This document shows, in pieces, positions 1-59,635 of a DNA stretch of 59,635 nucleotides (position 1 is the stretch's first letter; each line of letters begins with the position of its first letter). The notes under the pieces are model-generated. The model made no database searches. It worked only from the letters and a program-made list of their open reading frames with translations, and had not been told where the DNA came from. The DNA comes from Streptacidiphilus melanogenes (GTDB lineage Bacteria; Actinomycetota; Actinomycetes; Streptomycetales; Streptomycetaceae), in contig NZ_BBPP01000026.1 of assembly GCF_000787835.1 (NCBI RefSeq), positions 3,114 to 62,748 on the forward strand. Reading direction: 5' to 3'. Position numbers and translations under genes: made by a program.

Positions 1-256
1 CCCGCCGCTCCCAGCCGTCGCCGAGGACCCTGCCGGCGACGCCGCCCAGCGGGCCCGCCAGGGCGTTGCCGACCGCCTGCGCCACGGCCTCGGCGACGCC
101 GCCGCCGGGGCCCTGCGGCGCGGCCTGCCGCGCCTGGTCCTGCTCCTGGTCGTCCGCCTGCGGCGGGCGCGCCGCGGGCACCCCGCGGCGCTTGGTGATG
201 GGGATGACCTTGGCGTCGCGCTCCTCGCGCCACGTCTGCTCCCGCGCCGAGCTCAT
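1..256 (-). CDS. N-terminal part of an unidentified conserved protein (possibly an acyltransferase), truncated by window edge
   Basis: Only the first ~85 codons are inside the window; the gene runs off the left end. The ATG at 254-256 lies 5 bp beyond the stop of the upstream epimerase gene, so the two are probably cotranscribed. The visible protein starts with MSSAREQTWREERDAKVIPI, continues with an Arg/Pro/Gln-rich low-complexity stretch, and then Gly/Ala-rich sequence. No catalytic motif is visible in this part. In streptomycetes the gene after this epimerase is often a lysophospholipid acyltransferase with a similar disordered N-terminus. That assignment is an inference from gene order only. 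Confidence 0.55.
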   Translation of the reverse strand, partial: MSSAREQTWREERDAKVIPITKRRGVPAARPPQADDQEQDQARQAAPQGPGGGVAEAVAQAVGNALAGPLGGVAGRVLGDGWERR

Positions 257-261
257 CTCCC

Positions 262-1314
262 TCAAGTCCTCTCGTTCGTCACTGGCAGCGTGCTCGCGAC
301 CCGGTCGGTCCAGGCGGCGACGCGTGCGGGCGGCAGCAGGCCGGGGCCCTGCACCGCGCCGAGGCAGGCCAGGGCCTCCTCGGTGCTGTAGGCGGGGGTG
401 TAGCCGAAGGTCTCCCGCAGCAGCGTGGTGTCCACGACCCGACCGTGCGTCAGCAGCCGCAGCTGCTCGGGGGAGAAGTCCAGCATCCGCGTCTGACGGG
501 CCAGGCCCGCCATGAAGCTGACCGCCTGCAGCAGCATCGGCACGGTCGGCTTGCCGAGGCGCCGTGCGGCCTGAGAGAGCAGCATGACGCCGTCGCCCGC
601 CACGTTGAACGTACCGCTGTTGGTGGTGCCGCGTCGCGGCTCCAACGCGGCCAGGCGCAGCACCTCGACGGCGTCGTCCTCGTGGACGAACTGCAGCCGC
701 GGGTCGAACCCGAGGACGGTCGGCAGGACCGGCAGCGCGAAGTACTCGTTCAGCGGGGTGTCCGCGTCGGGTCCGAGGATGTTGGCGAAGCGCAGCACGC
801 CGACGGCGACGTCGGGACGTCGCCGGGAGAAGCCGCGGACGTAGCCCTCGACCTCCACCGCGTCCTTGGCGAAGCCGCCGGTCGGCAGCATCTTGGGCTG
901 CATGCGCTCCTGGAAGACGGCCGGGTCGCGCGGGGCGGAGCCGTAGACGCTGGTGGTGGACTTCACCACCAGCCGGGAGACGCTGGGGGCCTTCTGCACC
1001 GCGGCGAGCAGCTGCATGGTGCCGATGACGTTGGTCTCCTTGACCGCGCCGCGGCTGGTCGAGCCGAGCGTGGTGGTGCTGACGTTGAGGTGCACCACGG
1101 TGGTGACGCCGTGCTCGGCTATCACCCGCGCCACGACGGGCCTGCGGATGTCGGCGCTGACGAAGCTGTACGGCGCCGCCCCCTCGATCGGCCGCGAGGG
1201 GGGTTGCACGTCGACCCCGACGACGTGGTCGACGCCGGGCTGGTCTCTGATCACCCGCGCGAAGCGACTGCCCAGATGCCGGCCCACCCCGGTGACGAGA
1301 ACGACGTTGCCCAC
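262..1314 (-). CDS. NAD-dependent epimerase/dehydratase family protein (extended SDR)
   Basis: About 350 residues from a GTG start at 1314, chosen because a GAGG Shine-Dalgarno lies 7 bp upstream and the protein then starts directly with the Rossmann strand (VGNVVLVTGVGRHLG, a TGxxxxLG nucleotide-binding motif). An open frame extends to 1374, but the extra residues have no fold signature. Further SDR features are VVHLNVSTTTLG, the active-site-like Ser/Thr patch KSTTSVYG, and a C-terminal substrate-binding region. The substrate is unknown; such proteins usually act on nucleotide sugars or are redox sensors. It is upstream of, and closely spaced with, the truncated gene at the window edge. A terminator-like hairpin separates it from bS22. 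Confidence 0.8.
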   Translation of the reverse strand: MGNVVLVTGVGRHLGSRFARVIRDQPGVDHVVGVDVQPPSRPIEGAAPYSFVSADIRRPVVARVIAEHGVTTVVHLNVSTTTLGSTSRGAVKETNVIGTMQLLAAVQKAPSVSRLVVKSTTSVYGSAPRDPAVFQERMQPKMLPTGGFAKDAVEVEGYVRGFSRRRPDVAVGVLRFANILGPDADTPLNEYFALPVLPTVLGFDPRLQFVHEDDAVEVLRLAALEPRRGTTNSGTFNVAGDGVMLLSQAARRLGKPTVPMLLQAVSFMAGLARQTRMLDFSPEQLRLLTHGRVVDTTLLRETFGYTPAYSTEEALACLGAVQGPGLLPPARVAAWTDRVASTLPVTNERT

Positions 1315-1380
1315 GACGCGCCTCAGCCCCTCTCCGCTGCACACATACAGCCGCACGACGGCTTCGCCAGACAAACAGAA

Positions 1381-1417
1381 GCCGCCCGCACCAGACAGTA
1401 ACGTCGGTGCGGGCGGC
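1381..1417. terminator. Hairpin between bS22 and the epimerase gene
   Basis: Perfect 12-bp inverted repeat GCCGCCCGCACC / GGTGCGGGCGGC with a 13-nt loop. It starts 28 bp downstream of the bS22 stop and lies upstream of the epimerase start. No U-tract follows, as is usual for high-GC actinobacterial terminators. It probably ends or attenuates the bS22 transcript. Confidence 0.7.
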
Positions 1418-1445
1418 TGGACACCTTCGGCGTGGCCGAGCGGTG

Positions 1446-1544
1446 TTACTTCTTGTTACGACGCTGGACGCGCGTGCGCTTGAGAAGCTTGCGGTGCTTC
1501 TTCTTGGCCATACGCTTGCGGCGCTTCTTGATCACGGAACCCAT
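1446..1544 (-). CDS. 30S ribosomal protein bS22 (AURKAIP1/COX24 domain)
   Basis: A 32-residue, extremely basic protein: MGSVIKKRRKRMAKKKHR followed by LLKRTRVQRRNKK. This is the conserved actinobacterial small-subunit protein resolved in mycobacterial ribosomes as bS22 and related to the mitochondrial AURKAIP1/COX24 C-terminal motif. Its start at 1544 has a weak GAGG-type ribosome binding site about 8 bp upstream. More than half of the residues are Lys or Arg, fitting insertion into rRNA near the decoding region. It sits alone between the HTH gene and a hairpin terminator, so it likely has its own promoter in 1545-1711. Confidence 0.93.
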   Translation of the reverse strand: MGSVIKKRRKRMAKKKHRKLLKRTRVQRRNKK

Positions 1545-1711
1545 GGGAACCTCACTCACTGGACTAACCCGCGAGTGCGGGCAACCGGGTCCAAACGTTG
1601 ATGGAGGCCAACAGACTACCGAAGTCTGCCCGCGAAACGTAATTCGGCCCGGCGCCCGCGACGTGCGCGGGATGCCGGGCCGGATTCTCACAGGATCGTG
1701 CTGTCGGTTTC

Positions 1712-1921
1712 CTACGCGGTCTCCCGTCCCACGTAGGAGTCGCGGAGGTAGTCGTGCACCGCTTGCTCGGGTACCCGGAACGACCGCCCGACCCGGATGG
1801 CCGGCAGTTCGCTGCTGTGCACCAGGCGGTACACGGTCATCTTCGACACTCGCATCACCGAGGCGACTTCCGCCACGGTGAGGAAGTTGACCTCGTTCAG
1901 AGGCCGCTCTCCAGACGCCAT
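1712..1921 (-). CDS. BldC-like / excisionase-type HTH DNA-binding protein
   Basis: A 69-residue single-domain protein. The core NFLTVAEVASVMRVSKMTV YRL is a winged helix-turn-helix of the MerR/excisionase (HTH_17) type, followed by the wing RVGRSFRVPEQAVHDYL. Proteins of this size and pattern in streptomycetes include the developmental regulator BldC and its paralogues; no effector domain is present. This one is probably the paralogue that lies beside bS22, not BldC itself, but that is an inference from position. The ATG at 1921 is preceded by a GGAGAAGG sequence about 15 bp upstream, rather distant. Confidence 0.88.
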   Translation of the reverse strand: MASGERPLNEVNFLTVAEVASVMRVSKMTVYRLVHSSELPAIRVGRSFRVPEQAVHDYLRDSYVGRETA

Positions 1922-2046
1922 GACAACACCGCACCTTCTCCGTGTGACGGGCACCGGCTTCCCCTCCGGTGACTTAAGCCAGCACACGCGTATCCCCAGA
2001 GTAGTTGCGGGTGGTACGGGTGGGAAGGGGGAGAAGGGCCCCGGGA

Positions 2047-2925
2047 TTACCGAGACAGATCGGCCAGTTGCAGTACGTAGGCGGTCGGCAGTCTGTAGCA
2101 GTCCGGACACAGTCCGTCGTCGATCGGGACGGCCACCTCGACCTCCCCCTCCTCCTCCGCGATGAAGACCGCGGGGTCGTTGCTGTCCGCGAAGCCGACG
2201 GCGCGCAGGCCGAGCCGGCCGGCCGCACAGACCCACCCGTGGTCGCCCAGGACCAGGTCAGGGGCGGGTTCGCCACGTTCGGCGAGGGCGGCGAGGGCGA
2301 TCCGGACCGGCTGCGGCGAGTGCGTGTGCGTGGGCTCGCCCGGCGAGCGGGGGTCCTCGCCTCCGCTGCTTGACGCGCCCCCTTCATACACCACCAGCAC
2401 GCCCACCCGCTCGCGGTAGTCAAGGCCGCAGGGGCGCGGACCTTCACCCGTGTGCATCGAGAAGTGCCGTGCACGTGCGGGCGTACGCGTCGCGCATCCG
2501 GCGGCGCGCAGGGCCTGGCCGAACGCGGCGTACATGGGCTGGAGCCGGGTCGGGTGCCCGGTGCCGAGCAGCACCCCGCCGCGCGCGGCGGCGGTCTCGC
2601 CGAGGACGGCGGCGAGTCGCTCCAGGGCGTCGGCGGTGCGCTCGGGATCGATGGTGTCCTGGCCGTGCCGGTGGAACGGGTCCGGGTTCACCCCGCAACG
2701 GCGGGCCATGAGGGCGAGGACCTCCGCCTCGGTCCAGACGCCGAACGGGTCGAGGCCGAGCAGCGCGTCCGGGTCACGGCGGGCGAACCGGGCGTAGTTC
2801 CGCAGGTTCCCCTCCCGGGGCGTGGCCACCTCGCCCGCGAGACGGGTCGCGAGCAGGTGCGAGACGAGTTCGTCGCGGGTCAGCAGAGCCATGCGTCCGC
2901 CCGGGGTCGGCGCAGCAGCGGTCAC
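2047..2925 (-). CDS. Conserved actinobacterial phosphatase-like protein
   Basis: A 292-residue soluble protein from a GTG at 2925 (281 residues from the internal ATG at 2892; neither has a clear Shine-Dalgarno). The stop of acuC lies 16 bp upstream, so it should be cotranscribed with acuC and the MFS gene. Visible conserved patches are NLRNYARFARRD, LLGTGHPTRLQPMY, VVYEGG and LVLGDHGWVCAAG. Close relatives are often annotated simply as 'phosphatase', and the Asp/Gly/His-rich patches would fit a sugar or nucleotide phosphatase. I cannot assign a substrate or catalytic residue with confidence. A Ser/Gly-rich insertion (SSSGGEDPRSPGEPTHTHS) interrupts the fold near residue 190. Confidence 0.7.
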   Translation of the reverse strand: MTAAAPTPGGRMALLTRDELVSHLLATRLAGEVATPREGNLRNYARFARRDPDALLGLDPFGVWTEAEVLALMARRCGVNPDPFHRHGQDTIDPERTADALERLAAVLGETAAARGGVLLGTGHPTRLQPMYAAFGQALRAAGCATRTPARARHFSMHTGEGPRPCGLDYRERVGVLVVYEGGASSSGGEDPRSPGEPTHTHSPQPVRIALAALAERGEPAPDLVLGDHGWVCAAGRLGLRAVGFADSNDPAVFIAEEEGEVEVAVPIDDGLCPDCYRLPTAYVLQLADLSR

Positions 2926-2941
2926 AGCGGAGCGGCGGCGG

Positions 2942-4102
2942 TCAGAGCAGCAGCCCGTGGTGCGGGAAGACGGCCTTGCGGGTGGCGATGATCGCCTGGT
3001 CGACCCGGTCGGCGGGGTCGTAGCCGTCTCCGAAGTCCTTCCACGTCGCCGCGAAGCCGTCCGTCATGCGCTGCGGGGCCGTGGCGCGGGTGAGGGCGCG
3101 GACCTCGGCCCGCCACTGCTCGGGGGTCTCCGTGTCCGGTGCGATCGGGTGCCCGGCGGAGAGTGCGACCAGATGGGACCAGGAGCGCGGGACCACGTCG
3201 ACGACGGCGTAGCCGCCTCCCCCGAGGGCCAGCCAGCGGTCCCCGGTGTGGGCCGCGGCGAGGTCGCGGACGGACGACATGACGGCGCGCTGGGCGTCCA
3301 GGCTGATGGCGAGGTGGGCCAGCGGGTCCTCGATGTGGGTGTCGGCGCCGTGCTGGGAGACGATCACCTGCGGGTCGAACGCCTCCACCAGCGGCGGGAC
3401 GATCGCGTGGAAGGCCCGCAGCCAGCCGGCGTCGCCGGTGCCCGCCGGGAGCGCCACGTTGACCGCGTAGCCCGCCGCGCCGCCCGTCTCCTCGGGCCAG
3501 CCGGTCTGCGGGAAGAGGGTGCGCGGGTGCTCGTGCAGCGAGATCGTGAGCACTCGCGGGTCGTCCCAGAAGACTCTCTCCACCCCGTCTCCGTGGTGGA
3601 CGTCGACGTCGACGTAGACGACCCGCTCCGCGCCCAGCTCCAGCAGTCGGGCGATCGCCAGCGCGGCGTCGTTGTAGATGCAGAAGCCGGAGGCCTGACC
3701 GGGCATCGCGTGGTGCAGGCCGCCGGCGAAGTTGACGGCGTGGCCGCCCTCGGCCCAGACCGCCTCGGCGCCGGCCACGGACTGGCCCGCGATCAGCGCG
3801 GAGGCGGCGTGGATGGTCGCGAACGCGGGGTTGTCCTCGGTGCCGAGGCCGCGGGCCGGGTTGGGGACGCCCGTGGCGGCGACCGCCTCGACCGCGGTGA
3901 TGTAGCCGGGGTCGTGCACCAGCCGCAGGGTCGACTCCCCCGCGGCCGGCGCCGCGAGCACGCGGACCTCGGGCAGCGCGTCCAGCCCGAAGGCCCGCAC
4001 CAGGTCCATCGTCAGCCGGAGTCGGACCGGGTCCATCGGATGGCCCGGCCCGAAGTCGTACGTCGTGAGGGCGTCGTCCCAGTACAGCCGCGTGACGGTC
4101 AT
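2942..4102 (-). CDS. acuC: AcuC-type class I histone-deacetylase-like deacetylase
   Basis: 386 residues. The deacetylase fold is marked by AGGLHHAMPGQASGFCIYND (tandem-His catalytic motif), YVDVDVHHGDGVERVF (zinc-binding Asp and His) and VSQHGADTHIEDPLAHL (second zinc Asp). AcuC deacetylates Lys residues of proteins such as acetyl-CoA synthetase, and some relatives act on small acetylated amines. The ATG at 4102 overlaps the MFS stop by 4 bp (ATGA), showing translational coupling. A much longer open frame upstream in the same phase has no family resemblance and overlaps the MFS gene, so it was not used. Confidence 0.92.
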   Translation of the reverse strand: MTVTRLYWDDALTTYDFGPGHPMDPVRLRLTMDLVRAFGLDALPEVRVLAAPAAGESTLRLVHDPGYITAVEAVAATGVPNPARGLGTEDNPAFATIHAASALIAGQSVAGAEAVWAEGGHAVNFAGGLHHAMPGQASGFCIYNDAALAIARLLELGAERVVYVDVDVHHGDGVERVFWDDPRVLTISLHEHPRTLFPQTGWPEETGGAAGYAVNVALPAGTGDAGWLRAFHAIVPPLVEAFDPQVIVSQHGADTHIEDPLAHLAISLDAQRAVMSSVRDLAAAHTGDRWLALGGGGYAVVDVVPRSWSHLVALSAGHPIAPDTETPEQWRAEVRALTRATAPQRMTDGFAATWKDFGDGYDPADRVDQAIIATRKAVFPHHGLLL

Positions 4103-5307
4103 ACCGCCACGGTATCGGCCTCCGGCTCCCTGACGGCGCTCGGCCCGAACGCCTTGCTGACGGCGAAGACCGCCAGGATCAGCACCATCGGCACCAGCAT
4201 CGCGACGCGGTAGCCCATGGCCCCCGCGAGACCGCCGACCAGCGGGGCGCCGACCAGGAAGCCGACGTAGTTGAAGATGTTGAGCCGGGCCACGGCCGCG
4301 TCCGAGTCCTTCGGGAAGAGCCGGCCGCCCGCTGCGAAGACCTGCGGGACGATCACGGAGATGCCGAGGCCGACGACGGCGAAGGCGGCCACCGCGATCC
4401 AGGAGCTCGGCGAGACCGCCACCAGCAGGAAGCCGGCGGCGCAGACCGCCGCGCCCAGCCGGACGGTGCGGACGCTGCCCCAGCTCTGCACGCGGGCGTC
4501 GCCCAGCAGACGGCCGATCAGCATGACGACCATGTACGCGTTGTAGGGGACGGTGGTCATCTGGTCGGAGCTGTGCAGGCCCTCCTGGAGGTACTTGGCA
4601 GCCCAGTTCGAGACGGTGGCGTCGCCGATGTAGGCGACGCACATGGCGAGGCAGAGCGGCAGCAGCGGCTTCCACGGGATGGAGCGGTTCGCGGCCTCCG
4701 TGGCCTCCTCTACGGCCCGCCCGAGCTCCGCCGGGCCCGCGTACCAGCGTCCGGCCACCAGCACGGAGGCCGCCACGAGGACGCCGACGGTGCCGAACAT
4801 CGACAGCAGGCTCAGTTTGAAGTGCACCTGGGTCCAGGCCAGCGAGGCGCCGACGATGCCGCCGAGACTGAACGCGGCGTAGAAGGTCTGCATGATGCTG
4901 CGCCCGTAGCGGTGCTGCAGGGCGACGGCGGACATGGCCTGGCTGGCGTCCAGTCCGCCGACGGTGAGACCGAAGGCGGCCAGCGCGATCGCGGCCTCCC
5001 ACATCCGGTCGCCGAGACCGACGCCCAGCAGGGTGAGGCAGACCAGCGGCTGCACCACGCGCAGCACGGCACGCGGCGAGGTCCGCTTGACCAGGTACTC
5101 CATGGAGATGGAACCGACACCGGCCAGGATCGGCACGGCGGCGAGGAAGACCGGCAGCAGCCCGTCGCTGATCCCGTACTGGGTCTGGATGCCCGGGATG
5201 CGGGTCACGAGCAGCGCGAAGACGGCGCCCTGGGCCACGTAGCTGAACAGCAGGGAACGGCGCGCCTGCCGAAGTCTCGGCGTCACTTCGAGGGCTGCTG
5301 TGGTCAT
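4099..5307 (-). CDS. MFS transporter (12-TM, drug/sugar exporter type)
   Basis: 402 residues with about twelve hydrophobic helices; begins MTTAALEVTPRLRQARRSLL and helix 1 is LFSYVAQGAVFALLVTRIPG. An RTSPR-type basic loop follows helix 2 region, as in major facilitator proteins. It is translationally coupled to acuC, so transporter, deacetylase and phosphatase-like protein form one unit; the transported compound is unknown. A 12-bp palindrome lies 17 bp upstream of the start and could be a repressor operator. Confidence 0.88.
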   Translation of the reverse strand: MTTAALEVTPRLRQARRSLLFSYVAQGAVFALLVTRIPGIQTQYGISDGLLPVFLAAVPILAGVGSISMEYLVKRTSPRAVLRVVQPLVCLTLLGVGLGDRMWEAAIALAAFGLTVGGLDASQAMSAVALQHRYGRSIMQTFYAAFSLGGIVGASLAWTQVHFKLSLLSMFGTVGVLVAASVLVAGRWYAGPAELGRAVEEATEAANRSIPWKPLLPLCLAMCVAYIGDATVSNWAAKYLQEGLHSSDQMTTVPYNAYMVVMLIGRLLGDARVQSWGSVRTVRLGAAVCAAGFLLVAVSPSSWIAVAAFAVVGLGISVIVPQVFAAGGRLFPKDSDAAVARLNIFNYVGFLVGAPLVGGLAGAMGYRVAMLVPMVLILAVFAVSKAFGPSAVREPEADTVAV

Positions 5308-5323
5308 GCGGGAGTCCCTACCC

Positions 5324-5335
5324 TACCGGCCGGTA
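5324..5335. promoter_or_regulatory. Palindromic operator candidate before the MFS gene
   Basis: TACCGGCCGGTA is a perfect 12-bp palindrome 17 bp upstream of the MFS start. Its TACCG-CGGTA pattern resembles operators of TetR-family repressors that control exporters. No regulator gene lies next to it. Confidence 0.4.
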
Positions 5336-5471
5336 TCCGAACAGGTTGGCGTGAGCGTACGGACTCGCGGGCGGCAGCGGAACCCCCGTCCGAGGATTGA
5401 TCCGCAAAGGCAACCCGTGCCGAACCACGTCGTTCCGGGGCAGAACGCCCCGCGTTGCCTACGGTTGGCGC

Positions 5472-7019
5472 ATGGGTATGGCAACGCTTCTTCGTCTCCG
5501 CTCGGCCGGCCGCGCCCCGGGGACGACGGACCCGGTCGCGCAGACGCTCCTCGCGCTGTTCGGCGCGCCGGAGGTGGCGCCGACGCTGATCGGCGAGCGG
5601 CTGCTGGAGCGGGTGCCGGTGCACCGCTTGCAGGAGGCGGTCGACGCCCTGCGCGAGCGCCACGGCGAGCTGCGGAGCGTGCGCCGGCAGAAGGACCTGC
5701 ACCTGCTGGTCTTCGCCACCGGCGCGGAGCTGGTCTGGGCCCGCCTGGACGAGGACGGCCGGCTCGCCTCCTTCGTCACCGGCCCCGGCGCCCTCACCGC
5801 GCGCCTCGCGGCCCGGACCGGCACCGTCCCGGTCCCGCGCGTCGCGGCGGAGACCCAGCCGGGCGGCGCTCCGCCGGGCGCGGACCCGGCGGTGTCCGCC
5901 GCCCCGCCCGTGACCTCCCCGGAGGCGGCGCCCGTCGCAGCAGCTGAGGTCGCATCGGAGCCCGAGGTGGCGCTCGCGTCGGAAGCCGAGGTGGCGTTCG
6001 CGGAGCCGCCCGTGCCCACGCCCGCGCCCATGCCCCGACCCGTGCGCACGGCCGGACCCAGCGCCGGGCCCGCCGGGCCGAAGCCCGCCGCGGTGGTGCG
6101 CCTGCAGCGCACGGTGCTGGCCTACGCGGCGGCGACGGCGGCGGAGCTGACGTTCCCCTGGCTCCCCGGCGGCGCGACGGGCTGGCTGCTGATCCTGGCT
6201 CAGACGCCCGCGTTCGCCTGGTACGTGCTGCGGACCGCGCCGACGTGGGCGCTGCCGCCATGGTTCCGCTCGCTGCCGCTCGCCCCGGCGGTGGTCTCGG
6301 TGCTGGCCTTCGGCCATGTCCTGGGTGCGGGCCTCGCCTGGGGTCCGCCCGGCCTGCCCGAGATCGGCCTCTTCGTCGGCGTGACCGGCCTCGCGGCGTG
6401 GACGTGGCAGCGGTCCCGTCCGGTCTCCGGCGCGCCGACCGCGCACCCGCTGCAGCTGCGTTCGCCGCTGCGCGGCGGCGTCTTCGTCTGCACGGAAGCG
6501 GGCGGCCCCGCTGTGAACCGCTACGCCGAGGCCTCGCTCTCCCCCGGCGGGGACCGCTGCGCCCGCTACGCGGTCGACCTGGTCCAGCTCGGCGAGGGCC
6601 CCCAGTGGCGGGGCCGCCGCGCGCTCGGGCTGGCGCCCGCGACGAACGAGCGCTACGCCGTGTTCGGCCACCCGGTCCTGAGCCCCGTCGACGGCGTGGT
6701 GCTGGCGGCGGTGGACGGTCTGCCCGACCGCCCCCCGCTGGCCTCCGGCACGAGCCACCCGGACGGCAACCACGTCCGCATCGGCACCGACCGCGGCGTC
6801 GTCGTCCTGAGCGGCCTGCGCGAGGACTCCGTCCAGGTCCGCCGCGGCCAGCACGTCGTCGCCGGGACCCCGCTCGGCTCGGTCGGCAACAGCGCGGCGG
6901 GGCCCGAACCGGCCCTGCGGGTGCGCGCGGAGAGCAGCGTCGGCCTGGGGCTCCCGTTCCGCCTGACGGAAGTTCGCGGGGACCTGCAACGAGGGAAGCG
7001 CCTGGCCGTCGGGGAGTAG
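5472..7019 (+). CDS. Membrane protein with C-terminal degenerate LytM/M23-like domain
   Basis: 515 residues from ATG 5472 (a second ATG follows at 5478). Residues ~1-120 form a soluble Leu/Arg-rich domain; ~120-200 is Ala/Pro-rich linker; ~210-320 holds about three to four membrane helices (AYAAATAAELTFPWL, GWLLILAQTPAFAWYVL, LAPAVVSVLAFGHVLGAG). The C-terminal ~120 residues follow the lysostaphin pattern (GHPVLSPVDGVVLAAVDG, HPDGNHVRIGTDRGVVVLSG, VRRGQHVVAGTPLGSVGNS). The catalytic HxH and the first zinc ligands are missing, since PALRVRAES stands where PHLHFEV is expected. It is therefore probably a non-enzymatic, binding or regulatory LytM-fold protein. Convergent with the HAD gene, 17 bp apart. 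Confidence 0.75.
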   Translation: MGMATLLRLRSAGRAPGTTDPVAQTLLALFGAPEVAPTLIGERLLERVPVHRLQEAVDALRERHGELRSVRRQKDLHLLVFATGAELVWARLDEDGRLASFVTGPGALTARLAARTGTVPVPRVAAETQPGGAPPGADPAVSAAPPVTSPEAAPVAAAEVASEPEVALASEAEVAFAEPPVPTPAPMPRPVRTAGPSAGPAGPKPAAVVRLQRTVLAYAAATAAELTFPWLPGGATGWLLILAQTPAFAWYVLRTAPTWALPPWFRSLPLAPAVVSVLAFGHVLGAGLAWGPPGLPEIGLFVGVTGLAAWTWQRSRPVSGAPTAHPLQLRSPLRGGVFVCTEAGGPAVNRYAEASLSPGGDRCARYAVDLVQLGEGPQWRGRRALGLAPATNERYAVFGHPVLSPVDGVVLAAVDGLPDRPPLASGTSHPDGNHVRIGTDRGVVVLSGLREDSVQVRRGQHVVAGTPLGSVGNSAAGPEPALRVRAESSVGLGLPFRLTEVRGDLQRGKRLAVGE

Positions 7020-7036
7020 GTCGACGAGCGACCCGA

Positions 7037-7681
7037 CTACAGCAGGGCGTGCAGCTGGGCCAGGTCGTCGACGATCCCCGTCGCGTCCGCCAGCCGTGCC
7101 CGCGGCGTCAGCGCGGCGTAGCCGTAGACGTCCATGCCCGCCGCGCGCGCCGCGGCGACGCCCAGGGGACTGTCCTCGATGACGACGCAGCGCTCGGGGG
7201 CCACGCCCATCCGCTCCGCGGCGTGGAGGAAGAGGTCGGGGGCGGGCTTGCCGCGGCCCACGTCCTGTGCGCTGAAGAGCTGGGCGTCGGTGAAGAAGGG
7301 GCCGAGCCCGGTGACCTCGTGGGCCGTGCGGATCCACTCGTGGTGCGCGGACGAGGCGACGCAGTAGGGGGCCCGGTCCGCGACGAACTTCAGCAGCTCC
7401 GCCGCGCCCGCGACGGCCGACAGCTGCTCGCGGAAGGAGGCGAAGACCCGGCCGTGGAAGTTCACGTCGAAGGTCTCGGGCAGCCGGGCGCCGTCGTAGC
7501 GCTCGGCTATGACGTCGTGGACCGTGTGCGCCGCGGCGCCCATGAAGTCGCGGTACGAGTCCTCGACCGTGGTGGGGAAGCCGAGCTCCGTGAGGTAGTC
7601 GGCCAGCAGGCGGTTGGAGAGCGGCTCGCTGTCCACCAGCACGCCGTCGTTGTCGAAGATCACCAGGTCGTATCGCAGCAC
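7037..7681 (-). CDS. HAD-superfamily phosphatase (beta-phosphoglucomutase-like)
   Basis: 214 residues from GTG 7681. HAD motif I is DLVIFDNDGVLVDSEP (nucleophile D10, acid D12), motif II falls at CVASSAHHEW, the motif III lysine is in GRGKPAPDLF, and motif IV is CVVIEDSPLGV. The alpha-helical cap after motif I marks subfamily IA. It most likely dephosphorylates a small sugar phosphate or phosphoglycolate-like metabolite. Stand-alone gene downstream of and apart from proC. Confidence 0.9.
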   Translation of the reverse strand: MLRYDLVIFDNDGVLVDSEPLSNRLLADYLTELGFPTTVEDSYRDFMGAAAHTVHDVIAERYDGARLPETFDVNFHGRVFASFREQLSAVAGAAELLKFVADRAPYCVASSAHHEWIRTAHEVTGLGPFFTDAQLFSAQDVGRGKPAPDLFLHAAERMGVAPERCVVIEDSPLGVAAARAAGMDVYGYAALTPRARLADATGIVDDLAQLHALL

Positions 7682-7735
7682 CCGGCCAACCCTACTGCGC
7701 CCGCCGGGGCCGCCCGTGGGCCCCGCCCGCGCGGG

Positions 7736-8545
7736 CTACCTGCCGCCGGAAGCCAGCTCCTGCGAGCGGTCGCGGGCGGCCTCCAGCGCGCCCAGCAGCG
7801 CGGCTCGGACGCCGTGGTTCTCCAGCTCGCGGATCGCGGCGATCGTCGTGCCGGCCGGGGACGTGACCGCCTCGCGGAGCTTGACCGGGTGCTCACCGGA
7901 GTCCCGCAGCATGACGGACGCGCCGACCGCGGCCTGCACGATCAGCTCGTGGGCGACGGTGCGCGGCAGGCCGAGCAGGATGCCGGCGTCGGTCATCGCC
8001 TCGACCAGGTAGAAGAAGTAGGCCGGGCCGGACCCGGAGAGCGCGGTCGCCGCGTCCTGCTGCGACTCGGGGACGCGCAGGGTCTTGCCGACCTGGCGGA
8101 AGATCTCCTCGGTGCGGAGCAGGTGCTCCTCCGTGGCATGGGAGCCGGCCGAGATGACGCTCATCGCCTCGTCGACGAGGACGGGGGTGTTGGTCATGAC
8201 GCGGACCACGGGGGTGCCGGGGGCGAGGCGCTCCTCGAACCAGGCGGTGGGGATGCCGGCGGCGCCGGAGATGACGAGCCGGTCGGCGGGCAGCGCGGGC
8301 GCGAGCTCGTCCAGGAGCGTGCCCATGTCCTGCGGCTTCACGGTGAGGATCACCGTGTCCGCGGCCTTGACGGCGTCCTCGTTGCCGACGGCCTCGACGC
8401 CGTAGCGGGTGCGCAGCTCCTGCGCACGCTCGGGGCGGCGGGCGGTGACCAGCACGTCGGCGGGGGACTTCCCGGCCCGCAGCAGGCCGGAGACCAGGGC
8501 CTCACCGATCTTTCCGGTGCCGAGGACGGCGACTCGTTGCGTCAT
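7736..8545 (-). CDS. proC: Pyrroline-5-carboxylate reductase
   Basis: 269 residues starting MTQRVAVLGTGKIGEALVSG, the NAD(P)-binding GxGxxG of ProC. The signature region near residues 220-245, LSGSGPAYFFYLVEAMTDAG, matches the family P5C-binding motif. It catalyses the last step of proline synthesis. The open frame extends 61 codons upstream without family similarity, and the ATG at 8545 gives the usual length. The proline dehydrogenase gene lies 91 bp upstream on the same strand, so synthetic and catabolic enzymes may share a transcript. Confidence 0.95.
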   Translation of the reverse strand: MTQRVAVLGTGKIGEALVSGLLRAGKSPADVLVTARRPERAQELRTRYGVEAVGNEDAVKAADTVILTVKPQDMGTLLDELAPALPADRLVISGAAGIPTAWFEERLAPGTPVVRVMTNTPVLVDEAMSVISAGSHATEEHLLRTEEIFRQVGKTLRVPESQQDAATALSGSGPAYFFYLVEAMTDAGILLGLPRTVAHELIVQAAVGASVMLRDSGEHPVKLREAVTSPAGTTIAAIRELENHGVRAALLGALEAARDRSQELASGGR

Positions 8546-8636
8546 GGGCCCCAGTGTGGCACCGGGCGCGCGCGGGGCGCGGGAGCGTCCGAAACGCGGG
8601 CAGGTCCCGACGTCGGGCGCGCGCTCGCCCGGCCGG

Positions 8637-9566
8637 TCAGCGGCCGGCCAGGGAGCGGGCGAAGAAGCCGAGGTTGGCTGGGCGTTCGGCGAGGCGGCGC
8701 ATGAAGTAGGCGTACCAGTCGGTGCCATAGGGGACGTAGACGCGGACCGTCTCGCCCGCCTCGGCGAGGCGCCGCTGCTCGTCGGCGCGGATCCCGTAGA
8801 GCATCTGGAACTCGTAGCTGTCCTGCGGCCGTCCGGCGCGGACGGCGAGGGCGCCGGCGATCTCGATCAGGCGCTGGTCGTGGGTGGCGACCATGGGATA
8901 GCCCTGACCCTCCATCAGCAGCCGCAGGCAGCGCACGTAGGAGCGGTCCACGTCGGCGCGGTCGCGGTAGGCGACGGAGTCCGGTTCGGCGTACGCGCCC
9001 TTGACCAGCCGGATCCGCAAGCCGGCGCCCAGCAGCTCGCGGCAGTCGGACTCGGTGCGGCGCAGGTAGGACTGGAGCACGACGCCGAGGGTGGGGTGCT
9101 CGACACGCAGTTCGGCGACGGTGGCCAGGGTGGCCTCGGTCGCGGCATGGTCCTCCATGTCGACGGTGACGGTGGTGGCGGCCGCGTCGGCGGCACGGCA
9201 GATCGCGCGCAGGTGCCCGCGGGCGAGCGCGGGGCCGTCGGCGCCGAGGCCGGAGCCGAGGGCGGACAGCTTGACGGACACCTCCGCGCGCCGGGCCAGC
9301 CCCGCCCGGTCGAGGGCGCCGAGGACGCCGACGTACTCGTCGGCGACGGCCTCGGCCTGCGCGGCGTCCCGGGTGTCCTCCCCGAGGTGGTCGAGGGTGA
9401 CGCCGAGCCCGCGCGCCACCAGGCTGTCCGTGGCCACGACGGCGTCGGCCCGGGTCTCCCCGGCCACGAACCTGGCCACCACGGCCCGCCCTCCCGGCGC
9501 GGCCAGCACGGCCTGCCGGGCCATCTGGCTGTCTGCGGCGGCGAGGAGGAGGCGTCGGGTCAGCAT
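8637..9566 (-). CDS. Proline dehydrogenase (monofunctional, FAD-dependent)
   Basis: 309 residues, the length of short actinobacterial ProDH. TIM-barrel motifs include VSVKLSALG, VTVDMEDHA, GVVLQSYLRRTESDC, RIRLVKGAYAEPD and the C-terminal YEFQMLYGIR..., with the substrate-binding YxxR-R pattern (VRVYVPYGTDWYAYFMRRL). It oxidises proline to P5C at the membrane, passing electrons to quinone. P5C dehydrogenase is not next to it here. Confidence 0.93.
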   Translation of the reverse strand: MLTRRLLLAAADSQMARQAVLAAPGGRAVVARFVAGETRADAVVATDSLVARGLGVTLDHLGEDTRDAAQAEAVADEYVGVLGALDRAGLARRAEVSVKLSALGSGLGADGPALARGHLRAICRAADAAATTVTVDMEDHAATEATLATVAELRVEHPTLGVVLQSYLRRTESDCRELLGAGLRIRLVKGAYAEPDSVAYRDRADVDRSYVRCLRLLMEGQGYPMVATHDQRLIEIAGALAVRAGRPQDSYEFQMLYGIRADEQRRLAEAGETVRVYVPYGTDWYAYFMRRLAERPANLGFFARSLAGR

Positions 9567-9715
9567 GGCGTCAGCTTAGGGGCCAGGGCTGTGGGAGGCG
9601 GGGCGACGGAAGGCGGCGGCCTCCGGGGTCCTTCGCGGGGATGAGGGTCGGACTAGGGGCAAACTCAGGGACGTCCCCTATGGCTTCTGGGGCGGCGCAG
9701 GCGCACCTTGGAAGC

Positions 9716-10171
9716 ATGAGTCGTAGTGAGATCAGCCCGCGCGAATCCGGCACGCTGGCCGTCGCGTCGGCCTCGCGCGGGCCGTGGCGCACGGCGGGTG
9801 TCGTCGGTCTGGTGGGTGCCGGGGCGGCCGTCGGCATCGACCTGATCACCCTGCACTGGTCGCTGGGCATCCTTGCGGGCCCCGCCAGCATCGGTCTCTT
9901 CCTCTTCTTCCTGGTCGGCGGCGCCGGCGCGGCGCTCCAGAAGAAGGGCGGGGACAACCGCCTGCGTCGTTGGGCGCAGGAGCACCCCTGGCAGGCGGCG
10001 GGCGCGCCCGCGGCCGCGCTCGCGGTGACCAACACGATCACGCAGTACTTCCTGAGCTCCAGCGGCCTCTTCGCGAGCATATGGACGGGCCTGTGGCACG
10101 CCGCGGTGCTGTACGCGGTCATCGGCGTGGTCAGCAGCGTCGCCGGGGCCCGTAAGCGCTCGGGCGGCTGA
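9716..10171 (+). CDS. Conserved membrane protein, unknown function
   Basis: 151 residues from ATG 9716, preceded by GGAAG 1 bp upstream, a weak site. Three or four hydrophobic segments are visible: TAGVVGLVGAGAAVGIDLITL, LAGPASIGLFLFFLVGGAGA, AAGAPAAALAVTNTITQYFL and LWHAAVLYAVIGVVSS. A basic loop separates the second and third. An in-frame ATG at 9680 would add 12 residues. Divergent from proline dehydrogenase with 149 bp between the starts. I do not recognise the family. Confidence 0.72.
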   Translation: MSRSEISPRESGTLAVASASRGPWRTAGVVGLVGAGAAVGIDLITLHWSLGILAGPASIGLFLFFLVGGAGAALQKKGGDNRLRRWAQEHPWQAAGAPAAALAVTNTITQYFLSSSGLFASIWTGLWHAAVLYAVIGVVSSVAGARKRSGG

Positions 10172-10211
10172 GCACCAGGACAGCCGAGCACTGGGACATA
10201 GCGGGCGACCT

Positions 10212-10246
10212 GGGCAGAAGGGCGCGTGACACGCGCCCTCTTGCCC
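10212..10246. terminator. Strong hairpin terminator after the 151-residue membrane protein
   Basis: Arms GGGCAGAAGGGCGCGT and ACGCGCCCTCTTGCCC pair at 14 of 16 positions around a 3-nt GAC loop, followed by ATTTCTTAC. Starts 40 bp after the upstream stop and ends 55 bp before the next gene. Confidence 0.75.
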
Positions 10247-10301
10247 ATTTCTTACCCGGCCACTCCTGTGCGCGTGTTTACGCGCTGGTCAGACTGGCGC
10301 G

Positions 10302-11438
10302 GTGCCGAAGATCGACGATCACCAGGATGACCCGTTCGAGAAGCTTGTGCTCGACGAGGACTTCGTCCGCGCCGCCGAGCACAAGGAGAGTTCGGCGCGC
10401 GCCCGGATGCTCTCCGCCCGGTGGAAGAAGAACCCTCCGCAGGACACCTCCTGGCGGGCGCCGGTCGTCCCGCTGCAACCGAAGCCGCGCCGCCGACGGC
10501 GTTGGCAGCTGCCGCTGTTCGTCCTGCTGGCGGCCGCTCTCGTCCTGGTCAGCCTGAACGCCAAGAAGGTCCACGACTGGGCCTTCGGCAAGACGCCGGG
10601 CGCCAAGGCAGCCGCAGCCGCGGCGGAGTCCCCGTCCCCCGACCGGAGCACCGCACCGGCCCTCACCGCCAGCCCCACGGCCGCGCCGCCGACCCCGGTC
10701 GCCGAGCAGACGCCGGACATGCAGCACCCGTTCGCCGGCTCCCCCGCGGACAAGTGGCCCTCCGGCGCCTCCGGTATCGCCCTGCCGACGGCAAAGCCTG
10801 TCGGCATCTTCTCGGCGAGCACGGTCGCCAGGGACGAGCAGCTGGTCAAGAACTACCTGGTGGCCGCCTATCTGGATCCGGAGACGCTCGCGGGCGGCTA
10901 CCCGCAGGCCGCCGTCGACCTGATGGACGCGCAGATGCGCCGCCAGGTCAAGCCGCAGCTCGACGACCCCAAGCCCAAGGACGCCTCGGACCTGCTCGCC
11001 AGCCGCTTCGACCCGAAGGTCGCGGTGCCGCTCGCGGACGTCCGGGTCCAGGGCGTGGTGAGCCTTGCCGGGGACGGCGCCAACGGCCTGGACGTCCGAG
11101 CGGACTTCCTCTTCGTCTACGCCTCCCACCCCGTCGGCTCGACCGACCAGGTCGCGCGGACGATCGCACGGCGCACGCTGACGTTCCGGTTCTTCGACCC
11201 CAACCGCTACCAGGCGCTGGCGCCCGGCAAGGTCTTCCTCGCCGAGTGGCAGGGCAGCACCGGCAATTCGTCGTGCGGCTTCACGCACGACCTCATCGTC
11301 CCGGCCTTCGAGACCCTGATGCCCACGGACTCGGCGAGTGAGCCGGCTCCGAGCGGTACGCCGATCGACCCGTACGACATGAGCAAGCCTGTCGACGCCC
11401 AGGGCTCGACCGACTGCAGCCCGCTCAGCCGGCAGTAG
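10302..11438 (+). CDS. Bitopic membrane protein with large extracytoplasmic domain
   Basis: 378 residues from GTG 10302; no clear Shine-Dalgarno, so translation may be leaderless or weak. Residues 1-60 are charged and cytoplasmic, RRRRWQLPLFVLLAAALVLVSL is a single membrane anchor after a basic patch, then a Pro/Ala/Ser/Thr linker (~95-130) leads to a ~230-residue folded outer domain. Patches VKNYLVAAYLDPETLAGGYPQAAVDL and FFDPNRYQALAPGKVFLAEW are likely conserved. No enzymatic motif is seen. It converges with the next gene, whose stop is only 3 bp away. Confidence 0.75.
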   Translation: MPKIDDHQDDPFEKLVLDEDFVRAAEHKESSARARMLSARWKKNPPQDTSWRAPVVPLQPKPRRRRRWQLPLFVLLAAALVLVSLNAKKVHDWAFGKTPGAKAAAAAAESPSPDRSTAPALTASPTAAPPTPVAEQTPDMQHPFAGSPADKWPSGASGIALPTAKPVGIFSASTVARDEQLVKNYLVAAYLDPETLAGGYPQAAVDLMDAQMRRQVKPQLDDPKPKDASDLLASRFDPKVAVPLADVRVQGVVSLAGDGANGLDVRADFLFVYASHPVGSTDQVARTIARRTLTFRFFDPNRYQALAPGKVFLAEWQGSTGNSSCGFTHDLIVPAFETLMPTDSASEPAPSGTPIDPYDMSKPVDAQGSTDCSPLSRQ

Positions 11439-11441
11439 CCG

Positions 11442-11951
11442 TCACCGCTTGCGCTTCGCCGCCTTGGCCGGCTTCCGGCCGGCCTGGCGGCGGGCCGCAG
11501 CGGCGACGGCGAGCTCGTAGCGGGAGCGCTGCACGCTCTCGCCCGGGGCCTCGACGAGGCTGCGCAGGAAGTAGGAGACGAGCGAGCCGACGAAGCCCAC
11601 GGCCAGCATCACCCCGAGGGACTTGTCGTCGGCCATCCAGCCGGTCAGCGACTCCTTGCCGCGGGTGAGCACGCTCCAGGTGCGCAGCGCGGCCACACAG
11701 CTGCACACGGCGATGGCCAGCACGAGCAGGATCTCGACGAACGAGCCCGTGTTGGCGACGACGACGCCCTGCACGGCCAGCTGCATGACGAACGCCCCCG
11801 CCGCGGCCGCGACCAGGGCTCCGACGCTGACGCTGACGCGGCGCAGCCAGTAGTCGGGGCCCCGGTCCACCCAGGTGGTTCCGAACCAGCGGACGGGTGC
11901 CGCCTCCACGGACGTGGGGGCGGCGGGGGCGAGGGCGTTGCTGTCGGGCAT
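11442..11951 (-). CDS. Conserved membrane protein, unknown function
   Basis: 169 residues from ATG 11951. Order: short Ala/Pro-rich N-terminus, motif RWFGTTWVDRGPDYWLRRVSVS, three membrane helices (GALVAAAAGAFVMQLAVQGVV, FVEILLVLAIAVCSCVAALR, LGVMLAVGFVGSLVSYFL), then a basic tail ending KPAKAAKRKR. The tail could contact nucleic acid or phospholipid heads. Downstream of ilvD by 35 bp on the same strand, so probably cotranscribed with it. Confidence 0.75.
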   Translation of the reverse strand: MPDSNALAPAAPTSVEAAPVRWFGTTWVDRGPDYWLRRVSVSVGALVAAAAGAFVMQLAVQGVVVANTGSFVEILLVLAIAVCSCVAALRTWSVLTRGKESLTGWMADDKSLGVMLAVGFVGSLVSYFLRSLVEAPGESVQRSRYELAVAAAARRQAGRKPAKAAKRKR

Positions 11952-11986
11952 TCTTCGATTATGCGGGGACGGTGGCCCCTGCCGGA

Positions 11987-13837
11987 TCAGCCCAGCCTGG
12001 TGACGTCGCGCACGGCGCCCTTGTCCGCGCTGGTGGCCATCGCGGCATAGGCGCGCAGCGCGGCCGAGACCTTGCGCTCGCGGTTCTTCGGCGCGTAGAC
12101 GCCGCCGTGCTCGGCACGGCGGGCGGCCAGTTCCTGCTCCGGGACCAGCAGCTCGATGCCGCGGTTCGGGATGTCGATACGGATCCGGTCGCCGTCGCGC
12201 ACCAGCGCGATGAGGCCGCCGGAGGCCGCCTCGGGCGAGACGTGGCCGATGGAGAGCCCGCTGGTGCCGCCGGAGAAGCGTCCGTCGGTGATCAGCGCGC
12301 AGGCCTTGCCCAGACCCCGGCCCTTGAGGAACGAGGTCGGGTAGAGCATCTCCTGCATGCCGGGGCCGCCCTTGGGGCCCTCGTAGCGGATGACGACGAC
12401 GTCGCCCTCCTTGACCTGCTTGGCCAGGATCTTCTCGACGGCCTCGTCCTGCGACTCGCAGACCACGGCCGGGCCCTCGAAGGTCCAGATCGACTCGTCG
12501 ACGCCGGCGGTCTTCACGACGCAGCCGTCCTCGGCCAGGTTGCCGTGGAGCACCGCCAGGCCGCCGTCCTTGGAGTAGGCGTGCTCGGCGGAGCGGATGC
12601 AGCCGCCTGCGGCGTCGGTGTCCAGCGAGTCCCAGCGCTCGGACTGCGAGAACGCCGTGGCGGAGCGGACCCCGCCGGGGGCCGCGTGCCACAGCTCGAC
12701 GGCCGCGTCGGACGGAGAGCCCCCGCGCACGTCCCAGGTCTTCAGCCACTCCTCCAGCGAGGCGGAGTGGACGGTGTGGACGTCCTCGTTGAGCAGGCCG
12801 CCGCGGTGCAGCTCGCCCAGGATGGCCGGGATGCCGCCGGCGCGGTGCACGTCCTCCATGTAGTACGTGCCCTGCGGCGCGACGTTCGGGGCGACCTTGG
12901 CCAGACACGGCACGTGGCGGGAGAGCCGGTCGATGTCGTGGACGGTGAAGTCGACCCCGGCCTCCTGCGCGGCGGCCAGCAGGTGCAGGATCGTGTTGGT
13001 CGAGCCGCCCATGGCGATGTCCAGGGCCATCGCGTTCTCGAACGCCGCCTTGGTGGCGATCGAGCGCGGCAGCACCGACGCGTCGTCCTGCTCGTAGTGG
13101 CGGCGGGCCAGCTCCACGACCGTGCGCCCGGCGTCCTCGTAGAGGCCGCGGCGGGCGGTGTGGGTGGCCAGCACGGAGCCGTTGCCCGGCAGCGAGAGGC
13201 CGATGGCCTCGGTCAGGCAGTTCATCGAGTTGGCGGTGAACATGCCCGAGCAGGAGCCGCAGGTCGGGCAGGCGTTCTCCTCGATCCGGCGGATGTCCTC
13301 GTCGGAGACGTTCTCGTTGACCGCGTCCGCGATGGCGTTGATCAGGTCGAGCTTGCGGACGGTGCCGTCCACGAGCACGGCCCGGCCGGCCTCCATCGGG
13401 CCGCCGGAGACGAAGACGGTGGGGATGTTCAGCCGCAGCGCGGCCATCAACATGCCCGGGGTGATCTTGTCGCAGTTCGAGATGCAGATCAGCGCGTCGG
13501 CGCAGTGCGCCTCGACCATGTACTCGACGCTGTCCGCGATCAGGTCGCGCGAGGGCAGCGAGTAGAGCATGCCGCCGTGGCCCATGGCGATGCCGTCGTC
13601 GACCGCGATGGTGTTGAACTCGCGGGGCACGGCGCCCGCGGCCTTGATCGCCTCGGAGACGATCCGGCCGACCGGGGCCAGGTGGGTGTGCCCGGGCACG
13701 AACTCGGTGAAGGAGTTCGCCACCGCGACGATCGGCTTGCCGATGTCCTCATTGGCTACACCGGACGCGCGCATGAGAGCGCGCGCGCCCGCCATGTTGC
13801 GACCGTGTGTGACCGTGCGGGACCTCAGCTGCGGCAC
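11987..13837 (-). CDS. ilvD: Dihydroxy-acid dehydratase
   Basis: 616 residues. GTG 13837 is preferred over a TTG at 13846 because GAAGGAG lies 9 bp before it and the family starts [13 protein letters not shown]. Iron-sulphur ligands are visible in [11 protein letters not shown] and [19 protein letters not shown]. It converts dihydroxyisovalerate and dihydroxymethylvalerate to the 2-oxo acids of valine, leucine and isoleucine synthesis. Confidence 0.96.
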
Positions 13838-13876
13838 GTGAACCAACTCCTTCGCTCGTGCCGTCGAGGGTACGCC

Positions 13877-14746
13877 TTATGACCGCCTGTCGGACACGCT
13901 GTCCGGCATGCGAGCACCGGCGGAGGGGGCGGCCTCCTGGCTGGCGGCCGCCAGGTTCAGGCGGGTGAACGCGAGAGCCTCGGCCAGGTCGGCCTCGCGT
14001 TCGACGGGCCCCGGCGAGCGGCGGGTGTTGACCTCCAGCACCACGTGCCCGTCGAAGCCGTTCCGGGCCAGCCGCTCCAGCAGCTCCGCGCAGGGCTGCG
14101 TGCCGCGCCCGGGGATCAGGTGCTCGTCCTTGGCCGAACCGGACCCGTCGGCGAGGTGCACGTGCCCGAGCCGGTCGCCCATCCGGTCCAGCATCGCCAG
14201 CGCGTCCGCGCGGGAGGTCGCGACATGGGAGAGGTCGATGGTGAAGTGGCGGTAGTCCTCGCCGGTCGGGTCCCAGTCCGGCGCGTAGGCAGCGACCTCA
14301 CGGTCGCGGTAGCGCCAGGGGTACATGTTCTCCACCGCGAAGCGGACGTCCGTCTCGTCCGCCATCCGCCAGATCCCCTGGACGAAGTCCCGCGCGTACT
14401 GGCGCTGCCATCGGAACGGCGGGTGGACGACGACGGTCTGCGCCCCGAGCTTCTCGGCGGCGGCGCGCGCCTTCTGCAGCTTCTGCCACGGGTCCGTGCT
14501 CCACACCCGCTGCGTGATCAGCAGGCAGGGCGCGTGGACGGCGAGGATCGGCACCTGGTGGTAGTCGGAGAGCCGTCGCAGTGCCTCGATGTCCTGGCTG
14601 ATCGGGTCCGTCCAGACCATGACCTCGACTCCGTCGTACCCGAGCCGCCCGGCGATCTCGAACGCGGCGGCGGTGTTCTCGGGGTAGACGGAGGCGGTCG
14701 ACAGCGCGACCTTGGCTTTCGGCACGACAATGCACTCTTTCGCCAC
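13877..14746 (-). CDS. Xylose-isomerase-like TIM-barrel protein (sugar phosphate isomerase/epimerase)
   Basis: About 289 residues from GTG 14746 or 282 from GTG 14725; the second has AAAGAG 9 bp upstream. AP-endonuclease-2/xylose-isomerase fold signatures are [62 protein letters not shown] and VVLEVNTRR. The metal-binding Glu/His/Asp residues in those strings are intact. The substrate cannot be read from sequence. It lies 39 bp upstream of the ilvD start and 108 bp downstream of the Ppx/GppA stop. Confidence 0.85.
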
Positions 14747-14854
14747 GCTCTACAGCTTAGGGACCCTTTTGCCGGGACCCGAGGTGGCGCCTGCCACAGT
14801 GGCGCGCTCGCGCACGACCACGCGCACGGCTGCGTGGGACGCGCCGCCGTCCCC

Positions 14855-15784
14855 TCAGCCCGACATCCGGTCCAACCGCCGCAGGATCACGCCCTCGCGC
14901 AGCGCCCACGGGCAGATGTCCAGCTCGTCGACGCGGTACAGGTCCATCGCCGCCTCGGCGACCAGCGCCCCGGCCAGCAGTTGGCGGGCACGTCCGGCGG
15001 AGACCCCCGGCAGCAGCACCCGCTGGTCGGTCGTCATCGCGGCCAGGCGCGGCACCCAGTCCTCCAGCGCGCCGCGGGGCAGCCGACGCGACACGAGCGG
15101 CCCCTCGGACTCGCGGGCGGCGCCGGTGATGCGGGCGAGCTGCTTGAAGGTCTTCGAGGTGCCGACCACGTGGTCCGGCGGACCGAGGCGGGAGACCTCG
15201 GCCACCGTGCGCGCGATCTCCGCACGGATGTGCTTGCGCAGCTCCCGCACCCGCTCGGGGCCCGGCGGGTCGCCCGGCAGCCAGCCCGCCGTCAGCCGGC
15301 CGGCGCCCAGCGGGAGGGAGACGGCCGTGTCCGGCTCCTCGTCGAGGCCGCAGGCGATCTCCAGCGACCCGCCGCCGATGTCGAGCAACAGCAGACGGCC
15401 ACTGGACCAGCCGTACCAGCGGCGGGCGGCGAGGAAGGTGAGTCTGGCCTCGTCGCCGCCGGACAGGACGCGCAGTTCCACGCCCGTCTCGTCCTGGACG
15501 CGCTTCAGCACCGCCTCGCCGTTCGCCGCCTCGCGCACGGCGCTGGTGGCGAACGGCAGGACCTCCTCGACGCCCTTGTCCTCCGCGACCCGCATCGAGG
15601 AGACGACCATGTCGACCAGCTGCTGCACACCGTCCTCGCGGATCGAGCCTCCGGCGTCCAGGAGTTCGGCCAGGCGCAGCTCTATCTTGTGGGAGTACGC
15701 GGGCAACGGAGCCGCACCGGGGTGCGCGTCCACCACGAGGAAGTGGACGGTGTTGGATCCCACGTCGAGAACGCCTAGTCGCAT
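14855..15784 (-). CDS. Ppx/GppA-family exopolyphosphatase
   Basis: 309 residues from ATG 15784. Actin-like ATPase fold: phosphate-1 motif [15 protein letters not shown], phosphate-2 [16 protein letters not shown], and the connecting motif [12 protein letters not shown]. The short length without a C-terminal HD domain matches the shorter actinobacterial Ppx1-type enzymes that act on short-chain polyphosphate or pppGpp. Gene order with the TIM-barrel protein and ilvD is typical of streptomycetes. Confidence 0.92.
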
Positions 15785-15913
15785 AAGGGTCCACGCTACG
15801 CGATGCCGCATGCCCCTCTGGCTCGACCTGGGTCGATCGCCGGCTCTCGCCCCTCCGGCGCGTCCGCGACGCCGGTCGGCGGTGCCGGCCCCGCCGCGGC
15901 ATAGGCTGTATGG

Positions 15914-16744
15914 GTGGCAGCAGTGGATGTGACGATCAGCAGCACCGCCGAGGTCAGGGCGGCCGAGAAGGCGGCGAAGAAGGCGGCCAAGGCCGCGCGC
16001 AAGCGCGAGGTCCCGCTCGACTTCCCCCGCGCCTGGGTCGAGTTCGCCGACCCGGACGACCAGGAGCAGGTCTTCCGGTGCGACCTGACCTGGCTCACCT
16101 CCCGCTGGACCTGCGTCTTCGGACGCGGCTGCCACGGCATCCGCCCCGGCCGCGCGGCCGACGGCTGCTGCACGCTCGGGGCGCACTGGTCCGACGACGA
16201 CGACCAGAAGCGCGTCCTCGGGCATGCCGCCCGACTCACACCCGGCACCTGGCAGTTCCACAAGCAGGGCACCGGCCCCAAGGGCATCAGCGAGCCCGAC
16301 GAGGACGGCGACCTGCGCACCCGCCGGATCGACGGCGCGTGCATCTTCCTCAACCGCCCCGGCTTCGCCGGCGGCGAGGGCTGCGCCCTGCACACGCTCG
16401 CGCTCGCCGAGGGCCGCGAGCCGCTGGAGACCAAGCCGGACGTCTGCTGGCAGCTGCCGATCCGTCGCGGCTACGACTGGATCGACCGCCCCGACGAAAC
16501 CCGCTACCTCCAGGTCACCATCGGCGAGTACGACCGTCGCGGCTGGGGCCCCGGTGGCCACGACCTGCAGTGGTGGTGCACCGGCAGCCCGGACGCCCAT
16601 GTCGGCGCGGAGCCCGTGTACGTCAGCTACCGGGCCGAGCTCACCGAGCTGATGGGCCCCGGCGGCTACGCCGAGCTGGTCCGCCACTGCGAGCGTCACC
16701 TCGACCACCCGGCCGGCCCGGTCGCCCCGCACCCGGCTGACTGA
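15914..16744 (+). CDS. Cysteine-rich DUF3109/YkgJ-like protein
   Basis: 276 residues from GTG 15914. A charged Ala/Lys helix (residues ~10-35) precedes the cysteine domain: C56, C67, C73, the pair C85-C86, C143, C157 and C178. The pattern [20 protein letters not shown] then VCWQLPI resembles the YkgJ/DUF3109 'C-x-LH ... KP-x-x-C-x-x-x-P' signature, which suggests a bound metal or iron-sulphur cluster. The role is unknown. Divergent from Ppx/GppA (129 bp apart) and convergent with the BACON fusion gene (33 bp apart). Confidence 0.78.
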
Positions 16745-16777
16745 ACCTTTCTGCAGGCTTCCGGCCGGACCTCGCGA

Positions 16778-18418
16778 TCAGGGCGCGGCGGTGACCGGCG
16801 CCGAGGAGGAGCTCGCCGACGGACTGTCCGTCGCGCCGCCGCTCGGTGTCGGGGTGGGCGTCGGCGTCGGCGAGGCGGACGTGGGGCCGGACGACGGCGT
16901 CTGACTGGGGCTCGGACCGGAACTCGGGCCGGTGCTCGGGCCGGTGCTCGGGCCGGTGCTCGGGCTTGAACTCGGACTGGGACTCGGACTGGGGGCGCCG
17001 CGGCGGGTGCCCGTCCCCTCGAGCGTCACCACCGCGCCCGACGGCTGGAAGACGATCCGGGCGGACCACGGGTCGGCCGGGGCCGCCGACTCGTCCACGC
17101 TGACCAGGACCGTCAGCTGCGCGCCGGGCGCGAGCGTGCCGCCGTCGCGGCTCAGCCGCAGCCAGGGGGCGTTCGCGCTCGCCGTCCACAGCAAGGCGCT
17201 GCCGCCGGTGTTGGTCAGCGTGATCACCGTGCGGTCGCCGGACTGCGCCGCACCCACCTGGAGCTGCCCCGGCGACACGCCGCCGCCCGCTCCGGCGCCC
17301 GGTCCGGCCCCGGGCGAGCCGCCGGGAGCCGAACTCGCGGACGGGCCGGGCAAGGTGACGGTGAAGCCGATGTTCTCGCCCAGGTGGCCGCCGCCCGCCG
17401 TGGTGCCACCAGCGGGGGGCGGCGCACCGGTAGCGCCGCTCGCGTCGCCCGCACCCCCCGACGAGCCCGCCGACACACCCGGGGCCACCGGCGTGCCGTC
17501 GGACACCCGCACCGAGGTGACCTGCGCGGCCGGACTGCTCGGCCCGCCCCCGGCGTGCACCGCCCACAGCGCCACGGCCGGGCCGGCCACGACCGCCGCC
17601 GCGACCGACCCGAGGACGGCCCGCTGCCGCACCGCCGGGGGCTGCTCCTGCTCCCGCGCCCGCTCGCGCGGGCGCACGATCGTCACGTGCACCGGGAAGC
17701 CGCGCCGGTCGAAGCGCGGCTCCGGCGCGTCCTGCACCTCCCCGGCGGCGCGCAACGCCGCCCGGGGCAGGTGCACCAGCGGCAGCGACCCGGCCGCCCG
17801 GAAGGCGCCCGGCCACGGGCCCTCGGCCGCGCCGCGTTCCGCCGTGCCGCGACAGGTGGGACAGTCGTCCAGATGCCGGACCAGCTCGTTGCGCAGCGCC
17901 CTGCCGAGGACGGGCCCGCGCCCGCGCCCGAGCCGGTTCAGCTCCGGGCAGGCGTCCGCGGCGAGGACCGACAGGGCGGCGGCCGTGCGCTCCACCTCGC
18001 AGACGCCCTGCGTCAGCAGCACCCCCGCCGCCTCGGCCCGCACCCCGAGCACGGCGGCGATCTCCTCCGTCTCCAGCGAGTGCCGACCCGCCAGCTCCAA
18101 CGCCTCGCGCTGGGCGGGCGTCGTCCCGGCCGCCTCCGGCCAGGCGAGCCGGGCCAGCCGTGAGCGCGCCGCGGCCGACTCGGCCACCGGCCGGGCCCCG
18201 CCGGCCTCCGCCCGCGCCTCCAGCCGCCCCAGGCACACGTGCCGGGCGAGCGCGTACAGCCACGCGCGCTCCGACTCCGGCCGCCGCAGCCGCCGCCGAT
18301 GGCGCGCGGCCAGCCGCCGCGTCTGCCGCACGGCGGCCACGGCCGCGTCCTGGTCGCACAGCACCGACAGGCAGTAACTGAACAGCGCGTCGGCGAGTTG
18401 GTCCTGCAGGGTCTCCAC
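16778..18418 (-). CDS. Sigma-like / zinc anti-sigma / membrane / BACON-domain fusion protein
   Basis: 546 residues from GTG 18418, a tentative start: no upstream candidate has a good ribosome binding site and longer frames enter the radA promoter. Residues ~1-140 resemble an ECF sigma factor ([21 protein letters not shown] as region 2; [21 protein letters not shown] as the region 4 helix-turn-helix). Residues ~177-190 carry HLDDCPTC, the H-x3-C-x2-C zinc anti-sigma motif. A helix follows at ~266-289 ([22 protein letters not shown]), then a Gly/Ala linker, an Ig-like BACON domain (~383-470, [19 protein letters not shown]), and a Ser/Pro/Thr tail. Divergent from radA. Confidence 0.75.
16925..16960. 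repeat. Three tandem 12-bp units in the Ser/Thr/Pro tail
   Basis: CGGGCCGGTGCT occurs three times without mismatch and encodes repeated Gly-Pro-Ser-Thr in the C-terminal tail of the fusion protein on the minus strand. Likely to vary in length by slippage. Confidence 0.8.
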
Positions 18419-18584
18419 CTCTCCGACGGTAGAGACGCCGCGCCACCCCTTCCGGGGAAGCCACCTCCATCCACCCTTTCGGGTGAGACGAGCGGAGCTC
18501 GCACAGCCTTTCGCCGACTCGTCGGTATACCCGGGAACGACCGACGGACCGTGGCTGTCAGTGGTCCCCTGTAGCGTTCCCCGC

Positions 18585-20141
18585 ATGGCCGCGCGATCCA
18601 GCACCTCGAAGGCACGCAGCAGTTCTCGCAGCACCTACCGGTGCTCCGAGTGCGGTGCCACGCCGCCCAAGTGGACGGGGCGGTGCACCGAGTGCAACGC
18701 CTGGGGCACGGTGGAGGAGGTCGGCGGATCGCCGGCGGTGCGGACGACGGCGGCCGGGCCCGTCTCCTCCCCCGCCCGGCCGATCGCGCAGGTGGACGCG
18801 ACGGTCGCGGTCTCACGGCCGACGAACATCGACGAGCTGGACCGGGTGCTCGGCGGCGGCCTGGTGCCGGGTGCGGTCGTGCTGCTGGCCGGGGAGCCGG
18901 GCGTCGGCAAGTCGACGCTGCTGCTGGACGTCGCCGCCAAGGCGGCGGGGCCGGAGCGGCGGACGCTGTACATCACCGGGGAGGAGTCCGCCTCGCAGGT
19001 GCGCCTGCGCGCGGACCGGATCGACGCGCTCTCCCCGCATCTCTACCTCGCCGCCGAGACCGACCTGGCGGCGGTGCTCGGGCACATCGAGCAGGTGCAG
19101 CCGGCCCTGCTGATCCTGGACTCCGTGCAGACGGTCGCCTCCGCCGAGCTGGACGGCGCGCCGGGCGGTCCGGCGCAGATCCGGGAGGTGGCGAACGCCC
19201 TGATCCGCGAGTCCAAGACGCGGGCCATGTCGACCCTGCTGGTCGGCCACGTCACCAAGGAGGGCGCGATCGCGGGCCCGCGCCTGCTGGAGCACCTGGT
19301 CGACGTGGTGCTGCACTTCGAGGGCGACCGGCACGCCCGGCTGCGGCTGATCCGCGGCGTCAAGAACCGCTACGGCGCCACGGACGAGGTCGGCTGCTTC
19401 GAGCTGCACGACTCGGGCATCGTCGGTCTGCCCGATCCCTCCGGCCTGTTCCTGACCAAGCGGGCCGAGCCCGTCCCCGGCACCTGTCTGACCGTCACCC
19501 TGGAGGGGCGGCGGCCGCTGGTGGCGGAGGTGCAGGCGCTGCTGGTGGACTCGGTGATCCCCTCCCCGCGCCGGGCCACCTCGGGCCTGGACTCGCCGCG
19601 GATCGCGATGATCCTGGCGATGCTGGAGCGCCACGGCGGGGTCCGGCTCGGCAAGATGGACATCTACGCGGCCACGGTGGGCGGGGTGAAGCTCTCCGAG
19701 CCGTCCGCCGATCTCGCCATCGCGCTGGCGCTGGCCTCCTCCGCCGCCGACACGCCGCTGCCGCAGGGGATGGTGGCGATCGGCGAGGTCGGCCTCGCGG
19801 GCGAGGTGCGCCGGGTGACGGGTGTGGAGCGGCGGCTGGCCGAGGCGGCGCGGCTCGGCTTCACGCACGCGCTGGTGCCGCCGGAGCCGGGCAAGGTACC
19901 GAAGGGCATGCGCGTGGTGGAGGTCGCCACGATCGGCGACGCGCTGGCGGCGATCCCGGGCCGTCCGGGGCGCGGCGGGCGGCGCGCCCCGCGTCAGGGC
20001 CGAGAGACGGACGGCGCGGAGAACCGCCGCGGCCGGGTCGATCTGACGGACGAGCGGCAGCGGGCCGTGCCGAACTACCTCGACATTCCCGACAGTGCGG
20101 ACGAGCTGATGGCCGGCTGGGAGGAGATCGAGCCGGAGTGA
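18585..20141 (+). CDS. radA: DNA repair protein RadA
   Basis: 518 residues from ATG 18585. N-terminal C4 zinc finger (C20, C23, C34, C37 in [20 protein letters not shown]), Walker [12 protein letters not shown], the RadA-specific KNRYG motif ([12 protein letters not shown]), and a C-terminal Lon-protease-like domain ([17 protein letters not shown]). RadA is a helicase-like ATPase acting in recombination intermediates. disA follows 202 bp downstream in the same direction, an arrangement conserved in many Gram-positive bacteria. Confidence 0.96.
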
Positions 20142-20343
20142 TCCGGTGGATTCCCTCGGCCAGGGGCTGCCACGGTGCTTGCGGGGCCTCGCGGTGGGTG
20201 TGCGAAGCGCCCCGTGTGACCTGTGTGAGTGAAGTGACGAAATAACACCGATTCCCCGACCTCCGTAATATCCGGGCACACTCACAGGCGGTCACCGGTA
20301 AACTCGTACGCGCACACCGCACCCCACCGGAGGAGTCGCCGCC

Positions 20344-21450
20344 GTGGCAGCCAACGACCGGGCGGACCGCTCCTCCCGCGAGGAGGCCCTGCTCCGGGCT
20401 TCCCTCAGCGCCGTCGCCCCTGGCACCGCCCTGCGGGACGGTCTCGAGCGCGTGCTGCGCGGCCGGACCGGCGGCCTGATCGTCATGGGCTTCGACAAGC
20501 AGGTCGAGGCGCTGTGCACCGGCGGTTTCGTCCTCGACGTCGAGTTCTCCGCGACGCGCCTGCGCGAGCTGTGCAAGCTGGACGGCGCGGTGGTGCTCGA
20601 CAAGGACATCACCAAGATCGTGCGCGCGGGCGTGCAGCTGGTCCCGGACGCGGACATCCCCACCGAGGAGACCGGCACCCGGCACCGCACCGCCGAGCGG
20701 GTCAACAAGCAGACCGGCTACCCGGTGGTGTCGGTCAGCCAGTCGATGCGGCTGATCGCCCTCTACGTCAACGGTGCCCGTCGCGTCATCGAGGACTCCG
20801 CCGCGATCCTCTCCCGCGCCAACCAGGCGCTGGCCACGCTGGAGCGCTACAAGCTGCGCCTGGACGAGGTCTCCGGCACGCTCTCCGCCCTGGAGATCGA
20901 GGACCTGGTGACGGTTCGTGACGTGGCGGCGGTGGCACAGCGGCAGGAGATGGTCCGCCTGATCGCCAGTGAGATCGCGGGCTACGTGGTGGAGCTGGGC
21001 ACCGACGGCCGCCTGCTCTCGCTGCAGCTCGACGAGCTGATCGCGGGCGTGGAGCCGGACCGCGAGCTGGTGGCCCGCGACTACTTCCCCGAGCGCGCCG
21101 CCAAGCGCGGCCGCTCCGTCCAGGACGTGCTGACGGACCTGGAGGCGCTGACCCACTCCGAGCTGCTGGAGATCCAGACGGTCGCCAAGGCGCTCGGCTA
21201 CCCGGGCACGCCCGAGGCGCTGGACTCCGCGGTCAGCCCGCGCGGCTACCGCCTGCTGGCCAAGGTGCCGCGGCTGCCGAACACCGTCATCGAGCGCCTG
21301 GTCGAGCACTTCGGCGGGCTGCAGAAGCTGCTCGCCGCCAGCATCGACGACCTGCAGACGGTCGAGGGCGTCGGCGAGTCCCGGGCCCGCTCGGTCCGCG
21401 AGGGGCTCTCGCGTCTGGCCGAGTCGTCCATCCTCGAGCGCTACGTCTGA
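20344..21450 (+). CDS. disA: DNA integrity scanning protein DisA, diadenylate cyclase
   Basis: 368 residues from GTG 20344 with GGAGGAG about 8 bp upstream. The DAC catalytic motifs DGA (80-82) and RHRTAE (113-118) are intact, so it should make cyclic di-AMP from two ATP. A helical middle region leads to the helix-hairpin-helix DNA-binding end ([19 protein letters not shown]) that senses branched DNA. Its last 10 bp overlap the end of the convergent ClC gene. TAAACT at 20299-20304 may be a -10 box. Confidence 0.96.
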
Positions 21451-22886
21451 GCCGTTCCTGAGCCCGGAGCCGAGCCCGGCGCGGAGTCCGTCCGCGAGCC
21501 CGACCCGGTCGGCGAGACGTTCGGCGACGCCGCGGACGACGAGCCCTGGACGGCCTCGGGCGGCCGGGGCCTGAGCTTCGTGGCGACGACGAAGCTCACC
21601 ACGGCGGCGACGAGTATCAGCGGCGCCGCATCCCGCGCGTTCGCCCCGACCAGCAGGATCGCCAGCAGACTCGCGGTGACCGGCAGCCCGGTGATCGCCG
21701 CCCCCGAGGCGGCCATGCCGACGGAGAGTCCGGCCGCCGCACCGAAGCCGGGCAGGCCCGCGCAGGCGATCCCGCAGGCCGCCCCGACCATGATGGCCGG
21801 GAAGATCGGCCCACCGCGCAGTGAGCCGAGGCTGATGCCCCAGGCCAGACCCTTGAACAGGACCAGTAGCACGAGGGTGGCGACGCCCCAGGACTGCGGG
21901 TTCGCGGCCAGCTGACTCAACGTCGCCTGCCCCGAGAGGGCGGCCTCCTCCGGTGAGCGGCCGGTGAGCAGGGCGTAGGCGGCGGTGCAGGCGCCGACGC
22001 CGACGGCGCAGACGACGATGCGCAGGCCGGTCCGGTGCGTGGTGAAGGCGGCGGTGTTCCAGCCGAGCGCCTGCACGCTGACGACCAGGATCGCGATCAG
22101 TGCCGCGAGCGGGATGCCCCACAGGTAGTCCGGGGCCGTGGGGACCTCGCTCTTGGGGACGCTCTGCAGGGTCAGCGCACCGATGTCGAGACCGGTCCAG
22201 TGGCCGAACCCGGTGAAGACCAGCCCGCCCACGCCGCTCGCCAGCAGGCAGGGCACCACGAGCAGCAGCAGCTGCGGGCCGCCGAGCCCGGCCGCCTCCA
22301 GCACCATCACACAGCCCACCACCGGATTGCCGAAGATCGTCGCGATGGCCGCCGAGGAGCCGGCGGTCGCGACGATCGCCGCCGCCTTCGGCTGCGCCTC
22401 GCGCTGGGCCCGGCGGACGCCGAGCAGCGCCAGGGCGCCGCCGAGCGCCATCAGCGGCGCCTCGGGACCCAGGGAGGCGCCGAGCGGCAGGGCGATGAGG
22501 GCGGCGACGAGGACCGAGGGCAGGTACGTCGGCGGCTGCGGCGGTCCACCCAGGCCCCGCACCGGCAGATGGCCGCCCTTGCCGGGCATCCGGGTCAGCA
22601 CGGGCACGAGCAGCAGGCCGGCCAGGGCGAGCGTCGGCAGCGGCCACCACCACGGCGGCTGGTGGTAACCGAGCCCCGAGGGGAGCGACGTCCAGATCCA
22701 GTTCTGCATCTGGTGCTCCAGCCCGACGAAGCCGAAGGCCACCAGGGAGACCGGGATGCCGACCAGGGCGGCGAGCAGCAGCAGCTTCAGATAACCGGGG
22801 CTGAGCAGCACGGCCTTGAGCTGTACCGCTCCGGGGGACTCCTGCTGGGCCGGCGGTGCTTCGGTGCCTGCCTGGTTCGACGCCAT
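21441..22886 (-). CDS. ClC-family chloride channel/antiporter
   Basis: 481 residues from ATG 22886 (an ATG at 22952 would add a 22-residue basic leader). About ten hydrophobic helices. The first filter region is [18 protein letters not shown], a GxEGP-like motif with the gating glutamate, followed by [16 protein letters not shown]. The C-terminus is a Ser/Pro/Gly-rich tail without CBS domains. Convergent with disA, with a 10-bp overlap of the coding ends. The filter differs from the canonical GREGP in having Ala instead of Gly. Confidence 0.88.
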
Positions 22887-22997
22887 GGGCTCAGCTTCAG
22901 GCGCGCCGCGTCGCGCGAACGAGCGGACATTCCGGACAATCTGACGACTCACCCGTTCGGGCGAGTCTCCCCGGGCCCAGGCACCCCGCCGAGGCGG

Positions 22998-23855
22998 TCA
23001 GCTGCCGAACGGCGCCAGCTTGAACCAGTGCTGCGGCTGTGCCGAGACGCCGCCGATGCCGATGTGGGCGACGTACGTCCCCGCCGGGGCGCTACTGCCG
23101 CCGTCGCCCGGGGTGCAGCCCGGCTTCGAGGTCGTCCGGCCCCAGCCGAACAGGGCGGTCAGCGGACCGTCGCCCGCCGCCGGAACGGCGTACCACTGGG
23201 ACGAGGTGTCCTTCGGGCAGAAGCTGGAGGACCAGACCGTCGCGCCCGTGTCGGAGGTGATGGTCAGCACCGCCGACTTGGCTCCCAGGTCCACCTTGCA
23301 CGCGGAGCCGCCGGTGTTGGTGATCCCGAGCTGGAAGCCGGGGAACTGCGAGGGCCGGTAGGTCTGCGCGGTGCTGGTCAGCGACAGGTCGAGGTCGGTC
23401 GCCGCGCAGGTGGGGAGATTCCTGGTGCCCGGCTCGTTCGGCGTCAGCGTCGAGCCGGAACCGCCCGTGCCGCCCGCTTGGCCGGAGGTCGAGCCCGTGC
23501 CGCCGGACGTCGCAGCCGTGCCACCCGAGCCGGGGCCGGAGGGGCCTGTCACGACCGGAGCGCCGGTCGGCGCGCTCGTGGGCGTGCCCGAGGCGGAGGC
23601 TCCGGCACTCGGCGAGGCCGAGCCGCTGCCGCCGACCGCGCCGTCGTTGGACCCGCCGCGCGTCGGGCCGGGCGTCAGCGAGCTGGCCGGGGTTCCGACG
23701 CTGCCCGCGCTCGCCTTCCGGTCCGGGCCGCTGCCGCCGAAGGCGAGCACGCCGACCAGCACGACCGCGGCGGCGAGGGCCGCGAGCACGACGATGCGCC
23801 GCCGCCAGTAGATTGACGCCGGCAGTGGTCCGACAGGATTGCGCAAGGAAGGCAC
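22998..23855 (-). CDS. Membrane-anchored extracytoplasmic DUF4232-like protein
   Basis: 285 residues from GTG 23855, chosen because AAGG lies 7 bp before it; a TTG six bases further up is possible. Order: short cytoplasmic N-terminus, basic stop WRRRIVVLAALAAAVVLVGVLAF (anchor or uncleaved signal), ~90 residues of Gly/Ser/Thr/Pro linker, then an Ig-like outer domain beginning at LPTCAATDLDLSL with four Cys (CAATD, ACKVD, FCPKD, PGCTPG). The linker could be glycosylated. Divergent from the response regulator gene. Confidence 0.72.
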   Translation of the reverse strand: MPSLRNPVGPLPASIYWRRRIVVLAALAAAVVLVGVLAFGGSGPDRKASAGSVGTPASSLTPGPTRGGSNDGAVGGSGSASPSAGASASGTPTSAPTGAPVVTGPSGPGSGGTAATSGGTGSTSGQAGGTGGSGSTLTPNEPGTRNLPTCAATDLDLSLTSTAQTYRPSQFPGFQLGITNTGGSACKVDLGAKSAVLTITSDTGATVWSSSFCPKDTSSQWYAVPAAGDGPLTALFGWGRTTSKPGCTPGDGGSSAPAGTYVAHIGIGGVSAQPQHWFKLAPFGS

Positions 23856-24010
23856 GAGCAAACCTTACGAGAGTTCCGCCCCTCCTCAGTGCAACACCGC
23901 CGTACCTGCTGCTTCTTCTTTCACATCATCGTCCTGTTCGGCCGACTGGTGGTCAGCACTGGGCCGCCCGACTGGCGTTGGCGAGAACTTCGAATAGACG
24001 TGGAGGCGTG

Positions 24011-24718
24011 ATGTCGGGACGCGTGCTCGTCGTCGACGACGACGCGGCGATCCGCCGCTCGTTGGAGCGCGGACTGCGGCTCAGCGGATTCACCGTGCTG
24101 GTCGCCCCGGACGGCTCGGCGGCGCTGGACCTGATGGGGACCGCATCGCCGGACGTGCTCGTCCTGGACGTGTCGATGCCCGGGCTGTCCGGGATCGAGG
24201 TCTGCCGCCGGATCCGGGCCGAGGGCGACGAGACGCCGGTGCTGATGCTCTCGGCCCTGGACGAGCTGGCGGACCGGGTCGCCGGGCTGCAGGCGGGCGC
24301 CGACGACTACCTGATCAAGCCCTTCGCACTGGAGGAGCTGGTGCTGCGGCTGCACGCCCTGCTGCGCCGCCGCCCCGCCCCCGCGCCCACGGAGGTCCTC
24401 CAGGCCGGTCCGCTGGTGGTCAACCCGACCACTCGGCAGGCCTTCCGCGAGGGCGCGGAACTCAAGCTGACCCGCCGGGAGTTCGCGCTGCTGGAGCAGT
24501 TCGTCCGCAACCCCGGCATCGTGCTCACCCGCGACCAGCTGCTGGACCGCGTCTGGGGCTACGACTTCGAGGTGCGCACCGACGCCGTGGACACCTTCGT
24601 CAGCTATCTGCGCCGCAAGCTGGAGGAGGGCGGCCGGCCACGGCTGCTGCACACCGTGCGCGGCGTCGGCTTCGTACTGCGAGAGGCTGGACCGAACAGA
24701 GGAGAGGGGGCCATATGA
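24011..24718 (+). CDS. OmpR/PhoB-family response regulator
   Basis: 235 residues from ATG 24011, directly after an in-frame GTG, with TGGAGG upstream. Receiver: acidic pair in VLVVDDDAAIRR, phospho-acceptor Asp in DVLVLDVSMPG, conserved Lys in LIKPFALEEL. C-terminal winged helix: LTRREFALLEQFVRNPGIVLTR followed by YDFEVRTDAVDTFVSYLRRKL. The stop overlaps the kinase start (ATGA). Confidence 0.94.
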   Translation: MSGRVLVVDDDAAIRRSLERGLRLSGFTVLVAPDGSAALDLMGTASPDVLVLDVSMPGLSGIEVCRRIRAEGDETPVLMLSALDELADRVAGLQAGADDYLIKPFALEELVLRLHALLRRRPAPAPTEVLQAGPLVVNPTTRQAFREGAELKLTRREFALLEQFVRNPGIVLTRDQLLDRVWGYDFEVRTDAVDTFVSYLRRKLEEGGRPRLLHTVRGVGFVLREAGPNRGEGAI

Positions 24719-26181
24719 GAGCCCGGCCGATGAAGCTGTCGACGCGACTGGCCCTGTGGGTCGCGCTGACCGTGCCGCTGGTGGTGCTGGCGCTCGGCGC
24801 GCTGCTGGTCGGACTGGTCGGCCACGACCTGCGGCAGCAGCAGAACACCCGGCTGCGCACCCTCGCCGTCGCCCTCCAGCCGGATGTCCGCAGCATTCTC
24901 AACGCCCAGCGGGGCGGGCGGCCGAACGTCGAGCGGCTGCGCAACCGGCAGGTCCTCTCGGCCGCGCTGGACGCGGGCGTGCTCGTGCTCGACAGCCAGG
25001 GCGCCGTCGCCCTGGACGGCGGCCCGAGGCCCGCCGCGACCGTAACCCTGCCGCGGCCCACCGACGCGCTCGTCAGCCTGCCCGGTTTCCGGGCCGTCGG
25101 CGTCTCCCTGGCCGGCACGGGCGGCACGCTCTGGGTCTTCTCCCCCGACAGCTCGGTCGACACCCAGCTCAAGAGCCTCCGCGGGAACGTGCTGCTCGCC
25201 ACGCTGGCCGCGATCCCGCTGGCCGGCCTGCTGGCGCTGGCGCTCGCCCGCCGCGCCACCCGGTCGCTGCGCGCGCTCGCGGCGCAGGCGTCCGCACTCG
25301 ACCCGCGCGGCGGCGCGGCCGCCTTCCGGCGTGACGCCTCCGGCGTCGCCGAGGTCGACGACCTCGCGACGGCGCTGAGCACCGTCCTCGCCCGCTACGA
25401 CGAGCAGGCCGCGCGGACGGGCGAGGCCCTGGAGACCGCCCGTGCGTTCGCCTCCGCGGCCTCCCACGAGCTGCGCACGCCGCTGATGTCGATGCAGACC
25501 AACCTGGACGTCCTCGCCGCGCACCCCGACCTCCCGGTCGGCGAGCGGGCGGAGGTCGTCACGGATCTGCGCGTCGAGCACGCGCGCCTGCTGGAGCTGC
25601 TGACCGCGCTGCGCACGCTGGCCCGCGGCGATCTCGTCGAGGCCGACGCGTTCACTGAGCTCGACCTGGGCGAACTGGTCGACTCCTGCGTGGCGGCCGT
25701 GGGCCGCGCGAGGCCGGAGGCGTCGCTCTCGTTCTCGGGCGGCTACGGCGTGCGGGTGCGGGCCTGGGAGCCGGGACTGAAGATCCTGGTGACCAATCTG
25801 CTGACGAACGCGACCGTGCACGGACATCCACCGGGCCGTCCCTCGCAGGTCTCGGTGGGGCTGGTGGTGGCCGGGCAGGAGGCGCTGCTGACGGTGGACG
25901 ACCGCGGACCGGGCATCCCGCCGCAGCGGCGGGCGGAGGTGTTCGAGCGGTTCGTCCGGGGCGCGGAGAGCCCGGGCTCCGGTCTCGGTCTGACCCTCGT
26001 CGCCCAGCAGGCCGCGCTGCACGGCGGCACCGTCACCGTCTCCGACGCCCCGGGCGGCCCCGGCACCCGCTTCCTGGTCCGCCTGCCCCTGAGCGGCAGC
26101 CCGTTCCAGGAACCCGGCCGGCGCAACTGGCTGACGCAGACCCTCAACCTGCAACTCCAGGGCCGCGGCGACCGCCCGTAG
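24715..26181 (+). CDS. Membrane sensor histidine kinase, partner of the preceding regulator
   Basis: 488 residues. TM1 is LALWVALTVPLVVLALGALL, a ~120-residue sensor lies outside, TM2 is LLATLAAIPLAGLLALALA followed by a HAMP linker. HisKA box: AFASAASHELRTPLMSM (His is the phospho-acceptor). ATPase boxes: N (NLLTNATVHGH), G1 (VDDRGPGIP), G2 (GSGLGLTLV). The stimulus is unknown. It resembles the envelope-stress class in architecture, but no sigE-like gene lies beside it. Confidence 0.94.
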   Translation: MRARPMKLSTRLALWVALTVPLVVLALGALLVGLVGHDLRQQQNTRLRTLAVALQPDVRSILNAQRGGRPNVERLRNRQVLSAALDAGVLVLDSQGAVALDGGPRPAATVTLPRPTDALVSLPGFRAVGVSLAGTGGTLWVFSPDSSVDTQLKSLRGNVLLATLAAIPLAGLLALALARRATRSLRALAAQASALDPRGGAAAFRRDASGVAEVDDLATALSTVLARYDEQAARTGEALETARAFASAASHELRTPLMSMQTNLDVLAAHPDLPVGERAEVVTDLRVEHARLLELLTALRTLARGDLVEADAFTELDLGELVDSCVAAVGRARPEASLSFSGGYGVRVRAWEPGLKILVTNLLTNATVHGHPPGRPSQVSVGLVVAGQEALLTVDDRGPGIPPQRRAEVFERFVRGAESPGSGLGLTLVAQQAALHGGTVTVSDAPGGPGTRFLVRLPLSGSPFQEPGRRNWLTQTLNLQLQGRGDRP

Positions 26182-26206
26182 CCGGGCCGGGTCACCGAGG
26201 CCCGGC
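26181..26206. terminator. Hairpin just after the kinase gene
   Basis: GCCGGGCC / GGCCCGGC, 8 perfect pairs with a 10-nt loop, beginning at the last base of the kinase stop codon region. Confidence 0.5.
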
Positions 26207-26266
26207 AGGGGCAACGAGTGTGCGGCCGCCGACTCCTGGCCCTGCCCACAACACCCGGCACGCGCT

Positions 26267-26306
26267 CGGCCTTCGGCGGGGCGGTGTCCCACGACGCCGA
26301 AGGCCG
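26267..26306. terminator. Second hairpin between kinase and mutY
   Basis: Perfect 12-bp arms CGGCCTTCGGCG / CGCCGAAGGCCG with a 16-nt loop. With the hairpin at 26181 it separates the two-component operon from mutY. Confidence 0.55.
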
Positions 26307-26390
26307 GGGTCGTGGCCGAGGTCGGCGGCCCCGGCTCCAGGGCCCGGCAGCGCCGAGTGTGGCGCCGGTCCCACTAGACTCGTCCCCGCC

Positions 26391-27272
26391 ATGGATACCG
26401 CCGCTGACACCCTCCACCGTCCCGTGCTCGCCTGGTACTCCGTCTCCGCGCGGGACCTGCCGTGGCGGCGGGAGGACGCCTCGCCGTGGGCGGTGATGGT
26501 CAGCGAGTTCATGCTGCAGCAGACCCCGGTCAAGCGCGTGCTGCCGGTCTACGAGGAGTGGCTGCGCCGTTGGCCCACGCCGAAGGCGCTCGCGAACGAG
26601 CCGGCCGGCGAGGCCGTGCGGGCGTGGGGGCGGTTGGGCTACCCCCGCAGGGCCCTGCGGCTGCACGCCGCGGCGACCGCGATCACGGAGCAGCACGACG
26701 GGGAGGTCCCGGCCGACCACGGGCAGCTGCTCGCGCTGCCGGGAGTCGGCGAGTACACCGCGGCCGCCGTCGCGTCGTTCGCGTTCCGTCAACGGCACGC
26801 GGTGCTGGACACGAACGTGCGGCGCGTCCTCGCCCGTGCCGTGTCCGGGCAGGAGTACCCGGCGAACGCCACCACCGCCGCCGAGCGCCGGACGGCGACG
26901 ACGCTGCTGCCCGACGATCCGGAGACCGCCGCGACCTGGGCGGTGGCCGTGATGGAGCTGGGCGCGCTGGTGTGCACCGCGCGGACGCCGGACTGCGGGC
27001 GCTGTCCGGTCGCGCGGGGCTGCGCCTGGCGGCAGGCGGGATCGCCGCCGTGGGAGGGACCGGCGCGGCGCGGGCAGAGCTACGAGGGGACGGACCGGCA
27101 GGTGCGCGGCAAGCTGCTGGCCGTGCTGCGCGAGGCGCCGGGAACGGTGACGCAGGCGCAGCTGGACGCGGTGTGGTCGGACGGCGTGCAGCGGGCGCGG
27201 GCGCTGGACGGCCTGGTCGCGGACGGGCTCGTGGAGCCGGTCGCGGCGGGCGTCTACCGTCTGCCGGGTTGA
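26391..27272 (+). CDS. mutY: A/G-specific adenine glycosylase
   Basis: 293 residues from ATG 26391 (longer frame upstream is unsupported). Helix-hairpin-helix LPGVGEYTAAAVASFAF with the catalytic Asp in VLDTNVRRVL, catalytic Glu region FMLQQTPVKRV, and a [4Fe-4S] loop CTARTPDCGRCPVARGC (C-x6-C-x2-C-x5-C). It removes adenine mispaired with 8-oxoguanine. At 293 residues it lacks the usual C-terminal MutT-like domain and ends in a short winged-helix-like region. Confidence 0.92.
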   Translation: MDTAADTLHRPVLAWYSVSARDLPWRREDASPWAVMVSEFMLQQTPVKRVLPVYEEWLRRWPTPKALANEPAGEAVRAWGRLGYPRRALRLHAAATAITEQHDGEVPADHGQLLALPGVGEYTAAAVASFAFRQRHAVLDTNVRRVLARAVSGQEYPANATTAAERRTATTLLPDDPETAATWAVAVMELGALVCTARTPDCGRCPVARGCAWRQAGSPPWEGPARRGQSYEGTDRQVRGKLLAVLREAPGTVTQAQLDAVWSDGVQRARALDGLVADGLVEPVAAGVYRLPG

Positions 27273-27308
27273 TCACTTGCTTGCCGACCGGCTAGTAGCG
27301 CCGATCGG

Positions 27309-27327
27309 AGCACGCTAAGCTCGTGCT
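27309..27327. promoter_or_regulatory. Inverted repeat upstream of the TetR gene
   Basis: AGCACG-N7-CGTGCT lies 49 bp before the TetR start. It could be an operator in the 5' region of that gene, but the sequence differs from the palindrome in front of the ferritin-like gene. Confidence 0.35.
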
Positions 27328-27375
27328 AGTCCTGCGCGCGGAGCGCAGCTGATCCGGCGGAGCGAGTAGACAGCG

Positions 27376-27987
27376 ATGACCACCCAGACCCCCCGCGGGG
27401 ATACCCGGGAGCGCATTCTCGACGTGGCCCTGGAGCTCTTCGTGGAGCATGGCTACGAGAAGACCTCGCTCCGCGAGATCGCCGACCAGCTGGGGGTCAC
27501 CAAGGCGGCGCTGTACTACCACTTCCGCACCAAGGAGGACATCCTCGCGGGCATCGTCGCGCGGATCTCCGAGCCGATCGAGCAGACCATCGCCTGGGGG
27601 CAGCAGCAGGAGTACAGCCCGGCCGTCCGGGACGAGATCCTGCGCCGCTTCGCCGAGGGCATGGCCGACCGCCAGCCGATCCTGCGGTTCTTCCACGAGA
27701 ACCAGCCCGCGATCCGGGAGCTGGAGGTCGGCAATGCCTTCAAGGACCGGATCATCGTGCTCACCCGGCTGATGCAGGGGCCGAACCCCTCCTTCGAGGA
27801 CCGGGTCCGGGCCACCGTCGCCCTGATGACGATCAACATCGCCGCCTTCGTCGCCGACGCGCACGAGCGCGAGGAGGACGTGCGCGACCTGCCGGAGCTC
27901 CCCGACGACGGCACCCGCAGGGAGACCGCGCTGCGGATCGCGCTCGACGTCGCCGACCGGATCGGCAAGGTCGCCACCGAGGCGTAG
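27376..27987 (+). CDS. TetR/AcrR-family transcriptional regulator
   Basis: 203 residues from ATG 27376. N-terminal HTH RERILDVALELFVEHGYEKTSLREIADQLGVTKAALYYHF with the TetR signature; the C-terminal ligand domain is all helical. It sits upstream of a palindrome and the ferritin-like diiron gene, both in the same direction, which makes that gene the likely target. Ligand unknown. Confidence 0.92.
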   Translation: MTTQTPRGDTRERILDVALELFVEHGYEKTSLREIADQLGVTKAALYYHFRTKEDILAGIVARISEPIEQTIAWGQQQEYSPAVRDEILRRFAEGMADRQPILRFFHENQPAIRELEVGNAFKDRIIVLTRLMQGPNPSFEDRVRATVALMTINIAAFVADAHEREEDVRDLPELPDDGTRRETALRIALDVADRIGKVATEA

Positions 27988-28017
27988 CGGGCGCTCCCCA
28001 CACCGGCCCTACGCCGG

Positions 28018-28038
28018 GTATTGACACCGAGTCAATAC
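28018..28038. promoter_or_regulatory. Palindromic operator GTATTGAC-N5-GTCAATAC
   Basis: Two perfect 8-bp half-sites separated by ACCGA, between the TetR gene and the ferritin-like gene. It includes TTGACA at 28021, which could be a -35 box, so a repressor bound here would block transcription. It is AT-rich compared with its surroundings. Confidence 0.7.
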
Positions 28039-28160
28039 TCAGGTGCCACAAGGAACCCGGGGACCGGAGTGCCCGGTCGCTGTCTCCGGACGCCGTTGAC
28101 CGGTTGGTAATGCCATGTGACGCTCCTGAGGAGCCCTTCCGGCGTCCAAGGAGCGAGTCA

Positions 28161-29273
28161 ATGTCGACGTACGACCTGTACACCACCAAGCCCCCGGAGC
28201 AGGACGGCCAGTGGACCGTGCCGGCCTCCGGCGAAGCCCGGTTCAACTGGGAGTACGACGAGGGCCGCGAACGGCTGCTGAACCTGTACCAGAAGGGCAA
28301 GGACAAGCAGTGGGACCAGGTCAAGCGCATCGACTGGTCCCTCGAGGTCGACCCGTACGACCCGCTCGGCGTCCCCGACGAGGCGATGACCCTCTACGGC
28401 TCGCCGTACTGGGACAGGATGAGCGAGGCCAACCGCGCCGACCTGCGCCGGCACTACGCCTCCTGGCAGTTCAGCCAGTTCCTCCACGGTGAGCAGGGCG
28501 CGATGGTCTGCGCGGCCCGCATCGTGGAGTCGGTCCCCGACATGGACGCGAAGTTCTACTCGGCCACCCAGACCATGGACGAGGCCCGCCACGTCGAACT
28601 GTACTCGCGCTTCCTGCACGAGAAGATCGGCATGCTCTACCCGATCAACGACAACCTGCAGTCGCTCCTGGGCGACACCCTGCGCGACTCCCGCTGGGAC
28701 ATGCCCTACCTCGGCATGCAGGTGCTGATCGAGGGCTTGGCGCTGGCCGCGTTCGGCATGCTGCGCGACACCACCAGCAAGCCGCTGCCCAAGCAGCTGC
28801 TCGCCTACGTGATGCAGGACGAGGCGCGCCATGTCGCCTTCGGCCGGATGGCCCTGCGCGACTACTACTCCCAGCTGTCGGCGAAGGAGCTCGCCGAGCG
28901 CGAGGAGTTCGTCATCGAGGGCTGCTACCTGATGCGCGACCGGCTGCGCGGCGTCGAGGTGCTGGAGAACTTCGGCATCCCGAGGAAGGACGCGGAGGAG
29001 CTCAGCGAGAACAGCGAGTACCTGCAGTTCTTCCGCAAGCTGCTGTTCTCGCGGATCGTGCCCTGCGTGAAGGACATCGGCCTGTGGGGCCCGGGGCTCC
29101 AGCAGGCCTACCTCGACATGGGGGTCTTCGACATGGGCGACTCCAACCTCGACGCGCTGATGCAGCAGGACGAGGAGATCGCCGAACAGCTCGACGCGGA
29201 GCGCTTCGCCGCCGAGGAGAGCGCCCGGGTCGAGGAGGTCGCCGAGGCGATCGCCCAGGGCGCGGAGTCCTGA
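28161..29273 (+). CDS. Ferritin-like diiron-carboxylate protein
   Basis: 370 residues from ATG 28161, with AAGGAG 8 bp upstream. Two copies of the DEARH motif mark the metal site: TMDEARHVELYSRFL (~residue 138) and MQDEARHVAFGRMAL (~residue 215), plus Glu in EQGAMVCAARIVES and EGLALAAFG. The spacing fits a four-helix diiron oxygenase/oxidase of the ferritin-like superfamily. Reaction unknown. Probably repressed by the upstream TetR through the palindrome at 28018-28038. Confidence 0.87.
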   Translation: MSTYDLYTTKPPEQDGQWTVPASGEARFNWEYDEGRERLLNLYQKGKDKQWDQVKRIDWSLEVDPYDPLGVPDEAMTLYGSPYWDRMSEANRADLRRHYASWQFSQFLHGEQGAMVCAARIVESVPDMDAKFYSATQTMDEARHVELYSRFLHEKIGMLYPINDNLQSLLGDTLRDSRWDMPYLGMQVLIEGLALAAFGMLRDTTSKPLPKQLLAYVMQDEARHVAFGRMALRDYYSQLSAKELAEREEFVIEGCYLMRDRLRGVEVLENFGIPRKDAEELSENSEYLQFFRKLLFSRIVPCVKDIGLWGPGLQQAYLDMGVFDMGDSNLDALMQQDEEIAEQLDAERFAAEESARVEEVAEAIAQGAES

Positions 29274-29310
29274 GCGACCGCCTCATGCGGGTGGTGACCC
29301 CCGGTCAGGG

Positions 29311-30270
29311 TCAGTGGGTGACCGTCACCAGACGGTCGGCGGACTTCTCGAACGGGTCGTAGGAGGCCGAGACGATCACCTTCTGGGACGCCGGGGCGCC
29401 GGCGTCCCAGTGCGTCACGCGCACCCGGACCGTGTAGGCGGCGCTCGCGCCGTTCGCCCAGTGGGCGGGCAGCTTGGGCAGCCCGGCGCCGTCGGTGCCG
29501 ATCGTCACCCAGCGGCCGTTCTCCCACAGGTCGTAGGCGAGCGTGGCGTCGAGGGACCCGGCACCGGGCAGCTCCTCGAGCACGCCCGGCTGGAGCCGCT
29601 GCGCGACCGCCGCGCCGGTGTGGTTGGTCAGGGTGTAGCGCAGCACCAGCGGCTTGCCGGGCGCCACCACGTTGCCGCCGGTCAGCGTCTGCACGATCGG
29701 GCCGCCGGTGTGGGCGGTGCCGACCTGGAGGTTCAGCTGCCGGTCGGCCGACGCGCCGCCGTTCTGCGCGGCCACGTTGAAGCCGAACTGGAGGCGGTCG
29801 TCGTTGACCGGCCAGGCCTTGGTCGCGGCCAGGGTGACCTTCCAGGTGTACGTGGCGTGCGCCGGCAGCGTGAAGGTGCTGCCGAACTCGCCGCCCTTGG
29901 GGAAGAAGGAGCCGAGCAGGCCGCCGTCCTGCCCCCCGAACGTCAGGCCCGTCGCGGGCGCGTGGACGGGCGTCACGCTCAGCTTCACGTCGGTCCCGTC
30001 GACCGCGAGCGCCCCGTGCGGGCCGCCGCCGAGCTCGCTGCCGAACGCCACGGCCTTGCCGGAGGTGTTGGTGACGGACAGGTCGAAGACCTTCGCCGCC
30101 CCGCCGGGCATCAGCGGGCCGGACTGGATCCGGCCCAGCGTCATCACCAGCGGGCTGGTGGCGGCCGCCTTCGCGGGCTGAGCGGCCTGCGCCGCCCCGG
30201 GCAGGGCGACGGCGGCGGAAACTGCGGCGACGACAGCGGCCCCGGCGAGGACCTTGCGGCGAACGGACAT
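29311..30270 (-). CDS. Secreted protein with signal peptide, unknown function
   Basis: 319 residues from ATG 30270. Signal peptide MSVRRKVLAGAAVVAAVSAA then VALPGAAQAAQ with an AQA cleavage site. The mature part contains two or three beta-rich Ig-like modules (FDLSVTNTSGKAVAFGS, LRYTLTNHTGAAVAQRL, YTVRVRVTHWD). No catalytic motif. Convergent with the ferritin-like gene (37 bp) and divergent from the Trypco2 gene. Confidence 0.8.
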   Translation of the reverse strand: MSVRRKVLAGAAVVAAVSAAVALPGAAQAAQPAKAAATSPLVMTLGRIQSGPLMPGGAAKVFDLSVTNTSGKAVAFGSELGGGPHGALAVDGTDVKLSVTPVHAPATGLTFGGQDGGLLGSFFPKGGEFGSTFTLPAHATYTWKVTLAATKAWPVNDDRLQFGFNVAAQNGGASADRQLNLQVGTAHTGGPIVQTLTGGNVVAPGKPLVLRYTLTNHTGAAVAQRLQPGVLEELPGAGSLDATLAYDLWENGRWVTIGTDGAGLPKLPAHWANGASAAYTVRVRVTHWDAGAPASQKVIVSASYDPFEKSADRLVTVTH

Positions 30271-30425
30271 GAACGGACCCCCACAGGTGCGCATTTCGTT
30301 GGTCGCCATCGCGGCGACACGGGAAATCCTCACCCACGGCCGTTCGCACCCGATCCCTGTCGTGTCACCGCTTCGCAACAGGCGAAAGCTCGTTCCCAGG
30401 CGCGGACTTCAGGGATCATGGCGGC

Positions 30426-30743
30426 ATGGACGAACACCGCGTCGGTCTCGCCGACGCCATCGAGGCGATCCGCGGCCAGCTCGTCGACGCCGCCGAGCGC
30501 GGCGCCGGGTCCGAGCTGGCCTTCGAAGTCGGGGACATACAGCTGGAGTTCAGCGTCCAGCTGAGCCACGACCGGACGGCCAGGGGCGGCGTGAAGGCAT
30601 GGGTGCTGACGGCCGGCTACGAGTCCGCGCAGGCACGCGCCGAGACACAGCGGGTCAGCGTCACCCTCAGGCCGAAGCGGCGGGCGAGCGGAGCGGACGT
30701 CCTCGTCGGCAATGACGAGGCCCCCGACCTGGACGGCTTCTGA
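30426..30743 (+). CDS. Trypco2 (trypsin-co-occurring domain 2) family protein
   Basis: 105 residues. Pattern GLADAIEAIRGQLVDA, FEVGDIQLEFSVQLS, GGVKAWVLTAG and QRVSVTLRPK matches the Trypco2 domain, known from computational work on NACHT/trypsin conflict systems as a small partner encoded before the large effector. No signal peptide or membrane segment. The start ATG 30426 has no obvious Shine-Dalgarno. It ends 8 bp before the NACHT gene, whose GAGG ribosome binding site overlaps its stop codon, so expression is coupled. Its molecular action is unknown; it may hold the protease inactive or recruit the effector. Confidence 0.82.
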   Translation: MDEHRVGLADAIEAIRGQLVDAAERGAGSELAFEVGDIQLEFSVQLSHDRTARGGVKAWVLTAGYESAQARAETQRVSVTLRPKRRASGADVLVGNDEAPDLDGF

Positions 30744-30751
30744 GGTCAGCC

Positions 30752-33700
30752 GTGACGCATCCTCAACGCGAGCGCATCGCGGCCGTGCTGGGCCGCAGCC
30801 AGGGCAGCGGTTACCTGCTGAGCCCGTGGATGGTGCTGACGGCGGCGCACGTCGTCGGCGAGGAGCCGACGGCACAGGTGGCGATCCCGGGGTTCGGGGG
30901 GCCGAAGACCTGCCGGGTGGTCTGGCGGCGGCAGGACAAGCGGTGCGACGCCGCGTTGCTGGTGGCGGAGGAGGAACTGCTGCCGACCGCGGTGACCCAG
31001 GGGTTCGAACGGCTCTCCTGGGGGCTTCTGCGCGGCCTCACCGCCCGGCGTGGAGCGACGGCGGTCGGTTTCCCCCAGGCGCAGCGGTCGGCCGAACGAC
31101 GGCTGGACAGCGAGCAGATCGTCGGCACGCTGAAGCCCGCCAGCGGACTGATCAGTGGGCGGGCCGTGCTGGACAGCGAGCACGGCGCGCCGCTCGCCCC
31201 AAAGGACGGCTCGCCCTGGGCGGGGATGTCCGGCGCGCCGGTCTTCCTCGACAACTGCCTGGCCGGGCTCGTGCGTTCGGTGCCGCGGCAGTGGGGGGAG
31301 GCGCGACTCGAACTGACCCTCGGCGAGGAGTTCGTGCAGGACGTCGAGGTCCGGCGTCTCTTCGAGCGGAACGACGTCGCGTTCCTCGACACCGTCCTCC
31401 AGCCGCCCGCCGAGAGCTTCGAGGAACGCCTGCGCGCCTACCTCGGCCGGGAGTGGGACAAGGTCAAGATCTACGGGGTCACCCGCTCCGGCGGCGGTGA
31501 CGGCAGCTGGCGGCTCGACATCGCCTACCTCAGCCTGGAGCTGGCCAACCGTGAACAGGCTCGCCGTGACGCGGGCGACGAGGAGGCCGCGCCCGCGTCA
31601 CGGCGCGTCGAGGACGCGCTGGCGCAGCAACGGCGGATCCTGCTGCGCGGGAACGCGGGCTCCGGCAAGACGACACTGCTGCAGTGGCTCACCACGCTCT
31701 CGGCTCGCGACGAACTGCCGGACCAGTTGGCTCAGTTCAAGGGTTGCACGCCGATCCTGCTACGGCTGCGCGCGCTCGCGCGCAGTGGGCAGGCCCTGCC
31801 CGGCCCGGAGGAGTTCCTGAAGGCGTCCGGGAATCCGCTGTCCGGGTTTCCCGGCTCACAGGGGTGGGTCGGCGCCCGGATGGCCGAGGGCCGGGTGCTG
31901 CTGCTCGTCGACGGGATCGACGAGGCGCCGGCGAGTGAGCGCCGCCGGGTGCGGGAGTGGCTGAGCGGGCTGCTCGCCGCCTATCCGGACGTGCGCTGCG
32001 TGGTGACGACCCGCCCCTCCGCCGTCCGCGAGGGCTGGCTCGCCGACCTCGGCTTCGCCGAGCTGGACCTGCTGCCGATGAGCCGCTCCGACGTGGCGGC
32101 GTTCATCGAGCGCTGGCACGCCGCCGCGGCCGCCGGCGCCGGGCCGGACGAGGAGCAGCGGGAACGGCTGGAACGATGGCGGTCCATGCTGACGGAAGCC
32201 GTCGGCCGCAAGCAGGACCTCGGCCGCCTCGCCACCAACCCGCTGATGTGCTCCCTGATCTGCGCGCTCAACGCCGACCGCCAGGGGCATCTGCCGAGCG
32301 GCCGGATGGCCCTCTACGACGCGGCGCTGGAGATGCTGCTGGTCCGCCGCGACGAGGAACGCGGCGTCGACCCGGCCTCCGAGGGCCTGGCCCTCAGCGA
32401 GGCCCAGCAGCAGGCGCTGCTGGGCAAGCTCGCCTACTGGCTGATCCGCAACGGGCAGTCGGAGCTGTCCGCGAGCCAGGCCCTGGCCCGGATCGAGCAC
32501 GCGCTGCCGCAGATGCCGCACATCCAGGGCTCGGCCGAGGCGGTGCTGCGCCACCTGCTGGTCCGCAGCGGGCTGCTGCGCGAACCGGCGCCCGGAGCGG
32601 TCGACTTCGTGCACCGCACCTTCCAGGACTACCTCGGCGCGCAGGCGGCGATCGAGGAGGGCGACATCCCGCTGCTGGTCGACCGCGCCCACGAGGACCA
32701 GTGGGAGGACGTGATCCGCCTCGCCACCGGCCACGCCCGCCCCCGCGAGCGCGCCGACCTGCTCACCCGTGTGCTCCAGCGCGCGGAGGCCGAACCGGAG
32801 CACGCCCACCGCCTCAGGCTGCTGGCGGCGGCCTGCCTGGACATGGCCGTCGAACTCGACCCCGCCGTCCGCGAGGCCGTCACCACGGCCGCCACCGCGC
32901 TGGTGCCGCCGCGCGACGCGACGGCGGCCCGGGAGCTGGCCTCGGCCGGCCCGGTGGTGCTGGAACTGCTGCCCGGCCCGGAGGGCCTGGACGACGAGAC
33001 GGCCCACGCCGTCGTCGTCTGTGCGGGCAACATCCTGAGCGAGCGCGCCCTGCCACTGCTGGCCGCCTACGCGGACCACCCGTACCTGGACGTGCGCGCC
33101 CAGCTGGCCTACTCGTGGCGGAACTTCGACACCGAGGAGTACGGCCGCGAGGTGATCGCGCGGCTGGACCGCTCCCCCGACCTCCGGCTGATGATCAGCA
33201 GCCGGGGCGAGGCGGAGTTCGCCGCCGCGAACCTGGCCGACGTCCGCCGGATCGAGTACTCGGGGGACCTGCCGCAGGACGTCGTCGAGACGCTGCCGCT
33301 CGGCCCGTTGGTCGAGTGGCGACTGCACGAGAACCCGCGCGCGATCGACCTGGCCTTCCTGCGGGACGCGCCGCAGCTGGAGCAGCTGATGGTGATCAAC
33401 TGCTCGGGAGCGCTGGACCTGGCGCCGCTCGCCGGCACGGACATCCAGCGGGTCATCATCCTCGGCTGCCCCGGAACCGCGTCATGGTCCGCGCTGGGAC
33501 GGATGCCGCGGCTCACCCACCTGAGTCTGGCCGACGCCGGGTCCTTCCTCGACGTCCTGCCCGGGGAGCTGGAGGGGATCCTGCAGGCTCCCGCGCTCGG
33601 CTCGCTGCGGGTGATGGCACGGGACCTGCTGCCCGAGGGCTGGCCGACGCTCCGCGCGCACGGCCGGATCACCGCGCTCGACCTGGACGACCTCGACCTC

Positions 33701-33979
33701 GGAAGCCTGTCCCGGCTCGAACCCCTGCCCCGGGTCACCTCGCTGCGGGTGCGGAACCCGCGCCGCGCGGAGCTGCTGCCCGAGCTCCCCCGGGTCTTCC
33801 CCGGGCTCACCTCGCTCTGGATCTACGGCGCGGACGGAGGCGGGCTGCCCACGGACGGCCTGCCGCCGGGCCTGCTCCTCGCCGTGGACGGCGGGCAGCC
33901 GCCCGGCACCGAGCCCGTCGCCACCCCACCGGTCCGCTGGGCCGGCCAGCTCCCCTGGTACCGGCTCCTGGAGCGCTGA
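30752..33979 (+). CDS. Trypsin-NACHT-leucine-rich conflict effector
   Basis: 1075 residues from GTG 30752. Residues ~1-200 form a trypsin-like serine protease with triad H33 (LTAAHVVG), D66 (KRCDAALLV) and S160 (GMSGAPVF). Residues ~290-560 form a NACHT NTPase: Walker A GNAGSGKTTLL (K306), Walker B VLLLVDGIDE (~382-391), and sensor-1-like TTRPS (~419). Downstream come a winged-helix/superhelical segment with VDFVHRTFQDYLGAQA (~620) and HEAT-like helices. From ~870 the protein is a degenerate leucine-rich repeat (LEQLMVINCSGALDLAPL, LTHLSLADAG, ALDLDDLDLGSLSRLEPL). Architecture is that of STAND-type immune proteins: sensor at the C-terminus, oligomerising NTPase, protease output. Confidence 0.9.
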   Translation: MTHPQRERIAAVLGRSQGSGYLLSPWMVLTAAHVVGEEPTAQVAIPGFGGPKTCRVVWRRQDKRCDAALLVAEEELLPTAVTQGFERLSWGLLRGLTARRGATAVGFPQAQRSAERRLDSEQIVGTLKPASGLISGRAVLDSEHGAPLAPKDGSPWAGMSGAPVFLDNCLAGLVRSVPRQWGEARLELTLGEEFVQDVEVRRLFERNDVAFLDTVLQPPAESFEERLRAYLGREWDKVKIYGVTRSGGGDGSWRLDIAYLSLELANREQARRDAGDEEAAPASRRVEDALAQQRRILLRGNAGSGKTTLLQWLTTLSARDELPDQLAQFKGCTPILLRLRALARSGQALPGPEEFLKASGNPLSGFPGSQGWVGARMAEGRVLLLVDGIDEAPASERRRVREWLSGLLAAYPDVRCVVTTRPSAVREGWLADLGFAELDLLPMSRSDVAAFIERWHAAAAAGAGPDEEQRERLERWRSMLTEAVGRKQDLGRLATNPLMCSLICALNADRQGHLPSGRMALYDAALEMLLVRRDEERGVDPASEGLALSEAQQQALLGKLAYWLIRNGQSELSASQALARIEHALPQMPHIQGSAEAVLRHLLVRSGLLREPAPGAVDFVHRTFQDYLGAQAAIEEGDIPLLVDRAHEDQWEDVIRLATGHARPRERADLLTRVLQRAEAEPEHAHRLRLLAAACLDMAVELDPAVREAVTTAATALVPPRDATAARELASAGPVVLELLPGPEGLDDETAHAVVVCAGNILSERALPLLAAYADHPYLDVRAQLAYSWRNFDTEEYGREVIARLDRSPDLRLMISSRGEAEFAAANLADVRRIEYSGDLPQDVVETLPLGPLVEWRLHENPRAIDLAFLRDAPQLEQLMVINCSGALDLAPLAGTDIQRVIILGCPGTASWSALGRMPRLTHLSLADAGSFLDVLPGELEGILQAPALGSLRVMARDLLPEGWPTLRAHGRITALDLDDLDLGSLSRLEPLPRVTSLRVRNPRRAELLPELPRVFPGLTSLWIYGADGGGLPTDGLPPGLLLAVDGGQPPGTEPVATPPVRWAGQLPWYRLLER

Positions 33980-33990
33980 GCGGACGGCGA

Positions 33991-34022
33991 AGGGCCCGGC
34001 TCCCTGAGGGGAGCCGGGCCCT
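33991..34022. terminator. Bidirectional terminator between the NACHT gene and clpC
   Basis: Perfect 14-bp stem AGGGCCCGGCTCCC / GGGAGCCGGGCCCT with a TGAG tetraloop and a T-rich TTCGTTC tail. It serves the two convergent genes. Confidence 0.88.
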
Positions 34023-34060
34023 TTCGTTCGGCCTGTCCGGCCTCGTTCAGGCGGCGGCCG

Positions 34061-36583
<2,523 letters not shown>

Positions 36584-37003
36584 CGTTAATCGCTCCTCAG
36601 AGCGGTCGGGGCAGTGAGGGAAAATCCCCTCCCTGTCCTACCGCATGCTAGTCCCGGAGGCCGGAACAGCTCCTCACTCCAACCGTCGACACCCGCTGGT
36701 GGGGGACCGTGCGACGGCCGACAATGACTCAAACCGAATGCTGCGGGATGGTGTTCCCGCAGGCCAGGCAGATCCACCTGGAATCGCTACGCCGACGGCG
36801 AACGCCCCCCGAAGGGCGTCACCGACACGCCGCGACCCCACCGCTCACGGGGCTCCCCACTTGGGCATTCATACCCAGTGGCGTACCCCGTCCCGGGCTG
36901 GGTGACTCCCGGGGCGACGGCGTCCGGTGTTCGCTGACCGAGGAATCCGGCGATTCCCTATCTCGAGCGTAACCGGAATGAGTGGCCACCGGTTGGTTGA
37001 TAT
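36584..37003. other. 420-bp intergenic region upstream of clpC
   Basis: No convincing gene on either strand. It contains the divergent upstream regions of clpC and the ORF at 37004, a ClgR-box candidate at 36790-36803, and a possible clpC -10 element TAGCAT (minus strand, ~36643-36650). Short open frames here lack family resemblance and a ribosome binding site. Confidence 0.6.
36790..36803. promoter_or_regulatory. ClgR-box candidate
   Basis: CGC-N5-GCGAAC (GTTCGC-N5-GCG on the clpC strand) equals the published core motif of ClgR, the activator of clp genes in actinobacteria. The position in front of clpC supports it. Not aligned to a mapped transcription start. Confidence 0.45.
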
Positions 37004-37450
37004 GTGCCCTTCGCAGCGAAGCAGGCCGCCTCTCCCCCTCCGGAGAGCTGCGACCTGCTCGACGTACCCCTGGTCGGCGGTCTGCTCGCGCTGGCCCGGA
37101 TGGACCTGCGCGGCCGACCGACCGGAGCGGCGTGGACGCTCGGCGACCGCCTGCTGCTCCCGGTTCCTCCGGGGGCGGCCGACGAACTGCCGGGGCTGCT
37201 GCACTGGCTCGGCTGGGGCCATCTGCACGGCCTGCTGAGCGTGACGCGGTCCCGGACCGCCGCGGCGGCAGTCCCGCTACGGCCGGGCGTGACGCCCTGC
37301 CCCGAACCGCTCACGCGGCTGCTCGACACCTGCGCCGACGCCTGCGCCCACCTGGAGCTGCTACGGGCCGGACGGCCCGATCAGCCGTGCGCCTTCTCGT
37401 ACGCCTCACGGATGTTGCTCGGCACGCGGCCGCGCTCGTTGACCTCGTAG
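37004..37450 (+). CDS. Small conserved-looking ORF overlapping the end of lsr2
   Basis: 148 residues from GTG 37004. Coding-type sequence is clearest up to ~37380 (DVPLVGGLLALARMDLRGRP, AAWTLGDRLLLPVPPGAADEL, LHWLGWGHLHGLLSV), with strong GC in third positions. The last ~22 codons run antisense into the lsr2 3' end, a 70-bp overlap. I do not recognise the family. The final residues after ~37380 (FSYASRMLLGTRPR) look like translation of the lsr2 complement and may not be under selection. Confidence 0.5.
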   Translation: MPFAAKQAASPPPESCDLLDVPLVGGLLALARMDLRGRPTGAAWTLGDRLLLPVPPGAADELPGLLHWLGWGHLHGLLSVTRSRTAAAAVPLRPGVTPCPEPLTRLLDTCADACAHLELLRAGRPDQPCAFSYASRMLLGTRPRSLTS

Positions 37451-37731
37451 CCCTGCTCCTTGGCCCAGGCCCGCATCTTGGCGGTGTCCGGGTTGCCGCC
37501 GACCGGACGGGCCGCGACGGCGGCCCGGCCGCGGCCGCGGCCGCCGGCGGAGCGGCCGCTCTGCTTGCGGCCCTTGTCCGTGTAGGGGGCCAGCAGCTCG
37601 CGCAGCTTGCCCGCATTCGCGTGGGTGAGGTCGATCTCGTAGGCAACCCCGTCGAGAGCGAACGTCACCGTCTCGTCCGCCTCGCCGCCTTCGAGATCGT
37701 CGACAAGAAGGACCTGGACCTTCTGCGCCAC
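37381..37731 (-). CDS. lsr2: Lsr2 nucleoid-associated silencing protein
   Basis: 116 residues from GTG 37731 with AAAGGG 6 bp upstream. N-terminal oligomerisation domain QKVQVLLVDDLEGGEADETV, an Arg/Gly-rich linker (GRSAGGRGRGRAAVAARP), and the C-terminal DNA-binding domain AKMRAWAKEQGYEVNERGRVP, whose RGR motif reads AT-rich minor grooves. It silences horizontally acquired AT-rich DNA. Confidence 0.96.
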   Translation of the reverse strand: MAQKVQVLLVDDLEGGEADETVTFALDGVAYEIDLTHANAGKLRELLAPYTDKGRKQSGRSAGGRGRGRAAVAARPVGGNPDTAKMRAWAKEQGYEVNERGRVPSNIREAYEKAHG

Positions 37732-37822
37732 GGGTGTCCCTTTCCTCAAAAGCCTGGATTACTCGTAGGAAAGCAAACCGTCTTTCCGCGAAAAATTCAA
37801 CCGGCCCCCGAGAACTCATCTC

Positions 37823-38326
37823 TCACAGATGCAGCAGCATCCGGGTGTTGCCGAGGGTGTTCGGCTTGACGCGTTCCAGATCCAGGAACTCCGCGACACC
37901 TTCGTCGTAGCTGCGCAAGAGCTCCTCGTACACGGCGGCGTCGACCGGAGTCGAGGCGATCTCCTGGAAGCCGTGTTTGGTGAAGAACTCGACTTCGAAC
38001 GTCAGGCAGAAAATACGACGCACGCCGATCCATCGGGCGGTGTCCACCAGCTTCTGCAGCAGCGCGTGCCCGATGCCGGTGCCGCGGCAGGAACGGTCCA
38101 CGGCCAGGGTGCGGACCTCGGCCAGGTCCTCCCACATGACGTGCAGCGCGCCACAGGCGACGACCTCCGCACTGTCGTCGCGTTCGGCGACCCAGAACTC
38201 CTGGAGCGACTCGAAGAGGGTCACCGTGGGCTTGTTGAGCAGGATCCGTTCGCGGGCGTACCCGTCCACCAGACGTCGGATCGTGGGCACATCGGCGGTC
38301 CGCGCACGGCGGATGGTGACCTGCAT
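37823..38326 (-). CDS. GNAT N-acetyltransferase, N-acetylglutamate synthase type
   Basis: 167 residues from ATG 38326. The acetyl-CoA site is EVRTLAVDRSCRGTGIGHALL (RGxGxG/A). The C-terminal half contains YIG-like RIFCLTFEVEFFTKHGFQE. Length and pattern fit the short ArgA-type amino-acid N-acetyltransferases of actinobacteria, first step of arginine synthesis. Between lsr2 and a BlaI-type repressor, same strand, 9 bp downstream of the repressor's stop, so likely one transcript. Confidence 0.82.
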   Translation of the reverse strand: MQVTIRRARTADVPTIRRLVDGYARERILLNKPTVTLFESLQEFWVAERDDSAEVVACGALHVMWEDLAEVRTLAVDRSCRGTGIGHALLQKLVDTARWIGVRRIFCLTFEVEFFTKHGFQEIASTPVDAAVYEELLRSYDEGVAEFLDLERVKPNTLGNTRMLLHL

Positions 38327-38335
38327 GCGCAGACG

Positions 38336-38776
38336 CTACCGCGCCTCACCCTCTTGCGATGACCCGCCTTCCGGCGAGGAACGGGCCTCGCCCGCGTCGA
38401 TTTCGACCGGGAAGATGGAAGGCGCGAAGATGCGAAGAGCGTCGCCGAGTGCCTCCTGCTGCTCCGGCGACATCATGCCGAAGAAGTGCACCAGAGCCGC
38501 CGCCGGGTTGTCACTCGTCTCCCACGCGTCGTTCATCAGCGCCGCGGTATAGGCCTCGCGGGTGGAGACGGGCGCATATCGATACGCGCGCCCTTCCTGT
38601 TCCCGGCGCAGCCAGCCCTTCTGGAACAGCTTGTCCATCACGGTCATCACCGTGGTGTATGCGATCTCCCGTTCCTGCTGGAGATCCTCCAGAACGTCGC
38701 GAACGGTCACGAGCCGGTTCCACTGCCAGAGCCGGGTCATGACCGCGTTCTCGAGTTCACCGAGTGGGCGCACCAT
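38336..38776 (-). CDS. BlaI/MecI/CopY-family transcriptional repressor
   Basis: 146 residues from ATG 38776. Winged helix: PLGELENAVMTRLWQWNRLVTVRDVLEDLQ then REIAYTTVMTVMDKLFQKGWLRR, the MecI/BlaI pattern. No BlaR-type sensor kinase/protease is visible nearby. A 15-bp AGTG-N7-CACT palindrome lies 3 bp upstream, likely an autoregulatory operator. Probably cotranscribed with the GNAT gene. Confidence 0.9.
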   Translation of the reverse strand: MVRPLGELENAVMTRLWQWNRLVTVRDVLEDLQQEREIAYTTVMTVMDKLFQKGWLRREQEGRAYRYAPVSTREAYTAALMNDAWETSDNPAAALVHFFGMMSPEQQEALGDALRIFAPSIFPVEIDAGEARSSPEGGSSQEGEAR

Positions 38777-38779
38777 GAC

Positions 38780-38794
38780 AGTGCAAATATCACT
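38780..38794. promoter_or_regulatory. AGTG-N7-CACT operator candidate at the repressor start
   Basis: Palindromic, AT-rich (CAAATAT core) in a GC-rich window, 3 bp upstream of the BlaI-type start. It resembles BlaI/CopY-type sites with short inverted half-sites. Confidence 0.5.
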
Positions 38795-38821
38795 TTTGCC
38801 CGAATTAATCCACGACAGAAG

Positions 38822-38851
38822 GGGGTGTGGGGTCAGCAGACCCCACACCCC
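38822..38851. terminator. Terminator of the lysS transcript
   Basis: Perfect 13-bp stem GGGGTGTGGGGTC / GACCCCACACCCC with an AGCA tetraloop, 12 bp downstream of the small protein's stop on the minus strand. Confidence 0.85.
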
Positions 38852-38863
38852 GGTCCGTTCGTA

Positions 38864-39010
38864 CTACTCCTGGGAGGCCGTCATCGCCTCGGCCGCCGCG
38901 TCCTCCTTGGACGCGTTCGCGCCGCCCTGGTTGCGGAAGAGCGTGCGGATCATGAAGCCGAAGGCGATGGCCATCACGACCGGCGGAGTCAGAGCCTCGA
39001 TGTACTGCAT
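38864..39010 (-). CDS. 48-residue small membrane protein next to lysS
   Basis: MQYIEALTPPVVMAIAFGFM then IRTLFRNQGGANASKEDAAAE and AMTASQE. One hydrophobic helix (~residues 8-26) followed by an acidic/Ala tail. ATG 39010 is 10 bp after the lysS stop, so it is cotranscribed. Similar short proteins with a QYIEALTPP start follow lysS in related species, from memory. Function unknown; too short for ordinary ORF calling. Confidence 0.8.
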   Translation of the reverse strand: MQYIEALTPPVVMAIAFGFMIRTLFRNQGGANASKEDAAAEAMTASQE

Positions 39011-39020
39011 GGGCCCGACT

Positions 39021-40550
39021 CTACTCGGGCTTCACGAGCGGGAAGAGGAGGGTCTCCCGGATCGACTTGTTGGTGAGCAGCATCACCAGGCGGTCGACAC
39101 CGAGGCCCATACCGCCGGTGGGCGGCATGCCGTACTCCAGGGCCCGCAGGAAGTCCTCGTCCACCTGCATGGCCTCGACGTCGCCGCCGGCCGCCAGCAG
39201 GGACTGCTGGGTCAGCCGCTCGCGCTGGTCGACCGGGTCGATCAGCTCGGAGTAGGCGGTGGCGATCTCCTTGCCGAAGATCACCAGGTCCCACTTCTCC
39301 GCGACGCCGTCGATCGAGCGGTGCTTGCGGGTCAGCGGCGAGACCTCGGTCGGGTAGTCCCGGATGAAGGTCGGCCGGACCGCGTTGTGCTCCAGCAGGC
39401 GCTCGACGAACTCCAGGATCAGCTGGCCGTGGCCCCACTTCTTCTCGTAGGGCACGCCGTGCTCGTCGGCGAGCTTGCGCAGCTCGTCCACCGAGGTCTC
39501 CGGGGTCACCGGGACGCCGAGGTGGGCGCTGATGCCCGGGTAGACGCTGACCTCCTCCCACGGGTCGGCCAGGTCGATCTCGACCTCCTCGCCGTGCTGG
39601 TCCACGCCCTTGATGACGGTGGTGCCCAGCGCGTCCTTGGCCGCGCTGAGGATCAGGTCGCGGGTCAGCTCGGCCTGGGTGTCGTAGTCGCCGTAGGCCT
39701 CGTAGGACTCGATCGCGGTGAACTCGGGGTTGTGGGTCGCGTCGGCGCCCTCGTTGCGGAAGTTCCGGTTGATCTCGAAGACCTTCTCCACGCCGCCGAC
39801 CATGAGCCGCTTGAGGTAGAGCTCGGTGGCGATGCGCAGGTACAGCGTCATGTCGTACGCGTTGATGTGCGTGGTGAACGGACGCGCGTTGGCGCCGCCG
39901 TGGATCGGCTGCAGCATCGGCGTCTCGACCTCGAGGAAGCCGCGGCGCTCGAAGGTGTCGCGCAGCGAGCGCAGCACGCGGACGCGCAGCTGCATCATCT
40001 CGCGGGCCTCGGGGTTCATGATCAGGTCCACGTAGCGCTGGCGCACGCGGGCCTCCGGGTCGGCCAGACCCTTGTGCTTCTCCGGCAGCGGGCGCAGGCA
40101 CTTGGACGTGAGCTCCCAGCGGTCGACCATGATCGACAGCTCGCCGCGCTTGGAGGTGATCACCTCGCCCTCCACGCCGACGTGGTCGCCGAGGTCGACG
40201 TCGGCCTTCCAGGCCGCGAGGCGCTCCTCGCCGAGCTTGTCGAGCGAGAGCATGACCTGGAGGTCGCCGGTGCCGTCGCGCAGCGTCGCGAAGCAGAGCT
40301 TGCCGCCGGTGCGGCTGAGCATGACGCGGCCGGTGACGCCGGCCCGGTCGCCGGTGGCGGTGTCGGGCTCCAGGCCCGGGTAAGCGGCGCGCAGATCGGC
40401 CAGCGTGCTGGTGCGCGGGAACCCGACGGGGTACGGATCGACGCCGGCGGCCTTGAGCCGCTCCAGCTTCTCGCGCCTCACCCGCATCTGCTCGGGGAGG
40501 TCGTCGGCGCCTGCTACGGCCGGGGCTGCGGGGGTCTGCTGATCGCTCAC
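39021..40550 (-). CDS. lysS: Lysyl-tRNA synthetase (class II)
   Basis: 509 residues. OB-fold anticodon domain (~60-180, VTGRVMLSRTGGKLCFATLRD), class II motif 2 (FEINRNFRNEGADATHNPEFT) and motif 3 (GGMGLGVDRLVMLLTN). Followed by the small membrane protein. Confidence 0.97.
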   Translation of the reverse strand: MSDQQTPAAPAVAGADDLPEQMRVRREKLERLKAAGVDPYPVGFPRTSTLADLRAAYPGLEPDTATGDRAGVTGRVMLSRTGGKLCFATLRDGTGDLQVMLSLDKLGEERLAAWKADVDLGDHVGVEGEVITSKRGELSIMVDRWELTSKCLRPLPEKHKGLADPEARVRQRYVDLIMNPEAREMMQLRVRVLRSLRDTFERRGFLEVETPMLQPIHGGANARPFTTHINAYDMTLYLRIATELYLKRLMVGGVEKVFEINRNFRNEGADATHNPEFTAIESYEAYGDYDTQAELTRDLILSAAKDALGTTVIKGVDQHGEEVEIDLADPWEEVSVYPGISAHLGVPVTPETSVDELRKLADEHGVPYEKKWGHGQLILEFVERLLEHNAVRPTFIRDYPTEVSPLTRKHRSIDGVAEKWDLVIFGKEIATAYSELIDPVDQRERLTQQSLLAAGGDVEAMQVDEDFLRALEYGMPPTGGMGLGVDRLVMLLTNKSIRETLLFPLVKPE

Positions 40551-40671
40551 CCCACCAGGGTATCGACCGCACGGGCGTGCCCCGCCACTCGTTAAACCCC
40601 GCGCGCCCGGCGGATCGGGGTGGCAGTTCTTACCGGATTCAGTCGTACGGCCGAGGCGGCCCGCAGGGACG

Positions 40672-40702
40672 CCGAAGGGCGGCCACAGGGGCCGCCCTTC
40701 GG
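40672..40702. terminator. Terminator downstream of the LAxTG gene
   Basis: Perfect 13-bp stem CCGAAGGGCGGCC / GGCCGCCCTTCGG with a 5-nt loop, 43 bp after the stop of the minus-strand gene at 40746. Confidence 0.8.
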
Positions 40703-40703
40703 G

Positions 40704-40740
40704 GTCGTCGTCAGGCCGGTCGTCGTCAGGCCGGTCGTCG
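40704..40740. repeat. 15-bp tandem repeat, 2.5 copies
   Basis: GTCGTCGTCAGGCCG twice, then GTCGTCG, between the LAxTG stop and its terminator. Confidence 0.85.
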
Positions 40741-40745
40741 GAAGA

Positions 40746-42434
40746 CTATGCGTGGCCGCTGCGGCGGCGACGGCGCGTCAGCAGCACCGCGCCCGTGCCG
40801 AGCGCGACCGCGGCGAAGCCGGCCGCGGCCAGCGGGAGCGCGGCGGAGCCGCCACCGGTGTGGGCGAGGCCGCCGGTCGCAGAGGTGGTCGGGGACGCCG
40901 ACGCCGGGGCGGAGCCGGCCGGGGTGGGCGTGGCGGTGGCGGTCACCGTGGTGGCGGTCACCGTGAACGGGGCCACGTCGTCGGCGGGGTTGTTGTCCGG
41001 CTGCGCGCTCACGACGCCGGCCAGGCCGGGCGCCTGCTTCAGCGCCTTGGTGGCCTTGAGGCCGAAGGTGAAGCCGGCCTGCGCGCCGGGCTTCAGCACC
41101 TGGCGCACCGCGCAGGCGTAGATCGCGCCGTACGGGTCGGACGGGTCGGACGCGGCGCCGCTCGCGCGGGTGACGGCGTGCGCGCCGAAGCCGGCGTGGG
41201 GCAGCAGGCCCTGGAGGCTGCCGGACGCGTCGCCCGGCTGGGTGGACGGCGGGGTGTCGGGGAGGAGCTCGCAGTCCTTGGGCAGTGCGCTGACCGAGAC
41301 GCCCTTCGGCAGCAGCACCATCACGCCCGCGGTGATGTCCTTCGTGCCGGGGAAGACCGACGTCGGGACGCTGCCCGCGTTGCGGACGCCGAAGGTGGCC
41401 TCGACGGTGTGCCCGACGGTGCCGGTGATCCGGTGCGGGGCCACCGCGGCGAGGTCGTTCTGGCTGACCAGGTGCAGCTCGGAGATGCGGAGGTTGTTGT
41501 CGTAGTTGATGTCGGCCGTGTGCGCCTGCGGCTGCGCGGGGGCCGGCACCAGGGTCAGCGGGGCGCCCTTGCCGGGCGTGCCGCCGCCGAGCTGGGTGTC
41601 GATGGCGCCGCCCTTGACGTCCCAGCCGTACAGCAGCGCGTCACCGCTCTGCGCCTGCTGACCTGCGGTCAACGGAACCGGGGTGGACAGCTGGTAGGCC
41701 TGGCCCGGCTTGATCACGGTGTCGAAGTGGCAGACCACGGCGGCCGCGCCGCCGTAGAAGCAGTTGCCGAAGCCGCCGCCGAAGTCGTAGGTGCCGCTCC
41801 CGGTGTCGAGGACGAGCGTGACGCCCCCGGTGGCGGCCTGGTCGCCGACGTTCCGCACGACCGGGTTCACCGGTGTGGCCTGACCGGGCTTCACGCCCAC
41901 GGTCGCGGGCAGCGCGTCGACGGCGAGGTCCGGGCCGGATCCGACGGTGACGGTGGTGACGGTCGGCGGGTTGTGCTTGTCCACGGTGGCGTTGGCGGCG
42001 GTCACCGTGAAGCGCACCGTGCCCTTGGCGCCGAGCGCCGCGCCGGCCGCCGAGCGCATGCCGATCTCCAGCTGGCCGATCGACTCCACCGAGCCGAGAG
42101 CGCAGTGCTCGTGCAGCTTGGCGGCGTCGGAGTAGCTGCAGCCCACGGGCAGGGACAGCTCGACGACGCCGGTCGCGCCACTGGCGTCGACGTCGACGGC
42201 GACCCCGCTCAGCGGCGCGTCCTCGGCGATGACCGCGAGGTCGACCTGGTGGAACGCCTGCGCCGCGGCGCCGTCGGTCTGCGGCAGCAGCGTCGCGTCG
42301 GCGGTGCTGACGATCGCGGCGAAGGTGCTGCCTCCGGCCGCCGCGGCGGGAAGGGCGGTCAGACCGCCGGACATGAGGACGGCGGCGGCGACGGCTCCGA
42401 AACGGACCGCCCCTCGCGCACGAACGAAGGACAT
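40746..42434 (-). CDS. Cell-wall-sorted LAxTG surface protein
   Basis: 562 residues from ATG 42434, preceded by GGGGAA. Signal peptide: GAVAAAVLMSGGLTALPAAA. Beta-rich body with repeated DUF11-like/Ig modules (RFTVTAANATVDKH, PVVRNVGDQAATGGVTLVLD, EATFGVRNAGSVPTSV). C-terminal sorting signal: GGLAHTGGGS, hydrophobic LAAAGFAAVALGTGAVLL, and TRRRRRSGHA tail. LAxTG is the class E sortase motif used on Streptomyces hyphae. No sortase gene is present in the window. Confidence 0.88.
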   Translation of the reverse strand: MSFVRARGAVRFGAVAAAVLMSGGLTALPAAAAGGSTFAAIVSTADATLLPQTDGAAAQAFHQVDLAVIAEDAPLSGVAVDVDASGATGVVELSLPVGCSYSDAAKLHEHCALGSVESIGQLEIGMRSAAGAALGAKGTVRFTVTAANATVDKHNPPTVTTVTVGSGPDLAVDALPATVGVKPGQATPVNPVVRNVGDQAATGGVTLVLDTGSGTYDFGGGFGNCFYGGAAAVVCHFDTVIKPGQAYQLSTPVPLTAGQQAQSGDALLYGWDVKGGAIDTQLGGGTPGKGAPLTLVPAPAQPQAHTADINYDNNLRISELHLVSQNDLAAVAPHRITGTVGHTVEATFGVRNAGSVPTSVFPGTKDITAGVMVLLPKGVSVSALPKDCELLPDTPPSTQPGDASGSLQGLLPHAGFGAHAVTRASGAASDPSDPYGAIYACAVRQVLKPGAQAGFTFGLKATKALKQAPGLAGVVSAQPDNNPADDVAPFTVTATTVTATATPTPAGSAPASASPTTSATGGLAHTGGGSAALPLAAAGFAAVALGTGAVLLTRRRRRSGHA

Positions 42435-42572
42435 CTGTGGTTCCCCGGTGAGGAAGAGGTACGTGAGGTGTGAAACGAGCAAGATCCAAGCACCTGGGGA
42501 AACACGCAGACCAGGGCGGTGGCCCGAACGTTATCGTCCGGATACCCGCCGCCCTGCCTGAAACCGGATCAA

Positions 42573-43436
42573 TCAGCCTGTACCGGTGGCCAGCTCCTCG
42601 TCCTCACCACCGGTGCGGCGCACTCCGCGCGGGAAGATGTCGCCCGGCGTGGGGATCGGCCGGACCGGGCGGTCGGCCGCGGGCTTCGGCTTCGGCTTGC
42701 CCTGCGCCGGGGGCGTGGCCGGGGCGGGGTGCTCGTTGCTGCTGCTCATGTCGCTCGTTCCTCCACGTCGGATGGGCAGGGGATACGACTCCACGCGGCC
42801 GTGCTCGACCGAGCCCGGCTCGCGCAGCCTCACCGGACGGTTGGCGCGGGCGAAGTCCGCCACCTTCCCGCCGATCGACACGCTCGCGATCCGCGGCGGC
42901 CGCGGGATCTCCCGCAGGGCCGGGGCGGCGCGCGGCGGCACCAACGCCACCACCGTCGGCGCGGGGGCGGCGGCTGCGGGCGCGGGCGCGGGCGGCGGGA
43001 CGGTCGGCAGGTCGAGCCGGCGGCGCACCCCCGCCTCCGCCAACTCGGCGCACCGTTTGCGGAGCTGGGTCCGGCGGCGGTGTTCGGCCTGGGCGCAGGG
43101 CAGGGCGTTCAGCGCGCGCAGCGCGGAGAGGTCGTCGGAGTCCGGAAGGTAGCCGTCGGCGACGGCCTCCTCCAGGCGCTGCAGGTACCCCGAGGCACTG
43201 CCGGGCAGGGCGGTGCGGTAGCGGACCAGTTCGGCGAGGGCGAAGGCGCGCATCCGGCCGCCTTCGAGAACCGCCTCCTCGATCGCCTCGGAGAGACGCA
43301 GCACGTCCTGGACGTCCTCGACCCAGACGGCACGAGCGGCCGTCCCGCCCGGTCTGCTGTCCGTGGCGGCCGAGGGGTTGAGCACGTGGGCCAGGGCCCG
43401 CCGAAGGACCCGGAGCTCGTCCGCGCTGAAGGCCAT
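42573..43436 (-). CDS. Conserved streptomycete protein, unknown function
   Basis: 287 residues from ATG 43436 (297 from ATG 43466; neither has a clear ribosome binding site). N-terminal half helical and conserved-looking: MAFSADELRVLRRALAHVL, VQDVLRLSEAIEEAVLEGGRM, LPDSDDLSALRALNALP. The C-terminal half is an Ala/Pro-rich linker and basic, disordered tail. No enzyme motif. Confidence 0.68.
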   Translation of the reverse strand: MAFSADELRVLRRALAHVLNPSAATDSRPGGTAARAVWVEDVQDVLRLSEAIEEAVLEGGRMRAFALAELVRYRTALPGSASGYLQRLEEAVADGYLPDSDDLSALRALNALPCAQAEHRRRTQLRKRCAELAEAGVRRRLDLPTVPPPAPAPAAAAPAPTVVALVPPRAAPALREIPRPPRIASVSIGGKVADFARANRPVRLREPGSVEHGRVESYPLPIRRGGTSDMSSSNEHPAPATPPAQGKPKPKPAADRPVRPIPTPGDIFPRGVRRTGGEDEELATGTG

Positions 43437-43504
43437 GCCGCCGCGCGAACCGTGAGGCGTAGGCATGGGACGACTGTACGTAACGAAAAGGGAAAATCGG
43501 ATGA

Positions 43505-43525
43505 ACCCGCCGCATGTCGGCGGGT
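43505..43525. terminator. Terminator at the end of the nad-pan operon
   Basis: 8-bp stem ACCCGCCG / CGGCGGGT with 5-nt loop, followed on the minus strand by the T-rich stretch TTCATCCGATTTTCCCTTTT; 44 bp after the coaX stop. Confidence 0.75.
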
Positions 43526-43569
43526 CTTCCGGAAAACTGACAGTCGTTCGGCCCAGCGGGCGGTTCAGG

Positions 43570-44352
43570 TCACGCTGTGTTGCGCTCGTAGACCAGACGC
43601 AGACCGATCAGCGTCAGCCACGGCTCGTGGACGTCGATGCTGGTCGCCTCGCCCAGCACCAGCGGCGCCAGACCGCCCGTCGCGATCACCTGGACGTCGT
43701 CCGGGTTCTCCGCCAGCTCGGCGGCCATGCGGTTGACGATGCCGTCCACCTGCCCGGCAAAGCCGAACAGCACGCCGGACTGCATCGCCTCTACGGTGTT
43801 CTTGCCGATCACGCTGCGCGGTCGGGCCACCTCGATCTTCCGCAGCATCGCGCCGCGCACGCCCAGCGCCTCGACGGAGATCTCGATGCCCGGCGCGATC
43901 GCGCCGCCGACGAAGTCGCCGCGCTCGTTGATCGCGTCGAAGCTCGTCGCGGTGCCGAAGTCCACCACGATGCACGGACCGCCGTAGAGGTGCTTGGCCG
44001 CCAGCGTGTTGACGATCCGGTCGGTGCCGACCTCCTTGGGGTTGTCGGTCAGCACGTGCACCCCGGTCTTCACCCCCGGCTCGACCAGGACCGCCGGGAC
44101 GTCGCCGTAGTAACGCCGGGTCACCTCGCGCAGCTCGTGCAGGACGGTGGGGACGGTGCAGCAGATCGCCAGCCCGTCCACACCCTCGTTCTTCAGCACC
44201 GGATGCGCGCCCATGAGCCCCTGCATCAGCACCGCGAGCTCGTCGGCGGTCCGACGCGGGTCCGTGGAGACGCGCCAGTGCTCGACGATCTCCTCGCCGT
44301 CGAAGATGCCGAGGACCGTCTGGGTGTTGCCGACGTCGATCGTGAGCAGCAT
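43570..44352 (-). CDS. coaX: Type III pantothenate kinase
   Basis: 260 residues from ATG 44352. ASKHA-type motifs: MLLTIDVGNTQTVLGIFDG, GTDRIVNTLAAKHLYG, CIVVDFGTATSFDAI and GAIAPGIEISVEAL, then IATGGLAPL. It phosphorylates pantothenate at the first step of CoA synthesis. Last gene before the terminator. Confidence 0.95.
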   Translation of the reverse strand: MLLTIDVGNTQTVLGIFDGEEIVEHWRVSTDPRRTADELAVLMQGLMGAHPVLKNEGVDGLAICCTVPTVLHELREVTRRYYGDVPAVLVEPGVKTGVHVLTDNPKEVGTDRIVNTLAAKHLYGGPCIVVDFGTATSFDAINERGDFVGGAIAPGIEISVEALGVRGAMLRKIEVARPRSVIGKNTVEAMQSGVLFGFAGQVDGIVNRMAAELAENPDDVQVIATGGLAPLVLGEATSIDVHEPWLTLIGLRLVYERNTA

Positions 44353-44381
44353 GGGCGCGCTTTCTCGTGGGAAGGGGGTGA

Positions 44382-45335
44382 CTAACCGCGCAGGTCGAGG
44401 CCGATGTCGAGAATCGGCGAGGAGTGCGTGAGAGCGCCGACGGCGAGGTAGTCGACGCCGGTCTCGCCCACGGCGCGGGCAGTGTCGAGGGTCAGCCCGC
44501 CGGACGACTCGAGCTTCGCCCGACCCGCGACCAGCGCGACGGCCTCGCGCAGCTCCGCCACGCTGAAGTTGTCGAGCAGGATCAGGTCCGCGCCGGCCTC
44601 CAGCACGGGCGCGATCTGCGCGAGGGTGTCCACCTCGACCTCGACCGGAAGGTCCGGGTAGGCCGCGCGGACGGCCTTGAACGCCTCCGCGACGCCGCCG
44701 GCGGCCACCACGTGGTTGTCCTTGACCAGCGCCGCGTCCGACAGCGCCATGCGGTGGTTCGCCCCGCCGCCGCAGCGCACCGCGTACTTCTGCAGCGCGC
44801 GCAGGCCCGGCGTGGTCTTGCGGGTGTCGCGGACGACGGCGCCGGTGCCGGCGAGGGCGTCCGCCCAGGCGCGGGTCGCGGTGGCGATGCCGGACAGGTG
44901 GCACAGCAGGTTGAGCGCGGAGCGCTCGGCCGTGAGCAGGTCGCGGGTGCGGGTGGTGACGCTCAGCAGCACGGTGCCGGCCTCGACCTGCGCGCCGTCC
45001 TCGACGTGTCGCTCGACGGTGAACTCCTCCTCGGCGACGAGCGAGAGCACCGCCTCCGCGACCCGCAGTCCGGCGACCACGCCCGCCTGCCGGGCGACGA
45101 AGTCGGCCGTCGCGACGGCCTCGGCCGGGACGGTGGCGACGGACGTGACGTCCTCCCCACCGGCGAGGTCCTCGGCCAGGGCCAGGGTCGCGATGTCCTC
45201 GACCTCGACCGGGTCCAGCCCCGCGTCCTCCAGCAGGGCCGCGAGCGCGGGGTCGAGAGCGGTCTCGTACTCGCCGCAGGCGCAGTCGTCGCCGCAGCCG
45301 TCTTCGATCAGGGGGAGGTCTTCGTGCGTGGACAC
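44382..45335 (-). CDS. nadC: Nicotinate-nucleotide pyrophosphorylase (quinolinate phosphoribosyltransferase)
   Basis: 317 residues from ATG 45335. Motifs: LALAEDLAGGEDVTSVAT, LNLLCHLSGIATATR, DTRKTTPGLRALQKYAVRCGG, ANHRMALSDAALVKDNHV, and the glycine loop VGALTHSSPILDIGLDL. The N-terminus carries an unusual Cys cluster (C14, C18, C20 in GCGDDCACGE), outside the fold and possibly metal-binding. It makes nicotinate mononucleotide from quinolinate. 29 bp upstream of coaX. Confidence 0.95.
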   Translation of the reverse strand: MSTHEDLPLIEDGCGDDCACGEYETALDPALAALLEDAGLDPVEVEDIATLALAEDLAGGEDVTSVATVPAEAVATADFVARQAGVVAGLRVAEAVLSLVAEEEFTVERHVEDGAQVEAGTVLLSVTTRTRDLLTAERSALNLLCHLSGIATATRAWADALAGTGAVVRDTRKTTPGLRALQKYAVRCGGGANHRMALSDAALVKDNHVVAAGGVAEAFKAVRAAYPDLPVEVEVDTLAQIAPVLEAGADLILLDNFSVAELREAVALVAGRAKLESSGGLTLDTARAVGETGVDYLAVGALTHSSPILDIGLDLRG

Positions 45336-45374
45336 TGGGGAAATCCTTTGTGGAGAAGGGGAGTTGCACTATTT

Positions 45375-45478
45375 AGGGGCGCGAGGAACTGCGCGAGCAG
45401 CCAGCCAGGGCGCGGATTCGCCGAACGAGCAGGGCCATCCGTACTCCGGTGGCTGCTCGCGCAGTTCCCCGCGCCCCT
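45375..45478. repeat. Large imperfect inverted repeat between nadB and nadC
   Basis: Two 29-bp arms (45375-45403 and 45450-45478), pairing at 28 of 29 positions, separated by 46 bp. The arm starts AGGGGCGCGAGGAACTGC. This is the intergenic element common in Streptomyces genomes, built on GGGGCGCGGGGAACTGCGCG. A partial copy starts at 56047. Confidence 0.8.
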
Positions 45479-45484
45479 GATATC

Positions 45485-47152
45485 TCATCCCACGTGGAGA
45501 CGTCCTGCGACGAGCGTCGTGGTCAGGTGCCTCTGCCAGTTCACGTCGTCCCGGTCGGGGAAGTCCTCGCGCCAGTGGCAGCCGCGGGTCTCCTCCCTCA
45601 ACAAGGCGGCAGCCGACAAGGCGGAGGCGACCAGGTGGAGGTTGGTGGCCTCCCAGGTCTCCACCTGCGGGAACTCGGACTTGTCGGGGTCCGCGTCCGG
45701 CTCCGCGAGAGCGGCCAGGCCCTCGACCGCCGCGGCCATGCTGTCCGCGGACCGCAGCACGCCGACGCCGCGCGTCATGACCCGCTGGATCTCGGCGCGC
45801 GACTCCGCGGCCAGCAGCGGGACGACCTCCACCGGACGGGTCGTGTCCTCGTGGCGCGGGGCGAGCTTGCCGAGACGGTCCCGCTCGATGATGTCCGCCG
45901 CGATCCGCTCCGCGAAGACCAGGCCCTCCAGCAGCGAGTTCGACGCCAGACGGTTCGCGCCGTGGACGCCGGTGCACGCGGCCTCGCCGCAGGCGTAGAG
46001 GCCGGAGACCGAGGTGTGGCCGCGCAGGTCGGTACGCACGCCGCCGGAGGCGTAGTGCGCGGCGGGGGCGACCGGGATCAGCTCGGTGACCGGGTCGATG
46101 CCGTGGGAGCGGCAGGAGGCGAGGATGGTGGGGAAGCGCTCCTCCCACATCTGCGCGCCGAAGTGGCGGCCGTCGAGGAACATGTGCTCCGCGCCGGTCT
46201 CGTGCATGCGGCGCATGATGCCCTTGGCGACGATGTCGCGCGGGGCGAGCTCCGCGAGCTCGTGCTGCCCGACCATGAAGCGGACGCCGTCCGCGTCGAC
46301 CAGGTGCGCGCCCTCACCGCGGACCGCCTCGGAGATCAGCGGCTGCTGGCCCTCCGCGTCCGGGCCGAGCCACAGCACCGTCGGGTGGAACTGCACGAAC
46401 TCCAGGTCCGCGACCTCCGCGCCCGCGCGCAGCGCCAGGGCAACGCCGTCTCCGGTGGAGACGGCCGGGTTGGTGGTGGCGGAGAAGACCTGACCGAGGC
46501 CGCCCGTCGCGAGGACGACCGCCCGGGCGTGGACCGCGCCGACGCCGTCGCGCTGGCCCTCACCCATGACGTGCAGGGTCAGGCCCGCCGTGCGGCCCTT
46601 CGCGTCCGTCAGCAGGTCCAGCACCAGGGCGTGCTCGATCAGTTCGAGGTCGTCGTCGGTGCGGACGGCCTCGACCAGGGCGCGCGATATCTCCGCACCG
46701 GTCGCGTCGCCGCCCGCGTGGGCGATGCGGCGACGGTGGTGGCCGCCCTCCCGGGTGAGCAGGATCTCGCCCTCGTCGTCGCGGTCGAAGGCCGCGCCGG
46801 TGGCGATCAGGCGGCGCACCGCGCCGGGGCCCTCGGTGACCAGCATCCGCACCGCGTCCTCGTCGCACAGGCCCGCACCCGCGACGAGGGTGTCCGACAG
46901 GTGCTGCTCGGGGGTGTCGCCGTCGCCGAGCGCGGCGGCGATGCCGCCCTGCGCCCAGCGGGTCGAGCCGTCGTCGAGCATGGCCTTGGTGACGACCAGC
47001 ACGCGCAGGCCCGCCTCGCGCACGCGCAGGGCCGTGGTGAGCCCGGCCACGCCGGAGCCGACGACGACCACGTCGGTCGTCTTCGTCCAACCCGGCGCGG
47101 GGGCTGCGAGTCTGCGCACCGAGGGGCTGGGCACAAAGGCCGTGCTGCTCAT
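45485..47152 (-). CDS. nadB: L-aspartate oxidase
   Basis: 555 residues from ATG 47152. FAD-binding [17 protein letters not shown], active-site [33 protein letters not shown], and [22 protein letters not shown] near the end of the FAD domain. It converts L-aspartate to iminoaspartate, the first step of NAD synthesis. Its ATG overlaps the panD stop (ATGA). Confidence 0.96.
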
Positions 47153-47595
47153 TCGTGACTCCGTACTGCGAGGGCGGGGGCGGCGACGATCGCGTCTCCC
47201 CGCGTCAGGCCGCTGCCCTCTGGAGCAGCGGCGGCGTCCGCACCGGTGTGGGTGATCCGGTTGTCGCGGTCGACGAAGACGATACGCGGCTCGTAGGCGC
47301 GGGCCTCGGCGTCCTCCATCTGACCGTAGGCGATGAGGATGACCAGGTCACCGGGGTGGACCAGGCGGGCCGCCGCGCCGTTGATGCCGATCACGCCGGT
47401 GCCGCGCTCCCCGGCGATGGTGTAGGTCTCCAGGCGCGCGCCGTTGTCGATGTCGACGATGTGGACCAGCTCGCCGGGCAGCAGGTCGGCGGCGTCGAGC
47501 AGGTCCTCGTCCACGGTGACCGAGCCGACGTAGTGCAGGTCGGCCTGGGTGACGGTGGCGCGGTGGATCTTGGACTTGAGCATCGTGCGGATCAT
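47149..47595 (-). CDS. panD: Aspartate 1-decarboxylase (pyruvoyl)
   Basis: 148 residues from ATG 47595. The self-cleavage site is YVGS with G24-S25, giving a pyruvoyl group on S25; downstream catalytic region [19 protein letters not shown]. It makes beta-alanine for pantothenate. It is extended by ~20 residues at the C-terminus relative to the short enzymes, ending in an Ala-rich tail. Confidence 0.96.
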
Positions 47596-47650
47596 GGCGT
47601 GGTCACGTCTCCTGTGGGGAAGTACATGCCGGGGGCGCTGACGAGGGCCG

Positions 47651-48511
47651 TCAGAACCGGACGCGGACGTTGTCGATGAGGCGGGTGGCCCCCACCTTGG
47701 CGGCGACGGCCAGAACCGCCTCGCCGGTGAAGTCCTCCCGGTCGATCTCGGTGAAGTCGGACGGGTCGATCAGGCCGAGGTAGTCGAGAGCGATGGTGCT
47801 TCCCGCCCCCTCGAGGACCGCTGAAGCCGCCTTCTTCACCGCCGACGGGGCCGCGCCGGCCGCGCGGGCGTCACGCCCGGCGAACAGCGCGCGGGAGAGC
47901 GCGAGTGCGCGCTCCCGCTCCTCGGCGGTCAGGAAGCGGTTGCGGCTGGACAGCGCCAGCCCGTCCGCCTCGCGGACGGTCGGCACGCCCGCGATCTCCA
48001 CCGGGAAGTTCAGGTCGGCGACCATGCGCCGGATCAGCGCCAGCTGCTGGCCGTCCTTCTCACCGAAGAACGCCACGTCGGGCGAGGTGAGGTGGAGCAG
48101 CTTGGCGACGACGGTCAGCATGCCGTCGAAGTGGCCGGGGCGCGAGGCGCCCTCGTAGCCGCGGCCCATCGGCCCGGCGGACAGCCGGACCTGCGGCTCG
48201 CCGCCGGGGTAGACCTCGTCCACGCCCGGCGCGAAGACCACGTCGGCGCCGGCCTCGCTGGCCAGCATCAGGTCAGCGTCCAGGGTGCGCGGGTAGCGGT
48301 CCAGGTCCTCGCCCGCACCGAACTGGAGCGGGTTGACGAAGACGGTGACGACGACCGTGCCTTCGGCCCCGGCGCGCTCGCGCGCGGCGCGGATCAGGGC
48401 CGCGTGCCCCTCGTGCAGGGCGCCCATCGTCATCACGACGGCGCGCGGGCCCGTCGCGCCGCCGCCGCGCTGGGCCTCGAGCTCGCGCTTGGTGTGCACC
48501 AGGACGGTCAT
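47651..48511 (-). CDS. panC: Pantothenate synthetase
   Basis: 286 residues from ATG 48511. Signatures: [19 protein letters not shown] (HIGH-like), [37 protein letters not shown] and [12 protein letters not shown] (KMSKS-like SSRN). It joins pantoate with beta-alanine. Overlaps the DUF2520 gene stop by 4 bp. Confidence 0.96.
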
Positions 48512-49443
48512 CGGTTGTTCTCCTCGGCGAGGGCGTCCAGCAGGGCCTCGGCGGCCTCGGGCTTCAGTGTTCCGTTGGCCAGCGCGCGGTCCGCGGTGGC
48601 CCGGGCCATGGCCCGGTAGGCCTCCAGCAGCTGCGGCGTGGTGCCGCGCAGCTGCTCGATGTGGGTGCGGACGGTGCCCGCGTCCCCCCGGGCGACGGGC
48701 CCGGTCAGGGCCAGGTCCCCCGCCCGCAGCGTGTTGTCGAGGGCCGCGCCGAGCAGCGGGCCCAGCATCTGCCCTGGCTCGGCGACCCCTGCGCGCGACA
48801 GCAGCTCCATCGCCTGCGCGACCAGGGTGACCAGGTGGTTCGAGCCGTGGGCAAGGGCCGTGTGGTAGAGCGGCCGCCGATCCTCGGGGATCCACTCGGG
48901 CTCGCCGCCCATCTCCACGACCAGCGCCTCGGCCACCGGCCGCAGCTCCTCCGGCGCGGTCACCCCGAAGGGGCAGCCCGCGAGGCGCGCGACGTCGACG
49001 GAGGTGCCGGTGAAGGTCATCGCCGGGTGCAGGGCCAGCGGCAGCGCACCCGCGCGGGTGGCGGGCTCCAGCACGGCGATGCCCTTCGCGCCGGAGGTGT
49101 GCACGAGGATCTGCCCCGGTCTCACCGCGCCGGTCGCGGCGAGACCGGCGACGAGGTCCTCCAGCGCGTCGTCGGGAACGGTCAGCAGCACGAGGTCGGC
49201 GGCGGCCATCACCTGGGGCGGGGTGACCAGCCGAACGCCCGGCAGCAGCGCGTTCGCTCTGCGCTGGGACGCGAGGGAGACGCCGGAGGCGGCGACGACC
49301 TTGTGCCCGGCATACTGCAGCGCCGCGCCGAGGGCCGGGCCGACGCGGCCGGTGCCGACGACGCCTACGGCGAGTCGCCCGGGCCGGTTGTCGGGCGCGG
49401 TGGGGTCGGGATCGCCGAAGGCGGGCAGCCCGAGGTCGTCCAT
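48508..49443 (-). CDS. Rossmann-fold DUF2520 protein (possible ketopantoate reductase-like)
   Basis: 311 residues from ATG 49443. N-terminal NAD(P)-binding [22 protein letters not shown], then [17 protein letters not shown], and the C-terminal DUF2520 helices ([21 protein letters not shown]). The family is related to NADP-dependent 2-ketopantoate reductases, and the place at the head of a panC-panD operon favours a role in pantoate synthesis. Not demonstrated. Confidence 0.85.
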
Positions 49444-49585
49444 GGTGCGGTTTCCGTTCCAGTCCTACGCAGGTACCAGACGTTCCCGGCCAGTTTACGG
49501 CGCAAGCCCGAGCACTCGCTGTGGCCCCAGCCACTCTCCGGCCAGGGGCACGAGAGACCGACCGAGGCGGGTGGCCCTGCTCGCT

Positions 49586-49617
49586 CGGGATCTGACCGCA
49601 CCGGGATCTGACCGCAC
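49586..49617. repeat. 16-bp tandem duplication upstream of the cofactor operon
   Basis: CGGGATCTGACCGCAC twice, exact, in the 232-bp gap between the acyltransferase stop and the DUF2520 start. Confidence 0.85.
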
Positions 49618-49675
49618 CGGGGGCCGTGTCGCGCCCGCGCGGCAGAGCCGCAGATCAGCGGAGCCGCACCCCCGG

Positions 49676-50347
49676 CTAGGAAGCCTCCTTCGGAGGCTCG
49701 TTGTAGGCGTCGGCCAGAGGCTGGGCGCTCATCGCGTGGATCGCCTGCATGATCTCGTCCGTGATCGCCCTGCGGACCGGCCCCACCGGCGTGATGCCGA
49801 TGCGGTCGGAGAAGTCCAGCGGCTTGCCGAACTGCACCGTGATCCGGCGCAGCCGGGGCATCAGCTTGCCGACCGGCTGGATCCGCTCCGTGCCCGTCAG
49901 GGCGACCGGGACGACGGGGGCGCCGGAGGCGAGTGCGAGCCAGGCGACGCCCGTGCGGCCCTTGTACAGCCGGCCGTCGCGCGAGCGCGTGCCCTCCGGG
50001 TAGATGCCGAAGGCGCCGCCCTCCTGGAGGACCGCGAGGCCCGCGTCCAACGCGGCCTGCGCCGCGCGGTGGGTGCCGCGTTCGACCGGAATGGAGCCCA
50101 TGGAGGAGAAGAAGATCTTGTTCGCCCTGCCCTTGACGCCCGTGCCGGTGAAGTACTCCGCCTTCGCCAGGAACGCCACGGGGCGCGGCGCGACCAGCGG
50201 GATGACCGCGCTGTCGATCGCGGCGAGGTGGTTGCTGGCGATGATGACCGGGCCGGTCCTCGGGACGTTCTCGCGGCCGAGCACGACCGGGCGGTACACC
50301 GCCCGCGTCATCGGGGACAGCACCAGCTTGGCGAGGGCTTGGGACAA
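49676..50347 (-). CDS. 1-acylglycerol-3-phosphate acyltransferase family (PlsC-like)
   Basis: 223 residues from TTG 50347, chosen because AGGAG lies about 8 bp upstream; the frame runs open to 50497 but that part would cover the divergent aldolase's promoter. Acyltransferase motif I NHLAAID, motif II-like SIPVERGTHRAAQ, motif III IYPEGTRSRDGRLYKGRTG. It acylates lysophosphatidate or a similar acceptor at the membrane. Confidence 0.88.
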   Translation of the reverse strand: MSQALAKLVLSPMTRAVYRPVVLGRENVPRTGPVIIASNHLAAIDSAVIPLVAPRPVAFLAKAEYFTGTGVKGRANKIFFSSMGSIPVERGTHRAAQAALDAGLAVLQEGGAFGIYPEGTRSRDGRLYKGRTGVAWLALASGAPVVPVALTGTERIQPVGKLMPRLRRITVQFGKPLDFSDRIGITPVGPVRRAITDEIMQAIHAMSAQPLADAYNEPPKEAS

Positions 50348-50495
50348 GGTGGCTGCTCCTGAACAGATCAAGCCGTGGGCGAAGCGGACGAGAGCGGACG
50401 AGAGAGGGACGGGCCTTGCGGATGCTACGTCATGTCGCCCGGTCGGGGAGCGCACGTCCGGCGACGTACGGGCCCTGGTCTGGGAGGCTGACGTC

Positions 50496-51650
50496 ATGGC
50501 AAACGAACACTCCTCCGCGTCCGTGCCCCCGTCGGCCGAGCCCCCCGTGGACGGCGCCGAGCGCCGCTTCGCGGCGGTGCGCGGGGCGGAGCGGCTGCTG
50601 TCCGGTGCGCGCCCGCTCAGTCTGGGCGAGTGGCTGGCGGAGCTGTCCGGTGAGGCGGGCCGGGCCGCGTACGACCTCGACGGGCGGACGGACCTCTACG
50701 GCGACGGGATCGTCGCCGCGCTGGAGGACCGGGTCGCCGAGCTGCTCGGCATGGAGGCCGCCGCGTTCTTCCCGACCGGGACGATGGCGCAGCAGGTCGC
50801 GCTGCGCTGCTGGGCCGAGCGAACCGGGAACCAGCTCGTCGCGATGCATCCGCTCGCCCACCCCGAGGTGCACGAGCGGCAGGCCTACGCCCAGCTGACG
50901 GGCCTGCGCAGCGTCTGGCCGACGCGCGAGCCGCGGCTGCCGAACGCCGACGAGGTCGCCGACTGCGACGAGCCCTTCGGCACGCTGATGCTGGAGCTGC
51001 CGCTGCGCGACGCCGGCTTCGTGCTGCCGAGCTGGGAGGAGCTGACGGCCACCGTCGAGGCGGCCCGCGAGCGGGACGCCGTCGTGCACTTCGACGGCGC
51101 GCGGCTGTGGGAGACGACGCCTCACTTCGGGCGCACCCTGCCGGAGATCGCGGAGCTGGCGGACTCCGTGTACGTGTCCTTCTACAAGACCCTCGGCGGC
51201 GTCAGCGGCGCCGCGCTCGCCGGGCCGGAGGAGTTCGTGGCGCAGGCCAAGGCGTGGCGCCACCGCTACGGGGGCCAGCTGTACCAGCAGTGGCCGGCCG
51301 TGCTCTCCGCACTCGTCGGGCTGGAGCGGGAGCTGCCGCGGCTGCCCGAGTACGTCAAGCACGCCAAGGTGGTGGCGAAGGCGCTGGCCGCGGTGCCGGG
51401 CAGCCGGGTCAACCCGGGCGTGCCGCAGACGCACCAGTTCCAGTACCTGCTCCCGTACGCCGCCGACACGCTGAACGAGACGACGCTGCGTCAGGCCGAG
51501 GAGACCGGGAGGGCGTTGTTCCGGGGCTGGCGGGCGACGGCGGTGCCGGGCATGTCCTTCACGGAGATCACCGTCGCCGGGCCGGCGCTGGAGTGGTCCC
51601 CGCAGGACATCGAGGACGCGCTGGGGCAGTTCCTGAAGATGCTCCGCTAG
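50496..51650 (+). CDS. PLP-dependent beta-eliminating lyase / threonine aldolase family protein
   Basis: 384 residues from ATG 50496. Fold type I: AAFFPTGTMAQQVALRCW, cofactor Asp in VVHFDGARLWE, Schiff-base Lys in SVYVSFYKTLGGVSGAALAG, then HRYGGQLYQQWPAV. Similar to L-threonine aldolases that cleave threonine to glycine and acetaldehyde. Convergent with the response regulator gene. Confidence 0.88.
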   Translation: MANEHSSASVPPSAEPPVDGAERRFAAVRGAERLLSGARPLSLGEWLAELSGEAGRAAYDLDGRTDLYGDGIVAALEDRVAELLGMEAAAFFPTGTMAQQVALRCWAERTGNQLVAMHPLAHPEVHERQAYAQLTGLRSVWPTREPRLPNADEVADCDEPFGTLMLELPLRDAGFVLPSWEELTATVEAARERDAVVHFDGARLWETTPHFGRTLPEIAELADSVYVSFYKTLGGVSGAALAGPEEFVAQAKAWRHRYGGQLYQQWPAVLSALVGLERELPRLPEYVKHAKVVAKALAAVPGSRVNPGVPQTHQFQYLLPYAADTLNETTLRQAEETGRALFRGWRATAVPGMSFTEITVAGPALEWSPQDIEDALGQFLKMLR

Positions 51651-51668
51651 GCCGGGCCGAACGGGGGC

Positions 51669-52346
51669 TCAGCGGGACGCGCGGACCAGGCCGGTCTCGT
51701 AGGCGAGGACCACGGCCTGGACCCGGTCGCGCAGGTCCAGCTTGGTGAGGATGCGGCCGACGTGCGTCTTGACGGTGGCCTCGGACAGACCCAGGCGCTC
51801 GGCGATCTCGCCGTTGGACAGGCCCTGCGCGACCAGCAGCAGCACCTCGCGCTCGCGCTCGGTCAGCCGCTCCAGCTCCGGCGTCAGCTTGGGCTCGGCC
51901 GCGGCGGGCAGCACGGTCGTGAAGCGGTCGATCATGCGGCGGGTCGTCGTCGGCGCGACGACGGCCTCGCCGCTGTCGACCGCGCGGATCGCCGCGACGA
52001 GCTCGACCGGCGGGACGTCCTTGAGCAGGAAGCCGCTCGCGCCCGCCTTGAGCGCGGAGAAGGCGTACTCGTCCAGGTCGAAGGTGGTCAGGATGAGCAC
52101 CTTGGGCCGCGAGGCGAGTTCCGTCGCCGGGTCGCAGATACGGCGGGTGGCCTCGACGCCGTCGAGGCGCGGCATCCGCACGTCCATGAGGACCACGTCG
52201 ACCTCGACGGCGGAGAGGACCTCCAGCGCCTGGGCGCCGTCGCCGGCCTCGGCGACGATCTCGATGTCGGGCTGGGACTGCAGCACCATGCGGAAGCCGG
52301 TGCGCAGCAGCTCCTGGTCGTCGACGAGCATGATCCGGACGGTCAC
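51669..52346 (-). CDS. NarL/FixJ (LuxR-type) response regulator
   Basis: 225 residues from ATG 52346. Receiver: MLVDDQELLRTGF, phospho-acceptor Asp in VDVVLMDVRMPRLDGV, Lys in GFLLKDVPP. Output HTH: LTEREREVLLLVAQGLSNGEIAERLGLSEATVKTHVGRIL. It is controlled by the kinase 56 bp upstream. Confidence 0.95.
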   Translation of the reverse strand: MTVRIMLVDDQELLRTGFRMVLQSQPDIEIVAEAGDGAQALEVLSAVEVDVVLMDVRMPRLDGVEATRRICDPATELASRPKVLILTTFDLDEYAFSALKAGASGFLLKDVPPVELVAAIRAVDSGEAVVAPTTTRRMIDRFTTVLPAAAEPKLTPELERLTEREREVLLLVAQGLSNGEIAERLGLSEATVKTHVGRILTKLDLRDRVQAVVLAYETGLVRASR

Positions 52347-52357
52347 GCGGGCTCTCC

Positions 52358-52399
52358 CTCTGTTCTGGGTGCTCTGTTCTCGGTGCTCTGTCCTGCGGT
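52358..52399. repeat. Three imperfect 14-bp repeats between kinase and regulator genes
   Basis: CTCTGTTCTGGGTG, CTCTGTTCTCGGTG and CTCTGTCCTGCGGT in tandem, upstream of the regulator start. Confidence 0.75.
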
Positions 52400-52402
52400 C
52401 CG

Positions 52403-53578
52403 CTAACGGGCGGAGCCGAGCGGCAGCACGGCCTCGATGCGGAAGCCGCCGCCGACGCGCGGGCCCGCGTCGAGGCTGCCGCCGACCATGCCGACACGCT
52501 CGCGCATCCCGATCAGACCATGCCCGAAGCCGTCCTCACCTCCGGCGTGGACGAGCTCGGCGCTGGCGCCGCGGCCGTCGTCCTCGATGACCATGGCGAG
52601 GTCGCTGTCCTGGAAGCGGATCCGCACCGTCGCGCTGGCGGCGGGGCCGCCGTGCTTGCGGGCGTTGGTGAGCGCCTCCTGGACGATGCGATACGCCGTC
52701 AGCTCCACGCCGCGCGGCAGCGGGCGGGGCTCCCCCTCGACCGTGAACGCGACCGGCAGCCCCGCGCTGCGGACCTGCTCCAGCAGGTCCGGCAGCTGCT
52801 CGACGCCGGGCTGCGGCACGTACTCGCCGGTGGACTCCTCGCTGCGCAGCAGGCCCAGCAGGCGGCGCATCTCCGCGAGCGCCTGGCGGCCGGTGGCGGC
52901 GATGGTGCCGAGCGCCTCCTTGGCCTGCTCCGGGGAGGTGTCCATGACGTACGAGGCGCCGTCGGCCTGGACGATCATCACCGAGACGTTGTGGGCGACG
53001 ACGTCGTGCAGCTCGCGGGCGATGCGGGCGCGCTCGGCGGCGACGGCCACCTTGGACTGGGCGTCGCGCTCGCGCTCCAGCCGGGCGGCCCGGTCCTCGA
53101 GCTCCAGGTAGTAGGCGCGGCGGATGCTGGTGAACCGGCCGAGCAGCCAGGCGAGCACGAACGGCGTGGAGGCGACCAGCGAGAAGACGATGTCCTGGGG
53201 CCGGTTCAGCGAGGTGTCGCCGAACGCGACGAAGGCCAGCGGCCCGGAGACGAAGCCGAGTGCGAGCGCTGCCCGCGCGGTCCACGGCTTGCCGAAGGCG
53301 GCCGCGCCGTAGCCGAGGACGAGCAGCGCCAGGTCGGAGGCGTGGATGTTGCGGCCGTAGGCAAGCTGCACGAAGGCCACGGCGGCCGCCGCCCACAGCG
53401 CGAAGTTCGGATGCCGCCGGCGGATCGCCACGAGGGTGCAGAGCGCGAGCGCGAGCAGCACCTGTCCCAGGCTGTCCTGCGAGATCGCCTCGGGCATCGA
53501 CAGCAGGAACAGCAGCACGGCCCACACGGTGTCGGACACCATCGGGTGGCTGCGGAACCAGCTGTAGAGGAATTGCAC
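52403..53578 (-). CDS. HisKA_3-type sensor histidine kinase (DesK/NarX class)
   Basis: 391 residues from ATG 53578. Four to five membrane helices (~1-150), a coiled linker (LELEDRAARLERERDAQSK), HisKA_3 box AERARIARELHDVVAHNVS (phospho-His), and a HATPase with VQEALTNARKHG and DDGRGAS...GHGLIGMRERV. Upstream partner of the NarL-type regulator. No extracytoplasmic sensor domain, so the stimulus is probably sensed in or at the membrane. Confidence 0.93.
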   Translation of the reverse strand: MQFLYSWFRSHPMVSDTVWAVLLFLLSMPEAISQDSLGQVLLALALCTLVAIRRRHPNFALWAAAAVAFVQLAYGRNIHASDLALLVLGYGAAAFGKPWTARAALALGFVSGPLAFVAFGDTSLNRPQDIVFSLVASTPFVLAWLLGRFTSIRRAYYLELEDRAARLERERDAQSKVAVAAERARIARELHDVVAHNVSVMIVQADGASYVMDTSPEQAKEALGTIAATGRQALAEMRRLLGLLRSEESTGEYVPQPGVEQLPDLLEQVRSAGLPVAFTVEGEPRPLPRGVELTAYRIVQEALTNARKHGGPAASATVRIRFQDSDLAMVIEDDGRGASAELVHAGGEDGFGHGLIGMRERVGMVGGSLDAGPRVGGGFRIEAVLPLGSAR

Positions 53579-53745
53579 GCTTCCAGGTTAGGCAGCGCGC
53601 AAAGCCGCGCCCTCCGTCGCCGGGGTGACTCCGGCATCCTCCGGAAGTCGGAGTTGGTTGCCGGCGGCAATCGTTCCAGCGTAGACCGGCCCCGGCCGAT
53701 CGGCCGACTGGATCGGGGGCCGGGACCGCTGGGAGGCTTGGACGC

Positions 53746-54846
53746 ATGAGCCATCTGCCCTGGCGCGCGGCCATGGAGCGGGCCCTGTACGGCCCGCAGG
53801 GGTTCTTCGTGAACGAAGAGACCGGACCCGCCGCGCACTTCCGCACCTCCGTCCACGCCTCGCCGCTGTTCGCCCAGGCGGTGCTGCGGTTGACCCGGTG
53901 GGTGGACGAGGCGCTGGACCGTCCGGAGCAGCTGACCGTCTGCGACGTCGGGGCGGGCCGCGGCGAGTTGCTGCTCGCGCTCGGCGCGCAGGCCCGCGCG
54001 GCCGACCCGGAGCTGGCCGACCGGTTGCGGCTGGTCGCCGTGGAACGGGCCGCGCGTCCACAGGGGCTGCCCGCCTGGATCACCTGGACGGACCGGATCG
54101 AACCAATCCCGACGGGGCTGCTCTTCGCCAACGAGTGGCTGGACAACATCCCGTGCGAGGTTGCCGAGGCCGACGAGGACGGCGTCCCGCGCTACGTGCT
54201 GGTCGATCCGGCGACGGGGGCGGAGCGGCCGGGCGGTCCGCTGGACGCGGCGGACGCCGCGTGGCTGCGGGACTGGTTCTCCGCCGGGCCGGACGGGGCC
54301 TCGTCGGGCGCGCGGACCGACCCCACGTCCGACACCCCGTCCGTGGAGCGTGCGGAGCTCGGCCGGTGGCGGGACCAGGCGTGGGCGGAGGCGGTCGGCG
54401 CGGTCGGACGCGGACTCGCGGTCGCCGTCGACTACGCGCACACCCGCGCGGACCGGCCGCCGTTCGGCACACTCACCGGCTACCGGGACGGCCGCCAGGT
54501 CGAACCCGTCCCGGACGGCTCCTGCGACCTGACCGCGCATGTCGCCCTCGACGCCTGCCTCGACGCGGCCGCGCGGGCGAACCCGCGCGTCACCCACAGC
54601 CTGTGGACGACGCAGCGCGCCGCGCTGCACGCGCTGGGCGTGAACGGCGCGCGGCCCCCGCTCGCGCTGGCGTCGAGCGACCCGTCCGCATACCTGCGCG
54701 CCCTGGCGTCCGCAGGGGAGGCCGCCGAGCTGACCGCGACCGGAGGCCTCGGCTCCTTCCTGTGGGGCGTGCAGACGGTTGGCATCCAAGCTGCGGACAT
54801 GGGCGACGGCGGGCCTGCCGGAGGATGGCAGACTCTGGTGTCATGA
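53746..54846 (+). CDS. MidA/NDUFAF7-type SAM-dependent methyltransferase
   Basis: 366 residues from ATG 53746. SAM-binding [17 protein letters not shown]; family motifs [20 protein letters not shown] near the N-terminus and [15 protein letters not shown] (NE-x-D-x-x-P). The DUF185/Methyltransf_28 fold is known from mitochondrial NDUFAF7, which dimethylates an arginine of the complex I NDUFS2 subunit. Here the stop overlaps the start of nuoD (NDUFS2 homologue) by 4 bp. Confidence 0.88.
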
Positions 54847-56012
54847 CGGAGACGACGGTCGGCATCGGCGCAGGCGCGGGCCTGGCGGGCAGCGGCACGG
54901 AGCTGGGCACCAGCGACATGGTGCTGAACATCGGGCCGCAGCACCCCAGCACCCACGGTGTGCTCCGGCTACGGCTGCGCCTGGACGGCGAGCGGATCGG
55001 CGAGGCCGAACCGATCATCGGCTACATGCACCGCGGCGCGGAGAAGCTCTTCGAGGCGCGCGACTACCGCCAGATCATCATGCTGGCCAACCGGCACGAC
55101 TGGCTCTCCGCCTTCGCCAACGAGCTCGGCGTCGTCCTGGCCGTCGAGCGCATGCTCGGCATGGAGGTCCCGGTCCGCGCCACCTGGACGCGGACGCTGC
55201 TGGCCGAGCTGAACCGGGTGCTGAACCACCTGATGTTCCTCGGCTCCTACCCCCTGGAACTGGGCGGGATCACCCCGATCTTCCACGCCTTCGACGAGCG
55301 CGAGCGCCTCCAGTCCGTCCTGGAGGAGGCCTCCGGCGGGCGCATGCACTACATGTTCAACCGCGTCGGCGGCCTGAAGGAGGACCTCCCGGCCGGCTGG
55401 TACGGCCGCGTCCGCGGCGCGGTCGCGGCGGTCCGGTCGCGGATGGACGTCTTCGACCGCCTGGTCCTCGGCAACGAGATCTTCCGCGCGCGCACGGCCG
55501 GAGTCGGCGTGCTCTCCCCCGAGCTGGTCCACGCCTACGGCGTGAGCGGCCCGATCGCCCGCGGCTCGGGCGTCGACTTCGACCTCCGCCGCGACGAGCC
55601 GTACCTCGCCTACGGCGAGCTGGCGGACGTCCTCAAGGTCCCGGTCCGTCAGAGCGGCGACTGCCTGGCCCGCTTCGAGATCCTCCTCGACCAGCTGCAC
55701 AACAGCCTGGACCTCGCCGACGCCTGCCTCACCCGCATCGCGGAGCTCCCGCAGGGGCCCGTGAACCTGCGCCTCCCCAAGGTCCTCAAGGCCCCCGAGG
55801 GTGCGACCTACGCCTGGACGGAGAACCCGCTGGGCATCAACGGCTACTACCTGGTCTCCCGCGGCGACAAGACCCCCTGGCGCCTGAAGCTCCGCTCCGC
55901 GTCCTTCAACAACCTCCAGATCCTCAGCGAGGTCCTGCCGGGCACGCTGGTCCCGGACATGGTGGCGATCCTGGGCTCGATGTTCTTCGTCGTCGGAGAC
56001 GTCGACAAGTAG
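54843..56012 (+). CDS. nuoD: NADH-quinone oxidoreductase subunit D (orphan NuoD)
   Basis: 389 residues from ATG 54843. Family motifs: [77 protein letters not shown], and the C-terminus GDVDK. It forms part of the quinone-binding peripheral arm of complex I. No other nuo gene is present, so it is an orphan copy apart from the main nuo operon. R64 in YMHRG corresponds to the arginine methylated in mitochondrial NDUFS2. Confidence 0.93.
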
Positions 56013-56046
56013 CCGCACTCTTCACCAAGGGCCGGTTGCACTGTCC

Positions 56047-56064
56047 AGGGGCGCGGGGCTCCGC
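56047..56064. repeat. Partial copy of the intergenic GGGGCGCGGGG element
   Basis: AGGGGCGCGGGG, the first 12 bases of the large element at 45375, in the 69-bp gap between convergent genes. Confidence 0.5.
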
Positions 56065-56081
56065 TGAGGTAGGTGTGGCAA

Positions 56082-57326
56082 CTAGACGGCGCGGATGGCC
56101 CGCACGTCGATGGGCTCGGTCTCGTCCTCGGCCGTGAGGTCGACGATCGCGTGCTCGGTGCGCTCGTGCGCGTGCGTCGGGAGGACCGAGGGGGCCTCGG
56201 GCGCGGCGACGTAGCGGGCCTGGGCGGCGGCCGCCTCCTCGCCGATGACGTCGGCGGCGTCCTGCTCGGCCGGAGCGCCGAGCTTGCTGCCGATCGCCGC
56301 CTCCTGGCGGGAGAAGAAGTTGAACGCGCCTGAGGGCGTGCCGCCCTGGCGCGGCAGCGCCGACTGCGGGGGGACCGCTGCGGCCGGCCGCAGCGGCGGG
56401 AGCGCGGCACGGGCCCAGGCCGGGGCCCGCGTCGGGGTCTGCGCGGCCTGCGGCTGCGCGGAGGGCTGCATGTAGGGCGCGACCAGCCCGCGCTCGCGCG
56501 GGGCCGACGTGGCGACCGCGGCCGACGGCTGGGACTTCTCCGGCTTCTGGGGCTTCTCGGGCTTCTCCGGCTGCTCCGCGGCGGCGGCCGGCTTGCTCTT
56601 GGTGAAGAACGACCCGGACTCCGACGCGTTCTGACCGGTGCTCGGCTTCGGCGAGACCGTCGGCTCCAGCTGCTCGGCGGGGCGCTCGTCCTTCGCCTTC
56701 CTCGCGGCCACCGAAGTCTCCGCGCTCTTCGCGGGCGCGACCGTCGCCGGGAGGGCGGGCTGACGCAGGGCCGGCGTACGGCTGGACTCCGACTGCTCGG
56801 CCTGGCGCTCGAGCCAGCGCAGCGCGTTCGCGGCCTTGAGGTACGCGGCCGGGGTCGCCCGGACGCCGCGCTTCGCGGCTTCGAGGGCCCGGGTCGACTC
56901 CGCGTCGCGCACCGCCTGCTCGGCGGCCACGCGGGCGCGGTCGCGCAGCAGTTGCGCATGAGCCGCCTCGGCGTGGGCGAGCTGGCTACGCTGGGCGAGC
57001 ACGCGCCGCTCCAGGCGCTTGACCTGTTCCTCGGCGACCTCGGACTGGTACTCGAGCTCGGCGACGCGCTCCTCGAAGCGGGCCTCGTCGCGGATCCGCG
57101 CCGACCTCTCGGTGTCGAGATCGGCCTGGGCCGCGCTCTCCCGCTGCCGCAGCAGCACTGCGGCGGCGCACGCGCCGACGCAGACTGCCGCCACCAGGAT
57201 GCGCAGGACGTCGAGACTGCTGGTCAGCAGCGCGGCCGCGAAGGCGGCGAACGCCAGGACCGTACAGGCGATCGACGGAAGCGCCCGGCCGAGGCGCGAA
57301 GCTTGACGGTGGCGACCACGAGACAT
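56082..57326 (-). CDS. Membrane protein with coiled coil and long disordered tail
   Basis: 414 residues from ATG 57326. Two membrane helices near the N-terminus (RALPSIACTVLAFAAFAAALL, DVLRILVAAVCVGACAAAVLL), then a coiled coil (~65-150, ARFEERVAELEYQSEVAEEQV), a conserved-looking patch ATPAAYLKAANALRWLERQ (~155-175), and an Ala/Pro/Glu-rich tail to the end. No enzyme motif. It may be a scaffold at the membrane. Confidence 0.8.
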   Translation of the reverse strand: MSRGRHRQASRLGRALPSIACTVLAFAAFAAALLTSSLDVLRILVAAVCVGACAAAVLLRQRESAAQADLDTERSARIRDEARFEERVAELEYQSEVAEEQVKRLERRVLAQRSQLAHAEAAHAQLLRDRARVAAEQAVRDAESTRALEAAKRGVRATPAAYLKAANALRWLERQAEQSESSRTPALRQPALPATVAPAKSAETSVAARKAKDERPAEQLEPTVSPKPSTGQNASESGSFFTKSKPAAAAEQPEKPEKPQKPEKSQPSAAVATSAPRERGLVAPYMQPSAQPQAAQTPTRAPAWARAALPPLRPAAAVPPQSALPRQGGTPSGAFNFFSRQEAAIGSKLGAPAEQDAADVIGEEAAAAQARYVAAPEAPSVLPTHAHERTEHAIVDLTAEDETEPIDVRAIRAV

Positions 57327-57453
57327 GGCCAGAAATCTAGCGTGATCGTCCGACTTATGTCAGGCGGGGGGCCAAAGACACTCTTGACAGGCCGAAGAAA
57401 TTGCCGGACACGTTCAATCGCGTGTCCGGAAACCGGCGTTGGGCGGACCCGCG

Positions 57454-57945
57454 TCAGCGCCGCTGCGTCGCGTGCTCGCGGTTCTGGTCGTCGTCGTCCG
57501 GCAGGCGGCAGATGCGCTGCAGCCACAGCCCGGCGGCCATCACGGCGATGCCGGCGATCACGGCGAACAGCGCCGTCAGCGCCTGGCCCTGACGGGCCGG
57601 GGAGGCACCGGACACGGTGATCAGGAAGACGCCCATGCCGCCGTAGACGCCCGTGACCAGCGCCGCGACCAGGGCGCTGGCCTGGCCCAGCACCAGCGCC
57701 CGCGCGGCGAAGAGCGGGTCGACGCCCTTGGCCCCGGCCTCGCGTTCGCGCTGGGCCCGCAGCCGTCCGCGCAGCGTGATCGCCGCGGCGGCCAGCACCA
57801 CGGCGATCACCGCGAGCACGATCGGCGCGGCGGCCGGCACGCCGGGCAGCGAACCGACCGAGTTCCACAGCCGGGCGCCCGCCCAGGACAGCACCCCGGC
57901 GACGAGCGTGGTCACGGCCAGCACGAGCGGGCGAAGCGGCTTCAC
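57454..57945 (-). CDS. DUF3180 membrane protein
   Basis: 163 residues from GTG 57945, chosen for GGAGGG 6 bp upstream. Four membrane helices (LVLAVTTLVAGVLSW, APIVLAVIAVVLAAAAITL, LGQASALVAALVTGVYG, ALTALFAVIAGIAVMAAGL) and an acidic tail DDDDQNREH. Follows folK in actinobacterial folate clusters; function unknown. Confidence 0.85.
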   Translation of the reverse strand: MKPLRPLVLAVTTLVAGVLSWAGARLWNSVGSLPGVPAAAPIVLAVIAVVLAAAAITLRGRLRAQREREAGAKGVDPLFAARALVLGQASALVAALVTGVYGGMGVFLITVSGASPARQGQALTALFAVIAGIAVMAAGLWLQRICRLPDDDDQNREHATQRR

Positions 57946-58042
57946 AGCAGTCCCTCCAAGCAGGATCTGCTCCACCGTACCCGGCGGGGGCGATGACCGG
58001 GGGTCAGTGCTCGGCCCGCCCGCCGCGGGCCGGCGGCGCCGG

Positions 58043-58639
58043 TCAGCGCGGCAGCAGCAGGGTGAGATCCTCGCGGCGGCGGACGCCCTCCTCGCCGACG
58101 GAGGCGAGCAACTCGCCGACCTTGCCGTGGCCGGGCAGCTCGGCGTCCGGGTCCGCGTCGTTCCAGGGCGCGAGCACGAAGCCGCGTTCGTGGGCCCGCG
58201 GGTGCGGCAGGATCAGCTCGGAGACGTCCTGCTCGACGCCCTCGTAGGCGACGATGTCGACATCCAGGGTGCGCGGGCCCCAGCGGACCTCGCGGACGCG
58301 ACCGAAGGCGTCCTCGATGGCGTTGGCGCGTTCCAGCAGCGACTGCGGCGGCAGGGTGGTCTTCAGGACCAGCACCGCGTTGAGGTAGGCCGGCTGGTCC
58401 TCCGGGCCGCCGACGCCGTCCGTCTCGAAGACGGCGGAGACGGCCTTGACCCGTACGCCGGGGGTGTCCTCGAGCGCGTCGACCGCGCCCTGGAGGGTCT
58501 CCAGGCGGTTGCCCAGGTTGCTGCCGAGGGCGATCACCGCGCGGCGGGGGTTGTGCAGGGTGGTGTCGGCCGAGTCGACGGTGTCCTTGATCTCGGACGG
58601 GACCGGCGTGGCGATGGGATCGGGAGACATGGGGCTCAT
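58043..58639 (-). CDS. folK: 2-amino-4-hydroxy-6-hydroxymethyldihydropteridine diphosphokinase
   Basis: 198 residues from ATG 58639, which overlaps the folB stop (ATGA). HPPK motifs: VIALGSNLGNRLETLQGAV, EDQPAYLNAVLVLKT, WGPRTLDVDIVAYEG and LILPHPRAHERGFVLAPW. It pyrophosphorylates the pterin for folate synthesis. A ~35-residue N-terminal extension is not part of the fold. Confidence 0.95.
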   Translation of the reverse strand: MSPMSPDPIATPVPSEIKDTVDSADTTLHNPRRAVIALGSNLGNRLETLQGAVDALEDTPGVRVKAVSAVFETDGVGGPEDQPAYLNAVLVLKTTLPPQSLLERANAIEDAFGRVREVRWGPRTLDVDIVAYEGVEQDVSELILPHPRAHERGFVLAPWNDADPDAELPGHGKVGELLASVGEEGVRRREDLTLLLPR

Positions 58640-58998
58640 CCGCGACTCCGAACGATAGTGATGGTGACGTCGTCGAACGGGACGGTGATCGGCGCGTCCG
58701 GCTTGTGCACGGTGACCTCCACCTCCCGCACGGCGGCGTGGGTGAGGCACTGGTCGGCGATGCGCTGTGCGAGCGTCTCGATGAGATCGACCGGATCGCC
58801 GGTGACGATGCCCACGACCTCTTCGGCGATGACGCCGTAGTGGGCCGTCGCCTCCAGGTCGTCGCCGGAGGCGGCAGGGCGCGTGTCCAGGCCGAGCACC
58901 ACGTCGACCACGAACGTCTGGCCGAGCTCACGCTCGCGCGGGAAGACGCCGTGGTGACCGCGGGCGCGCAGGCCCTTGATCGCGATTCGGTCGAGCAT
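58636..58998 (-). CDS. folB: Dihydroneopterin aldolase
   Basis: 120 residues from ATG 58998 (the open frame extends to 59085). Motifs: LDRIAIKGLRARGHHGVFPRE (active-site Glu/His), DLEATAHYGVIAEEVV and LIETLAQRIADQCL, C-terminal VEVTVHKPDAPI. It cleaves dihydroneopterin to give the folate pterin precursor. Confidence 0.95.
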   Translation of the reverse strand: MLDRIAIKGLRARGHHGVFPRERELGQTFVVDVVLGLDTRPAASGDDLEATAHYGVIAEEVVGIVTGDPVDLIETLAQRIADQCLTHAAVREVEVTVHKPDAPITVPFDDVTITIVRSRG

Positions 58999-59187
58999 GT
59001 TGCGAACACTCCCTGAGGTCCGGCTCTCCATCTGCGTACCGGTACGGCGCACCGGGGAGGACGCACGCGGGAGCGGCGCAGGCATCGTTGCCTACGAGCA
59101 CCAAGCTACCTTGCAATACCGACAATCCCGCAGGGCACCCTTTTGATTCCCAGGCGCCCGGACCTTCACCGGATGTGCCCGAAAAGA

Positions 59188-59634
59188 TCACTCTTCCTCG
59201 TCGTCACCGCCGGTCAGCACCGGCGAACCGTGGTGGGACCAGAGCCGCCAACCGTCACCCGTCCGTCGGAACAGGTTCGTGGCGACCACCTTTCCCCCGA
59301 CCAGGGGACCGAGCTGGCCCTCCTCCTCAGCCTCGCCGCCGGAGAGGATGTTCTCGGTGCAGGTGACCAGCGCCACATCGCCCAGCACCTCGACTTCGAC
59401 GTCGGTGAGGAAGAACTGGATGTAGTCCGTGTGCGCCATGATCAGCGCGTAGGAGCGCAGCACCGAGGCCCGGCCGCGCAGCACCGGCCAGCCCGGGTGC
59501 ACGCAGACGGCGCCGTGGACGTCGTCCGCGTCCGCGCCGGAGACCCAGACGTCCGTCAGCGCGTCCAGGTCGCCCGCCTCGAGTGCGGCGTAGAGGGCGT
59601 CGTTGGCCTCCCGGACGGCGTCGGCCTCCGCCTT
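59188..59634 (-). CDS. NTF2-like (SnoaL-like) domain protein, N-terminus beyond window
   Basis: About 148 codons are visible; the start is outside the window. The reading includes EADAVREANDALYAALEAGD, LDALTDVWVSGADADDVH, VCVHPGWPVLRGRASVL, and RRTGDGWRLWSHHGSPVL, the ketosteroid-isomerase-like cone fold. Typical of the gene that lies between folP and folB in streptomycetes. Function not known. Confidence 0.85.
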   Translation of the reverse strand, partial: KAEADAVREANDALYAALEAGDLDALTDVWVSGADADDVHGAVCVHPGWPVLRGRASVLRSYALIMAHTDYIQFFLTDVEVEVLGDVALVTCTENILSGGEAEEEGQLGPLVGGKVVATNLFRRTGDGWRLWSHHGSPVLTGGDDEEE

Positions 59635-59635
59635 G

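What the first reader, a model, noticed from the sequence alone, without database searches (positions are those of the whole stretch)
30426..33979. Trypco2 + trypsin-NACHT-LRR two-gene module, candidate immune/conflict system
A 105-residue Trypco2 protein is followed 8 bp later by one polypeptide combining an intact serine protease (H33, D66, S160), a NACHT ATPase with complete Walker A and B, and a leucine-rich C-terminus. This is the domain order of STAND immune proteins (sensor, oligomerising NTPase, output protease). Trypco2-containing cassettes have been predicted computationally as conflict systems, and bacterial NACHT proteins are established anti-phage proteins. I know of no experimental account of this exact trypsin-NACHT-LRR/Trypco2 pair. 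The module is sealed by a strong terminator and lies between core genes, fitting an accessory island.
Basis: partly seen in the sequence, partly recalled or inferred. Interest (0 to 1): 0.85.

Follow-up and report, generated by a model that had tools for sequence, protein, structure and literature searches.

The report
Protease-armed immune receptor beside clpC
Next to a housekeeping gene, this soil bacterium carries what looks like an animal-style immune receptor with a protein-cutting enzyme built in as its weapon, and related bacteria keep such a receptor at the same place but exchange the weapon or lack the receptor.

Summary
30426-30743 encodes a 105-aa Trypco2 protein; eight bases on, 30752-33979 encodes 1075 aa: HtrA-like serine protease (H33/D66/S160 intact), NACHT, helical region, about ten leucine-rich repeats. 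The predicted model aligns with NOD2/NLRP3 from residue 220 to 1045 and with Deg/HtrA proteases over 2-207.

"Accessory island" is wrong: the module sits at a fixed address, the 3' side of clpC, where 18 of 27 family genomes have a receptor. In 59 Streptomyces genomes that address holds NNH1-NACHT receptors (21), trypsin-NACHT receptors (11, all with Trypco2), or none found (27). In two Wenjunlia species the same receptor lineage carries different N-termini.

Trypco2 follows the protease, not the NTPase: near 47 of 64 trypsin-NACHT proteins, 2 of 64 NNH1-NACHT, 0 of 14 HTH-NACHT; it also accompanies trypsins on other STAND-TPR proteins. Seventeen trypsin-NACHT proteins lack a local Trypco2, so it is not indispensable.

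Best reading: an NLR-type switch whose output is regulated proteolysis, with Trypco2 the protease's dedicated non-enzymatic partner; probably anti-phage, untested. New variant of a known kind.

The parts
30426..30743 (+). Trypco2 protein, 105 aa, presumed non-enzymatic partner
   Evidence: PF19631 6.6e-27; only A22 and L81 invariant in 34 relatives, no polar catalytic set
30752..33979 (+). trypsin-NACHT-LRR protein, 1075 aa, GTG start
30752..31396 (+). serine protease domain, residues 1-215 (H33 codon 30848-30850, D66 30947-30949, S160 31229-31231)
31598..32131 (+). NACHT nucleotide-binding domain, residues 283-460 (Walker A 300-307 at 31649-31672; Walker B 383-391 at 31898-31924)
   Evidence: PF05729; invariant residues
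32132..32671 (+). helical / winged-helix part of the NACHT module, residues 461-640
   Evidence: model secondary structure; 221-743 aligned with the NLRP3 NACHT module, rmsd 3.9 over 422 residues
32672..33196 (+). helical repeat region, residues 641-815
   Evidence: model; HEAT_2 only at E 0.12 in this protein
33197..33889 (+). leucine-rich repeats, residues 816-1046
   Evidence: most variable large segment
33991..34022 (+). terminator-like hairpin between the module and convergent clpC
   Evidence: z -4.42; not accepted by the T-run scan
34061..36583 (-). clpC, the core gene that marks the fixed address (landmark, not part of the module)

Best explanation
A bacterial NLR whose output is proteolysis. 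Shown by sequence and model: HtrA-like protease, NACHT switch, helical spacer and LRR array in one chain, co-oriented with Trypco2. Inferred: at rest the protein is an ADP-bound closed monomer; the LRR/helical C-terminus detects an invader (most likely a phage protein or a phage-induced change); ATP-dependent assembly clusters the proteases and switches them on, as forced dimerisation does for the Hachiman-fused protease (Tuck et al.); they cut a short list of proteins, leading to arrest or death of the infected compartment. Trypco2 is the protease's dedicated non-enzymatic partner, more likely its restraint/cofactor or first substrate than an independent toxin. The receptor chassis stays beside clpC while the N-terminal output can be exchanged.
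Against: No phage phenotype or biochemistry. 17 of 64 trypsin-NACHT proteins lack a local Trypco2 although the triad is intact (15 by alignment; L166 and L168 by eye), and the genome that appears to hold L168 (G087, by the record prefix it shares with L137) has no Trypco2 match. Omega stays below 1; Trypco2 (0.14-0.70) and the unrelated secreted-protein neighbour (0.32-0.61) are as high, so a high omega is not special to the LRR. LRR variation lies mostly outside the strands: 5% of 19 polar strand sites vary among four close orthologs against 44% of 181 other LRR sites, unlike the concave-face pattern expected (recalled) of a classical LRR sensor. Trypco2-protease distance correlation beyond NACHT is modest (partial r 0.31 in 32 pairs). 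None of eight flanking proteins looked like a defence protein by Pfam (PADLOC was not run on them).
Confidence: 0.6

Rival explanations
1. Trypco2 is the effector: a small pro-toxin that the activated protease cuts and releases, like the trypsin-activated MBL pro-nucleases of Hachiman and AVAST.
For: Same gene layout as the reported pairs, a small gene usually upstream of a trypsin fused to a sensor and found with unrelated sensors.
Against: About 105 aa without a conserved catalytic set; no significant PDB relative; 17 of 64 trypsin-NACHT proteins do without a local copy. The AlphaFold model is poor (pLDDT 50), so the fold gives no help either way.
Confidence: 0.25
2. The locus is a developmental or stress-response protease switch of mycelial actinomycetes, not an immune receptor.
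For: Fixed position beside a proteostasis gene in 18 of 27 family genomes and a NACHT receptor there in 32 of 59 Streptomyces; long-term maintenance.
Against: None found in 27 of the 59 sampled Streptomyces, decayed in one of these (L200); the receptor diverges to about 50% identity within the genus while ClpC stays 97-100%; N-terminus exchanged; plasmid copy.
Confidence: 0.22
3. The clpC 3' side is only a permissive insertion point; the module's place has no functional meaning. (Compatible with the best explanation.)
For: Trypsin, NNH1, tandem, decayed and empty states all occur there; copies lie elsewhere too; the clpC/elsewhere label changes 17 times on the 147-row NACHT tree, though short contigs may inflate this.
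Against: Convergent with clpC in all 32 occupied sites of the 59 sampled, and held there across several genera of the family.
Confidence: 0.5

Closest known systems
bona fide bacterial NLRs / bNACHT proteins (Kibby et al. 2023, not held, recalled; PMC12169576, Introduction and passages read)
   Same: NACHT module, N-terminal effector, C-terminal sensor; LRR-bearing bacterial NACHT proteins are stated there to exist
   Different: those described in the passages read carry a DNase or no discernible effector and NCH1 or SNaCT C-termini; here a trypsin-like protease, an LRR array and a Trypco2 partner
Trypco1/Trypco2 with trypsin in VMAP-MoxR-vWA ternary systems (Kaur et al. 2020, PMC7159879, passages read)
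   Same: Trypco2 gene next to a trypsin-bearing conflict protein
   Different: no MoxR or vWA gene among the flanking genes tested; the protease is fused to a NACHT-LRR receptor
Trypsin plus MBL pro-nuclease pairs in Hachiman, AVAST, Lamassu, DRT (Tuck et al. 2025, PMC12799240, abstract with start of the introduction and first part of Results read)
   Same: a two-gene cassette, separate partner plus fused trypsin, carried between unrelated sensors
   Different: partner is Trypco2, not a nuclease
CARD-NLR systems and LypABC (PMC13236601, passages read)
   Same: trypsin-like protease coupled to an NLR-like ATPase
   Different: there the protease and the TPR-bearing NLR are separate proteins and a CARD-like domain is involved; here one chain with LRR
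Animal NOD2, NLRP3, NLRC4 (PDB)
   Same: NACHT, winged helix, helical region and LRR in the same order
   Different: a protease stands where the adaptor domains (CARD, pyrin; recalled) are

Membership tests
bacterial NLR (NACHT plus LRR) | NACHT NTPase with Walker A and B | tested here: met
   PF05729 9.8e-25; motif residues invariant in 20 of 20 rows
bacterial NLR (NACHT plus LRR) | C-terminal leucine-rich repeats | tested here: met
   family profile to solved LRR proteins 2.4e-16; regular strands in model; NOD2 alignment to residue 1044
bacterial NLR (NACHT plus LRR) | N-terminal effector domain | tested here: met
   Trypsin_2 7.9e-9; Deg/HtrA fold; triad invariant
bacterial NLR (NACHT plus LRR) | protection against phage | not testable with these tools
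   needs phage challenge
Trypco2 (PF19631) | score over curated cut-off | tested here: met
   94 bits against 24.2
VMAP-MoxR-vWA ternary system | MoxR and vWA genes alongside | tested here: not met
   eight flanking proteins scanned: HK, HhH-GPD glycosylase, TetR, AurF-like, one without hit, ClpC, Lsr2, GNAT; ClpC has only a sub-threshold bpMoxR match
AVAST type 1 (Avs1) | Avs1b equivalog score | tested here: not met
   12.4 bits against cut-off 1500
AVAST type 1 / Hachiman protease pairs | MBL-fold pro-nuclease gene immediately upstream of the protease gene | tested here: not met
   the gene there is Trypco2; no MBL match among the eight flanking proteins
EruA antiphage NACHT protein | EruA equivalog score | tested here: not met
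   32.1 bits against cut-off 1000, residues 486-632 only
CARD-NLR | separate CARD-trypsin protein and TPR-bearing NLR | tested here: not met
   protease and NACHT-LRR in one chain
bNACHT clades 6 and 14 | NCH1 or SNaCT C-terminus | tested here: inconclusive
   no such Pfam hit, but I did not check that models for both are in the library

The most novel reading that the evidence does not exclude
Streptomycetaceae keep an NLR address beside clpC at which the NACHT-LRR chassis is retained while its output is exchanged (trypsin with Trypco2, NNH1, or nothing), and trypsin plus Trypco2 is a portable two-gene effector cassette that also rides on NB-ARC- and nSTAND-TPR receptors. Trypco2 would be the safety catch or first substrate of the protease, giving bacteria an NLR-to-protease cascade parallel to the inflammasome-caspase axis.
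Probability: 0.45. Interest if true: 0.78.

Novelty: new variant of a known kind. Interest (0 to 1): 0.62.

Why it matters
It would put a full NACHT-LRR receptor with a built-in protease into genetically tractable, multicellular bacteria, at a predictable chromosomal address with natural absences and natural N-terminal swaps. That makes two open questions directly testable: what Trypco2 does, and whether a bacterial NLR can work through limited proteolysis as inflammasomes do.

Tried and rejected
Accessory-island reading: rejected by synteny. Strict obligate pairing with Trypco2: rejected. In the 15 Streptomyces-type loci without local Trypco2 (L096-L108, L117, L118; the eight read have no common upstream partner), all 15 genomes hold a Trypco2 elsewhere, 13 beside a second trypsin-NACHT gene, against 21 of 41 background genomes (42 of the 45 non-trypsin loci were given, L150, L168 and L170 being left out because their assemblies were already represented; L135 was not held). 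Fisher p 4e-4, but the 15 may be one lineage and the background includes at least G087 and G114, which appear to hold a trypsin-NACHT gene too, so I give it little weight.

Trypco2 fold: model too poor to search; the only PDB hit was insignificant (E 0.72). Co-divergence of Trypco2 and protease: modest. LRR strand-face diversification: not seen. Mosaic exchange of segments: suggested by patchy synonymous divergence, but MutY, a flanking gene, reaches 0.18-0.50 as well, so it is not shown. Phage records: no match. Sigma-70-type promoters: none. PADLOC: weak hits only. Kibby 2023 is not held. In print: 'Trypco2' is in 2 papers and 'trypsin-co-occurring' in 1 of the library; the listings showed no title or abstract start on this pair. 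This covers only that CC-licensed library.

Rows dropped: A1 holds 20 of the 24 trypsin+NACHT hits (not G006, a frameshifted assembly, nor G016, G026, G035). A3 leaves out L109 (the same frameshifted assembly) and L120 (cut by a contig end) of 35 trypsin loci; A4 leaves out L109 of 20. Identical NACHT sequences count once. The 78-row tree leaves out three long clpC rows and the 66 rows away from clpC. Of 61 genomes, the centre G083 and G117 (no ClpC match at that cut-off) are not in the 59. At least two of the 59 (G169, G128) have the same ClpC coordinates as G035 and G021, so the two samples overlap. Domain types rest on tblastn, with Pfam checks of some proteins only.

Full report

Address. 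The genome is of Streptacidiphilus kind, judged from the named nearest loci (S. neutrinimicus, S. anmyonensis, S. pinicola, S. jiangxiensis). I located ClpC in 27 genomes of the family and read stretches around the receptor genes. A NACHT receptor gene lies convergent to clpC in 18 of 27, including 13 of 14 of the genus. Of the nine others, G013 has the AurF-like gene and clpC 82 bases apart, an empty site; G014 gave no close ClpC match; the rest have no receptor hit beside clpC by the coordinates. In 59 Streptomyces genomes (drawn evenly by the tool) the clpC 3' side held an NNH1-NACHT receptor in 21, a trypsin-NACHT receptor in 11, and none that I could find in 27 (five of these on stretches under 7 kb, so possibly missed). 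All 11 trypsin cases had Trypco2; of the 21 NNH1 cases one had it (L231). L200 shows a decayed module: a shortened Trypco2 frame and NACHT scraps beside clpC. So the place is constant and the content is not. A trypsin-NACHT/Trypco2 pair also sits on a 67-kb Streptomyces jietaisiensis plasmid, and 103 plasmid records match some part of the protein; no phage record does.

Exchange of the N-terminus. On a tree of 147 distinct NACHT sequences the trypsin label changes 7 times, at least 5 forced by starred branches (FastTree, with long-branch warnings). On a tree of 78 clpC-site sequences without the three longest clpC rows it changes 3 times, at least 2 forced (quick search). The cleanest case is L048 (trypsin; contig length as Wenjunlia tyrosinilytica, L112) against L049/L065 (NNH1, PF22733 2.3e-51; contig length as W. 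vitaminophila, L125), sisters with SH-aLRT 100. Some genomes hold both kinds in tandem (L166, L168, L218).

Trypco2. In 61 genomes, joined: all 24 trypsin+NACHT hits have Trypco2 within 1.5 kb (two tandem pairs share one gene each); of 18 hits matching only the protease, 15 have it within 1.5 kb and 17 within 6 kb; of 26 NACHT hits without a trypsin match, none within 6 kb. Twenty-two of the 61 Trypco2 hits had no trypsin hit within 6 kb. Nine of these 22 were fetched (L083-L091): L084 matches the protease part in a looser search, L088, L089 and L090 have a Trypsin_2 domain nearby, L083, L086 and L087 show none, L085 has a LuxR-type neighbour, and L091 was not followed. In the 147-row set Trypco2 is within 5.5 kb of 47 of 64 trypsin-NACHT, 2 of 64 NNH1, 0 of 14 HTH and 0 of 5 other rows. 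Nine protease-hit proteins without a good NACHT match were scanned: seven carry TPRs with an nSTAND5, NB-ARC or AAA match, and Trypsin_2 is seen in six of the nine at E 0.01 or better, the others matching only in pairwise search. Trypco2 is mostly upstream, in some loci downstream (L045, L113, L114, L116). The 17 exceptions keep the triad (15 by alignment, two by eye), so Trypco2 is a usual, not an absolute, partner. No conserved polar set suggests an enzyme.

Evolution. Against close relatives, the LRR has the highest omega of the five segments of the long protein in 9 of 9 pairs (0.39-0.89; pairs share sequences). The NBD segment has 0.11-0.38 and ClpC 0.01-0.07. Results against reading this as sensor selection: Trypco2 (0.14-0.70) and the secreted-protein neighbour (0.32-0.61) are similar, the protease has the larger dN in two pairs, omega is below 1, and LRR variation is mostly outside the strands. 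Synonymous divergence in the module is patchy (protease 0.07 in one pair, 0.55 in another) and mostly above ClpC (0.05-0.14), but flanking MutY reaches 0.18-0.50, so mosaic exchange is a suggestion only.

Mechanism. Shown: domains, intact active sites, co-orientation, address, exchange of N-termini, partner preference. Inferred: ADP/ATP switching and assembly, from NLR kin; protease activation by clustering, by analogy with the Hachiman-fused protease activated by a leucine zipper (PMC12799240); infection sensing by the LRR; arrest or death as outcome. For Trypco2 I favour restraint/cofactor or first substrate over independent toxin.

Known or new. LRR-bearing bacterial NACHT proteins are stated to exist (PMC12169576, Introduction read); Trypco2 was named in 2020 in other systems (PMC7159879, passages) and called an adapter in 2024 (PMC10907252, passages); proteases in STAND defence are known (PMC12799240, PMC13236601). 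The combination, the fixed address and the exchange of outputs did not appear in the passages read or in the listings. Hence: new variant of a known kind.

Noticed in passing
29311-30309 (-): Divergent neighbour of Trypco2: secreted-looking protein without a Pfam hit; a relative sits between the two tandem trypsin-NACHT genes of G004 (L035 7741-8586), and two Streptomyces clpC loci have another small secreted-looking gene in the same divergent place (L184 4643-5377, L200 6710-7426). Perhaps part of the system.
   Followed up: partly
L231 1561-8830: Two tandem NNH1-NACHT genes and an orphan Trypco2 beside clpC, possibly an intermediate of N-terminal exchange.
   Followed up: partly
L200 7885-8518: Decayed module beside clpC: shortened Trypco2 frame and NACHT fragments.
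   Followed up: partly
L166 5428-11799; L168 5428-11726: NNH1-receptor and trypsin-receptor genes in tandem beside clpC without a local Trypco2; perhaps the NNH1 receptor replaces it as partner.
   Followed up: partly
window 30738-30740, residue 105 of Trypco2: The C-terminal tail of Trypco2 ends in a Phe kept in 90% or more of the 20 rows of A4, a possible docking motif for the protease.
   Followed up: no
L085 5550-6685: Trypco2 next to a LuxR-type regulator with a weak VMAP-C match, no trypsin seen beside it.
   Followed up: no
L052 4793-7717: A third N-terminus on the same kind of NACHT receptor: a Cro/C1-type helix-turn-helix (Pfam-checked here only; 14 rows are of this type by tblastn).
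   Followed up: no
L117: A contig titled Streptosporangium nondiastaticum carries a locus very like those of Streptomyces such as L103; the record name may be wrong.
   Followed up: no
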